Positions 1 to 64,000 of a stretch of 64,000 nucleotides of DNA are shown piece by piece. Within the stretch, counting starts at the first letter, position 1. Each line of letters opens with the position of its first letter. The notes beneath the pieces were generated by a model. That model ran no database searches. It saw only the letters and a list, made by a program, of their open reading frames with translations, and had not been told where the DNA came from. The DNA is from Haloterrigena alkaliphila (GTDB lineage: Archaea; Halobacteriota; Halobacteria; Halobacteriales; Natrialbaceae). The stretch is from positions 3,534,001 through 3,598,000 of the forward strand of contig NZ_CP071462.1 of NCBI RefSeq assembly GCF_017352155.2. Reading direction: 5' to 3'. Made by a program: the position numbers and the translations under genes.

Positions 1-2
1 AC

Positions 3-404
3 GGCGGCACGCTCCGAACGCTGGTCGCCGATGACGACGGCGTCCGTGCGACCGTCGTCGTCCCGGAATCGATCGAGATCAGGGACGTCCTGTCGGAACT
101 GCGCCGCCGCGGGTTCGCGGCGTCACTGGTCGCCCGTCGCGAGGACTCGACGACCGCTCGCGCTGCGATCGACGCGTCCGCCCGGAATTCGCTGCTCGAT
201 CGGCTGACGGACCGACAGCGAGAGGTCGTCCAGACGGCGTACCACGGCGGCTTCTTCGAGTGGCCGCGTCGGACGACCGGTGAAGCGATCGCCGACTCGC
301 TGGACATCTCCGCGCCGGCGTTTCACAAACACGTCCGAGCCGTCGAGTTGAAGCTCTTTACCGCGCTGTTCGACGACTCGTCGTCCGTGGGGTTACACAG
401 TTAA
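3..404 (+). CDS. C-terminal part of Bat/HTH_10-type transcriptional regulator
   Basis: This is an open frame entering from the left edge with about 133 residues visible. The last 60 residues are a clear HTH_10 (bacterio-opsin activator type) DNA-binding domain. It begins at LTDRQREVVQTAYHGGFFEWP, then a second helix around TTGEAIADSLDIS and a recognition helix with FHKHVRAVELKLF. Such proteins bind promoters and usually carry N-terminal GAF, PAS or receiver domains. Those lie outside the window, so the signal sensed cannot be read. The stop is at 402-404. Two HalOD1 proteins follow, a common association of haloarchaeal signalling genes. Confidence 0.85.
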   Translation, partial: GGTLRTLVADDDGVRATVVVPESIEIRDVLSELRRRGFAASLVARREDSTTARAAIDASARNSLLDRLTDRQREVVQTAYHGGFFEWPRRTTGEAIADSLDISAPAFHKHVRAVELKLFTALFDDSSSVGLHS

Positions 405-509
405 CCACGATCCGCGATCCCAGTTATACAGTTAACAATCACGTTCTTTACGCCGTCTCGTGAAGGGAGGATGTCTTCCCACAGACCGCACTGGGGGTGC
501 GCAGAACAA

Positions 510-809
510 ATGACTGAGATGACTTCACGATCACCGTCCGCGCAAGCGACGGGACGATACGTTGTGCAATACGACCGACTCGACACCGAACCACTGAGCG
601 TCGCCATCGTCGACGCCGTCGCGACGTTCCGGAACCGAGACGTGACCGAACTGGAGCCGCTTCACTACGCGATCGACACCGACGCGCTCGAACGCCTGTT
701 CGAGCCCCGCGCGGACGGCGTCCGTGACGGCGGATCAGTTACCTTCGAGTACAGCGATTGTCTGGTAACGATCACCGCCGCCGGCGAAATCCGTATCGAC
801 TCGGCGTAG
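510..809 (+). CDS. Stand-alone HalOD1 output-domain protein
   Basis: The protein is about 99 residues from the ATG at 510. An in-frame ATG at 471 would add 13 residues, but that segment is rich in odd residues (W, C, H) and is probably not translated. Its core pattern is that of the haloarchaeal HalOD1 output domain: a YDR motif, PLSVAIVDAVA, then ELEPLHYAIDTDALERLF and a beta-rich end with VTFEYSDCLVTI. HalOD1 is usually fused to response regulators or occurs alone, as here. Its biochemical action is unknown. Four stand-alone copies occur in this window. Confidence 0.8.
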   Translation: MTEMTSRSPSAQATGRYVVQYDRLDTEPLSVAIVDAVATFRNRDVTELEPLHYAIDTDALERLFEPRADGVRDGGSVTFEYSDCLVTITAAGEIRIDSA

Positions 810-1089
810 ATCGGTCTCCACTCACCGTTCTTTCGACCACGTTCGACCGACAGCCGCGCCTCCTGATTCAGCGCGTCGCCGGCGCTCATTTCGAGCGATC
901 CGAGAGCCCGGCGACGACAGAATACGTGGCGATTGCTCGGACTATTCGTTCCCTCTCGCCCCCGGTTCCGAGACTCGGCGTCCGACGCCTCGAGAACGCG
1001 GGACCGGCCGGTATCGAACGCACACACCGGGACTGATCGCGACTCGGCCCGTCTCGGTGTCCGCCGATCAAGCGACGTGGACCACCTGC
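810..1089. other. Gap between two HalOD1 genes
   Basis: This is a convergent intergenic stretch of 280 bases. Overlapping frames exist on both strands, but all are arginine-rich and lack a recognisable domain. I see no supported gene or RNA. Confidence 0.5.
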
Positions 1090-1380
1090 TCAGTCGCCGT
1101 GTGACTCCTCCGCCGAATCCGGACTCGAGCCGCCGAGTTGGCTCGCTCCGATCACGTCCACGTCTCCCGTTCCGGAGACCCGGACCGTATAGCCGCAGTA
1201 TTCGAATTCGATACGCACGCGGTCGTCGCTCGCGCCTGGCTCGCACGAGTCGACCAACCGATCGAGCGCGGCCGGATCGACGACTGCGTGAAGCGGCGGC
1301 CGCAGCTCCGTCGGGTCGATGCCCTCGGCCGCGGCGATCTGTGTGACGATGCTGTGACTCGGTGAGACCCCCGTCCCCAT
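1090..1380 (-). CDS. Stand-alone HalOD1 output-domain protein
   Basis: The protein is 96 residues and starts at the ATG complementary to 1378-1380. The hallmark HalOD1 segments are present: SIVTQIAAAEGIDPTELRPP, LHAVVDPAALDRLVDS, and the beta pair VRIEFEYCGYTVRV. The acidic tail ends in SAEESHGD. Promoter signals are unusually legible: a TATA-like element lies about 25 bases before the start codon, so the mRNA is probably leaderless. A near-perfect palindrome sits between TATA and start. The role is presumably regulatory, with no known biochemical activity. Confidence 0.8.
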   Translation of the reverse strand: MGTGVSPSHSIVTQIAAAEGIDPTELRPPLHAVVDPAALDRLVDSCEPGASDDRVRIEFEYCGYTVRVSGTGDVDVIGASQLGGSSPDSAEESHGD

Positions 1381-1381
1381 A

Positions 1382-1402
1382 CCACGCCATGCTATGGAGT
1401 GG
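1382..1402. promoter_or_regulatory. Palindrome, candidate operator of HalOD1 gene
   Basis: The sequence CCACGCCAT-GCT-ATGGAGTGG is an inverted repeat with 8 of 9 arm bases pairing. It lies between the TATA-like element at 1406-1413 and the start codon at 1380, over the expected transcription start. That position suits a repressor or autoregulatory site. The function is inferred from position only. Confidence 0.4.
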
Positions 1403-1405
1403 CGT

Positions 1406-1413
1406 ATAAAGGT
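1406..1413 (-). promoter_or_regulatory. TATA-like element of HalOD1 gene
   Basis: On the minus strand this reads CCTTTATA. It is centred about 27 bases upstream of the ATG, the archaeal TATA spacing to a transcription start at or next to the start codon. Confidence 0.45.
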
Positions 1414-1502
1414 AATGGTGGCGACAGGACCAGCCGACAGTGGTAGTGTGGCGGAGGTTCGGTGAATAGTATTATATCAGTCGAAAGGAGTATATTTCTT
1501 GC

Positions 1503-2201
1503 ATGAGTTTCAAAAACGGTATACTGGTCGTACTGACGGTACTCGTTGCGGTGAGTGCGGGCCCCTTGTCCGGAACAGCCGCCGCTCAGGAGGGCGGGCA
1601 ATCGATGGAGATCGAAGCGACGATAACGGAAGACGGCGGGATTGATGCGGTCGACATGAATTGGACTCTCGACGAACAGACCTACCAGTTCATGCTGTCC
1701 GCTGCGGAAGACGACGGGTACGACTCCGTCGCCGAGTGGTTCGCCGAAGATTCGCTCGAGCAGAATTCCCCGTACGAGGAGTACAGCGTCGCCGAAGACC
1801 GCGAGGTCGAGAACGGATACGTCCTCGACATGCGCTTTACCGAGGTCAACGCGTCGGCGATCGACGTGCTGAACATTACCGCCGACGACGAATCGGTTTC
1901 GCTCGAGTGGAGCGGCGTCGAGGACCCCGCAGACGACGACCAGATCAACCAGATGACGTACGTCTTCGACATGCCGTACGAAATCACCGACTCGAACGCG
2001 TACTCGGTCGACGGTACGGTTGCGACGTGGCACCTTCACGAGGAAGCGCCGGAGACGCTGTCCGTGGATTCGGAAGCGAGCGCCGATGACGAAAACGAAT
2101 CGAACGACGAATCCGACGACGGACTGCCCGGGTTCGGACCGGCCGTCGCTGTCGTCGGATTGCTCGCAGCGACGATGCTCGCCGTGCGCAACCAGGACTG
2201 A
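1503..2201 (+). CDS. Secreted PGF-CTERM-anchored protein
   Basis: The protein has 232 residues. Its N-terminus is a Sec-type signal (KNGILVVLTVLVAVSAG, then SGTAAAQ). It has an acidic beta-rich body with several N-glycosylation sequons (NWT, NAS, NIT). An acidic Ser/Asp/Asn linker follows, then a C-terminal PGF-CTERM segment: the motif GLPGFGP at about 207, a hydrophobic helix and a terminal RNQD. PGF-CTERM is processed by archaeosortase ArtA and replaced by a lipid anchor, which places the protein on the cell surface. The body does not match a family I recognise, so its function is unknown. The gene stands alone with an AT-rich upstream region (TATTATATC). Confidence 0.8.
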   Translation: MSFKNGILVVLTVLVAVSAGPLSGTAAAQEGGQSMEIEATITEDGGIDAVDMNWTLDEQTYQFMLSAAEDDGYDSVAEWFAEDSLEQNSPYEEYSVAEDREVENGYVLDMRFTEVNASAIDVLNITADDESVSLEWSGVEDPADDDQINQMTYVFDMPYEITDSNAYSVDGTVATWHLHEEAPETLSVDSEASADDENESNDESDDGLPGFGPAVAVVGLLAATMLAVRNQD

Positions 2202-2577
2202 TCTCATCGGTTGCGATCGACGCTCGTTTCTGCAGTGTCCGTTCCGAACGGCTCGAGCTGGCGCATCGAAACTACCGGATCGAACTCCGAACCGCGGACG
2301 ACTCGCTCAACTCCCCGATCGTGGCTCGACATCGACCGTGATCGAACCGCTGGTGGCGCCACTCGAGTCGTGCGAGGTCGACATCGGGCTGGACCCCCGC
2401 TACTGGGTGTTCGAGTTCACCTGCTGGAACGACCGTGACAAGACGTTCTGGCGACGCCGCTGAAGACGCGATCCTGCGACTCGCCGATCGTCGTCGGCAC
2501 GCTCGGAGGGTGGCTTCGTCGATCACGTTCGTTGGGTCTCACGCCGTCGCCAGCCGCTCCGCTCGAGGGTTGGTTCT
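2202..2577. other. Intergenic region, nothing recognised
   Basis: This stretch lies between the PGF-CTERM gene and the tRNA-Met flank. All frames here look like non-coding shadows rich in arginine and serine. No domain, repeat or RNA is visible apart from the tRNA-derived element that starts at 2578. Confidence 0.45.
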
Positions 2578-2720
2578 GGGGAGGGCTCCGAACCACGGAA
2601 ATCCCTGCGGGCTTTCCCGCCTCACGCTCGCTGGCGCTCGCGTGAGACCTACGGGTTCTCCGCCTCCCCAGGCATTTTCGGCGTTGCCACTCGTCTCCGA
2701 CTCGTGGCGTCTTTGAAAAG
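2578..2720 (-). repeat. tRNA-Met tail-flanked structured element
   Basis: This is the region 3' of tRNA-Met, read on the minus strand. It holds an imperfect stem with TTTTC/GAAAA and GCCAC/GTGGC arms (2675-2719). Next is an inverted degenerate copy of the tRNA tail (2653-2674, plus strand GGGTTC...CTCCCC.GGCA). Then come a 7-bp hairpin CTCACGC/GCGTGAG (2621-2646) and a GCGGG-CTTT-CCCGC hairpin (2607-2620). It ends with a 17-bp direct copy of the tRNA 3' part (2578-2594, identical to 2726-2742). It is the most degenerate of three such elements in the window and contains no gene. Confidence 0.55.
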
Positions 2721-2871
2721 TGCCCGGGGAGGGCTCCGAACCCTCGATCTCCGCATGTCCCAGGTTCGAGGCTCGGCAGTCCTCTACGGGACACGGAGGC
2801 TTCCAAGGCGTACCGCACCGAATCTCTGAACCCTATGAGTGCGGCGCTATGTCCAGCTAAGCCACCCGGGC
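2721..2871 (-). tRNA. tRNA-Met(CAT), elongator type, with intron
   Basis: The acceptor stem is GCCCGGG (2865-2871) pairing with CCCGGGC (2722-2728), with discriminator A at 2721. The T-arm reads GAGGG-TTCGGAG-CCCTC. The anticodon stem is CCGCA/TGCGG around a CTCATA-A loop, so the anticodon is CAT. Exon 1 is 2834-2871 and exon 2 is 2721-2756. They are separated by a 77-base intron (2757-2833) after position 37, the standard archaeal splice site cut by the bulge-helix-bulge endonuclease. An intron-bearing elongator tRNA-Met is typical of haloarchaea. CCA is not encoded. Confidence 0.93.
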
Positions 2872-2974
2872 TCGTCTTTCGGTAGTGCGCTGCGTTTCTT
2901 TAACCTTCTCATTCCCGGGCGCCCTGTAATGCCGACCCACGGATTTATCACACGGCTGTTCCAACTACCCGCGC

Positions 2975-4240
2975 ATGAGCGTTCCCGGCATCGTCCAATC
3001 TACTCTCAACGGCGACGAAATCGCGGCCCGAGTCTCTCTGGGCGGCGAAGACGAACTCTTCATCACGTCCTCGAGCAGCATCGTCTATCGATCCGACGGC
3101 ATCTTGAGCGACGAATCGGTCGACGAGTACCCCCACCAGGCGGACCGGTTGACCCTCTCCGAGGGCCGCCGGAAGACGAAGTTCACCCTCGAGTACCCGC
3201 TCGAGGGGGCCAAGTCGTTCTCCGTGCCGTCCGCCAAGACCGATTCCGTTCTGCACCCGGTACTGGCCGGCGTGTTGAACGGTAACGGGATCACCGACGC
3301 CGGCGAAACGGTCGTCAAGACCTACCGCTTCAGCGAACTGACGCTGATCATCACGAGCGACCGCCTGGTCAAACACATCGGCGCGGCTGTCTGGGACGGC
3401 GACTACGAGGAGTACCACTTCGAAGACGTCACGAACCTCGCGTTCGAGGACGGCAGCGTCGCCACCCAGATCGTGCTCACCGCTGCGGGCCGACCCCAGC
3501 GGATCAAGGCGCCCAACGAACAGGCCAACGACCTCCGCGAACGCCTCAAGCGCGCCCTCTTCGAGTACCACGACGTTACCTCGCTCGAGGAACTCAACGA
3601 AACGGTCGGCGAGGACGAAGCGGACGAGGACGAGCGAAGCGGGAGTTCGATGGACTTCGGCGACGGCGTCGATCCGCTCGACGCCAATCCGCCCGAACCG
3701 GACGACGCCCCCGACGAGCCGGCCGACGGCGCGGCCGGGAGGGGGAGCGCGCAATCGACCGATCCGCTCACGACGGGACAGTCGTCCGCCGGCGCCGACG
3801 CGAGCGCTTCGCAAGCGGGAACGGGCGCCGACCGACAGCGGGGGCAGGCGAGTCAGCAGGAAACGCGGACCGCACCGCAGTCGAACGTCCAGTCGTCGGA
3901 TCCGGATCGCGACGGTGCCGCCGTCGCTGAGGCCGACACGACGTTCGAAATGACCCACGAACAGACGGCAGCGTCGGTGGCCGATTCGGAACCGACCGAG
4001 ACGGCCGGTGCAACCGACGTCGAGTCCGACACCGATTCCGGTCGCGACAAGCGCGGGACCGTCGACCCCGCGGACGGACTCACGGCCGATTCCGACGCGT
4101 CGGACCCCGAAATCGACCCGGAAGCACTCCTCGAGCGTATCGACTCGCTCGAGGCGGCCGTCGAACGCCAGTCCGATCTCATCGAACGACAGCAGGAAAC
4201 GATCGAGCAACTGATCGCCGAACTCCGCGCGGGCCGATAA
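2975..4240 (+). CDS. DUF7115-like PH-fold protein with acidic linker and coiled coil
   Basis: The protein has 421 residues. The first about 200 look like two consecutive small beta-rich, PH/GRAM-like domains (LFITSSSSIVYRSDGIL; then LTLIITSDRLVKH, VTNLAFEDGSVATQIVL), matching what I recall as the haloarchaeal DUF7115 family. About 170 residues of low-complexity Asp/Ser/Ala/Gly linker follow. The last about 40 residues are a heptad-patterned coiled coil (LLERIDSLEAAVERQSDL, then a run of glutamine- and isoleucine-rich turns). The layout suggests a membrane-proximal or scaffold protein. No enzymatic motif is visible. The ATG at 2975 follows the tRNA-Met promoter region closely. Confidence 0.75.
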   Translation: MSVPGIVQSTLNGDEIAARVSLGGEDELFITSSSSIVYRSDGILSDESVDEYPHQADRLTLSEGRRKTKFTLEYPLEGAKSFSVPSAKTDSVLHPVLAGVLNGNGITDAGETVVKTYRFSELTLIITSDRLVKHIGAAVWDGDYEEYHFEDVTNLAFEDGSVATQIVLTAAGRPQRIKAPNEQANDLRERLKRALFEYHDVTSLEELNETVGEDEADEDERSGSSMDFGDGVDPLDANPPEPDDAPDEPADGAAGRGSAQSTDPLTTGQSSAGADASASQAGTGADRQRGQASQQETRTAPQSNVQSSDPDRDGAAVAEADTTFEMTHEQTAASVADSEPTETAGATDVESDTDSGRDKRGTVDPADGLTADSDASDPEIDPEALLERIDSLEAAVERQSDLIERQQETIEQLIAELRAGR

Positions 4241-4255
4241 CCGCCGTCGATTCAC

Positions 4256-4654
4256 TCAGTCCTCCCTGCCGGTCACTTTCCGGATACACGAGGAGCCGAA
4301 CGGCCCCAGTTCGCCGGCCTCGAGGTCGATGAAGTAGCCGGTCGACAGGCCCGAGCCACAGCGCTGGCAGGAGAAGTCGCCCTCCTTCGTGATCACGTCC
4401 TGCTCGAAGCGGACGTACTGGCGGCTCTTCGGGCGGATGATCCCCTCCTCGCGATCGATGACCCCCCGCAGTTCCGCTTCGTCGAGGATCGTCCGCGTGA
4501 CGGTGGGATCGGTCGTCACCGTCTCGATGCGGTCGATAACGTCCGGCAGCGGGAGCGACTCGTGCTCGAGTCGCTCGAGCAGCGCCAGTCCGAGCGCGAC
4601 CCGGTCGTCGTCGGCCTCGACGGGCGTCTCGGCGCGGCGCTCGTCTCGGTCCAT
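4256..4654 (-). CDS. DUF5830-like small DNA-binding/zinc protein
   Basis: The protein has 132 residues. The N-terminal two thirds are helical (VALGLALLERLEHESLPLPD, TVTRTILDEAELRGVIDREE) and resemble a winged-helix fold. The C-terminal part has CQRCGSG followed by GPFGSSCIRK, three cysteines that could form part of a zinc site. The resemblance to haloarchaeal DUF5830 is from memory and moderately certain. It is convergent with the preceding gene, 15 bases apart. Function is unknown; a transcription-related role is a guess. Confidence 0.65.
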   Translation of the reverse strand: MDRDERRAETPVEADDDRVALGLALLERLEHESLPLPDVIDRIETVTTDPTVTRTILDEAELRGVIDREEGIIRPKSRQYVRFEQDVITKEGDFSCQRCGSGLSTGYFIDLEAGELGPFGSSCIRKVTGRED

Positions 4655-4747
4655 CGGTGAGTGGTGTCTGCCCCGGGCGAATAAACGTTGCGTCGCCGAC
4701 CGCCCGGAGTCACAAAAGTTTCAACGGTCGCGGGGAAACTGCGATCG

Positions 4748-5473
4748 ATGTCGGTTCCGCCGGTACGGACGCGAACGCTCGTCGGGCTGGTCGCGATCGG
4801 GGCGATCCTCACGACGGGCGTGCTTCTGTCACCCTCGACGCTGCTCGGGGCCCTCGAGTCGGCGTCGGTCGACCCGTACCTGTTCGGCGTCCTCGTGGCC
4901 TGTCTCTACCTCCTGCGACCGCTGTTCGCCCTGCCGACGACGCCGCTGGCCGTCGTCGTCGGCTACGGCTACGGCGTCGCGGTCGGCGTTCCGATCGCGC
5001 TCGTCGGCGTCGTGACGACGGTCGTTCCCGTGTTCCTCGCCGCTCGCTGGCTCGTCGGCGATCCGGAAAAAGCGTGTTCGCCGGCCCAACCCGGCCGAAT
5101 TCGCTCGCTGCTCGAGCGCGCCCGGACCGTCGTCGAGCGCTACTACGAGACGGCGGGCCCCCTCCGGGGCGTCGTGGCCTCGCGGCTCGCGCCGATCCCG
5201 TCGGACGTGGCGACGTGTGCGGCGGCCGTCAGCGGCGTTCGCCTCCGCCACCTCGTCCTCGGCACGGCGGTCGGCGAACTCCCGTGGACGGTCGCGGCGG
5301 TCGTCGTCGGCGCGTCGGCGGCGACCGTGCGGACCGACGGCCTCGGCGGCGTCGGCACCGCGCTGTCGCTGGCTTGTCTCGTCGCCGCACTGGCGCTGTT
5401 GGCCGTCCCCGCGTATCGCGCCGCGCGGACGCGACGGGGCGCCCGGACCGCTCCCGGCGCGGCGGACGACTAG
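4748..5473 (+). CDS. TVP38/TMEM64 (SNARE-associated/DedA-like) membrane protein
   Basis: The protein has 241 residues with about six hydrophobic segments. The family core is visible: RPLFALPTTPLAVVVGYGYG, then a charged loop around ERARTVVERYYETAGP and the conserved VASRLAPIPSDVATCAAAVSG segment, which is the DedA/TVP38 re-entrant signature. These proteins are implicated in lipid scrambling or flippase functions in the cytoplasmic membrane. I chose ATG 4748 over an upstream in-frame ATG at 4688 because the 4688-4747 segment is polar and arginine-rich. The neighbours do not suggest a specific substrate. Confidence 0.8.
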   Translation: MSVPPVRTRTLVGLVAIGAILTTGVLLSPSTLLGALESASVDPYLFGVLVACLYLLRPLFALPTTPLAVVVGYGYGVAVGVPIALVGVVTTVVPVFLAARWLVGDPEKACSPAQPGRIRSLLERARTVVERYYETAGPLRGVVASRLAPIPSDVATCAAAVSGVRLRHLVLGTAVGELPWTVAAVVVGASAATVRTDGLGGVGTALSLACLVAALALLAVPAYRAARTRRGARTAPGAADD

Positions 5474-5486
5474 CGCCGTTCGCCGC

Positions 5487-6011
5487 TCAGCGTTCGTCCG
5501 CGTCGCCGACCAGCGAGTCGCTCAGTTCCTTGAGATCGTCTTCCAGTTGCTGGTAGGCCTCGGTGTCCTCGAGGTCGTCGAGCGAGTGTTCGTCCTCGAG
5601 GGTCTCCATCTTGTTCGAGAGCGCGGTGAGTTCCCGCCGGCCGTCGTCGTTGTAGCGGGCCTGCACGCGGAGGTTCTCGATGATTCGCGTCAGTTGGGCG
5701 CGAGTCACCGGTTTGGTGACGTAATCGTCGATGTCCAGTTCCACGATGTCGAGTCCCGGATCGACCGCGGTGACCATGATCACCCAGCAGTCGTGGCCCG
5801 CGGCCCGAATCTGGTTGAGGACTTCGTCGCCGGTCACGTCGGGCATGTGTCGGTCGAGCAGGACGACGTCGACGGCGTCGCTCATCGCCTCGAGCGCCGA
5901 GCGCCCGTCGTAGGCGGTCAGGACGTCGTAATCCTCGTTCACCCACGTCGCGTAGAGGTCGGTGAGTTCGCGCTCGTCGTCGACGACGAGGATCGTCGGT
6001 TGCGTAGACAT
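5487..6011 (-). CDS. Response regulator with HalX domain
   Basis: The protein has 174 residues. The receiver domain (about 5-118) has the acidic pair VVDDE, the phosphoacceptor Asp in VVLLDRHMP, the T of VTAVDPG and the lysine of DYVTKPV. The C-terminal about 55 residues (ARYNDDGRRELTALSNKME and following heptads ending KELSDSL) match HalX, a haloarchaeal helical domain thought to act in DNA binding or output. No histidine kinase is adjacent, so its partner is unknown. It is a cytoplasmic two-component output protein. Confidence 0.88.
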   Translation of the reverse strand: MSTQPTILVVDDERELTDLYATWVNEDYDVLTAYDGRSALEAMSDAVDVVLLDRHMPDVTGDEVLNQIRAAGHDCWVIMVTAVDPGLDIVELDIDDYVTKPVTRAQLTRIIENLRVQARYNDDGRRELTALSNKMETLEDEHSLDDLEDTEAYQQLEDDLKELSDSLVGDADER

Positions 6012-6122
6012 ACAGAGTACTTGTTCGAGACGACAGCACCTCGTCTTGTAGCAGTTCCGGGCGACTCACGCCTCGAGTCGGGCGCTGAGTGACGTTGTGG
6101 CCCCTCTCGCCGCTCGAACCGA

Positions 6123-6299
6123 CTACAGGAAGGGATCGGAACAGTCGACGATGACCCCGTGTTGGGGGCAGACGTACTTGCAGTGGCGTTTGAACAGCGC
6201 CGCCTCGCAGTACGGACAGGCCGGGCCGCCGCTCGCGGCGTCGACACGCGCGTCCCGTCCGTTCGACCCGGCCCCGCGTTCCTCGTCGTCGGCAGCCAT
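6123..6299 (-). CDS. Small zinc-finger protein (HVO_2523-like)
   Basis: The protein has 58 residues from the ATG at 6297-6299. The acidic, flexible N-terminus is followed by a four-cysteine knuckle: CPYCEAALFKRHCKYVCPQHG, ending VDCSDPFL. This resembles a family of tiny haloarchaeal zinc-finger proteins annotated by the H. volcanii locus HVO_2523; the name is recalled, not searched. It is probably cytoplasmic and nucleic-acid binding. A longer frame extends upstream but crosses the MFS promoter, so I use the internal start. Confidence 0.7.
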   Translation of the reverse strand: MAADDEERGAGSNGRDARVDAASGGPACPYCEAALFKRHCKYVCPQHGVIVDCSDPFL

Positions 6300-6429
6300 A
6301 CTCCTCGGTACCGGCCGAACCCTGCTAAGTGTTGGTGGTCGTCCGCGAGAGGTGCCCGCCGCCCGCGGAGGCGGTCCGGGCCGGATCCGAACTCGATCAT
6401 TTATACGGACGCGCTCGAGTGTGGATTCC

Positions 6430-7737
6430 ATGTCCGATCGATGGCTATACGCGTGGGGGCTGGGATCCGCCGCGTTCGGCGGCGTCTCCGTGATCGTTCC
6501 GCTGTACGTCGTCTCGCTCGGAGCCGATCCGTTCACGCTCGGGATCCTCGCCGCGGCGGCCGCGTTCGCGGGCGTTCCCGGCGCGCTGGCGTTCGGCGGG
6601 CTCGCGGACAGGACGGGGAAGCGACGGATGTTCGTCGTCGCCGCGCTCTCACTCGTCGCCGTGATGTCCGTCGCGATCCCCTTTACGCGGTCGATCGCGG
6701 TCGTGATCGCAGCCAACGCGACCGTCTGGTTCGCTTCCGCCGCCGTCCTGCCGATCCTGACCCTGCTGGCGGTCGCCGACGCTCCCGACGCGCAGTGGAG
6801 CGAGCGGATCGCCCGGCTCAACACCTATCAGGGGGTCGGCTGGGCGCTGGGACTCCTCGCGGGCACGGTCTGGACCGTCGGCGCCGCGCGGGTCCTCGGT
6901 CCGGTCGCGGCCCAGCGGGGGTTCCTGCTGGCATGCGCCGCCTGTGCCGCTCTGAGCTGTCTCGCGTCCGTTCGAACGCTCCCCCCGGACCCCGAACCGG
7001 GCGCGGAACCGGAACCGCGGAAGCTCCGGCGCGCGATGCGTCGTGCGGGTCGGTTCAACGTCCGCGGCGTCACGTTCCCGTTCTCCCCGGTGCGCGTCGA
7101 CCCGCGCGGACTCCATCCGCGCCGCGTCGCCCACCGTTTCACGCCGGAACTGACGCTGTACTTCCTCGCGATCGTGCTCGTCTTCGCCGGTTCCGCGGCC
7201 TTCTTCGCCCCGCTGCCCGCCTTTCTCGCCGAACTCGGCTACGGCTCCGACGGAATCTTCGCCCTCTACCTCCTCTCGAGCGTCGCGTCGGCCGTCTGTT
7301 TCGATCGCGTGGGTCGACTCGCCGCGGCCCACGACGCCCGCCTCGTGCAGGTCGCCGGCCTGCTCGGCCGGGCGATCGGACTGCCGGCCGCCGCCGTCGT
7401 CGGGACCGCTCTCGGCGTGACCCGCGTCGGCCTCGTCGGCACGACGGTCGTCTTCGCCGTAATCGGGATTACGTGGGCCGTCATCTCCGTGACGACCGGA
7501 ACGATCGTCACCCAGCTCGCGCCGGCGGGCGTCCGCGGCGAGGCGCTCGGCGTCTACAGCGCGCTCACGGCCTTCGCGGGCGGCGTCGGCAGCGTCGCCG
7601 GCGGCTGGCTCGCCGCCTCGAGTTACGCGGTGGCGTTCACCGTCGCCGGCGGTCTGGTCCTCGCGGGCGCCGGCGTCGTGCTCGCGCTGTGGCGACGGAC
7701 GATAACCGTCGCCGAACCGGACCGGTCGGTCGCTTGA
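6430..7737 (+). CDS. MFS transporter
   Basis: The protein has 435 residues with twelve predicted membrane segments in two halves. The MFS loop 2-3 signature is seen as GGLADRTGKRRMF after the second helix. A central arginine-rich loop of about 60 residues (REL around 190-240) separates the halves. A C-terminal half repeat has TQLAPAGVRGEALGVYSALTA. The substrate cannot be told from sequence; drug or sugar efflux are both possible. The start ATG 6430 follows an AT-rich TTTATACGG element at about 6400, consistent with a short leader. Confidence 0.85.
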   Translation: MSDRWLYAWGLGSAAFGGVSVIVPLYVVSLGADPFTLGILAAAAAFAGVPGALAFGGLADRTGKRRMFVVAALSLVAVMSVAIPFTRSIAVVIAANATVWFASAAVLPILTLLAVADAPDAQWSERIARLNTYQGVGWALGLLAGTVWTVGAARVLGPVAAQRGFLLACAACAALSCLASVRTLPPDPEPGAEPEPRKLRRAMRRAGRFNVRGVTFPFSPVRVDPRGLHPRRVAHRFTPELTLYFLAIVLVFAGSAAFFAPLPAFLAELGYGSDGIFALYLLSSVASAVCFDRVGRLAAAHDARLVQVAGLLGRAIGLPAAAVVGTALGVTRVGLVGTTVVFAVIGITWAVISVTTGTIVTQLAPAGVRGEALGVYSALTAFAGGVGSVAGGWLAASSYAVAFTVAGGLVLAGAGVVLALWRRTITVAEPDRSVA

Positions 7738-7758
7738 TCGAGTGTTATCGCTTCCAGT

Positions 7759-8649
7759 TCAGAGCCGAGAGTTGATGACTTCTGGAAGCTTTTCACGTTT
7801 CTTCCAGGGGAGATGCACGTCGCACGGCAACTCTGATCCAACTACGAGATACGTGTAGTCGTGCCTGTCCATGAATTCATTAGCCTTCGTTTCGTCGTTC
7901 TCCCAGACCATTCCTTTGACTTCGATTACGATATCTTCAACGACGAAATCCGGTGTGTACGTACGTTCACTCAATTCGAAGGACAGATCTTCGTAGGTAT
8001 AGTCGAATCCCGCGTCATGTGAAATTATATCTACCGCTGCTTCCCAGCCGTTCCTGACGATATTTCGAGTTTTGATAACTTGTCTCGGTCTGGATCTCCC
8101 TGGTACCTGCCCCCTCAGTGCCTCGCTAAGCTTCTGAAGTTGTACTTCAGACCACTCGTATCCATACAGGGGATGGTCTTCTCCCGTTCGTCCGTACATC
8201 GAGTGTTTCGTTGGATCCTCTTCGTACGTTTCTTTCAACGACTTCGAGAGTTTCTCACGGCTCTCCTCGTCCAGTTCGAACGAGACACCGTATCGGGGAT
8301 GATTCTCGCCGGTAACTCCGTACCAGGGATTCTGTTCGCCCTGTAATGACTCGCTGATTTTCTGTCGCGTTTCTTCGGAAACTTCGTGTCCTTTCAGCGA
8401 TTCGCTGATTTTTCGTTTTGTCTTTTCCGGCATCTCCCTCCCAGAGGATGCCTCTCCGATTTTTCGCTTTGCTTCTTCCGACATCTCGCGTCCTTTCATC
8501 GGATGGTTTTCGCCAGAGATGAGATCACGACCTAACTCCACCTGTGTTCCAGTACTTTTCTCACAGTACCTTACTAAATGAACTCCAATTCCGTACTCAT
8601 TCTTAAAACCGGTCCGTCCACAGGCCGGACATTCCTCTATAGATTCCAT
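7759..8649 (-). CDS. NUMOD3-repeat protein with PD-(D/E)XK nuclease domain (homing-endonuclease-like)
   Basis: The protein has 296 residues. The N-terminal zinc knuckle is CPACGRTGF followed by H and C. Residues about 45-180 carry repeated NUMOD3-type DNA-binding units (GENHPMKGREMSEEAKRKIG, MPEKTKRKISESLKG, VSEETRQKISESLQG, GENHPRYG, GEDHPLYG). The C-terminal about 100 residues are nuclease-like: GWEAAVD, then YTPDFVVEDIVIEVKG, a PD...EXK core, then FMDRHDYTYLVVG. NUMOD3 modules are typical of homing endonucleases. The gene is clearly AT-richer than its neighbours and begins 68 bases after the nrdJ stop, which suggests horizontal arrival. No intein or intron encloses it. Confidence 0.8.
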   Translation of the reverse strand: MESIEECPACGRTGFKNEYGIGVHLVRYCEKSTGTQVELGRDLISGENHPMKGREMSEEAKRKIGEASSGREMPEKTKRKISESLKGHEVSEETRQKISESLQGEQNPWYGVTGENHPRYGVSFELDEESREKLSKSLKETYEEDPTKHSMYGRTGEDHPLYGYEWSEVQLQKLSEALRGQVPGRSRPRQVIKTRNIVRNGWEAAVDIISHDAGFDYTYEDLSFELSERTYTPDFVVEDIVIEVKGMVWENDETKANEFMDRHDYTYLVVGSELPCDVHLPWKKREKLPEVINSRL

Positions 8650-8717
8650 ACACCGAGTAGAAATGTTATCGTTTAAAAACTATAGCAAGCTACCGCTAGC
8701 CGGTCGTTAGCCGAAGA

Positions 8718-11700
8718 TCAGCATTCCGACCAACCGCAGCTATTGCATGTTTTGCAGCCTTCGGAGAAGTACAGCGAGAGCGAGCCGCAGTCGGGACACT
8801 CCGGCGACTCGCCGGCGTCGATGAGGTCCTGCGTGGCGTCGTCGTCGGCGCCGTTCTGTGCGGCGGCGCCGCCGTCGGTCTTCGGGCCGTCGTACTCGGC
8901 TTCCGCGTCAAGTTCGGCCGACTCCTCGAGGGTCTGCTGGGTCGGGTACGGCTTGTCGATCTCGTCCTCGAGGTAGCGACGCATCGCGCTGCCGATGGCG
9001 TCCGGGATCGACTGGATCTGTTCGCCCTTGTCCCAGGCGACCTTGGGGCTTCGAGTCCCACAGAGTTCGTCGACGATCTCCTCGGGATCGACGCCCGAGC
9101 GCAGCGAGGTCGAGATGACCTTCGCCAGCGCCTCGGTGAAGGAGTTGGTGAACCCGCCCGAGTGGCCGATGTTCGCGAACAGTTCGAACGGCTGGCCGGT
9201 CTCGGGATCCTCGTTGATCGTCACGTAGACCTTGCCGTAGCCGGTGTCGATGCGCTGGCTGACGCCTTGCAGGGCGTCGGGACGCTCGCGCTTCTCGGTG
9301 AAGTTGACCGTAATGCGCTCCTGGTCGTCGTCGAGCAGTCCGCCGACGTCCTCCTCGAGGACGTCCCGAACCTCGTCGCTCTCGAGGAACTGCTCGAGGC
9401 CGCCGAAGATCTCGTCGATCTGCTCGACCAGTGCCTGTGCGGCCTCGGTCTCGTCGGCGAAGTCGGCGTTGTCGGCGCGGGTGGTCAGCACCTGCTTGCT
9501 GCGGGTGCCGTCGCGGTAGTAGGTGACGCCCTTCCCGCCGTGTTCGTAGATGTACTCGAACACGTCCTTGGCGTCCTCGAGCGTCGAGTCGTTGGGCGCG
9601 TTGACGGTCTTCGAGATGGCGGAGTCGACGCCTTCCTGACAGGCGACCTGGACGCCGGCGTGGTCTTTCGCCGAGAGATCGCCGGTCGTGACGAACAGTT
9701 CGCCGATGGCGTCGGGAACCGTCGACAGGCCCTCCACCCCGTCGAACTGGTTGGTCGCCATCTGCTCTTTGGCTTCCTCCTTGACCGCGTCGACGTCGAT
9801 GTCGTTGTCCTCCAGTACGCGCAGGAAGTAGTCGTCGAACTCGACGAGCATCTCGTCGCCCTGCACGTCGTCGGAGACGTTCTTGTAGTAGGCGACGTTG
9901 TAGATCGGTTCACAGCCGCCGGTGGTGTTGCCGACCATCGAGGTCGTGCCGGTCGGCGCGATTGTCGTCGTGTTGTGGTTCCGCATCGAGAACCCGTCCG
10001 CCCAGTCGTCGGCGTCGAGCCCGGTCTGGTGTTCGAACCACTCGCGGTACGCGGTCGGGTTCGCGTACTTGGAGTTGTCCCACTCGTCGAAGCTGCCCCG
10101 CTCCTCGGCGAGTTCGTGGGACGCCCACTTCGATCCGTGATTGATGTGGCGCATCAGCTGGCGCGCGACCTCGTTAGAGGTCTCGCTGCCGTACTCCATG
10201 CCGAGCTGGATGTACAGCTGTGCCAGCCCCATGATGCCCAGGCCGATCTTGCGCATCTCCCGGACCTTCTGCTCGATCTTCTCGACCGGGAAGTCGCTCA
10301 TCGTGACGACGTTCTCGAGGAACCGCGTGCCCATCTCGATGCGGCGGTCGAACTCCTCGAAGTCGATCGCCTCCTCGAGGAAGGCGTCGACGGCGTCATC
10401 GAGCGAGTCGTACTCGTCGCCGTGGTCGTCGTACCAGACGCGCCAGTCGGGCGCCTCGAGGTCCGCGAGCGTCGAGAGGTTGATGTGGCCGAGGTTACAG
10501 GCCTCGTACTCCTCGAGGGGCTGTTCTCCGCAGGGGTTCGTCGCGAGGATGCGGTGGTCGGGGTGTTTCTCGACGTCGAAGGAGTGTTGCTTGTTCACCC
10601 GCTCGAGGTAGATCACGCCGGGTTCGCCGTTCTCGTGGGCGCCCTCGACGATGTCGTCCCAGAGTTCCTCGGCCGGGATCGATAGCTCTTCGCCGACCTC
10701 GACGTACTCGCCGAGGCCGAACATGTCGTAGAGCTCCTTCGTCTCCGCCGTCGCGATGTGTGGCTCTTCCGTTCGGGGGTTAGTGAAGGTGAACTCCTCG
10801 CCGTTCTCCAGGGCCTCCATGAAGTCGTCGGTGATGCCGACGGAGATGTTGAAGTTTGAGAGGTGGCCCTCGACGGCGTTCCGGAGGTGTTTGGGGACCC
10901 GTCCCTCGTCGTCGATGAGTTCGCGGGCCTCTTCGAGGGCGTCCTGGAAGGAGGTGTGCGTGTAATCGTCGGGGTCGTTCAGGCGAAGGGTCTCGGCCAG
11001 CGAGACGTCCTTGTTCTTGGAGTGGATGAACTGAATGACGTCCGGGTGGGAGACGCGCATGACGCCCATCTGCGCGCCCCGTCGGGCGCCGCCCTGGGCG
11101 ATCGTCTCGCACATCTGGTCGTACGTGCGCATGAACGTGATCGGCCCGGACGCGATGCCGCCGGTCGAGCCGACCGCGTCGCCGTAGGGCCGGAGCCGCC
11201 AGAAGGCGTAGCCCATGCCGCCGCCGCTCTGGAAGACCTGCGCGGCCTCCTTGGCGGTCTGGTGGATGTCGTCGATGTCGTCCTCGGGGGAGTCGACGAA
11301 ACACGCCGAGAGCTGCTGGAGTTCGTCGCCCGCGTTCATCAGGGTCGGCGAGTTCGGCATGAAGTCGAGGTTCGACATCATCTCCTGGAACTCGTCGGCG
11401 ACCGACTCGACGTGCTCGCGGATCTCGTCGGGAAGTTCGGGGACGACGGTGTCGTAGGCGAACTTGTTGACGTTGTAAATAGACAGCGCGGCCTCGTTGT
11501 CGTCTGTTGCGGTAGTGCCCGCGCCGAACACCTCCGCGGCGAGTTCGTCGCGCCGCGGGTGGTCGGGCTTGAGCTGGTCGGGCGTGACCGTGATTTGGGC
11601 GTCGCGTTTCTCGGCCTCGTAGACGGCCTCCGCGAGGGCGATGTTCTTGCCGACGCGCTCGAAGAGGTCCTCCTGCGTCTCGACGAGGTCGCCGTCGGCG

Positions 11701-11831
11701 TCCTTGCGCAGGTATCGCGCGGGGAGAATGTCGTGATAGGCGTTGTCGGTCAACCGCTCCTCGAGGGTCTCGCCATCGGTGCGTTTGATCGGGAGGGTGA
11801 GATCCTCCGCGGAGAGATCCGTGCCGCTCAT
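8718..11831 (-). CDS. nrdJ: Class II (adenosylcobalamin-dependent) ribonucleoside-diphosphate reductase
   Basis: The protein has 1037 residues. It reduces ribonucleotides to deoxyribonucleotides using B12. The family signatures are in order: FMPNSPTLMNAG (about 157-168), the first active-site Cys in LSACFVDS (177), the loop region QSGGGMGYAF (201-210), and the NPCGE radical-Cys motif (432-436) followed by ACNLGHINLS. PTGTTSMVGNTTGG is near 640. The C-terminal zinc ribbon CPDCG...CNSCG ends in a WSEC tail, the reducing cysteine. No O2-dependent NrdB partner is needed. No intein is present, though haloarchaeal nrdJ genes often carry them. Confidence 0.93.
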   Translation of the reverse strand: MSGTDLSAEDLTLPIKRTDGETLEERLTDNAYHDILPARYLRKDADGDLVETQEDLFERVGKNIALAEAVYEAEKRDAQITVTPDQLKPDHPRRDELAAEVFGAGTTATDDNEAALSIYNVNKFAYDTVVPELPDEIREHVESVADEFQEMMSNLDFMPNSPTLMNAGDELQQLSACFVDSPEDDIDDIHQTAKEAAQVFQSGGGMGYAFWRLRPYGDAVGSTGGIASGPITFMRTYDQMCETIAQGGARRGAQMGVMRVSHPDVIQFIHSKNKDVSLAETLRLNDPDDYTHTSFQDALEEARELIDDEGRVPKHLRNAVEGHLSNFNISVGITDDFMEALENGEEFTFTNPRTEEPHIATAETKELYDMFGLGEYVEVGEELSIPAEELWDDIVEGAHENGEPGVIYLERVNKQHSFDVEKHPDHRILATNPCGEQPLEEYEACNLGHINLSTLADLEAPDWRVWYDDHGDEYDSLDDAVDAFLEEAIDFEEFDRRIEMGTRFLENVVTMSDFPVEKIEQKVREMRKIGLGIMGLAQLYIQLGMEYGSETSNEVARQLMRHINHGSKWASHELAEERGSFDEWDNSKYANPTAYREWFEHQTGLDADDWADGFSMRNHNTTTIAPTGTTSMVGNTTGGCEPIYNVAYYKNVSDDVQGDEMLVEFDDYFLRVLEDNDIDVDAVKEEAKEQMATNQFDGVEGLSTVPDAIGELFVTTGDLSAKDHAGVQVACQEGVDSAISKTVNAPNDSTLEDAKDVFEYIYEHGGKGVTYYRDGTRSKQVLTTRADNADFADETEAAQALVEQIDEIFGGLEQFLESDEVRDVLEEDVGGLLDDDQERITVNFTEKRERPDALQGVSQRIDTGYGKVYVTINEDPETGQPFELFANIGHSGGFTNSFTEALAKVISTSLRSGVDPEEIVDELCGTRSPKVAWDKGEQIQSIPDAIGSAMRRYLEDEIDKPYPTQQTLEESAELDAEAEYDGPKTDGGAAAQNGADDDATQDLIDAGESPECPDCGSLSLYFSEGCKTCNSCGWSEC

Positions 11832-12271
11832 GCGCGGGCCACCTCGTGGCGACCCCGTCGGAGGGTGTCGATTCTGGCGTGCGTGTGGGTCCTGAGTCTC
11901 ATCATTCGTGACGAAGGTTCGGTAGACATCGATCCATCTTAAAACGTGGTGTTGTTGTCCTCTTTTTCTTGTATTAGAACAACTGTGCTTGAATAGATGT
12001 CTCTGTTATCCTATCGTTTCGGATTCGACCACGACACTCGAGACGGCCGTGATCCCGGCTACCAGCGCCTACAACGCGAACCGTCTTAACGATTTTCAGA
12101 GCGAACTGAAAGTGATCCTGAATACCAGTACTCGTGTCGCTTTCCGGCGGTTTTCAGTTTCAGAGAGCGGCTGTTGATCGGGACTGTCTGTCTGCCGAAA
12201 GCGACACTCAGTATTCTAATTCTGTCATGATATCCGGAACAATTACGTCGCTGCGGTACGGGCCCTACCGT
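11832..12271. other. Intergenic region with nrdJ promoter
   Basis: These 440 bases lie between divergent nrdJ and the small membrane protein gene. A minus-strand TATA-like GTTTTAAG (11938-11945) would start an nrdJ transcript with a leader of roughly 80 bases. I looked for an adenosylcobalamin riboswitch (B12 box) in the leader and see none. The remainder (about 11985-12220) contains no coding frame I can support. Confidence 0.45.
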
Positions 12272-12460
12272 ATGGTCGAACCACTCACTTCGTCGACCGT
12301 TCTACTCGCGCTGGCGGGGCTGGCCGCGTTTGCGGTCGCCGTCGTCGCGATCAAGATCGCCATCAAACTCGCCGTCAGAATTGGAATCGTCGCCGCAATC
12401 GTCCTCGCGGGGCTCTACACCGCTGGGATCACCGATCTGTCGTTCCTGCCGTTCTTCTAG
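12272..12460 (+). CDS. Small membrane protein
   Basis: The protein has 62 residues from ATG 12272. After a short polar start there are two hydrophobic stretches: TVLLALAGLAAFAVAVVAIK and a second containing GIVAAIVLAGLYTAG. These are joined by IKLAVR, and the end is SFLPFF. It is probably a two-helix or hairpin membrane peptide. An upstream in-frame start at 12134 would add polar, unlikely sequence. No family is recognised. The gene ends 80 bases before the convergent end of trpG. Confidence 0.55.
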   Translation: MVEPLTSSTVLLALAGLAAFAVAVVAIKIAIKLAVRIGIVAAIVLAGLYTAGITDLSFLPFF

Positions 12461-12540
12461 CGCGTCGGGACGCACTGAACTCGCTATTGGACTGCCGCTG
12501 ATTACTCGAAAATTCGGTCGCTCGAGCGCGTTCGTACCGA

Positions 12541-13166
<626 letters not shown>

Positions 13167-13170
<4 letters not shown>

Positions 13171-14906
13171 CGGCTCACCTCCGGTTGGGACTCGAGGTCG
13201 CCGGCCGACTTCCCGTCATCAGCCGTCTCGAGCGCGTCACCGTCCGTCTCGATTTCCTCGAGCGCGGCGAGGACGCCGCCCATCTTCTGCTCGGTCTCCT
13301 CGTACTCGGCGGTGGGATCGCTGTCGGCGACCAGTCCGGCGCCCGCCTGGACCGTGATTCGATCCCGCTCGCCGTCGGCTCGCGGATCCCCCGCTCGCTC
13401 ATCCGCGGCGCCACGCGCCGCGCCTTCCTCGACGGTGGCCGTTCGAATCACGATCGCGAAGTCCGCGTCGCCACACCACGAGTAGTAGCCGACGCCGCCG
13501 CCGTAGAGCCCCCGCGGTTCGGCTTCGAGGTCGTCGATGATCTCCATCGCGCGGATCTTCGGGGCGCCCGAGAGCGTTCCGGCGGGGAACGACGCTCGCG
13601 TGGCGTCGAACGCGTCCGCGTCGCTCGCGAGGTCGCCCGTCACGGTCGACTCGATGTGCTGGACGTGGCTGTACTTGAGGACGTTCATGAACTCGTCGAC
13701 TCGCACGGTGCCGGCCTCCGAGACCCGGCGCACGTCGTTTCGCGCCAGATCGACCAGCATCGTGTGTTCGGCCCGCTCCTTCTCGTCGGCCAGCATCTCG
13801 CCGGCCAACCGGCGGTCCTCGACGGGACTCGAGCCCCGGTCGCACGTTCCCGCGATGGGATTGGACATGACCTCGCGCCCGCGCACGGAGACCAGCGTCT
13901 CGGGGCTCGCGCCGACGACGGTCAGGTCGTCGTGCTCGAGCAGGTACATGTACGGCGACGGGTTCACGTCGCGCATCGCCTCGTAGAAGCCGAGGGTGTC
14001 GACGTCGCCGTACAGCTCTCGGGTCCGGGAGACGACGCCCTGGTAGATGTCGCCGTCGAGGACGTGCTCCTTGGCGCGGCGGACGCTCTCCTCGTAGTCG
14101 GCTTTCGACCCGGCGACCTCGTCGGTCCTGACGAACCCACCCGTTTCTGGCGGCTCCGCCGCGCGCAGCGTTTCCGCGACGGCCTCGGCCTCCGCGAGCA
14201 GCGCGTCGTAGACCGCGTCGGGGTCGTCGTCGGCCTCGAGGACCGGCGTGCAATCCAGCGAGACCGTCTCGTCGCGCTCGTCGAACGCCAGCGTCTTCGT
14301 CGTCAGGACGAACTGGGCGTCCGGGAACCGCGACTCGGGGCGCTCGCGGCCGACCTCCTCGAGCCAGAGGTCGTAGACCGCGTCGTAGGCGAGAAAGCCC
14401 ACGAGGCCCCCGGTCAGGTGCTGGCGGTCGTGTTCGGGCGGGTTCGCGAAGCGAACGTCCGGCATCGCCCCGCGGAGGGCGTCGACGGTGTCACCCGCGA
14501 CGTCGGTTTCGAGCAGGTCGAGCGGTGCGTCGTCGCCCAGCGCCTCGACGGCGGTCCCGTCGGGGTCGACCGTGACGACGGCGTCCGGATCGTAGCCGAC
14601 GTAGGAGTAACGCGCGTGTCGATCGGCCTGCGCCGAACTCGGTCGGAAGGCGCCGTCCGGGTCGCTCGAGGCGGTCTTCTCCGCGCTCTCGAGCAGGAAG
14701 GCGTACGGCGACCGGTCGCGGTCGCTCGAGGCCGAGCGGCCGGTGAGCGCGGCGTAGGTCTCGAGCGGCGTCGTCTCGACGTCGAGGGTCGCGACGGCAC
14801 GGACGACGACCGGTCGATCCTCGCGGCCGCCCGCGTGCTCGCGGAAGGTTTCGCGGTCAACGTCGAGCGTCGGCGTTACGTCGGGGTCGGTGTCGGAGTC
14901 AGTCAT
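13167..14906 (-). CDS. trpE: Anthranilate synthase component I
   Basis: The protein has 579 residues. It converts chorismate to anthranilate together with TrpG. The chorismate-binding core is clear in the C-terminal half: KEHVLDGDIYQGVVSR, NPSPYMYLL, SNPIAGTCDRG, LVDLARNDVRR and FPAGTLSGAPKIRAMEIID. The N-terminal region (about 30-200) is the regulatory half, including an LLESAEK stretch resembling the tryptophan feedback element. Two acidic insertions make it longer than the usual about 520 residues. It starts 25 bases after trpF and overlaps trpG by four. Confidence 0.93.
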
Positions 14907-14931
14907 GGGTGGGTGAAGGGGTCACGGGAGA

Positions 14932-15582
14932 TCAGGGCTCCGCCGTCGGGCGGGCGTTCCTGGCTCGATCGACGAACGATCGGACCGCGTCGGGGTCCTT
15001 GACGCCGCCGGCGGCTTCGACGCCGCTCGCGACGTCGACCGCGAACGGGTCGACCGTCCGCACCGCGTCCGCGACGTTGTCGGGCGTGAGCCCGCCGGCC
15101 AGGATCACCGGCGACTCGAGATCGGCGGTCGCGGCCCGCGTCCGGTCCCAGTCGTGGGTCCGACCGGTGCCGCCACCGCCGTCGTCGGCGGGCGTGTCGA
15201 CGAGGAGGCCGTCGACCACGTCGTCGTAGGACTCGGCCCGCGCGGCGTCGTCGGCGTCGACCGCGAGCAGGAGTGTACTGTCGATCTTCCCGCGCAGGAA
15301 GGCGAGGTCGTCCGGCGGGACGTCGCCGTGGAGTTGGATCGCGTCGGGTTCGACCCGCTCGACCAGTTCGATCGCGCGCTCGAGGCCCGTCGGCATCGTC
15401 ACGAGCACGGTGGTCACGAACGGCGGCGCGGCGGCCACGAGGTCGCGGGCCCGCTCGACCGACACCTCTCGGGGGGTGTCGACGGAGACGTCACAGATGA
15501 CGCCGAGGGCGTCGGCGCCCGCGTCGACCGCCGTCTCGAGGTCGTCCTCGTTCGTCAGGCCGCAGATCTTCACCCGCGTCAT
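14932..15582 (-). CDS. trpF: Phosphoribosylanthranilate isomerase
   Basis: The protein has 216 residues and a single TIM barrel. It isomerises N-(5-phosphoribosyl)anthranilate to CdRP, the third step of tryptophan synthesis. The N-terminal VKICGLTNEDDLE contains the catalytic Cys. The middle strand IQLHGDVPPD and the phosphate-binding PVILAGGLTPDNV then DVASGVEAAGGVKD complete the fold, with the general-acid Asp in the latter. It overlaps trpD by four bases. The haloarchaeal trp genes are known to be split into trpDFEG and trpCBA groups; the second group is not in this window. Confidence 0.92.
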   Translation of the reverse strand: MTRVKICGLTNEDDLETAVDAGADALGVICDVSVDTPREVSVERARDLVAAAPPFVTTVLVTMPTGLERAIELVERVEPDAIQLHGDVPPDDLAFLRGKIDSTLLLAVDADDAARAESYDDVVDGLLVDTPADDGGGGTGRTHDWDRTRAATADLESPVILAGGLTPDNVADAVRTVDPFAVDVASGVEAAGGVKDPDAVRSFVDRARNARPTAEP

Positions 15583-16595
15583 CGTCCCTCGGGTTCGGCG
15601 GCCTCGCCCCGGAGGTGGTCGAGTTTCGTCGCCGCCGCGCCGAAGTCGATCGCCTCGCGAGCCGCGTCGACACCGGCCTCGAGCGAGTCGGCCTCGCCGG
15701 CGACGTAGATCGCGGCGCCCGCGTTCGCGAGGATGACGTCGCGTTTCGCACCCGTCACGTCGCCCTCGACGATACCGCGCATGTCCGCCGCGTTCTCCTC
15801 GGGTGAGCCGCCCGAGATGTCCTCGATGTCGTGCTCTTCGAGGCCGAGATCGGCGGGCTCGAGGGTGTACTCCTCGACGGCGTCGCCCTCGACTTCCGCG
15901 ACGACGGTCTCGCCGTGGATGGCGATCTCGTCGGTACCCGCGCCGTGGACGACCAGCGCGCGCTCGACGTCCATCCGCGAGAGCGCGTCCGCGAGCACGG
16001 GGACGAGGTCGGGATCGTAGACGCCGACGACCTGCGCGTCGGCGCCCGCGGGATTGGTCAGCGGGCCGAGCACGTTGAAGACCGTCCGCATGCCGAGTTC
16101 CTTGCGCGGGCCGATGACGGCCTTCATCGCGGGGTGGAACACCGGCGCGAGCATGAAGCCGATGCCGTCCCGTTCGATGGCCTCCTCGACGGCCGGCGGT
16201 TCGGCCTCGACGTTCACGCCGACCTCCTCGAGGACGTCAGCGCTGCCCGAGGAGGACGAGACGGAGTAGTTGCCGTGTTTGGCGACCGGAACCCCGGCGC
16301 CGGCGGCGACGATCGCACTCGTCGTCGAGACGTTGATCGTGTCGTAGTCGTCGCCGCCGGTGCCGCAGGTGTCGACCAGCGGCTCCCGATCGGGCGCGAT
16401 CGTCCGCGCGGCGTCGCGCATTCCCTCGGCGAAGCCGGCGATTTCGGCTTCAGTCTCGCCTTTCGCGCGCAGCGCGGCCAGCAACGCGCCGATCTGTGCC
16501 TCCGTCGCCTCCTCGAAGACGGCCGTCGAGGCCGCTCGAGCGTCTTCCTGTGTGAGATCCTCGCCCTCGGTCACGCGTTCGACGTACTCCTGCAT
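15579..16595 (-). CDS. trpD: Anthranilate phosphoribosyltransferase
   Basis: The protein has 338 residues from the ATG at 16593-16595 (MQEYVERVTEG). A longer frame reaches into the tRNA-Val gene and is excluded. It attaches phosphoribosyl from PRPP to anthranilate. The signatures are LVDTCGTGGDDYDTINVSTT (PRPP/anthranilate loop), KHGNYSVSSSSGSADVLE, FMLAPVFHPAMK and FNVLGPLTNPA. It is the first gene of trpDFEG. A TATA-like TTTAAG at 16648-16653 on the minus strand implies a leader of about 29 bases with no evident Shine-Dalgarno sequence. Confidence 0.93.
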   Translation of the reverse strand: MQEYVERVTEGEDLTQEDARAASTAVFEEATEAQIGALLAALRAKGETEAEIAGFAEGMRDAARTIAPDREPLVDTCGTGGDDYDTINVSTTSAIVAAGAGVPVAKHGNYSVSSSSGSADVLEEVGVNVEAEPPAVEEAIERDGIGFMLAPVFHPAMKAVIGPRKELGMRTVFNVLGPLTNPAGADAQVVGVYDPDLVPVLADALSRMDVERALVVHGAGTDEIAIHGETVVAEVEGDAVEEYTLEPADLGLEEHDIEDISGGSPEENAADMRGIVEGDVTGAKRDVILANAGAAIYVAGEADSLEAGVDAAREAIDFGAAATKLDHLRGEAAEPEGR

Positions 16596-16647
16596 AGTGA
16601 ACACCAATGTACGTAGTTGTCTTGTAATGACCAAATCAGTACATAGA

Positions 16648-16653
16648 CTTAAA
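16648..16653 (-). promoter_or_regulatory. TATA-like element of the trpDFEG operon
   Basis: It reads TTTAAG on the minus strand, with CGTATCGG-type sequence upstream. It is centred about 55 bases before trpD, giving an inferred transcription start near 16624. Confidence 0.35.
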
Positions 16654-16771
16654 CGTATCGGAGGCTCGCGTGGGGGCCACTCGCGTACGGCGCCCGATCC
16701 GAAACCTTCAATTACGGTGGCCGGCAACGAACGAGTGCAGAAAGCGAGGCGACGCGGTGCCGAAGCCAGGC

Positions 16772-16846
16772 GGGTTGGTGGTCTAGTCTGGTTATGACAC
16801 CTCCTTGACATGGAGGAGGCCGGCAGTTCAAATCTGCCCCAACCCA
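16772..16846 (+). tRNA. tRNA-Val(GAC)
   Basis: The acceptor GGGTTGG (16772-16778) pairs with CCAACCC (16839-16845), with discriminator A at 16846. The anticodon arm CTCC-TTGACAT-GGAG places anticodon GAC. The T-arm reads GGCAG-TTCAAAT-CTGCC. It is 75 bases, intronless, and CCA is not encoded. Its 3' end is copied 241 bases downstream (see the element at 16847-17086). Confidence 0.95.
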
Positions 16847-17086
16847 TTTCTGACGGAACAATAACCGACGAGCGATGCGTGGCGCGTTAGCGCCACGAAA
16901 TGCGAACGGCGAAGTCGTTCGAAACGCCGTCGGCGTTTCGTGATGACGAGAGAGCGAAGCTCTCTCGAACCACCGTGAGCGGAGCGAGTCGGTCGTTCCG
17001 TCAGAAATTGTCACGAGCAGATTTGAATCAGGGAGTGAAGCGAACGAAGTGAGCGGAACGACCGTGGTTCAAATCTGCCCCAACCC
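16847..17086 (+). repeat. tRNA-Val tail-flanked hairpin-array element
   Basis: This 240-base non-coding module begins at the base after the tRNA. A 13-bp perfect inverted repeat TTTCTGACGGAAC (16847-16859)/GTTCCGTCAGAAA (16995-17007) is extended inside by ACCGAC/GTCGGT. It encloses four consecutive hairpins: 16878-16897 (8 bp), 16903-16921 (8 bp, GAA triloop), 16920-16940 (9 bp, GTC triloop) and 16947-16967 (9 bp, GAA triloop). Next is an inverted T-arm copy at 17017-17029, then the word GCGAACGAAGTGAGCG (17040-17055). A 20-bp direct copy of the tRNA 3' end (17067-17086, identical to 16826-16845) closes it. Confidence 0.75.
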
Positions 17087-17370
17087 CGTCAGGAACCGCC
17101 CCCTCTATCCGACTATCACACCGCAACGCTCCCTCGAGCGAACCCGAACACTCACTCGAGTCCCGAGACGCGACGTCACGAGAACGTGACTGCTCGAGGG
17201 TGTCGAGGTGCTCGCGCGGTCGGAACACCGCGTCATCGTCCTTCAGGCACTTGTCGAGTGGCCGCGGAGTCAGGCCGTCCGTCGAGCGACGACCGGGATA
17301 TCGGCGTCCACGATTGGACGTGCGTTCCGCGCAGGAAACGCGTGATCCGATGCCACGTCATCGCCGTTGG
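17087..17370. other. Intergenic region, nothing recognised
   Basis: The stretch lies between the tRNA-Val element and the HalOD1 gene. There are a few CTCGAG-rich short repeats (CACTCGAG, GCTCGAGG) but no coding frame, RNA or clear palindrome. Confidence 0.4.
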
Positions 17371-17703
17371 TTACGCCGCTTGCAGCGGAATGGCTTCGAT
17401 GGTGCCCTCCGCAGTCACCGTCACGTCGAACCCCTCGTACGAAAAGGAGACCCGCTGTGCACTGTCCTTCGGCGCCGAGAACAGGTCTTCGAGCGCACTC
17501 GAGTCGATAGCGGAGTGAAGCGGCGTGAGCTCGAGGGAGTCGCGGTTCGTCGCGACCGCGATCACCGCTACGATCGCCATGCTCGCGGAATCGCGATCGC
17601 AGTCGTACGCCGCTCGAAAGAGTCGTGCGTCGATGTCGAACTCGACGGCCTCCATCGAGTCCACGATTTCGACGGGTCCGGCGGTCTCGTGAGAGGATGT
17701 CAT
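17371..17703 (-). CDS. Stand-alone HalOD1 output-domain protein
   Basis: The protein has 110 residues starting MTSSHETAG at 17703. An upstream ATG at 17754 lies within the promoter. The HalOD1 core is SMAIVAVIAVATNRDSLEL, PLHSAIDSSALEDLF, VSFSYEGFDVTVT. A TATA-like element (ATAAAAGG on the minus strand near 17758-17766) gives a leader of about 30 bases. It lies immediately downstream of a Bat-type regulator gene on the same strand, but its own promoter suggests separate control. Molecular function is unknown. Confidence 0.8.
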   Translation of the reverse strand: MTSSHETAGPVEIVDSMEAVEFDIDARLFRAAYDCDRDSASMAIVAVIAVATNRDSLELTPLHSAIDSSALEDLFSAPKDSAQRVSFSYEGFDVTVTAEGTIEAIPLQAA

Positions 17704-17782
17704 CACACTACTAGACACGCTCGAACGGGTTATCGGTGAGTTTTGCCGACGCAATATCCTTTTATACGATATTATGAAGGGG

Positions 17783-18433
17783 TCACTCCTGAGACGTTAT
17801 CAAGGCGCTCGCGACGAGGCGTCGAATGCCGCGTTGCAACCGCGACGACACCGCCTGATGGCTGATCCCGAGCTCGTCGGCGAGGTCCGCCTGTGAGGCG
17901 TCTCGCGGCGAGTCGAAGTAGCCTCGCGAGTACGCCAGTATCAGCGCTGTCCGCTGGCCATCGGTCAGATCGTACTCCCGATCCGAGTCGAACGGCGAGA
18001 GCGCGTGGAGTTGGGTGAGTCGGATCGGAATGTCGTTCTCTCGGCAGTACGTCTGAAACTCGGACACCGTCTGCTGGTCGCTGCTCCTGACTTCGAACGT
18101 CCAGTTCTCCGCGTCCCCGATTCCGGAGAGCAGCGTCACGTCTGTTTCGACGATCGCGGTGAGAACGCTCTCGTGGTCGAGGTTCCAGTCGATGCGGATG
18201 AGCATCTGTTCGTCCAGTTCGTCGATCACCTTCACGTCGTCGACCCCTTCGTCGCCGCTCAGATCGGTCGTGAGCTCGCCGATGTCCGCCGCGTAAATCC
18301 AGAAGTAGGGAATGACGGCGTCGTTCGTCGGGACGACGCGGTCCAGTTCGATGGTGGCGTCGGGTAGTTGTTCGAAGACGGTGTTCAACGGGAATTCGGG
18401 TTGATCGATGGTGAACGACGCCTGGATGGCCAT
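17783..18433 (-). CDS. Bat-type HTH_10 transcriptional regulator
   Basis: The protein has 216 residues. The N-terminal about 150 residues form the Bat-associated sensory half (FPLNTVFEQLPDATIELDRV, VIPYFWIYA, WTFEVRSSDQQTVSEFQTYC). The C-terminal HTH_10 begins at LTDGQRTALILAYSRGYFDS and ends with LADELGISHQAVSSRLQRGI. It has a close paralogue at 42615-43274. A 19-bp perfect palindrome fills its inferred 5' leader, so autoregulation is likely. Targets are unknown; the family includes the bacterio-opsin activator. Confidence 0.87.
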   Translation of the reverse strand: MAIQASFTIDQPEFPLNTVFEQLPDATIELDRVVPTNDAVIPYFWIYAADIGELTTDLSGDEGVDDVKVIDELDEQMLIRIDWNLDHESVLTAIVETDVTLLSGIGDAENWTFEVRSSDQQTVSEFQTYCRENDIPIRLTQLHALSPFDSDREYDLTDGQRTALILAYSRGYFDSPRDASQADLADELGISHQAVSSRLQRGIRRLVASALITSQE

Positions 18434-18437
18434 GGAG

Positions 18438-18456
18438 ACGGTTCGGGACGAACCGT
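18438..18456. promoter_or_regulatory. Perfect palindrome, candidate autoregulatory operator
   Basis: The sequence ACGGTTCG-GGA-CGAACCGT has 8-bp arms without mismatch. It begins 4 bases upstream of the Bat-type gene's start codon and overlaps the start site expected from the TATA at 18475-18489. Confidence 0.5.
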
Positions 18457-18474
18457 TGTGAACGATTGGCCTGC

Positions 18475-18489
18475 TAATATTATATATCG
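18475..18489 (-). promoter_or_regulatory. TATA element of Bat-type regulator gene
   Basis: An AT-rich block (minus strand CGATATATAATATTA) is centred about 48 bases upstream of the ATG. It predicts a short leader that is almost entirely covered by the palindrome at 18438-18456. Confidence 0.45.
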
Positions 18490-18691
18490 AAACGGATGAC
18501 GAAAATCGACTCGTTCGGCGGGGTTCTGGCCACCCTTCCGGCAGTATCGGACGATCCGGTCCGGTAGTATCGGACTATCGCGGCGTCGTCCGTGTATGAT
18601 CGCCGCGCGACCTGATCGCGAGCGCTGCCAACGGCTCCCACCGCCGCGAGCAACCGAGGGGTAGAAACGTTCGAGTCGACTCGAGGGCCGT

Positions 18692-19600
18692 ATGGAACTG
18701 CTCGTCCGACTGTCGGGGTTGCTCGCGGTCCTGCTGCTGGGGACCGGGCTCAGGACGACGGGGCTCCTCGACGCCGGACGGACGGCGCGGCTGAACGCCC
18801 TCGCGTACTACGTCGCGCTCCCAGCGCTGATCTTCGTCTCGACGTACGACCGCGCGATCGGCGGCCTCCTCTCGCCGGCGCTCCTCGCGGGGCTGCTGGT
18901 CGTGGTGTTAGCGACCGCGGGACTGGCCTGGCTCGTCCACCGGGGACGCGACTCGAGTGAGCGCCGGAGCGTGGCCGTCGTCCAGTCGTACCACTCGAAC
19001 CTCGGCTACCTCGGCCTGCCGCTGGTCGCGGCAACGTTCGACGCGGACGTGACGGCCGTCGCGAGCGTCGTGCTGGGGGTAGTCACGCTGACCCAGCTAC
19101 CGCTGTCGATCCTCGTGCTCTCGAGGCTCAACGGCGCCGATGCGGCGGTCTGGGACGAACTGCGCGGTCTGGCGACCAATCCCGTGTTGCTATCGCTGCT
19201 CGTCGGCCTGACGGTCGGATCGATCGGGCTGGCGGTCCCCGGAGGCGTCGCGACCGGACTCGACGCGGTCGGCTCGCTGGCGCTGCCGCTGGCCCTCCTC
19301 TGCGTCGGCGCGTCGCTGCAGATCGATCGCCCCGCCGTCGATTTCGGCGCGACCAGCGCGGTCGTCGGGCTGAAGATCGTCTGCATGCCGGCGCTCGCGT
19401 GGCTCGTGTTCTCCGCGCTCGCCGTCGACCCGGCGACGTTCACCGCCGCCGTCGTCATGTTCGGCACGCCGACGGCCGTCTCGACGTTCGTCTTCGCGGC
19501 CGAACTCGGCGGCGACGCGGAGTTCGCGTCGCTGAACGTCTTCGCGACGACCCTGGCCTCGATCGCGACGCTGTTCGTCCTGATCACGCTCGTCGGGTAA
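18692..19600 (+). CDS. AEC family transporter (auxin efflux carrier-like)
   Basis: The protein has 302 residues and about ten hydrophobic segments in two five-helix halves. Typical AEC features are seen: ARLNALAYYVALPALIF in the first half, SNLGYLGLPLVAATF (the conserved N.G..GLPL), and the second-half GTPTAVSTFVFAAELGGD. These secondary carriers export organic anions or auxin-like compounds in other organisms; the substrate here is unknown. The ATG at 18692 sits directly at the first helix. The gene is convergent with the acidic protein gene at 19664. Confidence 0.85.
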   Translation: MELLVRLSGLLAVLLLGTGLRTTGLLDAGRTARLNALAYYVALPALIFVSTYDRAIGGLLSPALLAGLLVVVLATAGLAWLVHRGRDSSERRSVAVVQSYHSNLGYLGLPLVAATFDADVTAVASVVLGVVTLTQLPLSILVLSRLNGADAAVWDELRGLATNPVLLSLLVGLTVGSIGLAVPGGVATGLDAVGSLALPLALLCVGASLQIDRPAVDFGATSAVVGLKIVCMPALAWLVFSALAVDPATFTAAVVMFGTPTAVSTFVFAAELGGDAEFASLNVFATTLASIATLFVLITLVG

Positions 19601-19663
19601 CCGTGCGAAACCGCGGTGCCGCCCTTCGAGCACCCGCCGACTGCCCCTCGCTGCCAACTGCCC

Positions 19664-20497
19664 TTACCCGCCGAAGAAGCGTTTGAGCCGTCCGACCAGG
19701 CCGGGCGAATCGTCCTCGCCGTCGCTCGAGTCGCCCTCTTCCTCGCGCTGGATCGACCCAGCGAGCGGGCCGGCGTCGTCGGCGACGCCGGTCGACGGCC
19801 CGCCGGTCGCCTGCGAGGCGCCGGACGCTCCCTGCGCCGCCTCGATGTCGTCCATCGAGAGCTCGATCTCGTCGACTTCGGGGGTCGACTCCCGCCCCTC
19901 ACCCGCCTCGGCGGCCCGGACGTCCGCGCCGGTGACGGTGCCGTCCTCGATTCGTGCCGCGAGTTCGTCGATGTCGGGGGCGCCGTCGTCACCGTCGCTG
20001 ACGGGCCCACTATCGTTACCGTCGCCGACTGCCCCGCCGTCGTCACCACCGTTGACGGCCCTATCGTCGTCGCTCGAGGACCCCGTTCCCGCGTCCGAAT
20101 CGTCGTCGCCGTCGCCCTGATCGGTGGGCTCGGCGTTCGTTGTCGCGGCGTCCGCACTGTCCGCATCGGTGTCCGTTCGCTCGTCGGCCGCCGGGATCTC
20201 GTCCTCGTCGAGCTCGGTCGTGACGTCACCGTCGGTTTCAGCCGTCGCGGCATCGTCGTCGGTCGTCGATTCGCTCGTCGCGGAGTCGGTCGCCGGCGGG
20301 CTACTCGCGTCTTCCGACTCGGTTTTCGTCTCGTCGAGCGAGTTCAGGATATCGTCGACGCTCTGGTCGGAGACGACCCGCCGCGGACCGCCGTTCGGCT
20401 CGAGCCCCCCGCTCGAGCCGCTCGCGCCGTCGGCCGGATCGCCCGATTCGGGCGTCGAATCGGCCGCGGAGGTCTGGTTCGAAGACTCGTCGCTCAT
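19664..20497 (-). CDS. Highly acidic, low-complexity protein with C-terminal amphipathic helix
   Basis: The protein has 277 residues from ATG 20495-20497. It is almost entirely Asp/Glu/Ser/Thr/Ala/Gly and presumably disordered. There are three short ordered-looking islands: VSDQSVDDILNSLDETK (about 42-58), IDELAARIEDGTVTGADVRA (about 178-197) and IELSMDDIEAAQ. The very C-terminus is GLVGRLKRFFGG, a basic amphipathic helix of the kind that targets proteins to membranes or partners. Family is unknown. A longer frame reaches 20722 but overlaps the upstream divergent promoter region, so I used the internal start. Confidence 0.65.
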   Translation of the reverse strand: MSDESSNQTSAADSTPESGDPADGASGSSGGLEPNGGPRRVVSDQSVDDILNSLDETKTESEDASSPPATDSATSESTTDDDAATAETDGDVTTELDEDEIPAADERTDTDADSADAATTNAEPTDQGDGDDDSDAGTGSSSDDDRAVNGGDDGGAVGDGNDSGPVSDGDDGAPDIDELAARIEDGTVTGADVRAAEAGEGRESTPEVDEIELSMDDIEAAQGASGASQATGGPSTGVADDAGPLAGSIQREEEGDSSDGEDDSPGLVGRLKRFFGG

Positions 20498-20621
20498 TGT
20501 GCAGGGCTGGCCGTGCCGAGACCATAATCTTTCCCCCACGCGGTCGCGTTGCACTATGGTTCCGCGGTGGTTCAATCGCCTGACGGGTGGCCGTCGACGA
20601 CCGGTGGACGTGACCGTCCCG

Positions 20622-21404
20622 TCACTCGGCGAGCGCCCGATCCGCGAGCACCACGTTGAGGACGGCGCCGAAGAGGATGAGCATCCCGGCGAAGTACAGC
20701 CAGGTGACGAACAGCAGGACAACGCCGACGGCGCCGTAGGCCTGGTAGCTCCCGGCGTTGGCCGCGTAGATCTGGAAGCCGATCTGGAGGATCGTCCAGC
20801 CGACGGCGGCGAAGGCGGCGCCGGGCAGGACGTCCTCGAGCGGGACCGGGACCGGCGGAAGCACGTAGTAGATGGGCAGGAAGACGAGAACGAGCCCGAG
20901 CAGCAGCGTGACCCAGCCCAGGGCGCCGGCGAAGGGGACGACGTCGGCGGCGATGCCGAGGACGGCCCCGATGGCGATCATCAGTACCAGTGCGCCCGCG
21001 CCCGCGATGATTACCACGACCCCGTCTCTGAGCTGATCGACGAGCGTGTCCTCGGCGACTTCGTCGTAGACCTTGTCGAAGGCGAGGCTGAGCCCGCGAA
21101 AGACCTTCAGCGCACCCCACGCGGCGACGACGAGCGCGACGACCGTCGCCTGCGCGCGGCCCGATTCGGTCGTCAGCGCGTCGGTGACGAGTTCTTCCCC
21201 CGCCGCCGGGAGAAAGTCGCCGGCGACGACGATCAGCCGCTCGGCGGCCGCCTCGCCGCCGAGCAGCGAGCCGACGACGAGCGCGAGCAGGACCAGCGGG
21301 ATCAGCGAGACGAACGCGTAGTAGGCGAACGCGGCCGCGAGAAAGGAGAGGTCGCGGTCGCTCGCCGTCCGATAGACCGAGGTCAGCGTCTCGGAAACGT
21401 CCAT
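20622..21404 (-). CDS. YihY/BrkB family inner-membrane protein
   Basis: The protein has 260 residues with about six membrane helices. Conserved family positions include FLAAAFAYYAFVSLIPLVLL near the N-terminus, LSLAFDKVYDEV, and the C-terminal FVTWLYFAGMLILFGAVLN. The latter contains the W.Y......G...N pattern typical of YihY/BrkB. The family was once called ribonuclease BN and is now regarded as a membrane protein of uncertain function, possibly transport. No functional partner is adjacent. Confidence 0.85.
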   Translation of the reverse strand: MDVSETLTSVYRTASDRDLSFLAAAFAYYAFVSLIPLVLLALVVGSLLGGEAAAERLIVVAGDFLPAAGEELVTDALTTESGRAQATVVALVVAAWGALKVFRGLSLAFDKVYDEVAEDTLVDQLRDGVVVIIAGAGALVLMIAIGAVLGIAADVVPFAGALGWVTLLLGLVLVFLPIYYVLPPVPVPLEDVLPGAAFAAVGWTILQIGFQIYAANAGSYQAYGAVGVVLLFVTWLYFAGMLILFGAVLNVVLADRALAE

Positions 21405-21556
21405 ACCCCACCGTCGAGTGCCACCACTAAAGGACTGTCAATCGATCGCAGATTCTGTTTCGCTGGTGAGATTTCGTTGGCGGTTGCCGTCGCCCGCTCA
21501 CGGCACGACCGCTCGAGTCAGCGTTCCGGTGGCGGCGAAGTCGCCGCGAACCGGTG

Positions 21557-22333
21557 TTACCGCTCGAGACAGAAGTTGTGCGACGCGTAGACCGCGCCGT
21601 CGTCGTCGATGTAGACGCCGACGCCGCCCCGGTCCCAGTCGGGCGTCTCGCCCTGCTCGAGGATCGCTCGCCGATGGGCGGTGGAGTTCATCCACTGATT
21701 GACCAGTCCCTCCGCGAGGCCCTCCGCGGTCTGATAGCGGACGGTGCCGTCGGCGTCACCCGGCTGCTCGACGCGACGGTCGACCCACGTCAGGGCGATG
21801 TTCTCCCCGTAGCCCCGACAGTAGTTGTCGACGTCGGTGAAGCGATCCATCGGCGCTTCGTCGTCCGGGTTGACGTGTGCGAAGTAGTCGCGCTGGGCCA
21901 TGTCGTAACCGTGGGCGCGGCCGACGGAGGCGATCGTCCCGTCCCACTCGAGGGGCTCGAGGCCGTGATCGGCCCGGCGCTCGTTGACTTTCGCGTGGAC
22001 GAAGTCCTCCACGGTCGGGGAGTCGACCGTCTCGACGTCGGTCTCGTAGGCCGATTCGCCGGGATCGTCCGGGTCGGTGACCGCGGGATTGCGCTCGCCG
22101 GCCGGCGGCGGATCCGAACTCGGCGCGGGCTGAGAGCCGACGTTCGGCGTCTCGAAGTCCTCGCTGTCGATGCCGATATCCTCGAGGACGATTGGAGCGA
22201 CGACGGTGGTACCGAGCGCGAGCACGCCGATCAGGACGACGGCGACGACGATTCGGAGGAGCGAGCGGATGACGGCCCGCTCGTCGCCGTCGCCGGACTC
22301 ACTGGCTGCGTTCGATCGGGACCGGGGACACAT
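21557..22333 (-). CDS. CAP/SCP domain protein, membrane-anchored
   Basis: The protein has 258 residues. One N-terminal membrane helix (SLLRIVVAVVLIGVLALGT, about 24-42) is followed by an acidic Pro-rich linker. A CAP (cysteine-rich secretory/PR-1) domain occupies about 105-258. Its motifs are VNERRADHGLEPLEWD, the HGYDMAQRDYFAHV histidine, the GYGENIA glutamate, and MNSTAHRRAILEQ with the second histidine. The end is GVGVYIDDDGAVYASHNFC. The four cavity residues are therefore present. Archaeal CAP proteins are extracytoplasmic with unknown substrate. The orientation is N-terminus in, domain outside. Confidence 0.85.
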   Translation of the reverse strand: MCPRSRSNAASESGDGDERAVIRSLLRIVVAVVLIGVLALGTTVVAPIVLEDIGIDSEDFETPNVGSQPAPSSDPPPAGERNPAVTDPDDPGESAYETDVETVDSPTVEDFVHAKVNERRADHGLEPLEWDGTIASVGRAHGYDMAQRDYFAHVNPDDEAPMDRFTDVDNYCRGYGENIALTWVDRRVEQPGDADGTVRYQTAEGLAEGLVNQWMNSTAHRRAILEQGETPDWDRGGVGVYIDDDGAVYASHNFCLER

Positions 22334-22469
22334 CGGGTGGACGAACCAGACCCCGGGATAAGTGCCTCAGGATCGGTCGCAGAAGCTGATACTCCCGAAG
22401 TTGTGGTCCTCGTACCGCGGGTCAGTCGACGCTGCCGACGGTCGGCCCCGCTCGCCTCGAGGCGGCTGG

Positions 22470-22540
22470 CCCGCGTCGAATTCGGCTGACCCGCGTCGAA
22501 TTCGGCGGGTCCGGGTCAGATTAGGTCGCTCCGGGTCAGC
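22470..22540. repeat. Short tandem repeat, about 20-base period
   Basis: The sequence CCCGCGTCGAATTCGG occurs at 22470-22485 and again at 22490-22505. Two diverged units beginning CCGGGTCAG follow at about 22511 and 22531. The last reaches into the 3' end of the lycopene cyclase-domain gene. Confidence 0.5.
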
Positions 22541-22838
22541 CGTCGCCGAAGATCGTCTCGTGGAAGCCGACGACCAGTCCCGGAACGACCCCCATGAAGA
22601 GGTGTTCCTCGAGCGGGATGCCCGCGATATCGATCCCGGTCCGGAGTTTGATGTCGAAGACGCCGACGGCGAGGGTGTAGCGGTCCCAGCAGTACGCGAT
22701 CGGGTACAGCGCGGCGATGGTAACCGCGGCTCGCCGGAGGGCGTTCGCGCGTCGGAGCAACAGGACGGCGACGGCTCCCCAGACCAGTTCCGTCACGAGG
22801 TAGGTGTATCGACCGAAGACGCTGATGTCGGGCACCAT
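22536..22838 (-). CDS. Single lycopene-cyclase-domain membrane protein
   Basis: The protein has 100 residues and three membrane segments. It carries the signature of the archaeal/fungal heterodimeric-type lycopene cyclase domain: AYCWDRYTLAVGVFDI followed by GIDIAGIPLEEHLFMGVVPG, where the PLEE pair is the conserved catalytic-type motif. Full archaeal CrtY is about 230 residues made of two such domains, so this is half a cyclase. It could work as a homodimer, pair with another half, or be a carotenoid-binding relic. No carotenoid genes are adjacent. Confidence 0.75.
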   Translation of the reverse strand: MVPDISVFGRYTYLVTELVWGAVAVLLLRRANALRRAAVTIAALYPIAYCWDRYTLAVGVFDIKLRTGIDIAGIPLEEHLFMGVVPGLVVGFHETIFGDG

Positions 22839-22942
22839 ACGCGCGATACGACCCGGAGCCCCAAAACGGCCGTCCCTGGACCCACCCGGCTAGAACGTGC
22901 GGTATGTTCAAAACCCCGGCGGCAGTATAGAACCCCAGAAGG

Positions 22943-24100
22943 ATGAATATCGCTGATATCGCCACCAAGGAGTACATCGAAGTCGACGTCGGCACGCGCA
23001 TGGGGAAGGTTCGGTCCACCTTCGAGGACCGCAACCCCAAGGGAATCATCGTCACCGACGACGGGGCGTACGAGGGCGTCATCAGCGAGCGGGAAGTCCT
23101 CCAGTCCCACGTCGAAGACGACGCGAAGGTGGCGGCGCTGATGAAACCGAGTCGGAACGCGCCGGCGCCGCAGGTCGACCGGAACGAAGACATCCGAGAG
23201 ACGGCCCGGATCTTGGTCGAGAGCAACGCGAAGGTCGCGCCGGTCTTCGAGAACGGCGACCTCTGGGGGGTCATCACCGACGACGCCATCCTCGAGGCCG
23301 TCCTCGAGAACCTCGATACGCTCTCGGTCGAGGACATCTACTCGGACGATCCCGTCACGATCGAGGAGGACGACGGGATCGGACGGGCGATCAACCAGTT
23401 GCGCGAACACGGCATCTCCCGGCTGCCCGTCCTCAACGAGAACGGCTACCTCTCCGGCGTCGTGACGACACACGACATCGCCGACTTCGTCATCCGCAAG
23501 AGCACCTCGACGACCACCGGCGACCGCGTCGGCGACAGCCAGCGGATGCTCGACGTGCCCGTCTACGACATCATGAACAGCCCCGTCGAGACGACGACGC
23601 TCGACACCACCGCGAAGACCGCGGTCGAGACCATGCTCGAGAAGGATTACGCGGGACTGATGGTCACGCCGAAGGACGACGACCGGGTCGTCATCGGCGT
23701 CATCACCAAGACGGACGTCCTCCGCGCGCTGACGTTCACCGAGGAAGAGCACATGGACGTTCAGATCACGAACGTCTCGATGCTCGATACCATCTCCCGG
23801 GAGTCGATCGTCCAGAGCATCGAGGAGGTCGCGGACAAGTACGCCGACATGCAGGTGATGCACTCCCACGTTCGCTTCCACGAGCACAGCGAGAAACTCC
23901 GGGGCACCCCGCTCGTCCAGTGTCAGATTCGCCTGCGGACCAACAAGGGCCAGGTCGCCGGCACCGGCGAGGGGTACGGCGCCGAGAACGCCTTCCGCGT
24001 CGCCATCGACAAACTCGAGCGCAACGTCTTAGAGGTCAAGGGCGTCACCAGCGACGAGGAGTACCGCGGCCAGTTGCTGCGCAAACTGAACGAAATCTAA
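22943..24100 (+). CDS. Four-CBS-domain protein with extra C-terminal domain
   Basis: The protein has 385 residues. Two CBS pairs occupy about 1-280: IADIATKEYIEVDVGTRMG, NLDTLSVEDIYSDDPVTIEE, VTTHDIADFVIRK and YDIMNSPVETTTLDTTAKT mark the repeats. CBS pairs bind adenine nucleotides and act as energy sensors. The last about 100 residues (QVMHSHVRFHEHSEKLRGTP, RLRTNKGQVAGTGEGYGAE) are a conserved domain. It recalls the beta-alpha fold of ribosome-hibernation HPF/RaiA proteins, a tentative comparison. No transporter is adjacent. A cytoplasmic regulator is likely. Confidence 0.8.
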   Translation: MNIADIATKEYIEVDVGTRMGKVRSTFEDRNPKGIIVTDDGAYEGVISEREVLQSHVEDDAKVAALMKPSRNAPAPQVDRNEDIRETARILVESNAKVAPVFENGDLWGVITDDAILEAVLENLDTLSVEDIYSDDPVTIEEDDGIGRAINQLREHGISRLPVLNENGYLSGVVTTHDIADFVIRKSTSTTTGDRVGDSQRMLDVPVYDIMNSPVETTTLDTTAKTAVETMLEKDYAGLMVTPKDDDRVVIGVITKTDVLRALTFTEEEHMDVQITNVSMLDTISRESIVQSIEEVADKYADMQVMHSHVRFHEHSEKLRGTPLVQCQIRLRTNKGQVAGTGEGYGAENAFRVAIDKLERNVLEVKGVTSDEEYRGQLLRKLNEI

Positions 24101-24220
24101 CGCGAATCGGTTCGGCTTCGACTCCGTTTTCGGCCGTTCTGGTCCGATTCAGTCCGTTCGATTCCGTTATCGCGACCGTTTCGAGAACTATCGTGCAGCG
24201 GCGCATCGATGCGTCGCCGT

Positions 24221-24928
24221 TCAGGGGCGCATCGACTCCTCGCCCCCCTCGAGTCCCGAGTCCGTGATCCGGAACTGGGCGGACTCGCCGACCGCCTTCG
24301 AGCGGTGTTTCTCGAGGGTCGCCCGCCGGTTGCCGCCGCGGAACCGCTCGAGGCGGAGGACGACGCCGGTCCAGTGTTCTAACGTGTTCCCGCCGAGCCC
24401 GCGCGTCCGGTCGGCGTCGGGGTCCGCGAAGACCTGATTCGTCAGGACGACCGCGAGGTCGTGCTTCCGGGCCAGCGAGAGGAGGTGGGTCACCTGCCGG
24501 GCGACGTCGCGCAGCGCCTCGCCGCCGTCGCTCTCGCCGGTGCGCTCGAGGCGGTAGAAGCCGGTCGCGCTGTCCAGCACGATCAGATCGGCCCGCTGGG
24601 CGAACTCCTCGGCGTCGCGGACGGCTTCGGCCTGCTCCTCGAAGTCCAGCGCGTCCTCGATGACGATTCGGGAGGCGACGGCTTCGACGTCTTCGTCGTC
24701 GACGGAGGCCGAGAGCAGTTGCTGGAACCGGTCGACCGAGACGCCCTCGGTGTCGATGTAGACCGCAGTGCCGCCGTCGACGGCCGTCTCGACGGCCGCC
24801 GACAGGGCGAGGTTGGTCTTGCCCGCCGCGGGCGGCCCGTAGACCTGCGTGACGGTCCCGCGTTCGAATCCCCCGCCGAGTAACTCGTCGACCGGGCCAC
24901 AGCCGGTCGGAATCGCCTCGTCGTTCAC
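24221..24928 (-). CDS. radB: DNA repair and recombination protein RadB
   Basis: The protein has 235 residues with a GTG start at 24926-24928, giving (M)NDEAIPTGCGPVDELLGGG, the expected RadB N-terminus. An upstream ATG at 25000 would add unrelated residues. It is a RecA-fold paralogue of RadA with only the core domain: Walker A GPPAAGKTN, Walker B ADLIVLDSATGFYRLER, and VLTNQVFADPD. RadB is known to act as a recombination mediator assisting RadA. The length matches the family and it lacks the N-terminal HhH domain of RadA. Confidence 0.92.
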   Translation of the reverse strand: MNDEAIPTGCGPVDELLGGGFERGTVTQVYGPPAAGKTNLALSAAVETAVDGGTAVYIDTEGVSVDRFQQLLSASVDDEDVEAVASRIVIEDALDFEEQAEAVRDAEEFAQRADLIVLDSATGFYRLERTGESDGGEALRDVARQVTHLLSLARKHDLAVVLTNQVFADPDADRTRGLGGNTLEHWTGVVLRLERFRGGNRRATLEKHRSKAVGESAQFRITDSGLEGGEESMRP

Positions 24929-25572
24929 GGTTCGAGTTGGCAGGTCTCCCGCAAAAAGCCCCCGGAACGGGCCGCGAGTAGTCGGTGGGCGTTTCGTCAC
25001 CCGTAGCAGTTCGGCCAGAAACCGTCGCGTTCTGACCGAAACTTGGTCTGCGGTGGCGCGTGCTGTCGGCGTCCGAGCGAGAGCGAGGGCGCCAACGCCA
25101 ACGCGCGAGGGATGAGCGAACGACCGAAGGGAGTGAGCGAATCGGTTGGGGAGGGTGTGGTACTCCTAGTTGCCACGATACGCAGAACGCTTCGTTTTCC
25201 TTCGTCCCCTTGTGGCAAGTCGACTCACCCGGAAGCGGATGAAACAGTGACCGAAATCGGAACTGAAACGAAACCAAGCGTTTTGCTCATACTGGCAACA
25301 GGGAATTGCCACACCCTCCCCAGCCGATTCGCTCGTTCACTCCGTTCACTCGCTCATCCCTCGCACGACTCCAGATCGCGGCTCACTCTTCGTTCGCCGC
25401 GATCCAGCGCGCGCCACCACACACTGATTCACCAGTCCGGAGTGAGACGTCGTGGCTCGCTCCGGAGTCACCGATCGGTCGTCGCCAACAGCTCGAGTCA
25501 GTCCATGCGACAACGGATCGGCGGCCGTCCCGTTCGTGTACGTTTATTCCCTCCGACGGCGAACCGCGAGTC
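24929..25572. other. Large intergenic region with inverted-repeat element
   Basis: These 644 bases lie between divergent radB and the RuvC-like gene. The outer parts should hold both promoters. The middle (25105-25364) is a long inverted repeat. Frames reading across it produce proline-, histidine- and arginine-rich translations without domains and are not genes. Confidence 0.5.
25105..25364. repeat. 260-bp element bounded by 56-bp inverted repeats
   Basis: The left arm 25105-25160 and the right arm 25309-25364 are reverse complements at 48 of 56 positions. The inner ends (GGGGAGGGTGTGG/CCACACCCTCCCC) and outer ends (GCGAGGGATGAGCGA) match perfectly. The 148-base core has no coding frame but has smaller matching words (TTGCCAC at 25170 and 25306, GTGGCAA at 25212). 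The size and layout resemble a non-autonomous (MITE-like) element. I see no clear target-site duplication. Confidence 0.6.
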
Positions 25573-26397
25573 GTGATCGTCGTCGCGACCGAAGACTTCG
25601 AGGTGTACCACGGCGTCGTCAACGAACTCCGAGACCGCGGGACCGAGTTCACGACCGTCGAGCCCGACGCGGAGCTTCCGGAACGGACCGCCGTCGTCGT
25701 CACCGGCGCCGACCACGCCGACGCGTTCTCGGACGTGACGACTATCGTCGCCGATCCGGATCAGCCGCGACGCGCCGTCGATCAGGCGCTAACCGCGGTT
25801 CGGGGCGACGGCGGACGGACGATAATCGGCGTCGACCCCGGTCGGAAACCGGGCGTCGCAGTTCTCGCCGGAGAGATGGTCGTCGCCGCCTTTCAGGTCC
25901 CCCTCTCGGACGCCGTCGAACTGATCCAGCGCGAGGCCGACGAGGCGACCTCGCCCGTCGTCCGCGTCGGCGACGGTTCCCGCCTCGAGGGCGCGAAACT
26001 CGTCAACGACCTCGAGGACGTGACGGTCGAACTGGTCGACGAGACGGGGACCACTCCCTACCTCGGGACGGGCTCGCGCGGGATGGGCGACGTCCTCGCG
26101 GCGGTCAACATCGCCCGCCTCGAGGGGGAGGTCGTCGACACGCGAGACATCGAGCCGACCGCGGGCGAGCTACAGGTGATCAAGGACCGCTCGCGGGAGC
26201 GCAGCGACGAGAACCGCGCCATCGACGAGGTGCTGGCGCGACGGGTCGCCGCCGGCGAGTTGACCGTCGACGAAGCGCTCGCGGAACACCGTGACGACGA
26301 CAGCGCCAGTACCGACGGAGACGCTTCCGCTGAAAGCGGCTGCGAGGCGACGATCGACGGAAACACGGCGGGCTCGAGTGACGGTCCCGACGAGTAG
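25573..26397 (+). CDS. RuvC/RNase H-fold-like protein of unknown function
   Basis: The protein has 274 residues from a GTG at 25573, chosen because a TATA-like GTTTATTCC lies about 30 bases upstream and the N-terminal strand VIVVATEDFEVYHGVV starts there. Residues about 75-200 look like a RuvC-type ribonuclease H fold. The pattern TIIGVDPGRKPGVAVLAG supplies the first catalytic Asp and the GxxPG turn. It is followed by VVRVGDGS and a later GSRGMGDVLAAVNIA. The C-terminus is helical, then acidic. It is divergent from radB, so a DNA-repair role is plausible but inferred. Confidence 0.6.
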   Translation: MIVVATEDFEVYHGVVNELRDRGTEFTTVEPDAELPERTAVVVTGADHADAFSDVTTIVADPDQPRRAVDQALTAVRGDGGRTIIGVDPGRKPGVAVLAGEMVVAAFQVPLSDAVELIQREADEATSPVVRVGDGSRLEGAKLVNDLEDVTVELVDETGTTPYLGTGSRGMGDVLAAVNIARLEGEVVDTRDIEPTAGELQVIKDRSRERSDENRAIDEVLARRVAAGELTVDEALAEHRDDDSASTDGDASAESGCEATIDGNTAGSSDGPDE

Positions 26398-26496
26398 GGC
26401 GACGTGCTGCTCCGCCGTCTCCGTTCACCGGTGGAGTTGACTCCCGCCTCGAGCGCCGTCGATACTAGTGTCGGCAATGCTACTTGGCCCAGCTGT

Positions 26497-27819
26497 TCAC
26501 TCGAGTGACTCGACGGCGATCGATTCGGCTCGTCGGAGCACTTCCCGAATCGCTAGCCCCGTCTTTCGAGCCACCGCCAGCGCGTCGTCGTACTCCCCGC
26601 TCACGTCGTACACCTCGCCGTCCGCGTCGCTGGCGACCTTCACCGTCACCGCGTAGGTCTCGCCCTCGAGGTCCAGTTCCACCGTCTCGAACTCCCGATT
26701 CGCGATCCACCGGTGGGTCGCCCCAGCGTCGCGAACACCCAGCGTCCCCGTCTCTTCGGCCAGCGCTCGAGCCACGCGCTCCCGATCCGCCGGCTTGCAG
26801 ATCACCTTCACGAGGTGGCCGGGCCGGGACTTCTTCATCGTCGCGGGGAGGATCGAGACGTCACGCGCGCCAGCGTCGGCGAGCGTCTCCTGGAGGCCGC
26901 CGAGTACCTCCGGCGTCGCGTCGTCGAGGTTCGTCTCGAGGACGGCGATGTCGTCTTTCACGAGTTCGCCCCGCCCGCCCTCACCGACCAGCACGCGTAG
27001 GACGTTCGGGTGTGGATCGAGGTCGTAGCCGCCGGCGCCGTACCCCGACCCCTCGAGGTCGAGCGACGGGAGCGTCTCGACGCCGTCGGCGTAGTAGCCC
27101 AGAATGGCGGCGCCGGTGGGCGTCAGCAGTTCCGCGTCGACCGGCCCGCCCCGCAGCGACCAGTCAGATCGCTCGGCGATCTCGACCACCGCGGGCGTCG
27201 GGACGGGGTACTCGCCGTGGCTCATCGAGACGGTGCCGCCGCCGGTCGACAGCGCCGTCGTGACGATCCCCTCTGGATCCAGGTCGTCGACGAGCGCCGC
27301 GGCACCGACGACGTCCGCGATGGCGTCGTCGGCCCCGACCTCGTGGAAGTGAATGTCCTCGAGTGACTCACCGTGGACGCTGGCCTCGGCCTCGCCGAGC
27401 AGTTCGAAGATGGCGAGCGCGTCCGCCTCGACGGTCGGTTCGAGGGCCATTCCCTCGACGATCTCGCGGACCTCGAGGTAGCTGCGGTGGGGACCGTGAC
27501 CCTCGGCGGAGACGGCAGTCTCGTCGTGCTCGTGACCGTCGTGTTCGTGGTGGTGGTCGCCGTGGTCGTGATCGAGACCATCATGCTCGTGCTTATCGTC
27601 AGCGTGATCGCGGGTTTCGCTACCGTCACCGCCGGGATAGCAGACGTCGACCGTCGTCGAAGAGAGCCCGCACTTGACCGTCTCGTCGATTCGGTACTCC
27701 ACCTCGAGGGCGTTAGTGACGGGCTCGAGGGCGTCGGGGTCGGCGCCGGCGTCGAGCAGCGCGGCGAGGATCATGTCGCCGCTCGCTCCCATGCGGCCGT
27801 CGAACGCGAGGATTCTCAT
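26497..27819 (-). CDS. larC: Nickel-pincer cofactor biosynthesis protein LarC
   Basis: The protein has 440 residues from ATG 27817-27819 (MRILAFDGRMGASGDM). The family signatures are the N-terminal GASGDMILAALLDAGAD, FHEVGADDAIADVVG, EYPVPTPAVVEI, LLTPTGAAIL and LETNLDDATPEVLGG. LarC inserts nickel into the pyridinium dithiodicarboxylate mononucleotide cofactor of lactate racemase-type enzymes. A His/Asp-rich loop at about 75-103 probably binds nickel. The two halves that are frameshift-separated in some bacteria are fused here. No larA, larB or larE is adjacent. Confidence 0.9.
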   Translation of the reverse strand: MRILAFDGRMGASGDMILAALLDAGADPDALEPVTNALEVEYRIDETVKCGLSSTTVDVCYPGGDGSETRDHADDKHEHDGLDHDHGDHHHEHDGHEHDETAVSAEGHGPHRSYLEVREIVEGMALEPTVEADALAIFELLGEAEASVHGESLEDIHFHEVGADDAIADVVGAAALVDDLDPEGIVTTALSTGGGTVSMSHGEYPVPTPAVVEIAERSDWSLRGGPVDAELLTPTGAAILGYYADGVETLPSLDLEGSGYGAGGYDLDPHPNVLRVLVGEGGRGELVKDDIAVLETNLDDATPEVLGGLQETLADAGARDVSILPATMKKSRPGHLVKVICKPADRERVARALAEETGTLGVRDAGATHRWIANREFETVELDLEGETYAVTVKVASDADGEVYDVSGEYDDALAVARKTGLAIREVLRRAESIAVESLE

Positions 27820-28068
27820 AGCTAGGTCCGCGGGAGGAACGCTCAAAAAGGCATCTTCTCACCCCGAGACCGCCACCGGGGACGCCGGCCGAGTGACGCG
27901 GTCTCGAGCCGGTGTCGGTACCACCAAAACCGACCGATGCCGGTACATCTATGTACGTTCCCGTACCAGTTAGATGTGATAGCAACTAGCAAACGCAACG
28001 ACGTTGGCTAGCAAAAAACCTATCCGCTCACGAAGCGGAATCATTGACATCGCCGTCCATCCCGAATC

Positions 28069-30300
28069 ATGAACGAAGTTCAACTGGAGGTTGCGAAGGC
28101 GTACCCGAACGACTCGGGTCGTGGTATCGCCCGACTCGACCCGGACACGCTGTTGCATCTGAAGCTGAGTCCGGGCGACATCATCGAGATCGAAGGCGCG
28201 GACACGACCGCCGCGAAGGTGTGGCGCGCCGACCGGCAGGACTGGAACACCGACACCGTCCGCATCGACGGCTTCACCCGCCAGAACGCGGACGTCGGCA
28301 TCGGTGAACGGGTGACGATCCGCAAGGCTGAGGCCACGAAGGCGGACAAGCTCGTGCTCGCACCCCCCGAGGAGGCGTCGGTGCAGTTCGGTTCCGACGC
28401 GGCAGGCATGGTGAAACGCCAGATCCTCAAACGGCCGGTCGTCGGTCGCGACATCGTCCCCGTGATGAGCTCGACGAATCATCCGTTCATGCGATCGCCG
28501 GGCCAGGCGATCCCACTCATAGCCGTCGAGACCGAACCGGAGGGCGTGGTCCTCATCACCGAGGACACCGACGTCGAACTTCGCGAGGAGCCGATCAGCG
28601 GCTTCGAGAAGACCGGCGGCGGCATCACCTACGAGGACATCGGCGGCCTCCAGAGCGAGATCCAGCGGGTCCGGGAGATGGTCGAACTCCCGATGAAGCA
28701 CCCGCAGATCTTCAAGAAACTGGGAATCGAACCCCCGCAGGGCGTCCTCCTGCACGGGCCGCCGGGCACCGGGAAGACGCTGCTCGCGAAAGCCGTCGCC
28801 AACGAGACGTCCGCGAGTTTCTTCTCGATCGCGGGGCCGGAGATCATCTCGAAGTACTACGGCGAATCCGAACAGCAGTTACGGGAGATCTTCGAGGACG
28901 CGACCGAGGAGTCGCCGTCGATCATCTTTATCGACGAACTCGACTCCATCGCGCCCAAACGCGAGGACGTCACCGGCGAGGTCGAGCGCCGCGTCGTCGC
29001 GCAGCTGCTGACCATGATGGACGGTCTCGAGTCCCGCGGCCAGGTCATCGTCATCGCGGCGACCAACCGCGTGGACTCGGTCGACCCCGCTCTCCGACGG
29101 CCGGGTCGCTTCGACCGCGAGATCGAAATCGGCGTTCCGGACGAGGTGGGCCGCGAGGAGATCCTGCAGATCCACACCCGCGGCATGCCCCTCTCGGACG
29201 ACGTCGACCTCTCGCATCTGGCCGACGAGACCCACGGCTTCGTCGGCGCCGACATCGAGAGCCTGACGAAGGAGGCCGCGATGAAGGCGCTGCGACGCTA
29301 CTTGCCGGAGATCGATCTCGACGAGGAGGACATCCCGCCGAGCCTGATCGACCGAATGATCGTCAAGCGCCAGGACTTCCGCGGCGCCCTGAACGAGGTC
29401 GAACCCTCGGCGATGCGGGAGGTGCTCGTCGAGTTACCGAAGATCTCCTGGGACGACGTCGGCGGCCTCCACACCGCCAAGGAGCAGGTTCAGGAGTCCG
29501 TCGAGTGGCCGCTGTCGAACCCCGAGCGGTTCGACCGGCTGGGCGTCGATCCGCCGGCCGGCGTCTTGCTGTACGGGCCGCCCGGCACCGGGAAGACATT
29601 GATGGCGAAAGCCGTCGCCAACGAGACGAACGCGAACTTCATCTCGGTCCGGGGCCCGCAACTGCTCTCGAAGTGGGTCGGGGAATCGGAGAAGGCCATC
29701 CGGCAGACCTTCCGCAAGGCGCGGCAGGTCTCGCCGACGGTGATCTTCTTCGACGAACTCGACGCGCTCGCGCCGGGCCGGGGCGGTGAGGTCGGCTCGA
29801 ACGTCTCCGAGCGGGTCGTCAACCAGCTGCTGACGGAACTGGACGGCTTAGAGGATATGGAAAACGTGATGGTCATCGGCGCGACCAACCGACCGGACAT
29901 GATCGACCCCGCGCTGCTGCGATCGGGCCGATTCGATCGGCTGGTCATGATCGGCGAACCCGACGTCGACGGCCGCGAACGCATCCTCGAGATTCACACC
30001 GAGGACACGCCGCTGGCCGCCGATGTCACCCTCCGCGAGATCGCCGAGATCACGGACGGCTACGTCGGCAGCGACCTCGAGTCCATCGCCCGCGAGGCGG
30101 CCATCGAGGCCCTGCGCGAGGACCACGAGGCGGATATCGTCGAGATGCGCCACTTCCGGCAGGCCATGGAGAACGTCCGGCCGACGATCACCGACGACAT
30201 CCTCGACTACTACGAGCAGATCGAAGAGGAGTTCCAGGGCGGCGGGTCGGGCGGTCCGGGTCCGACGGGTCGTCGGGACAGTCGGATCGGCTTCCAGTAA
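28069..30300 (+). CDS. cdc48: CDC48/VAT-type AAA+ ATPase
   Basis: The protein has 743 residues, the usual length for archaeal VAT/p97. The N-terminal double-psi barrel region is about 1-190 ([20 protein letters not shown]). D1 has Walker [18 protein letters not shown] near 226 and Walker [16 protein letters not shown]2 has a second [17 protein letters not shown] near 500 and [16 protein letters not shown]. Arginine fingers are in the [10 protein letters not shown] and RSGRFDRLV segments. It unfolds proteins and feeds the proteasome. The Gly-rich C-terminus replaces the HbYX tail of some homologues. It is divergent from larC. Confidence 0.95.
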
Positions 30301-30690
30301 CGCCCTGGGACGGCGAACCGGTTCCCTCCAGTTTTTCAGTGAATTTTCTCGATTCGCGGCTACGAGAACCCAGCGAGCGGCGCCGCCGGGCGCGATCACC
30401 CGACGGTCGTACTGGCGTCGATTTGGCGTCGATTATAGTCGTGAGCGCGAGAAGAGGGTATTGTACCAATAGCACTGCGTAACCTGGGCGTACGCCCACA
30501 CGACGGACGGGGAGTGGGGCCGATATCAGCTGACGACGGCTCCCGTCGGAACGACTCGTTTCTCCGCCGGTACCGAGAAACGGTCCGTTCAGAACGACCT
30601 TATATGGGATAAGCCGCCCCAACTGTGGTAAACGTTCGCACATATATATGTAGCGGTCGTCGGAACAGCGAGACGAACCGGTTCAGATCG
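30301..30690. other. Intergenic region upstream of small membrane protein
   Basis: These 390 bases follow cdc48. Two AT-rich blocks are visible: CTTATATGGG near 30600 and CATATATATG at 30641-30650. The second is spaced to serve the gene starting at 30691. Nothing else is recognised. Confidence 0.45.
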
Positions 30691-30963
30691 ATGTCCAACG
30701 CTTCATCCGGCGACCACCGCACCGAGACGGCTCAGGAATCGACCACCGACGGGACCGACGACGAGTTGCTCCTCGAGGCGGTCGCGCCGACGTACGCGAC
30801 GCCGATTCGCGTGGCTGGATTCTGGGGTGCCATCGTGTTCCCGGTGTGTTACGTTCCGGTGCTCGCGACCGGGCTCTCGACCGTACTCGACGTCGGCCTC
30901 TTTCTCGGATTGATCGCCGTGAACCTCCTCGCGCTGTACGTGGGTCACACCCACCGACGGTAG
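30691..30963 (+). CDS. Small membrane protein, two transmembrane helices
   Basis: The protein has 90 residues from ATG 30691. An acidic N-terminus of about 45 residues (ending ELLLEAVAPTYATPIRVAGF) precedes two helices: GAIVFPVCYVPVLATGLS and VGLFLGLIAVNLLALYVGH, with an RR terminus. No family is recognised beyond a generic haloarchaeal membrane protein. The start was chosen for its distance from the TATA-like block at 30641-30650; an in-frame ATG at 30625 lies upstream of that block. Confidence 0.6.
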   Translation: MSNASSGDHRTETAQESTTDGTDDELLLEAVAPTYATPIRVAGFWGAIVFPVCYVPVLATGLSTVLDVGLFLGLIAVNLLALYVGHTHRR

Positions 30964-30985
30964 CCGGGCGCTCGAGCGCCGGACG

Positions 30986-31912
30986 TCACTCGCTCGAGGT
31001 GCGACCCAGCGCGTGACCGAACTCCTCGCGCAGCGCCCGTCGCTTGACGAGGACGAAGCCGACCGCGATGAGGCCGAACCCGAGGGCGGTCGGCGCGTCG
31101 ACGACCTCACTCAGGTAGAGCCAGCCGACCAGCGCGGCGACGATCGGCGCGACGTAGGAGACCATGTTGATCTCGACCGCGCCGAGGCGCTCGAGCAGGT
31201 CGAAGTACAGCAGGAATCCGACGGCGCTGGCGACCAGCGACAGATAGGCCAGCGCGCCGATCGCCTCGGGGTGGGTCCAGGTCGACGGCTCGATCGGCTC
31301 GCCCAGCGCGAGGCTGATGACGTGCATCAGGAGCGCACCGCCGATCATCGACCACGCCTCCATGGCCTCGATCGGGAGCGTCGCGTCGATCCGGCGGGTG
31401 AGCACGCTCCCCAGCGCGAACGCGGCCGCCGCGCCGAAGACCAGCAGCGTGGCCACGACGTCGGCCGTCAGCAGGTTCGACGGATCTGGCCGTGCGATGA
31501 CGCCGACGCCGAGCAGTCCGATCAGGAGGCCGACGATCCCGACCGGCGAGAGCGCGTCCGACGGGACGAGCAGGCGGGCGAACCCGGCGGTCAGGACCGG
31601 CGAGAGGCTCACGACGATCGCGGCGGCGGCCGCCGTCGTGTGTTGCTGGCCGACGAAGAGGAGCGCGTGGTAGGCCCCGATCAACAGGACGGCGCCGACG
31701 GCGACCAGCGACCACTCGCCGCGGCCCCGCGGCAGCCAGTCGTCGACGGCGTACGCGGCGTAGGCGAGCATCAGCATCCCCGCGACGTCGTAGCGCAGCG
31801 CCGCGAACAACACGGGCGGGAAGTACTCGAGCCCGGCGCTGATCGCGACGAACGCCGACCCCCAGGCGGTCGCGAGCGCCAGAAAGCGGGCGAGATTTCG
31901 ATACCGGCTCAT
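30986..31912 (-). CDS. DMT/EamA family transporter
   Basis: The protein has 308 residues with ten hydrophobic segments arranged as two EamA repeats. The first repeat has FLALATAWGSAFVAISAGLE and FAALRYDVAGMLML. The second begins near 155 (VVATLLVFGAAAAFALGSVL) with YLSLVASAVGFLLYFDLLE and SYVAPIVAALVGWLYLSE, a typical EamA ending. These are drug/metabolite exporters of unpredictable substrate. The gene is convergent with the preceding small membrane protein, 22 bases apart. Confidence 0.87.
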   Translation of the reverse strand: MSRYRNLARFLALATAWGSAFVAISAGLEYFPPVLFAALRYDVAGMLMLAYAAYAVDDWLPRGRGEWSLVAVGAVLLIGAYHALLFVGQQHTTAAAAAIVVSLSPVLTAGFARLLVPSDALSPVGIVGLLIGLLGVGVIARPDPSNLLTADVVATLLVFGAAAAFALGSVLTRRIDATLPIEAMEAWSMIGGALLMHVISLALGEPIEPSTWTHPEAIGALAYLSLVASAVGFLLYFDLLERLGAVEINMVSYVAPIVAALVGWLYLSEVVDAPTALGFGLIAVGFVLVKRRALREEFGHALGRTSSE

Positions 31913-32151
31913 ATCGGCCGTCTCGACGGGACGGTTCTACATGTTTCGATTCGAAATTTGGGGTCGGCGACCCGGCGGTCGAGGCGACGAACCGAACGAT
32001 GTGACGAAAGGACGACGAAATGAACAGTGTGCCACGCTAGATGGCGGACGAACCGGCCGACGGACGAACCGAACGGAAGCGCGAAATACGTAGCCGACGG
32101 CACGACCAGCGTTCGAAATCGGAAACCCGAGCGAAACGAGCCGAGGTTAGT

Positions 32152-32517
32152 TCACAGCGACGGCAGTTGACGGATTTCGGGCTCCGCTTCGGTCTGCTTG
32201 AACTGCTCGAGCAGCGGCCTGATGTCGTCGAACCCCTCGCCGAGGACGATGTCACCGCTGCGCAGGTCGTACTCGATGATGCCGTAGTCCGCCAGCCGCG
32301 GCAGGTGGTTGTGGACCAGCGAGACGTAGACGCGCTGTCTGGTCTCCTTCTCGATCAGGGCCGGGTCGACGTCGAGTTCCCAGGCGGCGATGCCGGTCAC
32401 GACATCCTCGAGGTTCGCGTCGCGGTGTTCGGCGAGCTGGTAGAGCAGAAATCGGCGCTCGGATTCGGCGAGGAGAGAACAGGCGGCTTCCATCCGGCTG
32501 GCGTTCGCGTCGTTCAT
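32152..32517 (-). CDS. DUF7344-type winged-helix protein
   Basis: The protein has 121 residues starting MNDANASRM at 32517. A helix-turn-helix core is visible: LLAESERRFLLYQLAEHRD, then ETRQRVYVSLVHNHLPRLADYG and IIEYDLRSGDIVLG, a wing. This matches the haloarchaeal DUF7344 family, as recalled. These proteins are presumed transcription regulators with unknown targets. The gene sits upstream of, and in the same direction as, the oligopeptide transporter's last gene but is on the far side of its stop, so it is not in that operon. Confidence 0.75.
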   Translation of the reverse strand: MNDANASRMEAACSLLAESERRFLLYQLAEHRDANLEDVVTGIAAWELDVDPALIEKETRQRVYVSLVHNHLPRLADYGIIEYDLRSGDIVLGEGFDDIRPLLEQFKQTEAEPEIRQLPSL

Positions 32518-32690
32518 ACTCGATGAAGGCAAGCAGGGATATTACACCTACTGCCAACACAGATAGGACCGATAATCCGAACGATCGATCCGTACGCTGG
32601 GAAAACACGCCGACTGCGTCGGGTTAGTGGGAGATATCACCGATTCATGGATCCGGCGGGTAGCGGTCGACTAACTCGACGAAGCGCCGA

Positions 32691-34301
32691 TTACGTCCAC
32701 GAATCCGGTTCGGCCGTCCGTTCGCTGGCCCGTCCGTGGAGGTGGCAGGCAACCGGATGCGATCCGTCGCCGAGGTCCGGTGGCTCCCGTTCGCAGACGC
32801 TCTCGTACTCCGTCCGCAACCGCTCGGCGGCGCCGTCCCAGTTCTCGCGGGCCAGTTCCGCGAGGGCCTCCTCGACGACAGCGTCGTGGCGCGGCGGCAG
32901 TTCCGTCTCGAGCAACCGGTCTTTCAGCGCGGCGACGAATCCGGGGACGTCTTCGGCCGGCACGCCGCCGTCTTCGGTGTCGAACCGGCCCTCGTCGCCG
33001 ACCGACTCGAGCGAGACGTCCCGGCGCTCGATCCGCTCGCGCAGCGTCATCAGGTCTCGGTAGGTCGCCTGCTCGATCTCGAGGTCCGCTGGCGGGATCA
33101 CCATCGGACACCGGGTCCGGAACCGACAGCCGCTGGGCGGGTCCCGCGGCGAGGGGACGTCGCCGGCCAGCGTCTCCCGGTCGCGTTCGCGCTCGTCGGT
33201 CGAGGCTCGAGGCACGCTCTCGAGCAGGGCCTGCGTGTATGGGTGGTCCGGCGACTCGAACAGCTCCTCGACGGGGCCGATCTCGACGATCTCGCCGAGG
33301 TACATGACGGCCACGCGGTCGCAGACGTGGCGGATCACCGAGAGGTCGTGGCTGATCAGCAGGTAGGTGAGGTCGAACTCGTCCTGCAGGTCGTCGAGCA
33401 GGTTCAGCACCTGCGCCTGTACGGAGACGTCCAGCGCCGACGTCGGCTCGTCCAGCACGAGGAAGTCGGGCTCGAGCGCCAGCGCGCGGGCGATCCCGAT
33501 GCGCTGGCGTTGCCCGCCGGAGAACTCGTGGGGATAGCGATCGAGTTGATCGGCCGAGAGGCCGACGCGCTCGAGAAGATCCATCGCCCGGTCCCGCCGG
33601 AGCCGTTTCGCCGAGCGGTCGACGGAGACGTGAACGGCGATCCCGTCGCCGCGTTCGACCTCGACCGTGAGGTCCTCTTCGACTTCGGCGACGACGCCGC
33701 TCGCGACGTCGACGGATCGGTCGTCCGCGTCGACGTCGGCCACGTCAGCGTCGCCGACCGCTCGCACCGTGACGTGTGCCGTTGCGACGCCGTTGACCGG
33801 GCTCACCACCGTGTCGACGTCGTCGTCGGCGGTCGCGGTGACGATGTCGCTCGAGATCCCGTCGGTCCGGACGTCGACGCCCGTCTCGACGTCCTCGTCG
33901 GTCCACGGCCAGTCGTGGATCGAGAGCGGCTGGGTGACGATGTCGCCGATCGTCATCCGCGGATCCAGACTCGAGAAGGGATCCTGGAAGACCACCTGCG
34001 CGTTCCGGCGGAACTCGGTACGATCGCTTCCGTCGAGGTCGTAGACGTTCTCGCCGTCGAACTCGACGCGGCCGTCGGTCGGCTCCTGCAGGTGGAGCAG
34101 CGTCTCCCCGGCCGTCGATTTCCCGCACCCGGATTCGCCGACCAGACCGAGGGTCTCCCCCTCGTAGATGTCGAAACTGACGCCGTCGACGGCCCGAACG
34201 GGAACCGGGTCGTCGCCGAAGAGGCGGTCGACGATGGAGTCGTTTTCCCAGAAATACTTCTGCAGACCGTCGACGCGAACGAGCGGATCGTCGGCGCTCA
34301 C
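32691..34301 (-). CDS. Oligopeptide ABC transporter ATP-binding protein (OppF/DppF type)
   Basis: The protein has 536 residues. The ATPase motifs are Walker [10 protein letters not shown] (55-63), Q-loop [12 protein letters not shown] (103-114), signature [12 protein letters not shown] near 258 and Walker [13 protein letters not shown]. The C-terminal oligopeptide cassette has [10 protein letters not shown] with its cysteines, followed by an extra about 110-residue tail. An about 100-residue acidic, valine-rich insertion (about 131-230) separates the Q-loop from the signature. The protein powers the importer encoded upstream. Its ATGA start overlaps the preceding gene's stop by four bases. 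Confidence 0.88.
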
Positions 34302-35575
34302 TGGTGCTCACCTCCGGTCGTCTCGGCCGGGGGATGTCGCCGGTCGTCGTCGGGTTCCTCGTCGCGTTCGTCTGGCCCAACGTGCTTGTCCCCGGCGGGA
34401 CGGTCCGTCCCGTCGAAGTAATCGTCGGGCAGCGCCCTCGCGTCGTCGTACTCCGTTTCGGCGAGGACGCAGCGAGCCGCGTGGTGATCGCTCCCGTCCG
34501 CCGGATACTCCGGCGGGTGCTCGAGGCAGTCCTCCATCGCCTTCGGACACCGATCGGCGAAGTGACACCGATCCCCCATCTCGTGATCGAGGAGGCTCGG
34601 CACGTTCCCCGGTATCGGCTGGAGCCGTCCGCCCGCGCCATCGAGGTCGGGGACCGAGCCGAGCAGCCCCTCGGTGTAGGGGTGGACCTGGTCGTCGAAG
34701 ATGTCCTCGAGGGTGCCGCGTTCGACGATCTCGCCGGCGTACATGACGCCGACCCGGTCGCACATGCGTGCGATGACGCCGAGGTTGTGCGTGATCAGCA
34801 GGATCGTCATCCCGGTCTCCTCCTGTAGTTCATCGAGGAGGTCGAGAATTTGGGCCTGAATCGTGACGTCAAGGGCGGTCGTGGGCTCGTCTGCGACCAG
34901 CACGTCCGGTTCACCTGCCAGCGCCTGCGCGATCATCGCCCGCTGGAGCATCCCGCCGGAGTACTCGTGTGGGTACTCGTCGGCCCGCTCGACCGGGTCG
35001 GGAATGCCGACGAGTTCGAGTAACTCGATGGCTCGCTCGCGACTCTCCTCGCTGACGTAGCGCCGGGACGACAGTACCGTCGAGAGGAGGTACTCCCCGA
35101 GCGAGTAGTCGTCCGTTCGGGCCCGAGTCGACCGCGGTCGAGCGCTGGCCCGGCGCTGAACCTCGACGGCCTCGGCGAGCTGTTCACCGACCGTTATCGT
35201 CGGGTTGAAGCTACTCTCCGGGTCCTGAAAGATCATGCTGAACGACGTGCCTCGGAGCGACTGCCTGACCCGCGAGGGGACCTCGAGCAGGTCCACGAAC
35301 TCTCCGTCGACCGCGTCGGGGTAATCGTCGACGACCGCCTCGGCGAACTCGGCGTTTCGGTACTCGACCGAACCGCCGGTGATCTCGCCCGGGGACTCGA
35401 TCAGGTTCATGATCGAACGAGCGGTGACGCTCTTCCCGCTGCCGCTCTCGCCGACGATCCCGAAGACCTCGCCGCGCTCGATCCGTAGATCGAGACTCGA
35501 GACCGCGTTTACCTGTCCCTCCTGCGTGAAGTACCGCGTCGAAAGATCGGTTACTCGAAGTATCTCGTCTGTCAT
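34298..35575 (-). CDS. Oligopeptide ABC transporter ATP-binding protein (OppD/DppD type)
   Basis: The protein has 425 residues. It has Walker [18 protein letters not shown]-loop [12 protein letters not shown], signature [16 protein letters not shown] and Walker [12 protein letters not shown]. The C-terminal cassette [14 protein letters not shown] contains the conserved cysteines of this subfamily, some members of which bind an iron-sulfur cluster. An acidic tail follows. A modest insertion (about 155-185, [20 protein letters not shown]) lies after the Q-loop. It forms a heterodimer with the next gene's product, and four-base overlaps on both sides show tight translational coupling. Confidence 0.9.
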
Positions 35576-36567
35576 CGTCCTTCACCTTCGATGTTCGGAT
35601 CCAGTGCGTCGCGCAGCCAGTCGCCGAGCAGGTTGACGCTGATCACCGCCAGCACGATGCCGACACCGGGGAAGACCGAAACCCACGGCCGGCTCTGCAG
35701 GATGTCCTGTCCCCGCTCGATCTCGTAGCCCCACGAGAGCGTCGTTCCTGAGAAGCCGAGATACGCGAGCGAGGCCTCGAGCAGGATGACGGCCGCCACC
35801 TGAATCGTCGCGAGGACGATGATCGGCGTGAGGCTATTCGGTAATACGTGCTGGCGCAGGATCGTTCTATCGCTCGTCCCGAAGCTCTTCGCCGCCTTGA
35901 CGTACTCCTCGTTGCGGATCGACAGCGCCTCACCACGGGCGACGCGCGCGAACCAGACCCAGGTGACCAACGCCACGACGACCGTGACGGTACCCGGGAT
36001 GGGTATCGAGTCGGGCATGCCGCTGGCGAGGCCGAGCCGCACGATCGGATCGGGGACGTATATCGGCGATTGTCCGAACACTCCCAATAGCGCCAGGGCG
36101 AGGACGAGCGCCGGGAACGCGAGCATCGTATCCGCGATCCGCATCAGTCCGTCGTCGACGCGGCCGCCGTAGTAGCCGGCGCCGAGGCCGATTGGGACAC
36201 CGATCAGCACCGCCATCCCCGTGCCGAGGAGGCCGACCAGGAGCGATATCCGCGCGCCGTAGAGGAACCGTGAGTAGACGTCCTGTCCGACGTTGTTCGT
36301 CCCCAGAATGTGGTCACCGGTGGATTCGACCGTGACGCCGACGCGCTCGCCGTCCTGTACTATATCCGCCGTGTAGTCGGTGCCGAGCGGCGGGTACTGC
36401 GCGCCGTTCTCGTCGTAGTATCCCGTCCGCGTCGGGTCGTGCGTGGCCAGCACCGGCGCGAACACGGCCATGAAGACGAGCAGTAGCAGTAACGCGAGTC
36501 CGAGCTTCGGGAGCAGACTCCGTGAGAACGTCTGTTTGAGATTGGTCTTGACTCTCTCCGAGATCAT
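35572..36567 (-). CDS. Oligopeptide ABC transporter permease (OppC/DppC type)
   Basis: The protein has 331 residues. The N-terminal helix KLGLALLLLLVFMAVFAPVL is followed by an extracytoplasmic loop containing HDPTRTGYYDENG and ILGTNNVGQDVYSRF, the OppC hallmark. The EAA coupling loop is VARGEALSIRNEEYVKAAKS...HVLPNSLTPIIVLA. Five to six helices form one half of the membrane channel. The gene is fourth from the end of a five-gene operon and overlaps both neighbours by four bases. Confidence 0.9.
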   Translation of the reverse strand: MISERVKTNLKQTFSRSLLPKLGLALLLLLVFMAVFAPVLATHDPTRTGYYDENGAQYPPLGTDYTADIVQDGERVGVTVESTGDHILGTNNVGQDVYSRFLYGARISLLVGLLGTGMAVLIGVPIGLGAGYYGGRVDDGLMRIADTMLAFPALVLALALLGVFGQSPIYVPDPIVRLGLASGMPDSIPIPGTVTVVVALVTWVWFARVARGEALSIRNEEYVKAAKSFGTSDRTILRQHVLPNSLTPIIVLATIQVAAVILLEASLAYLGFSGTTLSWGYEIERGQDILQSRPWVSVFPGVGIVLAVISVNLLGDWLRDALDPNIEGEGR

Positions 36568-37553
36568 TCGTCTCTCACCTGTGGGTTGAGATAGTTGTAC
36601 AGCGAGTCGACGACGATGTTGATCGTCACGTACGCGATGGCGATGAACACGATGATCCCCTGCATGAGCGGCCAGTCTCGAGCCCCGAGCGCGTCGATAA
36701 GCCGGAGTCCGAGCCCCGGCCAGTTGAACACGGTCTCCGTAATGACCGCACCGCCGAGCAGCGTGCCGAGCTGGAGGCCGAGAACGGTGATGATCGGAAT
36801 CATCGTGTTTCGCAGCACGTGTTTGTACCGCACGAGCACCGACGGCAGCCCCTTCGCCCGGCTCGCCGTGACGTAGGGCTTGCCGAGTTCGTCGACCATT
36901 CCGCTCCGGGTGAGGCGAGTGATGAGCGCCGTGAAGTACGTCCCCAGCGTGAGCGCTGGGAGCGTGATGTGTTGCAACCAGACCAGCAGATCGTAGACCG
37001 AACCGTACTGGATCACCGTCATGACGGCCTGTCCGAACCCGACCGGTCGTCTCCCGGTCGGGAAAATGCCGAGAGACACGCTCAGCAGCAGGATTAGCAT
37101 GAGCCCGAGCCAGAAGTTGGGCGTCGAGATGCCGAGCAGCGAGAACATCGTCGCACCGTAGTCGGCGGGCTCGTTCCGGCGGGTCGCCGAGACGACGCCC
37201 AGCGGAATCGCGATGACGATCGCGACGATCGTCGCGGCCACCGCGAGTTCGATCGTGGCCGGAATGCGCTCGATCACCATCGCTTCGACTTCCCGGTTCG
37301 ACTGCCAGGAGTAGCCGAGGTCACCGACGATCATCCCCTGGAGGTAGTCGAAGTACTGGACGTAGATCGGTTCGTTCAGTCCCTCCTGTTCGCGAACGCG
37401 TTCGATGAGTTCCTGCGTCGCGCCCTGTCCGAGCATCATGGTCGCCGGATCGCCCGGTGACACCGTCCGGAGTCCGAACATGATCGTGACAACTCCCCAG
37501 ATGACGAATACGCCCTGTAATATTCGTCGTACGAGGAACTTCCCCATCGTCAT
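36564..37553 (-). CDS. Oligopeptide ABC transporter permease (OppB/DppB type)
   Basis: The protein has 329 residues. It opens with KFLVRRILQGVFVIWGVVTI, the typical OppB first helix, then GDPATMMLGQGATQELIERV and the YLQGMIVGDLGYSW motif. The EAA loop is RSGMVDELGKPYVTASRAKG...HVLRNTMIPII. An in-frame ATG two codons downstream (MGKF, 37547) is an equally good start. It is partner to the OppC-type permease. It follows the substrate-binding protein gene by 87 bases. Confidence 0.9.
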   Translation of the reverse strand: MTMGKFLVRRILQGVFVIWGVVTIMFGLRTVSPGDPATMMLGQGATQELIERVREQEGLNEPIYVQYFDYLQGMIVGDLGYSWQSNREVEAMVIERIPATIELAVAATIVAIVIAIPLGVVSATRRNEPADYGATMFSLLGISTPNFWLGLMLILLLSVSLGIFPTGRRPVGFGQAVMTVIQYGSVYDLLVWLQHITLPALTLGTYFTALITRLTRSGMVDELGKPYVTASRAKGLPSVLVRYKHVLRNTMIPIITVLGLQLGTLLGGAVITETVFNWPGLGLRLIDALGARDWPLMQGIIVFIAIAYVTINIVVDSLYNYLNPQVRDE

Positions 37554-37640
37554 ACGAACGTATTACCTTCAGTCATTGAAACGGATCGAGTGAATCGAGG
37601 AAGCGATACTTACGCTTCCGTTTTGGCCGACGGTCGATAC

Positions 37641-39242
37641 TTACGCGTCCATCTCCCAGATGTAGATGGTCTCGTCCTCGCGCGGCTCCCACGAGATCTG
37701 CTCTCTGACGCCGTAGATGCTCTCCTGGGTGTGAAGGAACAGGAACGGCGCCTTCTCGTGGGCCAGCTGGTTGACTTCCTCGAGTTGCGCGCGTCGCTCG
37801 TCCGGGTCTTCGATCTGCTGACTCTCCAGAATAGCGTCGCTGAGCTCCTCGTCGTCGAACGTGCGCGACTCGTTGTCTGGGATCGTGAAGAAGCCCTGGA
37901 CACCGTAGTCGGTGTCGCCGGTGATGGTCCCCCAGCCGATGAGGTAGAACGGAATCTCGATGACGTCGGGGTCGACGCCGGCCGAGTTCGCGTCGGAGAC
38001 GATACCGAACTCCACGAGATTCGCCTCGCAGCTGACGTTCTCGAGCTGGTCGATCTGGTCGGCGACCGTCTCGCCGACCTCGGCGTCGTTCAGGTACCGA
38101 CCCTGCGGGACGGTGAGTTCGATCTCCACGCCGCCGTAGCCGCTCTCCTCAACGAGGCTCTCGGCCATTCCGACGTCCTGTTCGTAGGGCTCGATCTCGT
38201 CGTTGAAGCCGTTGATTCCGGGAGCGACCGGCTGTCCGCGCGCTTCGCCGTAGCCGCTGAGCACCGAGTTGACGATCGCCTCGTTGTCGACGGCGTAGTT
38301 CATCGCTTGGCGGAACTCCTGACTGTCGAACGGTTCGACCGTGTTCTTCATCGGGCAGAAGATGTTCCGGAAGCTCGTCACCCGTCTGATCTCGATGTCG
38401 TCGGCATCGTCGACGGTTCCGACGTCCTCCGGGAGGATGTTGATCGTGAGGTCCGTCTCGTCCGTTCGCAGCGAGTTCACGCGCCCGCTGGATTCGCCGT
38501 CGGCGTTGAAGATCACCGTCTCGAACGGTGGCTCGTCGCCCCAGTAGTCGTCGAAGCGCTCGAGGACGATCTCCTCGCCCGACGTGAAGTCGGTGACCTG
38601 ATAGGGTCCGGTTCCGTTGAAGTCCTCCGGATCGGCACCGGAGATGGCCCCGTTCTCGGCGTCGTGGTTCTCGATCGCCCACTCCATGTTCATCGCGCGA
38701 GCGTAGTTCCCGAATTCGAATTCCGCGAGCCCCGGTGCGGCGCCGTACCCGACGGCGACCGTCGTGTCGTCGAGCGCTTCCGCGCCCTCGATCGAGCCGA
38801 GGCCGTACGCGCCGATGTCGCTGACGACGCCCATCTCGGGGTCGACCGTGCGGTTGATCGTCCACGCGACGTCCTCTGCGGTCAGGTCGTCGCCGTTGTG
38901 GAAGACGACGTCGTCTCGCAGGGAGAGTTCGGTGACGCCCTCTCCCTCCTGAATCTCCCAGTCCTCGACGACGCGGGGAAAGATCCCTTCACCGGGTTCG
39001 AAGTCGAACAGCGGCTCGTAGATGTGGTCGTAGACGTCGAAGTAGTCCCCGGTAATGTGGTCGAGCGGATCGATCGTGTCGGGGAACTGCGACAGCGTGA
39101 TGGTCAGTTCGTCGATCTCGTCGTCGCCGGAGGATGGATCGTCGAGACAGCCCGCGATCGCCGCGAGTCCTGCGATGCTCGTCGCGGCACCGGTTCGTTT
39201 GAGGAGCGCCCGGCGTTCGAGTGAATTATTGACACCCTGCAT
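37641..39242 (-). CDS. Oligopeptide/dipeptide ABC transporter substrate-binding lipoprotein (SBP family 5)
   Basis: The protein has 533 residues. The Tat signal (ERRALLKRTGAATS) is followed by a lipobox ending AIAGC at about 31-32, so it is a Tat-exported, membrane-anchored lipoprotein as usual in haloarchaea. Family 5 features are DPLDHITGDYFDVYDHIYEP, FPRVVEDWEI, LRDDVVFHNGDDLTAEDVAW and GTGPYQV. It captures peptides or a similar solute and delivers it to the permeases encoded downstream. A strong TATA box about 26 bases before the ATG suggests a leaderless, highly expressed transcript. It is the first gene of the operon. Confidence 0.92.
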   Translation of the reverse strand: MQGVNNSLERRALLKRTGAATSIAGLAAIAGCLDDPSSGDDEIDELTITLSQFPDTIDPLDHITGDYFDVYDHIYEPLFDFEPGEGIFPRVVEDWEIQEGEGVTELSLRDDVVFHNGDDLTAEDVAWTINRTVDPEMGVVSDIGAYGLGSIEGAEALDDTTVAVGYGAAPGLAEFEFGNYARAMNMEWAIENHDAENGAISGADPEDFNGTGPYQVTDFTSGEEIVLERFDDYWGDEPPFETVIFNADGESSGRVNSLRTDETDLTINILPEDVGTVDDADDIEIRRVTSFRNIFCPMKNTVEPFDSQEFRQAMNYAVDNEAIVNSVLSGYGEARGQPVAPGINGFNDEIEPYEQDVGMAESLVEESGYGGVEIELTVPQGRYLNDAEVGETVADQIDQLENVSCEANLVEFGIVSDANSAGVDPDVIEIPFYLIGWGTITGDTDYGVQGFFTIPDNESRTFDDEELSDAILESQQIEDPDERRAQLEEVNQLAHEKAPFLFLHTQESIYGVREQISWEPREDETIYIWEMDA

Positions 39243-39263
39243 AACACATAGGTGTCTGAGGTA

Positions 39264-39274
39264 TTATTTATAAA
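39264..39274 (-). promoter_or_regulatory. TATA box of oligopeptide transporter operon
   Basis: It reads TTTATAAATAA on the minus strand, the strongest TATA in the window. It is centred about 27 bases before the substrate-binding protein's ATG, predicting a leaderless mRNA. Confidence 0.6.
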
Positions 39275-39412
39275 TGTTGGTAACGAGTAGACGATTATTA
39301 GTATCGGACCGAGAGACGGGATTTATAATACAATAGTGTACGGATTCGTACAGTAAACCACAACTAATCTACGTCCGACCGCAGCGTTACCGAACCTGCA
39401 TCCTGCCATAAC

Positions 39413-39421
39413 TTTAAGAAA
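39413..39421 (+). promoter_or_regulatory. TATA-like element of rnhA
   Basis: ACTTTAAGA is centred about 26 bases upstream of the rnhA ATG, which again predicts a transcript starting at the start codon. Confidence 0.45.
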
Positions 39422-39442
39422 GCTACGAATCATAGAGCTAGT

Positions 39443-40081
39443 ATGGCCGCTCACGGCCGGTCCGCACTGCGGGACCTGTTCGACGAGTCGCCCACACCCC
39501 ACATCGCCCACCCCCCGCGAACCCATCACCGTGACTTCTACGTCGCCACCGACGGGTCTTTCCGGGAATCGGGCGGTGGACTGGGCGCCGTCATCGAAAC
39601 GCGCGACGGCACCCGCGTCGCACGCGTCGCGACCGCGGACGCGCCGCCGGACAACAACGTCGCCGAGTATCGGGCGCTCCACCTCGGCCTCGACGTCCTG
39701 GCCGCGCGCGCACCGCGCGACGCCTGCATCGGCGTCCTCGTCGACCACGACGCGCTCGCGAGTAACGTCAACAGCACCATTCTCGCGACGAACCATCCGG
39801 ACGGGAAGCCGCCGCGTCCCGTCTCCGTCCCGCCCGCGACGCACTATCACTGGCGGGGCATTCAGGCGCGACTCAACGGGTTCGGCGAAGTCCGGGTTGC
39901 GCGCATCGACAGCGATCAGAACCCCGCGCATCCGCTCGCGAACGCCCCCGAACGCTACCGGCACGTCAACCGGGAACCCGACCGCTGCGTCCTTCCGGAG
40001 ACGCCGGAGCCGGCCGCGGGCGAGTTCCCGCCGCCGTCCCGTGCCGACCGCAACGGCGGCAGCGGACGCGCCTCGGACTGA
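39443..40081 (+). CDS. rnhA: Ribonuclease HI
   Basis: The protein has 212 residues. The RNase H fold occupies about 28-165. The first catalytic Asp is in FYVATDGSFRESGGG, the Glu in NNVAEYRALHLGLDVL, the second Asp in IGVLVDHDALASNVN, and the final Asp in ARIDSDQNPAHPLAN. It cleaves RNA in RNA:DNA hybrids. The short N-terminal extension and acidic Pro-rich C-terminal tail fit haloarchaeal RNase HI. It is followed by the DUF2240 gene on the same strand with a 77-base gap. Confidence 0.88.
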   Translation: MAAHGRSALRDLFDESPTPHIAHPPRTHHRDFYVATDGSFRESGGGLGAVIETRDGTRVARVATADAPPDNNVAEYRALHLGLDVLAARAPRDACIGVLVDHDALASNVNSTILATNHPDGKPPRPVSVPPATHYHWRGIQARLNGFGEVRVARIDSDQNPAHPLANAPERYRHVNREPDRCVLPETPEPAAGEFPPPSRADRNGGSGRASD

Positions 40082-40158
40082 TTCCCGTCGGCGTCCGGGA
40101 TCGCCCCGCCGGCGCGGAACCGCCACCGTTATCTCGTCGTTCGCGCGATGCACATTCT

Positions 40159-40617
40159 ATGAGCCTCCGCGTCGCGGTCGCCGCTCCGTTCATCCAGAAC
40201 GGGACCCGGCGCCTCCAGGAGAACGAGTTCGTCGTCGCGCTCTCGCTCGACCGCGACTGGTTCTCCCCCGACCAGTCCAAACGCCTGATCGACGTCGCGA
40301 CCCAGGACGGCCTCCTCGAGCGCACCGACGACGGCCTCGAGGCGACGTTCGATCCCTCGGACGTCACCGTCCCCGACGAGTTCGTCCCCGACGAGGACCT
40401 CCTGCGGGAGCGCTCCGCGTTCGAGCGCGTCCTGGATACGCTCGTCGCCGAAGGCGTGGAGAAACACGAGGCCGTCGGGGCGATCAACACGCTCCAGCAG
40501 GAACTCGGCCTCACCATCGAGGCCGCCGCCGTGGTCTACGCCCGTCGCGAGGGCGTCGACGTGAGCGACCTCGTCCCCGTCGCGCGAGCGGCGCTCGAGG
40601 AAGCCGAAGGGGGTTAG
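40159..40617 (+). CDS. DUF2240 family protein
   Basis: The protein has 152 residues. It starts SLRVAVAAPFIQNGTRRLQE and contains LDRDWFSPDQSKRLIDVAT, QDGLLERTDDGLEATFDPS and a helical C-terminal part (FERVLDTLVAEGVEKHEAVG, GLTIEAAAVVYARREGVDVS). This is the conserved archaeal DUF2240. Part of it looks like a winged helix, but no function is established. It precedes a small unknown gene by 24 bases and probably shares its transcript. Confidence 0.85.
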   Translation: MSLRVAVAAPFIQNGTRRLQENEFVVALSLDRDWFSPDQSKRLIDVATQDGLLERTDDGLEATFDPSDVTVPDEFVPDEDLLRERSAFERVLDTLVAEGVEKHEAVGAINTLQQELGLTIEAAAVVYARREGVDVSDLVPVARAALEEAEGG

Positions 40618-40641
40618 TCCCCGGCGAACCGATCGACGCGC

Positions 40642-41034
40642 ATGGTCGAGGAGCGCATCACCGACGGCCGCCGGATCGCCGAACTGCTCGCCTCCGAACT
40701 CGAGGGCCGCGAGGACGGCGGCCTCGAGTCCATCGCCGTCGCGAACGCCGACCGCGACGTCGAACCGACGGCCGACGGTTCGCGCGCGTACGACATTACT
40801 CGCGACGACGAGCGGATCGCCCGGGTCTTCGTCCACGAGGACCGGGCTCACCTCGAGTTCGAGACCGAACCGGAGGTCGCGGCCGGGGCGGCCGACGAGG
40901 CCGACTTGCGCGTGCGACCGAAGGCGACCAGACCGCCGACAACGCTGGTGTTCCTCGAGAGCGGCGCGGAAGTCAAGCGAGCGTCGGACGTCGTGCAGAC
41001 CGTCAGTCGATCGCTATCGGCTGACGGGCGCTAA
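40642..41034 (+). CDS. Hypothetical haloarchaeal protein
   Basis: The protein has 130 residues. It opens with RRIAELLASELEGREDGGLE, a helix, followed by beta strands (LESIAVANADRDVEP, RIARVFVHEDRAHLEFETE). A segment RVRPKATRPPTTLVFLESGA leads to a final helix VVQTVSRSLSADG. I do not recognise the family. The even alpha/beta pattern and normal codon use support a real gene. It is probably co-transcribed with the DUF2240 gene just upstream. Confidence 0.65.
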   Translation: MVEERITDGRRIAELLASELEGREDGGLESIAVANADRDVEPTADGSRAYDITRDDERIARVFVHEDRAHLEFETEPEVAAGAADEADLRVRPKATRPPTTLVFLESGAEVKRASDVVQTVSRSLSADGR

Positions 41035-41259
41035 GGCGGTTCGGAGTGGCGGATGGTGTCAACGTTGGCTCCGAAACTCGCGTTCGGTACAGATCAGACA
41101 GGTAACTAAACAGGAATCGATACCTCCGATAGTTGCCAAGAACGGCGTTCTGAAGAGGGAGCATCGATTCACCACGACGACTTTCTGTTCCCGAATTCTG
41201 AACCGAACCAGCCGTACAGTAAGAGTGGAACGGAACGTCGGAATTCTCTCCGTAACCGA

Positions 41260-42546
41260 TCAATCGGTGTCAGTGGTCTGCGAAGCGAACCGATCAACCA
41301 CTTCGTGTTGCGTGGTACTGGTCAACGAGTTCGAACTCCCTTGCTGAGTGACCACACTGGGAACGCTCGATGATTCAACACGAGAGGAGAGCGTGAACGA
41401 AAACGTCGATCCTTCACCGGGATCCGAATCGACCCAGATCTCCCCGCCGTGGCGCTCGACGATCCGTTTGCACAGTGCCAGTCCGATTCCCGAGCCGGTA
41501 TGTTCCTCGATCGAGTGAAGCCGCTGAAAGATATCGAAAATTCGGTCAGAATCTTCGACATCAATCCCAACTCCCTCATCTCGAACTGAAACCGTCCATT
41601 CTTCCCCGTCCTGTGCCGCCGATACGTGTATCCGTGGCGGGTCTTCGCCGCTGTAGTCGATCGCGTTGCTCAGCAAATTCTGGAACAGTTGTTGGAGTTG
41701 TCTGCCGTCGCCTTCGATCGTAGGCAGCGACTCTCGTGTGATCGTAGCGTCGGTCTCTTCGATCTTGAACTGGAGGTCAGCGAGAACGTCGTCGAGAACG
41801 GCGTCCAGATCGACGTCCTCGAACGAGTCCCCTTGCGTTTCGACCCGCGAATATTCGAGGAGACCGTCGATCATGTCACTCATACGTTCGGCGCCGTCGA
41901 CGGCGAAATCGATGAACTCCTGGAAATCTTCGTCGAATTCGTCCCCGTACCGACTCTCGGCGAGTTCCAGATAGCGCGTCACCATACGGAGTGGTTCCTG
42001 CAAGTCGTGAGAGGCCGCGTACGCGAACTGCTCCAATTGCTCGTTCGAATCCCGTAGCTGGTCGACCGCCTCCTCGAGCTGCCGTTCGGTTCGTCGTAAC
42101 GTTTCGTTTCGCTCCTCGAGCGTTTGGGCGTGGGTCAGCGCCTGAGCGTTGTTCACGCCGATCCCCAGCCCTGCAATCGAGCCAATCGATAACAGGACTG
42201 CTTGTGTCCCAAACGTGAAATTGACATCGACGCCGGGATGGAGGACACGCAATCCGAGGACGATACCCATGACGACGACACCACCAACGGTCCACGCCAC
42301 GATCCGTGGATAGAACCTGGATTTGATAGAAGAGGTCGGTAACCAGAGCCCGGTATACAGCATCACGAGTCCTGGCACGCTGAGAAGGATCAAATCGATT
42401 CCCGCTTCTAAAAGGCTCCCGCTACTTGTCACCGTGGTAACTGATCTGCCAATCGCGAACATGAGAAGCAGGACGCCTACTGCAAGAATAACGCGGTACC
42501 AGTAGCTCAGATCATCCTGAGGTGATTCGTTGGGACTCCCGCTCAT
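41260..42546 (-). CDS. Membrane sensor histidine kinase
   Basis: The protein has 428 residues. There are four to five N-terminal helices (about 15-135, e.g. VILAVGVLLLMFAIG and SVPGLVMLYTGLWLP) and a coiled linker RNETLRRTERQLEEAVDQLR. The HisKA helix has the phospho-His in YAASHDLQEPLRMV. The HATPase domain has N-box LFQNLLSNAIDYS, G1 DEGVGI, and G2 GSGIGLALCKRIVERHGG. The Ser/Thr-rich tail is extra. The catalytic part closely resembles the kinase at 63186-63998. Base composition is AT-richer than average. A Bat-type regulator is adjacent upstream. Confidence 0.9.
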   Translation of the reverse strand: MSGSPNESPQDDLSYWYRVILAVGVLLLMFAIGRSVTTVTSSGSLLEAGIDLILLSVPGLVMLYTGLWLPTSSIKSRFYPRIVAWTVGGVVVMGIVLGLRVLHPGVDVNFTFGTQAVLLSIGSIAGLGIGVNNAQALTHAQTLEERNETLRRTERQLEEAVDQLRDSNEQLEQFAYAASHDLQEPLRMVTRYLELAESRYGDEFDEDFQEFIDFAVDGAERMSDMIDGLLEYSRVETQGDSFEDVDLDAVLDDVLADLQFKIEETDATITRESLPTIEGDGRQLQQLFQNLLSNAIDYSGEDPPRIHVSAAQDGEEWTVSVRDEGVGIDVEDSDRIFDIFQRLHSIEEHTGSGIGLALCKRIVERHGGEIWVDSDPGEGSTFSFTLSSRVESSSVPSVVTQQGSSNSLTSTTQHEVVDRFASQTTDTD

Positions 42547-42614
42547 TACATCTCACGAAAATCCCCTATGAGGTTTAGCGTGGCTTTTGCGTTTCCAATA
42601 CGCTTTTAAGGCAC

Positions 42615-43274
42615 CTACTGGGTTTGAGGTTCAACATCAGAGAGCGTACTCCCGAGGATGTGCTTTATCCCGCGCCGGAGACGAGAGGCGACGGCCTGGT
42701 GTGAGATGTCGAGTTCGCTGCCGAGACCCTCCATCGTTACGTCGCGCGGGGAGTTGAAGTACCCCCGATTGTAGGCAAGTACCAGTGCCTCTTGCTGGGC
42801 TTCGGTCAATGCCGCCTCGGTCGTCGTCTCGATCGGCGTGAGCGCGCGCAACTCCGTCAACGTGATTGGTATATTCAACTCTCGACAACGAGATTGAAAG
42901 TTAGAGATGTCGCTTCGAGCGTCCCCGCGGATCTCGAACGTCCACTGCTGATTCGTGCCGGTGGCTTTGATGAGCGCGATTTTCGTTTCCGTCAACGTAG
43001 TCAGAACGTCGTCGTAGTCCAACGCCCACTCCACGCGTAGCAGATATTCGTCCGCGACGGAATCGACGAGTTCGATCCGTTCGACGCCCGGATGCTCCCG
43101 AAACGTTCCTTCGATATCGTCAACTGGCGTTCCCCGGACCCAGAAATACGGAATCACGACATCGCGGGCAGGAATAATTCGCTCCAGTTCAACCGTCACG
43201 TCCGGTAATTGTTCGAACACCGTCCCCAAGGGGAACTGGTCAGACGGAACCGTAAAGGTAGCCTCGGTAGCCAT
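42615..43274 (-). CDS. Bat-type HTH_10 transcriptional regulator
   Basis: The protein has 219 residues from ATG 43272-43274 (MATEATF). It is a clear paralogue of the protein at 17783-18433, with near-identical blocks (FPLGTVFEQLPDVTVELERI, VVIPYFWV, WTFEIRG). The C-terminal HTH_10 starts LTEAQQEALVLAYNRGYFNS and ends LDISHQAVASRLRRGIK. It is followed on the same strand by a histidine kinase after a 68-base gap. A TATA-like GTATTTAC near 43299-43306 suggests an almost leaderless mRNA. An in-frame ATG at 43325 lies upstream of that TATA. Confidence 0.87.
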   Translation of the reverse strand: MATEATFTVPSDQFPLGTVFEQLPDVTVELERIIPARDVVIPYFWVRGTPVDDIEGTFREHPGVERIELVDSVADEYLLRVEWALDYDDVLTTLTETKIALIKATGTNQQWTFEIRGDARSDISNFQSRCRELNIPITLTELRALTPIETTTEAALTEAQQEALVLAYNRGYFNSPRDVTMEGLGSELDISHQAVASRLRRGIKHILGSTLSDVEPQTQ

Positions 43275-43296
43275 CGTCCGAACTGTCGCGTCCCGG

Positions 43297-43315
43297 CCGT
43301 AAATACTCATTACGG
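43297..43315. promoter_or_regulatory. TATA-like element inside a 6-bp inverted repeat
   Basis: CCGTAA and TTACGG flank the TATA-like GTATTTAC (minus strand) of the Bat-type gene. The repeat could compete with TATA-binding protein, which is an inference from position only. Confidence 0.35.
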
Positions 43316-43396
43316 AAGTGTGCAACCAGGTCGCGAACTAATCTCAACTCCTTTGTGCCACCTCTTAATTTGTAGTATACACGCCCTGTATTCTGC

Positions 43397-43415
43397 ACCG
43401 TATTTTAAATACGGT
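43397..43415. repeat. 19-base palindrome in AT-rich intergenic island
   Basis: ACCGTATTT-T-AAATACGGT has 9-bp arms without mismatch. It lies in a conspicuously AT-rich stretch (about 43330-43460) between the Bat-type gene and the beta-helix gene's stop. It could be an operator or a terminator stem. Confidence 0.45.
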
Positions 43416-43572
43416 AGATATATCGTAGAATTATCGACGATCAATAAGCGCTGAAATGTGCCAACATCCCGATTAACTGATTCCACTGTCGCGTCGAATG
43501 AGAAGCCCGACGCCTCCGTACTGCGACGAAACCGAAAACGAACCGCGAGCCGCCAGTCACCGACGCAACCGA

Positions 43573-45765
43573 TCAGAAGTCGCCGGGCGAGATGCGGTCG
43601 CGGTCCGCGTAGACCATGGCCGACCCCTCGGTGAACGTCAGGTCGGTGATCGATCCCGAGTAGCGGAACCGCTGGTAGCCGCCGTCGATCGAGCCGGTCG
43701 CCGTCCGGCCGGACCCCACGGTCGCGTACTCACTCGAGTCGTCCCAGGCCATCGTTTCGATGCGGCCGTCGACGCTGACCTCGTAAGACGCCGGCGAGCC
43801 GGTGCTGACGATCGTCAGCATGTGGTTCAGCTCCGCGCCGTACTCGTTCGGATCGATGCGTTCGCCGTCGAGGGTGACCCGAGCGGTCCCGTCGATCCGC
43901 AGGGACTCGAGGTCGCCGCTGAAATCGAAGGCGTCGCGCCAGCCGCGGAGGCTCCCGCTGACGTGGCCGTCGTCGATCACGGTGTCGTCGTTGATCGAGG
44001 CGCCACCGTGGGTGGTCGGTTCGACGGCGCCGCCGACGCGGAACTCGTAGCTGGTCTTCCGGAGGCTCCCGACGCCGTCGATCAACAGCGTGTGTTCCTC
44101 CTGATCGCCCAGCAATTTGTCGAGGTCCTTCCAGCCGTCGCCGGACGCGCCGGGTTGCGGGTACCAGTCGAGGCTCGATTCGGAACCGTTCACGTAGCCG
44201 CTACCGTCGCCGCGGATCGTCGCGTCGAGCATCGCCGGCGCGTCGACGTTGTAGCCGGTGAAGCCGTGCGTCTCGCCGGCCTCGAGCAGCCCGGCCGCGC
44301 GCGTTCCGTCCGCGGAGACGTAGACGCGCTCGGAGTCGACCTGCGGCGTGAAGTCCGCGCCGTCCTTGGCCTCGAGGAAGTACTCGACGCCGTCCTCGCG
44401 GGCCTCGACCTCGTAGACGAACGTCTCGTACTCGGGTTCGTCGTCCGCTTCGAGCAGCGCGTCGAGGTCCTTCCACTCGTCGCCGTCCGCGCCGTCCCGC
44501 GGGTACCAGCCGAGACTCGATTGCGTCCCGTTGACCCGGGCCGCCGCGTTCGCCGCGTCCTCGATGGTCACGTCGACGAGCCACGCGTTCATCCCCCAGC
44601 AGTGGGTGTCGCCGGGTGCGACGCGTCCCGCGGCCTTGTCGCCGTCGGCCCACGTCATCTCGCGGTCGACGACCGCGCCGTCGTACTCGAGGGGTTCGAA
44701 CGCGCCCTCGCTGACCTGCAGGTAGTAGTCGACGGGCTGGTCGCTCGTGTTTTCGACCTCGTAGATGTGTTCGACGCCGTACTCCGCCGTCCACGGGTCG
44801 ACGGTCGATTCGCTCGAGACGCTCGCGCTACCCATCGCGGCCTCCTCGGCGGACGTGGGAACGCCGTCCGGGATCGAGAGGTCGGGGTCGGAGCCGACGC
44901 CGTTGCGTCGCACGTCACCTCTAGTGCCGCCGGAAATGGCGCCGCCGTTGAGCGTGACCGCGCCGCCGTCGTAGGTGAGCACCGCGTCCGAATAGGAGCC
45001 GGCGGCGAAGTGACAGTCGTCGACGTTCGCGGTGCCGGGCGACCAGACCCACAGCGGGCGGCCGTGGGACTCGCCGTAGCCCCCCCAGCTCCCGTTGCTG
45101 GTGGCGTAATCGGTGTCGTCGTTGTACGCGACGCAGTTCTCGAGGCTGTCGTCGCTGCCGGCACACCGGAACGTGGAGACGCCGTTGTTCTTCCCGTAGC
45201 AGTTCGTCCAGTGGACGCTGCCGCCGTCGGCGGTGTTGGAACAGTAGAAGCCGTTGTTCGGGAACCCCTGGACGTTCATGCGCGTGAACTCGACGCGACA
45301 GTTCGCCAGGCGGTGATAGAAGACCCCGCCGGGCCCGTGGACGAAATCCTCGCCGTCCTTGTTGGCGCCGTCGCCGAGGTAGACGTTGTCGAACGTGACC
45401 GTGCCGCCGGAGTTCGTGATCGTGAAGATGAAGCTGTTACCCCGGTAGAGGCCCTTGAGCCCGACGTTACGGATAGTCGCGGCGCCTTCGACGACGACCG
45501 TGATGCTGCCGCCGTTGCGGCAGTCGATCAGCTTGTTCTCCCACGTTTCGTCGCCGATCCTGATCACCTGTCCGCTGGCCGTGATCACGTCGTAGTCGTC
45601 GCTCTGGGCGCTCGCCGTCGCCGACAGCCCCGCGGCCGCCGCGACGCTTCCCGCGAGCTTCAGGTACGATCGTCGACCGAACCGCTCGCTCGCCCCCGTC
45701 GACCCGTCACTACCGTCGTTCACCGTTCGCTTCTCGTCATCCGGTACCGCAGCATCGCGTGCCAT
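43573..45765 (-). CDS. Tat-exported parallel beta-helix protein with repeated C-terminal modules
   Basis: The protein has 730 residues. A twin-arginine signal (GRRSYLKLAGSVAAAAG, ending TASAQ) has no lipobox, so the product is secreted or loosely surface-bound. Residues about 60-300 show pectate-lyase-like beta-helix periodicity (ATIRNVGLKGLYRGNSF, VTFDNVYLGDGAN, GSVHWTNCYGKNNG). The rest is modular. Two copies of a module end NGTQSSLGWYP/NGSESSLDWYP plus a WKDLD..L linker. Two copies of another end LDGERIDP and YADRDRISP. It probably acts on a polysaccharide, but no catalytic residues are identified. Confidence 0.8.
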   Translation of the reverse strand: MARDAAVPDDEKRTVNDGSDGSTGASERFGRRSYLKLAGSVAAAAGLSATASAQSDDYDVITASGQVIRIGDETWENKLIDCRNGGSITVVVEGAATIRNVGLKGLYRGNSFIFTITNSGGTVTFDNVYLGDGANKDGEDFVHGPGGVFYHRLANCRVEFTRMNVQGFPNNGFYCSNTADGGSVHWTNCYGKNNGVSTFRCAGSDDSLENCVAYNDDTDYATSNGSWGGYGESHGRPLWVWSPGTANVDDCHFAAGSYSDAVLTYDGGAVTLNGGAISGGTRGDVRRNGVGSDPDLSIPDGVPTSAEEAAMGSASVSSESTVDPWTAEYGVEHIYEVENTSDQPVDYYLQVSEGAFEPLEYDGAVVDREMTWADGDKAAGRVAPGDTHCWGMNAWLVDVTIEDAANAAARVNGTQSSLGWYPRDGADGDEWKDLDALLEADDEPEYETFVYEVEAREDGVEYFLEAKDGADFTPQVDSERVYVSADGTRAAGLLEAGETHGFTGYNVDAPAMLDATIRGDGSGYVNGSESSLDWYPQPGASGDGWKDLDKLLGDQEEHTLLIDGVGSLRKTSYEFRVGGAVEPTTHGGASINDDTVIDDGHVSGSLRGWRDAFDFSGDLESLRIDGTARVTLDGERIDPNEYGAELNHMLTIVSTGSPASYEVSVDGRIETMAWDDSSEYATVGSGRTATGSIDGGYQRFRYSGSITDLTFTEGSAMVYADRDRISPGDF

Positions 45766-45787
45766 ACGACCGTGAGATTCTCCCTTT

Positions 45788-45800
45788 CCTATATAAACTT
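45788..45800 (-). promoter_or_regulatory. TATA box of beta-helix protein gene
   Basis: On the minus strand it reads AAGTTTATATAGG, centred about 30 bases from the ATG at 45765. The predicted leader is only a few bases. Confidence 0.5.
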
Positions 45801-46016
45801 TCTCTAAAGAGTGACTGAACGGAAAACTTGTTCATGGTATCTTGAACGTTCGTCGGCTAATAATGTTCGGTTATAGAATATATTTTATAGGTACCGGACG
45901 AGATCCGCCGAACGAGCCCGTCTCGAGGAGTCGAGCCTCGACCGACGGGCGCTCGGCTCGCGGCCGTGACTCGTTGCAGTACCATTCCGTTCGACCGACC
46001 GGGTCGATTCCGTCGA

Positions 46017-46682
46017 TCAGTCGTCGTCCAGCGCCGCGACGGTCTCGGGGACGGCCGTCGCGACCTCCGCCTGTTCCACGTGTGCGACGGCGCGCGGATC
46101 GGGGCCGGGGCCGTCCTCGAGCAGAACCTGGATCGCGGTCATTCCGGCGTTGGTCGCGCCGATAATGTCGGCCTCGACCTCGTCGCCGACGTAGACGGCG
46201 TCTTCGAGTTCGACGTTCAGTTCCGCGGCGATGGCCTCGAACGCGCGCCGATCCGGTTTGCCGGCCTGGAGTTCGCCGGTCACGAGCGCGGCGTCGAAGC
46301 GGCCGTCCCAGCCGAGCGTCGCGATCTTGTCCCGCTGGGCGCGGACGGGGCCGTTGGTGAGCAGCCCGACGCGATACTCCCCGCGCAGGTCCGCGAGCAT
46401 GGTCTCGACGCCGGGTAACGGCTCGAGCGTCTCCGCGATCGTTTCGCGGTAGGCGTCGGCGACGGCGGCCGGATCGGCGTCGGTCTCGCGCGTCTCCAGC
46501 AGGTCGGCGAAGATCGGTTCGCGGCTCTCGCGAGTGAGATTTCGCCGGTGGGCCTCGAGGTACTCCTCGCGAGAGAGCGACGGCGCGTCGGCGGCGGCCG
46601 CGGCCTGATCCAGGATCGTCGCTCGGTCCCGCGTGGGGACGGCGAGCGTATAATCGAGGTCGAAGACGACCGCCCGTGGCAT
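46017..46682 (-). CDS. HAD-superfamily hydrolase
   Basis: The protein has 221 residues. Motif I VVFDLDYTLAVPT carries the nucleophile Asp pair, motif II is VGLLTNGPV, motif III Lys is in LQAGKPDRRAF, and motif IV is AVYVGDEVEADIIGATNAG. The cap is a helical C1 type. It probably dephosphorylates a small metabolite; phosphoglycolate-like or nucleotide substrates are possible. It is paralogous to the HAD protein at 56990-57715. It appears monocistronic. Confidence 0.87.
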   Translation of the reverse strand: MPRAVVFDLDYTLAVPTRDRATILDQAAAAADAPSLSREEYLEAHRRNLTRESREPIFADLLETRETDADPAAVADAYRETIAETLEPLPGVETMLADLRGEYRVGLLTNGPVRAQRDKIATLGWDGRFDAALVTGELQAGKPDRRAFEAIAAELNVELEDAVYVGDEVEADIIGATNAGMTAIQVLLEDGPGPDPRAVAHVEQAEVATAVPETVAALDDD

Positions 46683-46847
46683 AGGCGCTATGGGGAACTC
46701 GAGGGGGTTGAAGCTATCCCTTTTCGGCAGGCGGCGAAAATCCCGCCCGCCGTGGGTCGTCCGGCCCCCGTCGGCGCTATTACCGAGTCCTCTTCAGCGC
46801 AATCACTGAACCTCCTTCAGCACGATTACCGCCCCCTCCCGTCCAAC

Positions 46848-48131
46848 TCAGTCGTCGCTCGGCTGTCCCGTCGATCCGATCCCGGCCTCGAGTCGCGGGA
46901 CGACGGCGGATTCGATGCGATCCGAGTACTGCATGAGCGTGGTGCCGACGATGCTCATCAGCAGGACGTAGCCGACCGCGAAGGCGTAGATGTCCGCCGC
47001 GACGGATTCGGCGAGCGCGCCCCCGGCGCCCGAGAGCGCGAGGCTGGCGATGATCAGCGAGAACTCGCCGCGGGTGGTCATCCCGAGCCCGACGCGGACC
47101 GACCGGCGCTCGCTCAGGTCGTAGATCCGACCGCCGAGGTAGCCGCTTATCAGTTTCGTCGGCGTCGTCGCCAGAGCCGCGATCGCGATGACGCCCGCGA
47201 CGCCGAGGAACAGCGACGGATCGGTGACGAGCCCGATCCAGAAGAAGAAGATCGCCGCGAACGCGTCCCGGAGCGGTTCGAGCAGGTTCTCGAGGTCGTG
47301 GACGTGCTCCGTCGACGAGAACGCCATTCCGACGAAGAAGGCCGCGACGGCCTCGCTGACTCCGATCGAGAGCGCGACCCCGGCGATCAACACGGTGATC
47401 CCCAGCGCCCGGAGCACGATGAACTCGTGGGAGTCGGTCTCGAGGCTGCGCTGGAACCACGCCGTTCCGAGGTAGACCAGCAGGAGCAAGACGAGGATGA
47501 AGCCGACCGCGATGCCGATCTGTCCCAGCGCCTCGCCGACGTCCCCGCCGCCCAGCACCAGCGCGGTGGCGACCGCCAGGTAGACGGCGATGAACAGGTC
47601 CTCGAAGACCAGCGTGCCGAGCATCGCGTCGGACTCGTCGTTGGCGATCCAGCCCAGATCGAGCAGCGACTTCGTGATGATCGCCGACGAGGAGATGTAG
47701 ACGATCCCGGCGGTGAGAAAGGCGGGGAGGAACGACCCGAAGAGCGCGTACCCCAGCAACAATCCGGCGCCGAAGTTGATCGCGAGGTCGACGGCGCCCG
47801 CTTTGCCGATCCGCTCTTTCGACGCGATGAGCCGATCGAGGTTGAACTCGAGGCCGAGGAAAAAGAGCAGGAGGACGATCCCGATCTCGGCGCTGACGTA
47901 GATGAAGTCCGTCTCGGCGAGCGCGAGTTCGGCGCCGTGGGGAACGACGTCCGTGCCCAGCAGCGACGGGAAGTCGATGGCGCCGAGGACGTACTCCCCT
48001 AGCAGCATGCCGATGAGGATGTAAAAGGGGATCACCGACTGGTTGATACGATTAGCGAGGAAGCCGGCGAACGCGACGGCCGCGAAGAGGATGCCGACGT
48101 CGATCAGGGCGGTCGATTCAGCAGTTGCCAC
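46848..48131 (-). CDS. Cation:proton antiporter (CPA2/Kef type)
   Basis: The protein has 427 residues with about twelve membrane segments. Typical features are YILIGMLLGEYVLG, IVLLLFFLGLEFNLDRL and LLDLGWIANDESDAMLGTLVFEDLFIA, where the acidic residues lie in the ion path. GMTTRGEFSLIIASLAL is a conserved CPA2 loop. It exchanges Na+ or K+ for H+. It lacks the cytoplasmic TrkA-N domain of full Kef proteins. Instead a separate TrkA-C-type regulator is encoded 35 bases upstream, and the two probably form one complex. Confidence 0.9.
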   Translation of the reverse strand: MATAESTALIDVGILFAAVAFAGFLANRINQSVIPFYILIGMLLGEYVLGAIDFPSLLGTDVVPHGAELALAETDFIYVSAEIGIVLLLFFLGLEFNLDRLIASKERIGKAGAVDLAINFGAGLLLGYALFGSFLPAFLTAGIVYISSSAIITKSLLDLGWIANDESDAMLGTLVFEDLFIAVYLAVATALVLGGGDVGEALGQIGIAVGFILVLLLLVYLGTAWFQRSLETDSHEFIVLRALGITVLIAGVALSIGVSEAVAAFFVGMAFSSTEHVHDLENLLEPLRDAFAAIFFFWIGLVTDPSLFLGVAGVIAIAALATTPTKLISGYLGGRIYDLSERRSVRVGLGMTTRGEFSLIIASLALSGAGGALAESVAADIYAFAVGYVLLMSIVGTTLMQYSDRIESAVVPRLEAGIGSTGQPSDD

Positions 48132-48166
48132 TCGCGATCACCTCCAGCAGAACCCTCATCGATCGC

Positions 48167-48655
48167 TTAGACCTCGTCCCCCAACAGCGTCTCGAAGTCG
48201 GCGCACTCCTCGCGCTCACCGACGACGACGAGCGTGTCGTCGACCTCGAGGATCGTCTCCGGGGTCGGCGGCGAGATCAGGTCGTCGCCGCGCTGAATGG
48301 CGATGATCGAGACCCCTGTTCGGCTCCGGATGTCCGCCTCTCTGAGGCTTTGACCGACAATTTCGGCTGTCTCGGTGACGTTGTACCACTCGAGATAGGT
48401 GTCGTCCGTGAGCATCGTCTCCACCGCATCGGCCTGAACGGGCTGGAAGTACGCACCCTCGAGAATGGTGCCGACCGTCCGGGCGAGCCGATCCGAGAGG
48501 TCGAACAGTTTGTCGCCGTCCGCATCCGGATCTGACTTCAGGAACACTTCCCGCTTCCCCGTGTTGTGGGTCACGATGACGAGCCGCGTGTCGTCCTCGA
48601 GTTCGACCTCGAACTTCTTCCCGACGCCGGGGAGGTCGCTCTCGTAAATTGTCAT
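48167..48655 (-). CDS. Antiporter regulatory subunit with TrkA-C domain (KhtT-like)
   Basis: The protein has 162 residues. The N-terminal half is beta-rich (MTIYESDLPGVGKKFEVELE, DTRLVIVTHNTGKREVFLK). The C-terminal about 80 residues are a TrkA-C (RCK-C) domain: SLREADIRSRTGVSIIAIQR, PPTPETILEVDDTLVVVGER. The arrangement matches KhtT, the regulator of KhtU antiporters. It is first in a two-gene operon with the antiporter and is cytoplasmic. Confidence 0.88.
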   Translation of the reverse strand: MTIYESDLPGVGKKFEVELEDDTRLVIVTHNTGKREVFLKSDPDADGDKLFDLSDRLARTVGTILEGAYFQPVQADAVETMLTDDTYLEWYNVTETAEIVGQSLREADIRSRTGVSIIAIQRGDDLISPPTPETILEVDDTLVVVGEREECADFETLLGDEV

Positions 48656-48754
48656 ACGGATACCTTCGTTGCCGGGATATTAAATAGCTGGTTCGACCGG
48701 TGTGCCGTCGGCGAGATCAACCGTCCCCGACGAGTCGACGATCGGACCGACAGC

Positions 48755-49123
48755 TCAGTCGGCCAGCCCATCGATGAGGAACTCCGCGGACGAGCGGTTC
48801 GTCGCCAGCGCGATATCGTGGACGTCGCAGATCCGCAACAGCGCCGAGATGTCCGGTTCGTGGGGCTGGGCTTCCAGCGGGTCCCGGAGGAAGATGACGC
48901 CGTCGAGATTCCCCTGTGCGACCTCCGCGCCGATCATGAGGTCGCCGCCGAGCGAGCCCGACTCCGTGCACTCTACCTCGAGGTCGGTCTCCTCGAGCAG
49001 CCGGTTGCCGGTCGTGCCGGTCGCGATCAGTTCATACTGCTGAAGCTGTTCCTCGTGGGCCTGTGCGAACTCGACGAGATCGGGTTTCGTCTCGTCGTGG
49101 GCGATCAGCGCGACGCGCGTCAT
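48755..49123 (-). CDS. mgsA: Methylglyoxal synthase
   Basis: The protein has 122 residues, slightly shorter than bacterial MgsA. It converts dihydroxyacetone phosphate to methylglyoxal and phosphate. The signatures are VALIAHDETKPDLVEFA, LIATGTTGNRLLEE (phosphate loop), SGSLGGDLMIGAEVAQG and FLRDPLEAQPHEPDI with the catalytic Asp. The last contains the family's H-x-x-D. No methylglyoxal-detoxifying gene is immediately adjacent, though a VOC protein lies 1.7 kb away. It is convergent with nothing nearby and probably monocistronic. Confidence 0.93.
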   Translation of the reverse strand: MTRVALIAHDETKPDLVEFAQAHEEQLQQYELIATGTTGNRLLEETDLEVECTESGSLGGDLMIGAEVAQGNLDGVIFLRDPLEAQPHEPDISALLRICDVHDIALATNRSSAEFLIDGLAD

Positions 49124-49177
49124 ACTGAACGGACGCCGGCCACGCCGATAACGCTGGTCCGTGGGGTCGACGGCGAT

Positions 49178-49879
49178 TCAGAACTCCTCGACGTGCGGTC
49201 GGAGGTCCAACTCGAGCGTCCACGCCGACCGGTCCTGCGTCACGAGGTGCCAGTAGGTGTCCGCGATCGCGTCCGACTCGAGGAGATCCGCTTCGTCGCG
49301 GTTGGATCCGGACTCGCCCGCCTCCGGCGGCCGGATCCCGCCGTCGATCACGACGTGGGCGACGTGAATCCCGTCGGGGCCGAGTTCCCTGGCCATCGAT
49401 TCGGCCATCCCGCGGACGGCGAACTTGGCCGCGCTGAAGCCGATCGCGCCGTCGCGCCCGCGGACCGCCGACGTCGCGCCGGTGAAGATAATCGTGCCGC
49501 CGTCGCCCGCGAGCATGTCGTCGACGGCCGCCTGCGAGCACAGCAGGGCGCCGTAGGCCGCCGTGCGCCAGACTCGTTCGAACTCGTCCGGCGAGATGTC
49601 TCGCAATCCCCGCCACGCGCCGCCGCTGGCGTGATTGACGAGGACGTCGACGGGTCCGAACTCGTCGCGAACCTCTCGAAAGCCGGCCTCGACCTGCTCG
49701 GGATCGGTGATGTCAGTCGGCACGGCGACTGCATCGTCGCCGAGATCGTCCGCGAGGTCTTCGAGGAAGTCCGCCGACCGGGCGAACAGCCCGACCTTAC
49801 AGTCCTCGGCGACGAATTTTCGCGCGAGCGATGCTCCGAGTCCGGGGCCGACGCCGGCGATGACTGCCGTGTGCGTCAT
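49178..49879 (-). CDS. SDR-family NAD(P)-binding protein, catalytic Tyr replaced
   Basis: The protein has 233 residues from ATG 49877-49879. The Rossmann start AVIAGVGPGLGASLARKF is a variant of TGxxxGxG. VLVNHASGGAW stands for the NNAG motif. The expected YxxxK is FSAAKFAVRG, so Lys is kept but Tyr is Phe. The downstream GIHVAHVVIDGGIRPPE is typical of a particular SDR subfamily with this change. Redox activity is therefore uncertain and the substrate unknown. The longer upstream frame is rejected because it runs through the peroxiredoxin remnant. Confidence 0.82.
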   Translation of the reverse strand: MTHTAVIAGVGPGLGASLARKFVAEDCKVGLFARSADFLEDLADDLGDDAVAVPTDITDPEQVEAGFREVRDEFGPVDVLVNHASGGAWRGLRDISPDEFERVWRTAAYGALLCSQAAVDDMLAGDGGTIIFTGATSAVRGRDGAIGFSAAKFAVRGMAESMARELGPDGIHVAHVVIDGGIRPPEAGESGSNRDEADLLESDAIADTYWHLVTQDRSAWTLELDLRPHVEEF

Positions 49880-50150
49880 GTGACGAGCGACGGTCGCGAT
49901 CCCCTCCGTTCGAGAGCCAGCACTCGCGGGGTCCGACCGGCCGGGACGGACCCGTTCGGGGTCCGCATCGCCGTCGCGATCGATCCGTCCCGACAGAATC
50001 CGAACCGTCGATCGCCAGCACCCACGAACTCCCGGCCGAACTCGAGACGCCCCGATCGACGAGACGAGGTTCCGCGGGTGAACGGCGTCGTCGATCCGTG
50101 CCTCCACACTCAGCCCACAGACATACCCCGCCGCGACGCCTCGGTGGGGT

Positions 50151-50633
50151 ACGGGATTACAAGGCGAGCAGGCACCCGACTTCACGCTCCCGAGTACCGC
50201 CGGTGACGAGGTAACGCTCTCAGATCGGCTCGAGGAGGGACCGGCCGTCGTCGTCATCAACCGCGGTCACTGGTGTAGCTTCTGTGCGGAACAGCTCCAG
50301 ACGTTCAGCGAAGTCGCCTACGACCTCTGGTTCAACGACACCGTCGACGTCCTGCCGATCGTAACCGATCCACTGCCGCGCGTCACCGAGATGCGCGACC
50401 GGTACGACCTCGAGATCCAGTTACAGGCCGATCCGGACGGCGAGGTCGCCGACCAGTACAGCGGGACCGAGGAAACAAGCCACGGGCTCACCTGAATTTC
50501 GGGCGTCTACGTCATCGACGAGGAGGGGACGATCCGGTTCGAACAGGTCGCGGACCATCCCGCCGACCGCACCTACGGGAACTGGGTCCGATACTTCGTC
50601 CGAAACGACTACGAGGATCCGTTCGGCGAGTAG
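50151..50633 (+). pseudogene. Peroxiredoxin (AhpC/TSA) with in-frame stop and no clear start
   Basis: The reading frame gives GEQAPDFTLPS, then INRGHWCSFCAEQLQTFSEV with the peroxidatic cysteine region. The sequence then reaches an in-frame TGA at 50493-50495. It resumes at once as ISGVYVIDEEGTIRFEQVAD and ends normally at 50631-50633 (NDYEDPFGE). I found no ATG, GTG or TTG in frame before 50151 at a sensible place. Homologues are continuous through this point. It is either a pseudogene or a sequencing error. Haloarchaea are not known to decode TGA as selenocysteine. Confidence 0.75.
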
Positions 50634-50826
50634 CGCCTCGAACGATCCGTATCACCGTCACGATCGCCGACGAGGGCCGCCCTGACCGCCTCGTCTATCG
50701 ACCGCGTTCGGTTCACGCCTCGCTAAAACGAGACTGCGCGTCGATCACGACCGTCCCGACGCGACGGGGTTCGCGACGACCGAGCAGACGGAAGCGTTTT
50801 TCCCCAGGCCTCGTCAGAGCTAGCCA

Positions 50827-51246
50827 ATGGCAACGCTCAGCGCACACCACGTCGGTATCACCGTCAGCAACCTCGAGGAGACCCTCCCCTTCTACCGGGA
50901 CGTCCTCGGACTCGAGGTGGTCGACCGATTCAGCGTCGGCGGCGAGGCGTTCGCGGACGCCGTCGGCGTCGAGGACGCCCGCGGCGAGTTCGCCCACCTC
51001 GAGGCCGACGGGATCCGGATCGAACTCGTCGAGTACGACCCCGAAGCGCGGGGCTCGCCGGCCGCAGGACTCAACCAGCCCGGCGCGACGCACGTCGGAC
51101 TGTCGGTCGACGACCTCGAGGCGTTCCACGCGAACCTGCCCGACGACGTCCCGACGATCAGCGAGCCGCGAACGACCGAGAGCGGGACGTCGATCCTCTT
51201 CCTGCGCGATCCGGAGGCGAACCTGATCGAAGTCCTCGAGACCTGA
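50827..51246 (+). CDS. VOC (glyoxalase/methylmalonyl-CoA epimerase-like) protein
   Basis: The protein has 139 residues in two beta-alpha-beta-beta-beta repeats. HHVGITVSNLEETLPFYRDV begins the first, with metal-ligand His 9. HVGLSVDDLEAFHANL begins the second with a second His, and ILFLRDPEANLIEVLE ends with the metal-ligand Glu. The fold serves glyoxalase I, epimerases and dioxygenases, and sequence alone does not choose. Methylglyoxal synthase 1.7 kb upstream makes a glyoxalase role attractive, but this is only inference. The gene appears monocistronic. Confidence 0.82.
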   Translation: MATLSAHHVGITVSNLEETLPFYRDVLGLEVVDRFSVGGEAFADAVGVEDARGEFAHLEADGIRIELVEYDPEARGSPAAGLNQPGATHVGLSVDDLEAFHANLPDDVPTISEPRTTESGTSILFLRDPEANLIEVLET

Positions 51247-51297
51247 CCGCGAGACGCGGCTGTCGACGCAATAGGGGTCCGGTATCGGCGACGCGTG

Positions 51298-51576
51298 TTA
51301 TCGAGCGACCGTGGACTCGAGCGTCGAACGAACTTCCTCGACGCCCTCGTCGCAGCCGGAACAGACGCGCTTCTCGGAGTCGATGTAGACGGTGCCACAC
51401 GACGCACAGTGGAAGAGGTTCCCCGGTGCCGTCGGCGTCGCGGCCGCCGACTCCTCCGTTACGTCGGCGTCCGCGTCGTCAGTCGACGCTTCCTCCCCCG
51501 CGAACAGCGTCGAACGGATGCGGTTCCGGAGGCGTCCGAGCGTCGAATTTGCGTTTCCGTTATTCCGAATTGCCAT
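51298..51576 (-). CDS. Small zinc-ribbon protein
   Basis: The protein has 92 residues. A basic N-terminus (RNNGNANSTLGRLRNRIRST) and an acidic Thr-rich linker precede a four-cysteine ribbon HCASCGTVYIDSEKRVCSGC. A short helix ends the protein. It probably binds zinc, and possibly nucleic acid or protein. It is convergent with the VOC gene, 51 bases apart. No specific family is recognised. Confidence 0.68.
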   Translation of the reverse strand: MAIRNNGNANSTLGRLRNRIRSTLFAGEEASTDDADADVTEESAAATPTAPGNLFHCASCGTVYIDSEKRVCSGCDEGVEEVRSTLESTVAR

Positions 51577-51850
51577 ACTGTGATCAAGGATGATACAAGC
51601 GAAGTAGCTGATGTCTAAAGGATTTGGAGTGACAACGGCTCACAGTCGAACGTTCCCGATGTACCGAGCCTGAACCGGCCGATTCGGGGTTCGGTCGGCG
51701 AGATCGTCGCACCGGTGGCCGTCTCGCCCCCGATCGACCGGTCCCGTCGATCGGGCCGTACTCGGTCGACGCGACGAGCGACGTCCCGTCTCGCCGCGTC
51801 GGTGGCCCCGTATAGCAACCTTTTCGACCGATGGGGGACGACTCGCAGCC

Positions 51851-52651
51851 ATGAACTTCTTCGATCGCCTGCACGACCGCATTCGGACGGTCGACAGCGT
51901 CGTCTCCGTCGGTCTCGATCCCGACCCGTCACGGATTCCCGACCACCTCGCGGAGTACGACCTCCCCCGGTGGGCGTTCAACCGCCGGATCATCGACGCC
52001 ACGCACGAACACGCCGCCGCCTACAAACCGAACGCCGCCTTCTACGAGGACCCCGACGGCTGGCAGGCCCTCGAGGAGACGATCGCCTACGCCCACGGCA
52101 AGGGCGTCCCGGTTCTGCTGGACGCGAAGCGGGCCGACATCGGGAACACGACCCGCCAGTACGCCAAACTGCTCGAGACCGTCGACGCGATCACGGTTAA
52201 CCCCTACATGGGCCGGGACTCGCTGCAGCCGTTCCTCTCCGACGAGGAGGCCGGCGTCTTCGTCCTCTGCCGGACCTCGAACCCCGGCGGCTCCGACATT
52301 CAGGATCTGGAACTCGAGACCGGCGAACCCGTCTACGAGCGGGTGGCCGCGCTGGCCGACCTCTGGAACGAGAACGACAACGTCGGTCTCGTCGTCGGCG
52401 CGACGACGCCCGACGAACTCGAGGACCTTCGCGAGCAGGTGCCCGACCTCCCCTTCCTCGTCCCCGGCGTGGGCGCGCAGGGCGGCGACGCGGAGGCCGC
52501 GGTGGAGTTCGGCCTCGCGAACGGCGTCGGACTGGTCAACTCCTCGCGCGGGATCATTTTCGCCGGCGAAAACGACGGCGAGGAGTTCGCGAAGGCGAGC
52601 GGGCAGGCTGCGAAGCGGCTGAAGAAGCGGCTGAATCAGTATCGGGAGTAA
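51851..52651 (+). CDS. pyrF: Orotidine 5'-phosphate decarboxylase
   Basis: The protein has 266 residues, the longer type 2 form. It converts OMP to UMP, the last step of pyrimidine synthesis. The motifs are VSVGLDPDPSRIP, YKPNAAFYE, and the catalytic VLLDAKRADIGNTTRQYAK (D-x-K-x-x-D). The phosphate-binding end is FLVPGVGAQGGDAEA and GIIFAGENDG. It is a cytoplasmic TIM barrel. The gene is alone, with about 270 bases of divergent promoter region upstream. Confidence 0.94.
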   Translation: MNFFDRLHDRIRTVDSVVSVGLDPDPSRIPDHLAEYDLPRWAFNRRIIDATHEHAAAYKPNAAFYEDPDGWQALEETIAYAHGKGVPVLLDAKRADIGNTTRQYAKLLETVDAITVNPYMGRDSLQPFLSDEEAGVFVLCRTSNPGGSDIQDLELETGEPVYERVAALADLWNENDNVGLVVGATTPDELEDLREQVPDLPFLVPGVGAQGGDAEAAVEFGLANGVGLVNSSRGIIFAGENDGEEFAKASGQAAKRLKKRLNQYRE

Positions 52652-52697
52652 CGAGCCTCGACAGTGGTCGGGGGTCGGCGTCGCCCGGCGGTCCCGC

Positions 52698-52790
52698 TCA
52701 GTCGGGCACGCCGAAGCGGACGTAGCTGAAGAGCCCCAGCAGGACCGCACCGATCAGCAGGCCGAGGAGCGCTCTCGCGTGCTCGCTCAC
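52698..52790 (-). CDS. 30-residue single-helix membrane peptide
   Basis: A GTG at 52788-52790 opens a frame reading SEHARALLGLLIGAVLLGLF, then SYVRFGVPD and a stop. One transmembrane helix is flanked by polar residues. It begins 41 bases after the stop of an upstream small gene on the same strand. The hydrophobic core and correct polarity suggest a genuine short gene, but its size makes this uncertain. Confidence 0.4.
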   Translation of the reverse strand: MSEHARALLGLLIGAVLLGLFSYVRFGVPD

Positions 52791-52831
52791 GAGGGGTGGA
52801 TGGACGTGACGCGTCGTATTTCTTACTCAGT

Positions 52832-53077
52832 TCACTCCGCAGAAACCAGGCGTCCCGCGATCCGCCCGTCGACGACGCGACCGAGGATTTCGACCGTCAC
52901 GGGCGCTGCCGGCGGTCGGCTCTCGAGTCGATCCAGCCCCTCGACGACGGCGATATCCAGCGGACTCGAGTCGTTCGGATGGGCGGCGACGAGTCGGCCG
53001 TCGCGCTCCTCGAGGCGGAGTCGAAACCGCTCGCCGACGGCCAGCGAGTCGCCGAGCACGTCGCGGATGGTGGTCAC
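52832..53077 (-). CDS. Hypothetical small beta-rich protein
   Basis: The protein has 81 residues. Strands alternate regularly: VLGDSLAVGERFRLRLEERD, RLVAAHPNDSSPLDIAVVE, PVTVEILGRVVDGRIAGRLV. This looks like a TRAM/OB-like small barrel, though I cannot assign it. It lies 6 bases after the end of a small zinc-finger gene on the same strand, so the two form an operon, possibly with the 30-residue peptide downstream. Confidence 0.65.
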   Translation of the reverse strand: MTTIRDVLGDSLAVGERFRLRLEERDGRLVAAHPNDSSPLDIAVVEGLDRLESRPPAAPVTVEILGRVVDGRIAGRLVSAE

Positions 53078-53083
53078 GGCGGC

Positions 53084-53275
53084 TCAGAGCCGATTGATGT
53101 CGACGTCCTCCGACTCCGACGGCGACGGTTGCGTCGGATCGGCCTGCCCGGCGCACTCGACGCACAGTCCCTTCCCGTCCTCGTAGTGCTGGCCGCACGC
53201 GAGCGTGCCGCAGTTCGCGCACCGCTCCTGTGCCTGTCGGGACTCGCAGATCTGGCAGAGGCCGCTGACGCTCAT
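53084..53275 (-). CDS. Small zinc-finger protein (HIT/B-box-like)
   Basis: The protein has 63 residues from ATG 53273-53275 (MSVSGLCQICES). The cysteine pattern is CQICESRQAQERCANCG, then ACGQHYEDGKGLCVECA, which could hold two zinc ions in a cross-brace similar to HIT or B-box fingers. The acidic tail is SPSESEDVDINRL. Such fingers usually mediate protein contacts. It heads the small operon with the 81-residue gene. A longer upstream frame overlaps the J-domain promoter and is rejected. Confidence 0.7.
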   Translation of the reverse strand: MSVSGLCQICESRQAQERCANCGTLACGQHYEDGKGLCVECAGQADPTQPSPSESEDVDINRL

Positions 53276-53382
53276 ACGCGACGTTCCACCTCGAGCGCCT
53301 TGAAACCGGGGCCGGAACGCGTCGGCCGCCGACGCGTTCGATCCGCCGTTGGCTTTAGGTCGGTGTCGGTCGAACGGCCACT

Positions 53383-53580
53383 GTGAAACGATCATCCCGC
53401 TCTCCGACCCGGCTCACGCGGGCCGAAGCCCGGGAGATACTGGACGTTGGCCTCATGGCAGACGCTGCCGAGATCAGGGCCGCCTACAGGGAGCGGGTCA
53501 AGGAAGTCCACCCGGACAACGGCGGCGATCGAGCGGCGTTCATGCGCGTGACGGCGGCCTACGAGCGACTCTCCGAGTGA
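53383..53580 (+). CDS. Minimal J-domain protein
   Basis: The protein has 65 residues from GTG 53383. Residues about 10-65 are a J domain: LTRAEAREILDVG, AAEIRAAYRERVKEVHPDNG with the HPD tripeptide, then RAAFMRVTAAYERLSE. There is no Gly/Phe or zinc region, so it is a free-standing type III J protein that should stimulate an Hsp70 (DnaK) ATPase. Single-domain J proteins of this size are common in haloarchaea, with unknown clients. It precedes the GTPase gene by 123 bases. Confidence 0.78.
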   Translation: MKRSSRSPTRLTRAEAREILDVGLMADAAEIRAAYRERVKEVHPDNGGDRAAFMRVTAAYERLSE

Positions 53581-53703
53581 CGGCCGCCGGCGGGCGAGGC
53601 GGACCCGAGCCGTTCGCCCGACCCATCGAGGCAGCGATCTCCTAATGTCGCGTGCCAACACCTCACGGGAAAGTTTTTGCCATGTGAGCCGCTATCGAAC
53701 TGT

Positions 53704-55305
53704 ATGAGCCGTGACCGGGCTCTCCTCGAGCGAGCCCTGGACCGTGGCGAACAGGACGGTGGCAACGTCGAATTCAAGGAGCGATTGTCACGTGACGTCC
53801 ACCTCGAGGGTGGACGCCGGGAGAGTCTGGCCGCGCAACTGCGACATCGACTGCTCTCGGGGGACGGCGAGGCGACGTACGTCGTCGGCGTGACGGACGA
53901 CGGCGGCCTCGCCGGTATCGATCCCGCTACGTTCTCCGAGACGATGGACGTACTTTCCTTACTCGCCGAAGAGGCGGACGCCCACATCGACGACGTCCAG
54001 ACCTGGGGTATCGAGGACGGACTCGTGGGCGTCGCACAGATCTGCGAGGGGGGCGTCCTCGAGACCGACGACGAACACATCGTCGTCGGGACGGCGGGCC
54101 ACGTCGACCACGGGAAGAGCACACTTGTCGGCTCGCTCGTGACCGGCAACCCCGACGACGGCGACGGAGCCACGCGCGCCTACCTCGACGTTCAGCCCCA
54201 CGAGGTCGAGCGCGGCCTCTCGGCGGATCTCTCCTACGCGGTCTACGGCTTCGACGAGGAGGGGCCGGTCCACGTGCGGAATCCGAACCGGAAGGCCGAC
54301 CGGGCGGCGGTCGTCCAGGAGGCCGATCGACTCGTCTCGTTCGTCGACACCGTCGGCCACGAGCCGTGGCTCCGGACGACGATCCGCGGGCTCGTCGGCC
54401 AGAAACTCGACTACGGGATGCTGGTCGTCGCGGCCGACGATGGACCGACGCGCACGACCCGGGAGCATCTGGGCGTTCTGCTCGCGACGGACCTGCCGAC
54501 GATCGTCGCGATCACGAAGACCGACATCGTCGACGAGGAGCGCATCGAGGAGGTCGAGCGCGAGGTCGAACGACTGCTGCGCGAGGTCGACAAGTCGCCG
54601 CTCAGAGTCGCCCGCCACGGCGTCGACGCCGCCGTCGAGGAGATCAGCGAGCGCGTGGTCCCGATCGTCGAGACCAGCGCGATCACGATGGACGGGCTCG
54701 ACACGCTGGACGAACTGTTCGATCGCCTGCCCAAGACCGCCCAGGACACCGGCGAGTTCCGGATGTACGTCGACCGGAGCTACTCGGTGACCGGCGTCGG
54801 CGCGGTCGCCTCCGGGACGGTCATGTCCGGCGAGGTCGAACCCGGCGACGAACTCCTGCTCGGTCCGATGCCCGACGGCCGCTTCCAGGAGGTCGAGGTG
54901 CGGTCGATCGAGATGCACTACCACCGCGTCGACAAAGCCCAGGCCGGCCGGATCGTTGGCATCGCGCTGAAGGGGGTCAAGGAGAGCGCCATCGAGCGCG
55001 GGATGGTTCTCCTCCCGCGGGACGCGGACCCCGACCCCGTTCGGGAGTTCGAGGCCGAAGTCATGGTGCTCAACCACCCGACCCGGATCGGCGACGGCTA
55101 CGAACCCGTCGTCCACCTCGAGACGATCGGCGAAGCCGCCGCGTTCCACCCCGAGAACGGGCGCCTGCTGCCCGGCGACACGGGCGAGACCACCGTCCGA
55201 TTCAAGTTCCGCCCGTACCTGATCGAGGAGGGCCAGAAGTTCGTCTTCCGCGAGGGGCGCAGCAAGGGCGTCGGGACCGTGACGAAGGTCCACCCGATGG
55301 AGTGA
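53704..55305 (+). CDS. GTPBP1-like translational GTPase (EF-Tu superfamily)
   Basis: The protein has 533 residues from ATG 53704. An N-terminal about 125-residue domain (GGNVEFKERLSRDVHLEGGR...YVVGVTDDGGLAGIDP) precedes the G domain: G1 GTAGHVDHGKSTL, G2 region RGLSADLSYAVYG, G3 FVDTVGHEP, G4 ITKTDI and G5 ETSAITM. Two beta-barrel domains follow (YSVTGVGAVASGTVMSGEVE; RFKFRPYLIEEGQKFVFREG). This matches archaeal GTPBP1/GTPBP2-type proteins, which are related to eEF1A and implicated in ribosome or mRNA quality control. It is soluble and cytoplasmic. Confidence 0.88.
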   Translation: MSRDRALLERALDRGEQDGGNVEFKERLSRDVHLEGGRRESLAAQLRHRLLSGDGEATYVVGVTDDGGLAGIDPATFSETMDVLSLLAEEADAHIDDVQTWGIEDGLVGVAQICEGGVLETDDEHIVVGTAGHVDHGKSTLVGSLVTGNPDDGDGATRAYLDVQPHEVERGLSADLSYAVYGFDEEGPVHVRNPNRKADRAAVVQEADRLVSFVDTVGHEPWLRTTIRGLVGQKLDYGMLVVAADDGPTRTTREHLGVLLATDLPTIVAITKTDIVDEERIEEVEREVERLLREVDKSPLRVARHGVDAAVEEISERVVPIVETSAITMDGLDTLDELFDRLPKTAQDTGEFRMYVDRSYSVTGVGAVASGTVMSGEVEPGDELLLGPMPDGRFQEVEVRSIEMHYHRVDKAQAGRIVGIALKGVKESAIERGMVLLPRDADPDPVREFEAEVMVLNHPTRIGDGYEPVVHLETIGEAAAFHPENGRLLPGDTGETTVRFKFRPYLIEEGQKFVFREGRSKGVGTVTKVHPME

Positions 55306-55429
55306 GCGGCGCTCTCCGACACTGGTCTTCGCGGTTTCTCTGTTCTCACGGTTCGTTCTCGAGCGAGTAACACGCCACCCCATCGCCGCAACCGTAAACC
55401 GCTACTGCGAGCGGTTCCCAGGGCGAGGT

Positions 55430-56500
55430 ATGACGCTGCAGTTCACGCCCGGTCCGACGGCCGTCCCGCCGTCGGTCAGGGAGGCGATGGCTGAGGTACA
55501 ACCGAACCCGGACGTCGACCCCGCGTTCGCGGACCGCTACGAGGACCTTTGTGAGAAACTCGCGGACGTCTACGAAACGACCCGCGACGTCGTCGTGCTC
55601 GGCGGCGAGGGCATCCTCGGACTCGAGGCGGCCATCGCCTCGCTGGTCGCGCCCGGCGACCGCGTTCTCTGCGTCTCCAACGGGCTCTACGGCGACGGCT
55701 TCGCGGACTTCGTGGAATCGTACGACGGGACCGCCGAACTCGTTTCGGCGCCGTACGACGAGGGGTACGACCTCGAGGCGATCGAGACGACACTCGAGGA
55801 CGCCGCCGACGCGGGCGAACCGTTCGAACTGGCGACGCTGGTCCACTGCGAGACGCCCACCGGGGCGCTCAACGAGATGGGGCCCGTGCTGGATCTGCTC
55901 GAGGAGCACGACGTGCTGAGCGTCGTCGACGCCGTCTCCTCGCTGGGCGGGACGCCGGTGCCGACCGACCGGATCGACGTCTGTCTCGGCGCCTCCCAGA
56001 AGTGTTTCAGCGCTCCGCCGGGGCTGACGACCGCCGCGATCAGCGACCGCGCGTGGGACCGGATGGAGGAGCGCGATCCCGCCTCCCTCTACACGAACTT
56101 CCTCCCGTGGCGGGATGTCTCCGACGGGTTCCCGTACACGCACCTGAGTGCGAACGTCGCCGCGCTCGACGCGGCGCTCGACCGCTTGCTCGAGGAGGGG
56201 CTCGAGTCGGTCTTCGAGCGCCACGCGAACGCCGCCGAGCGGTGTCGCGAGCGCGGCGCCGAACTCGGACTCGAGAGCTATCCCGACCCCGAACGGAGTT
56301 CGCCGACCGTGACGGCGTTTCACCTCCCGGGCGAGGCGAAGGAGGTACAGCAGCGGGTCGCCGACGAGGAGGACGTCGTGCTGGCGACCGGCCTCGGCGA
56401 CCTCGAGGACGACATTCTACGAATCGGGCACATGGGATTCAACGCCGACGTGGAGAAGGTCGACCGGGCGATGGACGCCGTCGAAGCCGTACTGGACTGA
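55430..56500 (+). CDS. Class V PLP-dependent aminotransferase (alanine-glyoxylate/serine type)
   Basis: The protein has 356 residues. The N-terminus TPGPTAVPPSVREAMAEVQP is typical of the AGT/serine-pyruvate group. PLP-site features are LGGEGILGLEAAI, VVDAVSSLGGTPV with the ring-binding Asp, and LGASQKCFSAPPGL with the Schiff-base Lys. The final RIGHMGFNADVEKVDRAMDA contains the substrate-carboxylate Arg. It transaminates a small amino acid with glyoxylate or pyruvate; the exact pair is not evident. It appears monocistronic. Confidence 0.88.
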   Translation: MTLQFTPGPTAVPPSVREAMAEVQPNPDVDPAFADRYEDLCEKLADVYETTRDVVVLGGEGILGLEAAIASLVAPGDRVLCVSNGLYGDGFADFVESYDGTAELVSAPYDEGYDLEAIETTLEDAADAGEPFELATLVHCETPTGALNEMGPVLDLLEEHDVLSVVDAVSSLGGTPVPTDRIDVCLGASQKCFSAPPGLTTAAISDRAWDRMEERDPASLYTNFLPWRDVSDGFPYTHLSANVAALDAALDRLLEEGLESVFERHANAAERCRERGAELGLESYPDPERSSPTVTAFHLPGEAKEVQQRVADEEDVVLATGLGDLEDDILRIGHMGFNADVEKVDRAMDAVEAVLD

Positions 56501-56526
56501 GCGGAGATCGGTCCGCCTCCTTTCGA

Positions 56527-56913
56527 TCAGTCGTTCGAGATCGTTCCCAGTCCGACCGGCGAGTCGCCGGTTGGCGTGCCGCCGAGGGTCACCGCGTCCG
56601 GTCGCATGAACAGGATCGCGTCGTCGGGCATCGAGACGTCCGTCCGTATCTGGCGGTCGAGGAAATCGACCGACTGCGGGGTCGTCCCACTCCCGACGAG
56701 CCCTCGTTCGATCCCCCGGCGCGCGTTCGGACTCAGGTAGAACTCGCACGCGGAGCGGTCGGGGTGGGACTCGAGTCCCCGAAACAGTCGCTGACAGACG
56801 TCGATCGGATCGCGACCGGAAACGGTGACGACGGCCGCCGCCTCGCGGTCGGAGTCGGCGCTCGAGCGGATCCCCTCGACGATCTCCCGAAAGTTGATCG
56901 CGCGGTCGGTCAT
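56527..56913 (-). CDS. Hypothetical haloarchaeal protein
   Basis: The protein has 128 residues from ATG 56911-56913. An N-terminal alpha/beta segment (INFREIVEGIRSSADSDREA, AAVVTVSGRDPIDVCQRLF) is followed by a mid segment SACEFYLSPNARRGIERGLV. The C-terminal part is SVDFLDRQIRTDVSMPDDAI then LFMRPDAVTLGGTPTGDSPV. I do not recognise the family. The folding pattern and codon use support coding. It lies 76 bases downstream of the HAD gene on the same strand. Confidence 0.6.
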   Translation of the reverse strand: MTDRAINFREIVEGIRSSADSDREAAAVVTVSGRDPIDVCQRLFRGLESHPDRSACEFYLSPNARRGIERGLVGSGTTPQSVDFLDRQIRTDVSMPDDAILFMRPDAVTLGGTPTGDSPVGLGTISND

Positions 56914-56989
56914 CGGTTCGGGCCTCGGCGGACGGCACCTAAAAACGCCCGGTCGGGAGCGACGCGACCGCAGAGTTCTCCCGCTGGGA

Positions 56990-57715
56990 TCACCAGGGCG
57001 GCGTCGCCAGTTCCGCGAGCGTCTCGAGTCGGTACGTCGGCGGCGGATCGGGCGTCTCCGGGACGGCCTCGCCGTCGGGAACCCACACCGACCGGAGGCC
57101 GGCCGCGTTGGCCCCCGCGACGTCCGACCGCAGCGAGTTGCCGACGTAGACCGTCCGCTCGGACGTCGATCCGAGCGCCTCGAGCGCGAGGTCGAACGGT
57201 TCCGCGGCGGGCTTGGCGGGCGCGTCGTAGCCGGCACAGACCACCGTCTCGAACCGGTCGTCGAGACCGATCGTCTCGAGTTTCGTTCGCTGCATCTCGG
57301 GTGCGCCGTTGGTCACGAGTCCGAGGCGGTACTCCGCGGCCAGCGCGTCGATCACGTCGCGGGCGCCGGGGACGAGTTCGACGGCCTCGCGGTCCCGAAG
57401 GTCGGCGTAGGCGTCGGCGACGGCCCGGCCGGTTTCGCGGTCGTGACCGGCGGCGACCGCGAGGTCGGCGAAACACCGCCGCCGGAGGTCGACGATGTCG
57501 GTGCTCTCCTCGAGGTAGTTTCGATACCCGTCATAGTAGTCGTCGATCGACCACGGGCGGCCGACTCCGGCGCGGTCGAACGCCCGCTCGAGGACCTCCG
57601 CACCGGACTGCGTGTACCGACAGAGGGTATCGTCGAGATCGAAACAGACCGCGTCGACGGCGCCGTCGGTCTCGGACGTCGGGTCGACGGTCGATCCGGG
57701 TTCACGCCCAGACAT
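56990..57715 (-). CDS. HAD-superfamily hydrolase
   Basis: The protein has 241 residues. Motif I is VCFDLDDTLCRYT, motif II GLVTNGAPE, motif III region GYDAPAKPAAEPF and motif IV TVYVGNSLRSDVAGANAAGL. In motif IV the usual GDS Asp is Asn-Ser, a conservative departure. The cap is a helical C1 type. It is probably a small-molecule phosphatase, paralogous to the protein at 46017-46682. It is encoded downstream of mch and its partner gene. Confidence 0.85.
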   Translation of the reverse strand: MSGREPGSTVDPTSETDGAVDAVCFDLDDTLCRYTQSGAEVLERAFDRAGVGRPWSIDDYYDGYRNYLEESTDIVDLRRRCFADLAVAAGHDRETGRAVADAYADLRDREAVELVPGARDVIDALAAEYRLGLVTNGAPEMQRTKLETIGLDDRFETVVCAGYDAPAKPAAEPFDLALEALGSTSERTVYVGNSLRSDVAGANAAGLRSVWVPDGEAVPETPDPPPTYRLETLAELATPPW

Positions 57716-57789
57716 CGCTCCGACTTGGTGCGGGAGGCCCTAAAATCGATCGTCGTCTCGAACGGGGTCCCGGTCGCGGCGGTTCCCCA

Positions 57790-58314
57790 TTACTCGAGCG
57801 CCGCCGGCCGATAGCGGTCCCCGTCTCCCGTTCGTTCGACTCGCTCGAGCAAGACGGCCCACTCGAGCAGTCGTCGAACGCGCTCGACACGGTCGACTTC
57901 GAAACGAGCGGGGCGATTTTCTCGGCCGGACGCGGCGTGATCCGCGGCTAGCTCGTCGGCGACGGCGGCCGCGGATAGCGGTTCGCCGGCCGATTCGAGG
58001 CTCTCGAGGACCGCTTCGGCGCCGTCGACGCGCTCTCGAAACGCTCGTCCGGAATCGGTGGGATCGAGGGTCGGAGACTCGTCGGAACGGGCCGCTGGCA
58101 GCCGGCAGTAGCCCGCCGACTCCGCGGAGACGAGTTCGAGTGCTCGCAGAAAGACCAGCCACGTCTCGGCCTCGCTCCGGTCCTCGAGTCGCGTTTCGGC
58201 GACGAGATGCGCACAGCAGTCGTCGACCGCTCCCGCAGTGGCGGGGACGGCCTCGAGGATCGCCCCAACGCTCGCGAGATCGTTCGGCGGCTCCGGAACG
58301 GGTTTGAAGCGCAC
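57790..58314 (-). CDS. Hypothetical protein coupled to mch
   Basis: The protein has 174 residues from a GTG at 58312-58314, two bases after the mch stop, implying translational coupling. It is mostly helical: DLASVGAILEAVPATAGAVD, LVFLRALELVSAESAGYCRL, RAFRERVDGAEAVLESLESA. It ends with VERVRRLLEWAVLLERVERT then RYRPAAL, which could be a winged helix. Family is not recognised. Longer upstream frames overlap mch and are rejected. Co-expression with mch is likely, but a C1-metabolism role is only inference. Confidence 0.6.
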   Translation of the reverse strand: MRFKPVPEPPNDLASVGAILEAVPATAGAVDDCCAHLVAETRLEDRSEAETWLVFLRALELVSAESAGYCRLPAARSDESPTLDPTDSGRAFRERVDGAEAVLESLESAGEPLSAAAVADELAADHAASGRENRPARFEVDRVERVRRLLEWAVLLERVERTGDGDRYRPAALE

Positions 58315-58316
58315 GC

Positions 58317-59249
58317 TCAGAGGTCGAACGAGTCGACGAGCAGGTCCTCGTCCGTCTCGCCGTGGACGTAGGTCGGGCCGCCGACGACGTCGACGGTCAC
58401 CTTCGCGGGCGCGAAGAGGTCCGAGGGGACCTCCGAGAACTTCCACTCGAGATCGTCGAAGACCTCACCGAACGGGCGGCCGTGGTCCTCGGCGGCCGTC
58501 GAGGGGATCGAGTCGAAGACGTCGGCGTCCTCGCGAACCGTGAGGTGAGCGGTCCCGCCGTAGGCGATGGCGTCGTTCGTTCGGGCGATCGCGGTCTCCT
58601 CGTCCGCCGCGACGGGGGCGACCGGCGCGCGACCCGTCGCCGAGACGATGTCCAGGGGATCGTAGCCCAGTTCCGAGAGCCGGAAGACCGCGAGTTCGGC
58701 GGCTCGAGCGGCGTTCGTGACGCTCCCGACGAGGCTCGCGGTGGGGTAGGCCAGCAGGAAGACGCTGCTGGGCTCGACCTCCGCGAGGTCGGCGACCTGT
58801 TCGGCGGCCGCTTCGGTCGGCTCCTGGTCGGTCTCGACCGCCAGCGCGGTCAGGTCGAACGCGTCCGTGTAGCCGACGCGGCGGAACTCATCCTCGTCGG
58901 CGACCAGCGCCCGCGCGGGGCCGCTGCCCAGCCCCTCGAAGTCGTCGGTCGTCAGCTCCCAGCCCGCCTTCTGCGAGCACAGCAGCGAGAGCGCCGGCTG
59001 ATCGGTCGCGAGCTGGATATACGGGATCGGCGCGTCGCCGACCTCGCCGAGGTGGTGACTCGGCGTCGCCATCCCGGCCGTCTGGATCTCCGTCAGCAAC
59101 AGCCCCGCCTCGATCCCGCCGTCGAACTCGAGTCCGAAGTCGAGGACGGTCGCCTCGTTGGCGAGGTCGAAGCCGCCGACGTTCAACTCCTCGGCGTAGT
59201 CGAGGGCCTCGTCGACCAGCTCGATCGCCATCCGATTGAGACTCTCCAT
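58317..59249 (-). CDS. mch: Methenyltetrahydromethanopterin cyclohydrolase
   Basis: The protein has 310 residues from ATG 59247-59249 (MESLNRMAIELVDEALDYAE). It interconverts methenyl- and formyl-tetrahydropterin or tetrahydrofolate. The archaeal Mch signatures are LDFGLEFDGGIEAGLLLTEI, LATDQPALSLLCSQKAGWEL, SVFLLAYPTASLVGSVTNAA and the C-terminal VTVDVVGGPTYVHGE. In haloarchaea, which do not make methane, it is thought to serve folate-type one-carbon metabolism. A longer frame extends upstream through the uspA region and is rejected. It heads a probable two-gene operon. Confidence 0.92.
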   Translation of the reverse strand: MESLNRMAIELVDEALDYAEELNVGGFDLANEATVLDFGLEFDGGIEAGLLLTEIQTAGMATPSHHLGEVGDAPIPYIQLATDQPALSLLCSQKAGWELTTDDFEGLGSGPARALVADEDEFRRVGYTDAFDLTALAVETDQEPTEAAAEQVADLAEVEPSSVFLLAYPTASLVGSVTNAARAAELAVFRLSELGYDPLDIVSATGRAPVAPVAADEETAIARTNDAIAYGGTAHLTVREDADVFDSIPSTAAEDHGRPFGEVFDDLEWKFSEVPSDLFAPAKVTVDVVGGPTYVHGETDEDLLVDSFDL

Positions 59250-59402
59250 GGCGACGGGTTCGCGCCCCGGGGTAAAACAGTTTGTCAGTTCGCGTCCCCG
59301 GCGTCGGTCGGCCGGCCGGACGAGTGCGTCTTCTGCTCCCGGTATTCTCCGCGAATGGGCGTGACGGATGGATTGATATGTAAGACGGCTGTCCGTTCCG
59401 GT

Positions 59403-59846
59403 ATGTACACGGTACTCGTCCCGATCGCCGACAACGAAGCGCGAGCGACGGCCCAGATCGACGCCGTCCTCGAGCTTCCGAACGTGGCCGACGAGGTCGC
59501 CGTCGAAATACTGCACGTCCGGAAAGAACTCGAGTTCGCGGACTCGGACGCGGACGTCCAGATCGGCCAGGTCCGAACTGACCTCGCCGAGGAAGATGTC
59601 GCCGAACTCCCCGAGACGGTGTCGCTGGCCGTCGACAGGCTCGCGGCCGCCGGCGTCGATGCCACCGTCAACTCGGCGACCGGTAATCCGGCCGCCGCCA
59701 TCGTCGACGTCGCCGACCGACTCGACGCGGATGAACTCGTCGTCGGCGCCCGTCGCCAGTCGCCCGTCGGCAAGATCCTGTTCGGCAGCGTCGCTCAGTC
59801 GGTAATCCTCCACACCGACCGACCGGTCACGGTTACCCCCGCCTGA
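59403..59846 (+). CDS. Universal stress protein UspA family
   Basis: The protein has 147 residues from ATG 59403. It opens TVLVPIADNEARATAQIDAV and ends with the nucleotide-binding loop LVVGARRQSPVGKILFGSVAQSV, a G-2x-G-9x-G-like pattern. The final HTDRPVTVTPA is typical of UspA. It probably binds ATP and acts in stress responses. It is divergent from mch, with a TATA-like TTGATATGT near 59372-59380. Confidence 0.85.
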   Translation: MYTVLVPIADNEARATAQIDAVLELPNVADEVAVEILHVRKELEFADSDADVQIGQVRTDLAEEDVAELPETVSLAVDRLAAAGVDATVNSATGNPAAAIVDVADRLDADELVVGARRQSPVGKILFGSVAQSVILHTDRPVTVTPA

Positions 59847-59950
59847 GCGACCGCTCTCGAGCGCTCAGGTAACGAGTAGGCTCCATCGAGCGCTCGAGTG
59901 ACGGACGGACTACAGGTGGATGGACTGACTGCGGACCACTGCGCGTGCCC

Positions 59951-60259
59951 TCACTCGTTTTTCGCCGGCCGACCCAACTGTTCTTCGACGGCCCGAACTT
60001 TCTCCGCCGCGGACGTCTCCCGATCGCGTTTGTCGTCGATCTTCAACACCGTGCTCACGCGATCGCCGTCGACGGCCTCGTGGGCCGCCTGCGCGGCGTC
60101 GAACAGTTCCCCGATGTCGTCGGCCTCGATCACCGTCCCCATCGGATTCGTCTCGTACTCGACGTCGTACTCCTCGAGCGCGTCGACGGCCTTGGCGATC
60201 TCGCCCGACATGCTGTCCTCGATCACCGGCGCGACGCTCAACAGTGCGATTACTGTCAT
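59951..60259 (-). CDS. MTH1187/YqgV-type thiamine-binding family protein
   Basis: The protein has 102 residues from ATG 60257-60259 (MTVIALLSVAPVIEDSMSGE). It is a ferredoxin-like fold with the family hallmarks YDVEYETNPMGTVIEADDIG and LFDAAQAAHEAV, VSTVLKIDDKRDRE. Members bind thiamine-like ligands or regulate its supply. It is a soluble tetramer in known structures. The start excludes about 44 residues of an upstream frame that has no family similarity. Confidence 0.87.
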   Translation of the reverse strand: MTVIALLSVAPVIEDSMSGEIAKAVDALEEYDVEYETNPMGTVIEADDIGELFDAAQAAHEAVDGDRVSTVLKIDDKRDRETSAAEKVRAVEEQLGRPAKNE

Positions 60260-60421
60260 GGACTCACTAACGACGACGACGCTCCTAAAGCCGTTCCATA
60301 CCGACTGCGGTTCGTGGCTCGGGGACCTCGACGAAAGCGACCGTCGCGTTCGCCACCGCCGTCGCTCTCGAGGGAGTGAAAAACGGAACATCGGAGAGAC
60401 GAGAACGGACCCGGGAGCCGA

Positions 60422-60775
60422 TCAGTCCGCTCGTGGCGACGACGGCGCGTCGGCCGGCGGGTAGATGATGACGTCGCCGTTCGCGTAGACGTAGATTTCG
60501 TGCTCGAGGGCGGTGAACGCGACGTGGCCGCTCGAGCGCTCGGTGCCGTCGGCCTTCCTGCTGAACAGTCGGTCGAGCGCGTCGGGGTCGACGCTGTCGT
60601 AGAGGGAGAACTCGCCCTGCGAGACGTCGGTGTCGGCGATCGAGGCGATCGCGTGGACGATCGTGGTCGTGATCGTCGCCGTTCCGTCGGGGTCGTGGTT
60701 GAAGACGTAGCGGTCGTTCGTCTGATCGTACTGCAGTTCGTCCGTGTCGGTGGTGGGTGAGAGTTCAGTTTGCAT
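60422..60775 (-). CDS. Stand-alone HalOD1 output-domain protein
   Basis: The protein has 117 residues starting MQTELSPTTDTDEL at 60775. The HalOD1 pattern is TTTIVHAIASIADTDVSQGE, LYDSVDPDALDRLFSRKADG, HVAFTALEHEIYVYANGDVI. A TATA-like CTTTTATACTC lies on the minus strand near 60822-60832, predicting a leader of about 25 bases. This is the fourth isolated HalOD1 gene in the window, far from any kinase or receiver gene. Function is unknown. Confidence 0.8.
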   Translation of the reverse strand: MQTELSPTTDTDELQYDQTNDRYVFNHDPDGTATITTTIVHAIASIADTDVSQGEFSLYDSVDPDALDRLFSRKADGTERSSGHVAFTALEHEIYVYANGDVIIYPPADAPSSPRAD

Positions 60776-61003
60776 GTGAGGGAGGACGCTCAATCGTCTA
60801 TTGATTCCTAGTTACTCGGAGTATAAAAGCTATTCGCAGGCGAAATAGGTAACCAAACGTGACCGAAAAGGCAGCTAATAGTTCAAATATATCCATTATA
60901 AGTTGGCAGTGACCATAGACAGAGACGACCAGTCATCGTAACGATACGGAGACGACGGCGACACAAGGGGCGATTACTCCTCGTCGGCCGATCGTTCACG
61001 GAT

Positions 61004-61231
61004 TCAACTGCCGGTTACACGTGATTCCCGATCGACGAGACCGGAGATGGCATCGCCGAGCGAGAAGGGGACTCGAATGGGTAACTCGCAACAGAGTACT
61101 CCGCTCAGTATGGCGCTCGTCTCCGGAACGAAACGGTGCTCGAGGCCCCGTCGACGCGCCTCGTCAGCCGACTCGGCGGGCCGCCGTTCGCCACAGCCCG
61201 CACACTCGAGTAGTGATCCACGCGCTTTCAT
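61004..61231 (-). CDS. Possible small cysteine-containing protein
   Basis: The frame gives 75 residues from ATG 61231: KARGSLLECAGCGERRPAES, then a basic helix, FVPETSAILSGVLCCELPIR and a short acidic end. The CxxC and CC pairs could bind a metal. No family is recognised, and the region between HalOD1 and the DUF4112 gene could equally be non-coding. Confidence 0.4.
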   Translation of the reverse strand: MKARGSLLECAGCGERRPAESADEARRRGLEHRFVPETSAILSGVLCCELPIRVPFSLGDAISGLVDRESRVTGS

Positions 61232-61360
61232 CCGTGACTCACCCCCTGATTCTCCCGTCGGGGGCCGTCGTCGCACTCCGGCGGAACGCGACGGTCCCGC
61301 TGCCGGCCGCTTGCCACGGCCGCCCGGGAACTTATTCGACCGCGTGCCCGACCACGGGGC

Positions 61361-61804
61361 ATGGCTACTGGTTCGACCGACGACATCGAAGCGGCCCTCG
61401 ACGAGTTCGACGGTGACCTCCCCGCGGGAGTCGACGAGGCCGCGATCACGCGCATGCGCCTCGTCGCTCGCGTCCTCGACGAGGGAATCCCCCTCCCCGG
61501 CACGAGCTACCGGATCGGACTCGATCCGATCGTCGGGATTCTCCCCGGCGCCGGTGACGTCGTGGCCTCGTTCGTCTCGCTGTACATCGTCGCCGAGTCC
61601 GCCCGGCTGGGCGTCTCCCAGTCGATGCTCCTCCGGATGCTCGCGAACATCGCCGTCGACACGATCGGCGGCTCCGTCCCCGTCCTCGGCGTCCTCTTCG
61701 ACGCCGTCTGGAAGGCCAACAAGTGGAACGTCCAGCTGGCGCTCGAGGACCTCGCCGGGCAGCAGGGATCTGAGCCCGGTCCGGAAACCGTCGTGATCGA
61801 TTAG
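61361..61804 (+). CDS. DUF4112 membrane protein
   Basis: The protein has 147 residues. DUF4112 is recognised by MRLVARVLDEGIPLPGTSYR, GLDPIVGILPGAGDVVASFV, SLYIVAESARLGVSQSMLLR and PVLGVLFDAVWKANKWNVQL. Two hydrophobic segments (about 55-75 and 95-112) suggest membrane association. The domain is widespread in bacteria and archaea with no established function. The start ATG 61361 sits just upstream of the acidic leader residues. Confidence 0.87.
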   Translation: MATGSTDDIEAALDEFDGDLPAGVDEAAITRMRLVARVLDEGIPLPGTSYRIGLDPIVGILPGAGDVVASFVSLYIVAESARLGVSQSMLLRMLANIAVDTIGGSVPVLGVLFDAVWKANKWNVQLALEDLAGQQGSEPGPETVVID

Positions 61805-62286
61805 GGTAATCGGCTGTCGCTCGAGGGCACTGGTTCTGGACGGTGGGGGCTCGAATTCGCGCGCACTTGCGCGCGTTGGTACGACGTAGCATCACTTGCT
61901 GGGATTTGACCCCCAGCCAGACGATCGCTTGCTTCCCTCACGGCTTCGGATGGATAGCACAGCGAGACGAAAGAAGGGTGTCCTCACCGATCTATTCGGG
62001 CGGAAAAGTGTGCTCTCACCGCGAGCGAACGGAGTGAGCGAGCGGGCCGACGACCGACCCGGAGAGCGCGGCGCGAAGCGCCGCGAATAGGCGCGCGGCG
62101 AAGCCGCGAGGGGTGGGAGGAGTGCTTTTCATCGAAGCGAAGCGGGATCGAAGATCCCGCGAGGTCCGAGAGAGCGTCGCTTTCTCGAGATTTTCCCGAG
62201 GGCGCTCCGGAGGCGCGCCCGCAGCGCAAAAGTTCGGTTGGCATACGTAGTTGCTGTTCAGTACAGGGGCTGTATCTCTCCACTGA
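61805..62286. other. Non-coding region with hairpin array and degenerate tRNA-Gly tail
   Basis: No gene is supported here. Instead there are a 7-bp hairpin (61858-61875) and a degenerate copy of the tRNA-Gly T-arm (GCTGGGATTTGA at 61898-61909) that has become a GCTGGG/CCCAGC hairpin. A GCGAACGGAGTGAGCG word (62025-62040) follows. Three hairpins close on GAA triloops: 62067-62085 (8 bp), 62094-62108 (6 bp) and 62142-62160 (8 bp). Confidence 0.6.
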
Positions 62287-62706
62287 TCATGAATGATTCC
62301 GTTCTGGCGATCCTAGCGATTTCGAAACGACCCGTTCTGGACTGATATGGAGGAGGACACGAGGTAACTCTCGGTCGTAGGGATATTCGTCAACACCCCA
62401 ATATCGTTGCGCCTGTTGGTCGGTGAATTCTAGTGCCCCCTCTTCGGGCATTTTCTCCACTTCACCACGAACTTCTACATATCGATAGTAGTCGTCGGGA
62501 TCGATGATCGTGACCGTCACACGCGGATCATGTTGCACATTCTCGTGTTTGCGCGTTCCCTTATTTGTAGCGACGAGAAGGTGTGTGCCATCGTAATCGG
62601 CCCACACTGGCGTGACTTGTGGATGCCCGCTCGGAAGAAACGACGCAATAGTCGCTTTCGCTGGCTTCTCGAACAGATCCAGTGTCTCATCCGGGAGCGT
62701 CTCCAT
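62287..62706 (-). CDS. PPOX-class (F420-dependent type) oxidoreductase
   Basis: The protein has 139 residues from ATG 62706 (METLPDETLDLFEKPAK). It has the split-barrel flavin/F420-binding fold: ATIASFLPSGHPQVTPVWAD, LLVATNKGTRKHENVQHDPR, VTVTIIDPDDYYRYVEVRGE and DQQAQRYWGVDEYP. These enzymes use F420 or FMN to reduce diverse substrates. Base composition is AT-richer than the surrounding chromosome, hinting at separate ancestry. It lies between two tRNA-Gly-derived repeat regions, a plausible accessory site. Confidence 0.83.
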   Translation of the reverse strand: METLPDETLDLFEKPAKATIASFLPSGHPQVTPVWADYDGTHLLVATNKGTRKHENVQHDPRVTVTIIDPDDYYRYVEVRGEVEKMPEEGALEFTDQQAQRYWGVDEYPYDRELPRVLLHISPERVVSKSLGSPERNHS

Positions 62707-62845
62707 ACCCGGAAGAGACGAAGAATGCAAATAAGTCCACCGCTAAAACGATCAATTCGTATCTGTAGTTACCGAATCCGGCGATTCGATTTCGAATGTG
62801 CTTCTGAATAAGGAAATCGTACTACTATCTACTGATATCGAACAC

Positions 62846-63001
62846 TGCGCTGGCTGGGATTTGAACAACGCGAAGACGGTCCTGCTCGCTCACTTCGTTC
62901 GCTCACAGGCTGCGACTTCTCTCGTTCAAATCCAGTACGATTTCTCCGAACACGATTACTCGCGTTGCTACGCAACGCTCGTGATGTTGTGTTCGGAGAA
63001 A
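62846..63001 (-). repeat. tRNA-Gly tail-flanked hairpin element
   Basis: This is read on the minus strand from the base after tRNA-Gly. A 13-bp perfect inverted repeat (62989-63001 and 62941-62953, TTTCTCCGAACAC/GTGTTCGGAGAAA) encloses a 7-bp hairpin with a GTA triloop (62962-62978). Next comes an inverted T-arm copy (62924-62934), then the word GCGAACGAAGTGAGC in reverse orientation (about 62886-62904). A 21-bp direct copy of the tRNA 3' end (62846-62866, identical to 63002-63022) closes it. The module order is the same as at tRNA-Val. Confidence 0.75.
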
Positions 63002-63072
63002 TGCGCTGGCTGGGATTTGAACCCAGGTTGTGACCATGGCAAGGTCACGTGATACCACTACACTACCAGCGC
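63002..63072 (-). tRNA. tRNA-Gly(GCC)
   Basis: The acceptor GCGCTGG (63066-63072) pairs with CCAGCGC (63003-63009), with discriminator A at 63002. The anticodon arm GACCT-TGCCAT-GGTC gives anticodon GCC. The T-arm is CTGGG-TTCAAAT-CCCAG. It is 71 bases, intronless, with no encoded CCA. Confidence 0.95.
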
Positions 63073-63185
63073 CCGGTTGCACTTACATCTACTTCGGGAA
63101 GGGTGTATAAGGGTTGCGAATCGACCCGGCATCGGCATGCCGACACACGCAACTCGACGCCGAAATGCGTACGACGAAACGGCCG

Positions 63186-63998
63186 TCACCGATCGCCATC
63201 GTCCGTCATCGAGAGCGTGAACGAGAAGGTCGACCCCGATCCTGGCTCCGACTCGACCGAGAGGGTGCCGCCGTGGCGCTCGACGATTCGATCGCACAGG
63301 GCGAGTCCGATCCCGGTGCCGCCGTGCTCACCCTGCGAGTGGAGACTCTGGAAGACCTCGAAGATCGCGTCGGTGTCGTCCGGATCGATACCGATTCCCT
63401 GGTCGGCCACGTCGATCTTCCAGCAGTCGTCCGCCGGCTGCCGTTCGGCGGAAAGGTGGACTCGAGGCGGCTCGTCGCCGCTGTACTCGATGGCGTTGTC
63501 CAGCAGGTTCTGGAACAGTTGGCGCAACTGATCGCTGTCGCCCTCGACGCGGGGCAGGGGCTCGGCGGTGATCGTCGCGTCGTGGTCGTCAATCATCACC
63601 TGCAGATCGGTGCGCACGTCCTCGAGCACCGCGTCCAGGTCGACCGGTTCGAACGCGTTTCCGCCCGTCTCGACGCGCGAGTACGCGAGCAGGCCGTCGA
63701 TCATGTCGCGCATGCGCTCGGCGCCGTCGACCGCGAACTCGATGAACTCCTCACCGTCCTCGTCGAAGGCGTCGCCGTACCGGCGCTCGATCAACTGGAG
63801 GTAACTCGAGACCATCCGGAGGGGCTCCTGCAGGTCGTGGGAGGCCGCGTAGGCGAACTGTTCGAGGCGCTCGTTGGACTCCTCGAGTCGCGCGACCAGT
63901 TCCTCGAGTCGCTGCTCGCGTTCGATCTGGTCGGTGATCTCCTGCGTGAAGCTCAGCCCGGCGAAGATCTCGCCGTCGGCGTTCCGCAGCGGCGCCGT
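63186..63998 (-). CDS. C-terminal part of PAS-type sensor histidine kinase
   Basis: The frame runs off the right edge; about 270 residues are visible. The outermost part is the end of a PAS/PAC domain (APLRNADGEIFAGLSFTQEI). A coiled linker with repeated LEEL units precedes HisKA, with the phospho-His in FAYAASHDLQEPLRMV. HATPase motifs are N-box LFQNLLDNAIEYSG, G1 DQGIGI and G2 GTGIGLALCDRIVERHGG. The catalytic half is very similar to the kinase at 41260-42546. No membrane helix is visible in this part. Its signal domain is outside the window. Confidence 0.9.
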   Translation of the reverse strand, partial: TAPLRNADGEIFAGLSFTQEITDQIEREQRLEELVARLEESNERLEQFAYAASHDLQEPLRMVSSYLQLIERRYGDAFDEDGEEFIEFAVDGAERMRDMIDGLLAYSRVETGGNAFEPVDLDAVLEDVRTDLQVMIDDHDATITAEPLPRVEGDSDQLRQLFQNLLDNAIEYSGDEPPRVHLSAERQPADDCWKIDVADQGIGIDPDDTDAIFEVFQSLHSQGEHGGTGIGLALCDRIVERHGGTLSVESEPGSGSTFSFTLSMTDDGDR

Positions 63999-64000
63999 CC

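Follow-up and report, generated by a model that had tools for sequence, protein, structure and literature searches.

The structured DNA that follows tRNA-Val in Haloterrigena alkaliphila belongs to a large family of small units located directly 3' of tRNA genes. The mobility of these cassettes is well supported, and we lean, if only slightly, towards reading them as non-autonomous and site-specific, inserted at the T-loop by a recombinase that would act in trans, with a folded segment of the unit (T'-H2-T, see below) as an attachment site in the manner of attC.

Units downstream of tRNA-Val, tRNA-Gly and tRNA-Met

Three units are found in the window, i.e. the whole stretch of 64,000 nucleotides that was analysed. 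The first has tRNA-Val (GAC; 16772–16846, plus strand; ARAGORN and Rfam RF00005) as its insertion target. Directly 3' of the discriminator base lies the left arm of an outer stem, H1 (TTTCTGACGGAAC, 16847–16859), which forms a perfect 13-bp inverted repeat with the right arm (GTTCCGTCAGAAA, 16995–17007). The interior of H1 (16860–16994) consists of inner hairpins and a nested double-hairpin module (CGAAGTCGTTCGAAACGCC..GGCGTTTCGTGATGACGAGAGAGC..GCTCTCTCGAACCAC); in all, the 13-bp stem encloses four hairpins of about 7–8 bp each, with the loops GTTA, GAA, GTC and GAA. It is followed on the same strand by T', an inverted copy of the T-arm (GCAGATTTGAAT; GCAGATTTGAA(T); 17017–17028), and by a second hairpin, H2 (CAGGGAGTGAAGCGAACGAAGTGAGCGGAACGACCGTG, 17029–17066), which has a GAA triloop and tandem G.A mismatches, contains GCGAACGAAGTGAGCG at 17040–17055, and was delimited by parsing, folding and a pair count over 38 rows. 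The unit ends with a direct copy of tRNA-Val positions 53–73 (17067–17087, 20 of 21 nucleotides identical), within which 17067–17086 is an exact 20-nt match to the tRNA 3' end.

The unit of tRNA-Gly (GCC; 63002–63072, minus strand; ARAGORN) follows the same order on the minus strand: H1 with a 13-bp stem (TTTCTCCGAACAC / GTGTTCGGAGAAA, 62941–63001), T' (GATTTGAAC, 62924–62932, from sequence and parsing), H2 (62867–62923, from sequence, parsing and a match to model R2) and a copy of tRNA-Gly positions 53–73 (62846–62866) that is identical at all 21 positions. The third target, an intron-containing tRNA-Met (2720–2871, minus strand; ARAGORN with introns), is followed by a degraded unit (2578–2719, minus strand) with H1 starting at 2719, T' at about 2669–2654 and a tail copy at about 2593–2578. 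The initial annotation had described this layout behind tRNA-Val and tRNA-Gly and, degraded, behind tRNA-Met, and both the sequence and ARAGORN confirm it.

The four-hairpin interior of the Val unit is unusual, most units having simple interiors. It combines H1 with the nested double-hairpin module, which also occurs in Phe and Met units, and the odd hairpin array of the Val unit is explained by the presence of this module. The module has a constant word, GTTTCGTGATGACGA, and covarying stems, and was observed at several tRNAs (16905–16970 of the window, L015, L248 and L249); that of the Phe unit (L015) is missing in the orthologue of Haloterrigena sp. KLK7 (G003). The hairpin word GCGARCGNAGYGAGC is not confined to tRNAs: it has 66 genomic sites compared with 8 for the reversed control, and most of the 66 are not at tRNAs. 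An H2-like hairpin (GGAAGTCGCAGCCCGCGAACGAAGTGAGCAGG..CGTCTTCC) was also seen outside tRNA loci, in another kind of extragenic repeat that is long and rich in hairpins (L390, G000:C1:958766–958832; L391, 2425159–2425224).

Distribution of the units

The neighbourhoods of 46 tRNA-family matches were compared throughout the 4.27-Mb host genome, whose trpD has its closest named GTDB counterpart in Haloterrigena salina (94%), in keeping with a place in Natrialbaceae. For 24 of the 46 tRNA genes, the gene's own 21-nt tail recurs within 1.4 kb downstream with at most 4 mismatches, while the upstream control gave 1 (an overlapping Asp repeat) and permuted tails averaged 0.97 and never exceeded 4. The recurrence of tails downstream of tRNAs, which the initial annotation had suggested testing, is far above chance. 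Parsing revealed a common architecture: the tRNA, H1 (a stem-loop beginning 0–4 nt 3' of the discriminator), a spacer, T' (an inverted copy of the tRNA's own T-arm), H2, and a copy of positions 53–73 of that tRNA. The units are 80–220 nt long and free of genes in nearly all cases, as had been noted for the first ones. By our count, about 31 of about 47 tRNA genes bear a unit, which leaves roughly one third of the tRNAs without; the layout is that of most tRNAs. A covariance model, R1, matches the genome 38 times and always at a tRNA gene, a tally that includes units behind elements of 54 kb and 19 kb inserted in tRNAs. Its seeming exceptions were all resolved: one tRNA had been missed by the tRNA search, one unit is preceded by a 30-nt tRNA tail, and others are displaced by tRNA-integrated elements of 54 kb and 19.3 kb.

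Beyond this genome, 278 of 293 Halobacteriales genomes, in 82 of 87 genera, are R1-positive, and among 148 genomes sampled across the phylum the positives are confined to Halobacteriales. In many of the sampled haloarchaeal genomes units are found at a dozen or more tRNA genes, the R1 numbers per genome being minima (at least this many, with matches scored up to 12). Only the tRNA itself reaches the threshold in Rfam 15, where the units match no family. A phage collection contained no record with a stretch similar to the units, and a plasmid collection gave five weak matches, on large haloarchaeal plasmids. A search of IMG/VR with the pattern T'-spacer-T returned no haloarchaeal case; it yielded GC-rich contigs with an inverted tRNA 3' part, as well as AT-rich coding repeats. 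In the former (L279, L282, L283, L284, L286 and L287, viral contigs), the 3' part of a tRNA is duplicated inversely across a short loop (GGATTTGAACC..GGTTCAAATCC), which is perhaps an attachment site of another kind. The open-access literature that was searched yielded no description of the units. The available part of a review on archaeal tyrosine recombinases covers integration into tRNA genes and SNJ2-type elements, and holds nothing resembling the units (PMC8371274). Overall, the cassettes look like a widespread mobile element, with no name or enzyme found for the family.

A 54-kb element (L158/L174–L176, tRNA at 2569144) and a 19.3-kb element (L160, tRNA at 1647835), both with cores of 14–15 nt and an integrase near the ends, sit between a tRNA and its unit. 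The only gene-bearing cassette seen among the loci read is in a tRNA-His array (L344, G223:C2): its third segment, 929 bp long, has an H1-like start, then a gene of the metallo-beta-lactamase fold (PF12706), then T'-H2-tail. Another gene of this fold (PF00753) lies between a first unit and a 30-nt tRNA tail, itself followed by a second unit (L005, G000:C1, about 2722.8–2724.5 kb). Reading frames with a repeated motif, which look like a CRISPR array, lie downstream of a tRNA-Lys that is accompanied by two units and by a gene for a tyrosine recombinase (L338, about 5200–8230; G000:C1, about 1155.9–1158.9 kb). Units could be imagined as relics or miniatures of bigger elements that integrate into tRNA genes, for instance proviruses of the SNJ2 type, with H1 as the left end, H2 as the right end and the interior lost. 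Both the His array segment and the large elements in tRNA genes of this genome, which have an integrase close to their ends and hairpins close to their cores, would suit such an origin. We nevertheless judge it improbable: the large elements have cores of about 14–15 nt, a site between tRNA and unit, and right ends without T'-H2-T; the units are uniform over 82 genera and numerous types of tRNA, as products of separate decay events would not be; and the phage collection has no similar stretch. Intact larger integrative elements do not explain the units, and the other two outcomes that the initial annotation had named as contrary to its view did not appear either, as most tRNAs have the layout and the stems covary.

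Insertion next to the tRNA and growth of arrays

Orthologous tRNA loci were compared with Haloterrigena sp. KLK7 (41 loci) and with another congener, G002 (23 loci), and unit content often differs between them. At L006, a 142-nt unit is present in H. alkaliphila and absent from both of these relatives, in which the flanks are continuous at the tRNA end; this is a precise empty site, and a further likely one is seen when tRNA-Val of Natronorubrum halalkaliphilum is compared with G002. Together with the duplicated tail, the empty site bears out the earlier proposal of site-specific integration at the tRNA 3' end, for which empty sites in relatives had been suggested as a check. The loci with several units show where additions occur. 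At L012 the second unit of H. alkaliphila is the first unit of KLK7, and its own first unit is extra and tRNA-proximal; the extra proximal unit is in KLK7 at L043 and in the congener other than KLK7 at L027. Alignment coordinates make proximal addition probable at L010 and L017 too, and no clear case of distal addition was found among the compared orthologous loci. Tail copies also tend to decay distally. New units insert beside the tRNA, and older ones are pushed outward. Arrays elsewhere comprise three to five units, some identical to the base; examples are a tRNA-Phe followed by three copies of 101 bp and a tRNA-Ser followed by a pair that is repeated. Recombination between tails may be an additional source of such identical tandem copies.

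Relation between the units and their tRNAs

T' is specific to the tRNA that it follows. Outside the conserved core, the agreement of T' with its own tRNA is 3.35 of 6, compared with 2.50 after permutation (1000 permutations, maximum 2.81), and T' also reflects rare variants of the T-loop. Differences between the proximal and the distal copy within positions 54–64 allow the two to be told apart: T' agrees with the former in 30 cases and with the latter in 7. T' therefore tracks the tRNA and not the decaying distal copy, which indicates that pairing between T' and T is not maintained after insertion; this speaks against an RNA hairpin that is kept up and favours a role at insertion.

The hairpins also follow the type of tRNA across genomes. 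In 50 of 121 cases, the closest H1 from a different genome follows a tRNA of matching type (4.8 expected), and for H2 this is so in 33 of 120 (4.7 expected); at the Val locus, sequence comparison identifies a homologous H1 in Haloterrigena salina and in other genera. The tRNA-His unit of H. alkaliphila recurs over its full length at 86–90% identity in five other genera, the identity of the tRNA being directly confirmed in G251 and in related loci of G185, G216 and G223, and no unit was detected at the orthologous tRNA-His of KLK7. As judged from sequence comparison, the His pattern fits transfer of tRNA-specific cassettes between species.

Probable folding of the sense strand

The stems covary, as the initial annotation had suggested checking. 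In an alignment of 16 units, two-sided compensatory changes are present at 12 of 19 pairs. For 38 T'-H2-T sequences folded into a structure of 15 pairs, 94.6% of the cells are paired (81.1% when shuffled) and the covariation is 0.370 against 0.156, a value that none of 500 shuffles reached and that is destroyed by sliding the partners. The covariation of helix 1 follows in part from T' copying the tRNA, from which helices 2 and 3 are free. Folds of the units are predicted to be stable, with a mean z of –3.28 compared with –0.44 for the control.

The structure is not symmetric between the strands. Mismatches in the H1 and H2 stems, counted with the covariance model, are G.T in 58 cases against 17 for A.C and G.A in 74 against 9 for T.C, counts that lean towards G.U through the RNA prior of the model; the comparison of folds on tail-defined units is free of this bias. 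In that comparison, the sense strand folds better with RNA parameters for 59 of 75 H1 (p = 5e-7) and 52 of 75 H2 (p = 1e-4), and the downstream control is symmetric; DNA parameters favour the sense strand for H2, RNA parameters for both H2 and H1. H2 tips of the form RC-GNA-GY occur on the sense strand in 43 of 75 units and on the other strand in 6. The GNA triloop fold is very stable in DNA. Both the mismatches and the GNA loops suggest that it is the tRNA-sense strand that folds, as RNA or as single-stranded DNA; such an asymmetry of mismatches and tips would not be seen in a palindrome read purely as double-stranded DNA. The earlier view of the interior as hairpin DNA stands in that compensatory changes, asymmetric mismatches and GNA triloops all indicate folding of one strand, but an interior of four hairpins is not typical of the units. 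Likewise, a single-stranded intermediate agrees with the folding of one strand, while the choice of DNA over RNA is still an inference.

The bias towards the transcribed strand, the near-ubiquity in Halobacteriales and the stable predicted folds would also be expected of a functional RNA of the tRNA 3' trailer (for processing, termination or regulation) that is under selection and spreads by homologous recombination via the tRNA and the tail. This we regard as unlikely, considering that units are gained and lost between congeners at the same tRNA, that the complementarity of T' and T is not kept up after insertion (30 against 7), that H2 tips are mostly GNA triloops, very stable in DNA, and that about a third of the tRNAs have no unit. 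Hairpins on one strand and an intergenic location recall the IS200/IS605-derived or palindrome-associated transposable repeats named initially as a possible source. An exclusive tRNA target and a 21-nt duplication make such a repeat highly improbable here; the IS200/IS605 origin found no support, as these elements make no target duplication, and neither did a known palindrome-associated element.

Proposed mechanism

In the reading towards which we lean, a recombinase acting in trans, most likely a tyrosine recombinase, would recombine the cassette with its target at the T-loop, in the region of G53/TTC. The attachment site of the cassette would be T'-H2-T in a folded, single-stranded form and the tRNA gene the double-stranded target, comparable to attC and attI, respectively. 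Each insertion leaves an intact tRNA gene followed by H1, T', H2 and a second copy of positions 53–73. In this reading, the tRNA would take its new 3' end from the cassette, and survival would be limited to cassettes of the same tRNA type. Both the specificity of T', with no special assumption needed, and the tRNA-specific lineages could be explained by this, since an exchange at the T-loop would spare tRNA function for same-type cassettes alone. It is conceivable, although we put this forward tentatively, that tRNA genes are the platforms of a haloarchaeal integron-like system, in which a dedicated recombinase inserts folded single-stranded cassettes at the T-loop of many types of tRNA and thereby builds ordered arrays.

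Some observations count against this mechanism. No recombinase tied to the family was found; the genome has nine PF00589 matches, and for none of these were unit ends demonstrated on both sides. An integrase at tRNA-Lys (L010) was considered as the autonomous parent and rejected, there being no distal tail copy or right end within 20 kb. Units of 100–120 nt come close to the minimum length at which double-stranded DNA can be excised as a circle. Positions 53–73 of the tRNA are no more divergent where unit number differs. In two congeners, the T' behind tRNA-Gly resembles a different allele (CCCAG) and the two tails are those of the host (CCCCG), a case that target duplication fits better than tail exchange.

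Target duplication is the core of another explanation, in which a transposase-like integrase inserts mobile cassettes with a 21-bp stagger and the tails are target-site duplications, as for Cas1 at CRISPR leaders and for casposons. Besides the allele mismatch in Gly, fresh copies duplicate positions 53–73 exactly, and the tRNA-proximal polarity resembles spacer addition. Such an integrase would not, however, produce T', a tRNA-specific inverted copy present in most units; the unit ends (the H1 start and ...CGTg) do not form a pair of inverted repeats, and full-length units track the tRNA type across genera. We consider this explanation rather unlikely.

The units document in nature that site-specific insertion has occurred repeatedly at essential genes and has left them intact. 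Their strand-asymmetric covariation can serve as a signature of a folded-strand intermediate, and the units offer a testable route to a recombinase. They are also a hazard for annotation, as a tail copy may be taken for the att site of a provirus or for a tRNA pseudogene.

Comparison with known systems

REP and MITE-type extragenic repeats are likewise small, gene-less, multicopy hairpins, but lack the strict tRNA 3'-end target, the 21-nt tail copy and the tandem polarity of the units. IS200/IS605 insertions make no target duplication, in contrast to the 21-nt tail copies described here. The 178-bp repeats of Escherichia coli tyrT (rtT RNA) are tandem units downstream of a tRNA, each with the tRNA 3' terminal sequence. 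They are confined to one locus and one lineage and differ in sequence, whereas the units span many tRNAs, and we know of no T'-H2-T in them.

Casposons use tRNA 3' ends, and both casposons and Cas1-mediated acquisition of CRISPR spacers involve polarised insertion with target duplication. Casposons have Cas1 and terminal inverted repeats; the units have neither, the start of H1 and the end of H2 not being inverted repeats, and inside they carry a folded module that is conserved and includes an inverted repeat specific to the tRNA. Archaeal elements that integrate into tRNA genes, those of the SNJ2 type among them, resemble the units in their use of tRNA 3' ends, in the direct copy of the tail and in occurring in the same host order (PMC8371274). 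SNJ2-type elements differ in encoding an integrase, where the units are gene-free at 80–220 nt, and in a core of about 14 bp at the acceptor end (about 14–15 nt in this genome), where the unit tails have 21 nt; the tRNA-integrating elements found here also lack T'-H2-T and are placed between the tRNA and its unit.

Integron cassettes (IntI, attC) share some features with the units and differ in others. The integron boxes are RYYYAAC and GTTRRRY, while those of the units are GTTCRANYC and its complement and are tRNA-specific; integron cassettes each carry a gene, compared with one gene-bearing segment among the loci read; and the target of the units is the tRNA gene itself, with the sense strand preferred. 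On the other hand, attC is also a folded single-strand site with complementary end boxes, an imperfect and sequence-variable hairpin and a crossover-like boundary G|TT, and the units have an imperfect hairpin in which, as the covariation indicates, structure is conserved and not sequence. As in integrons, where a tandem array grows next to a fixed site, new units are added next to the tRNA (L012, L043 and L027).
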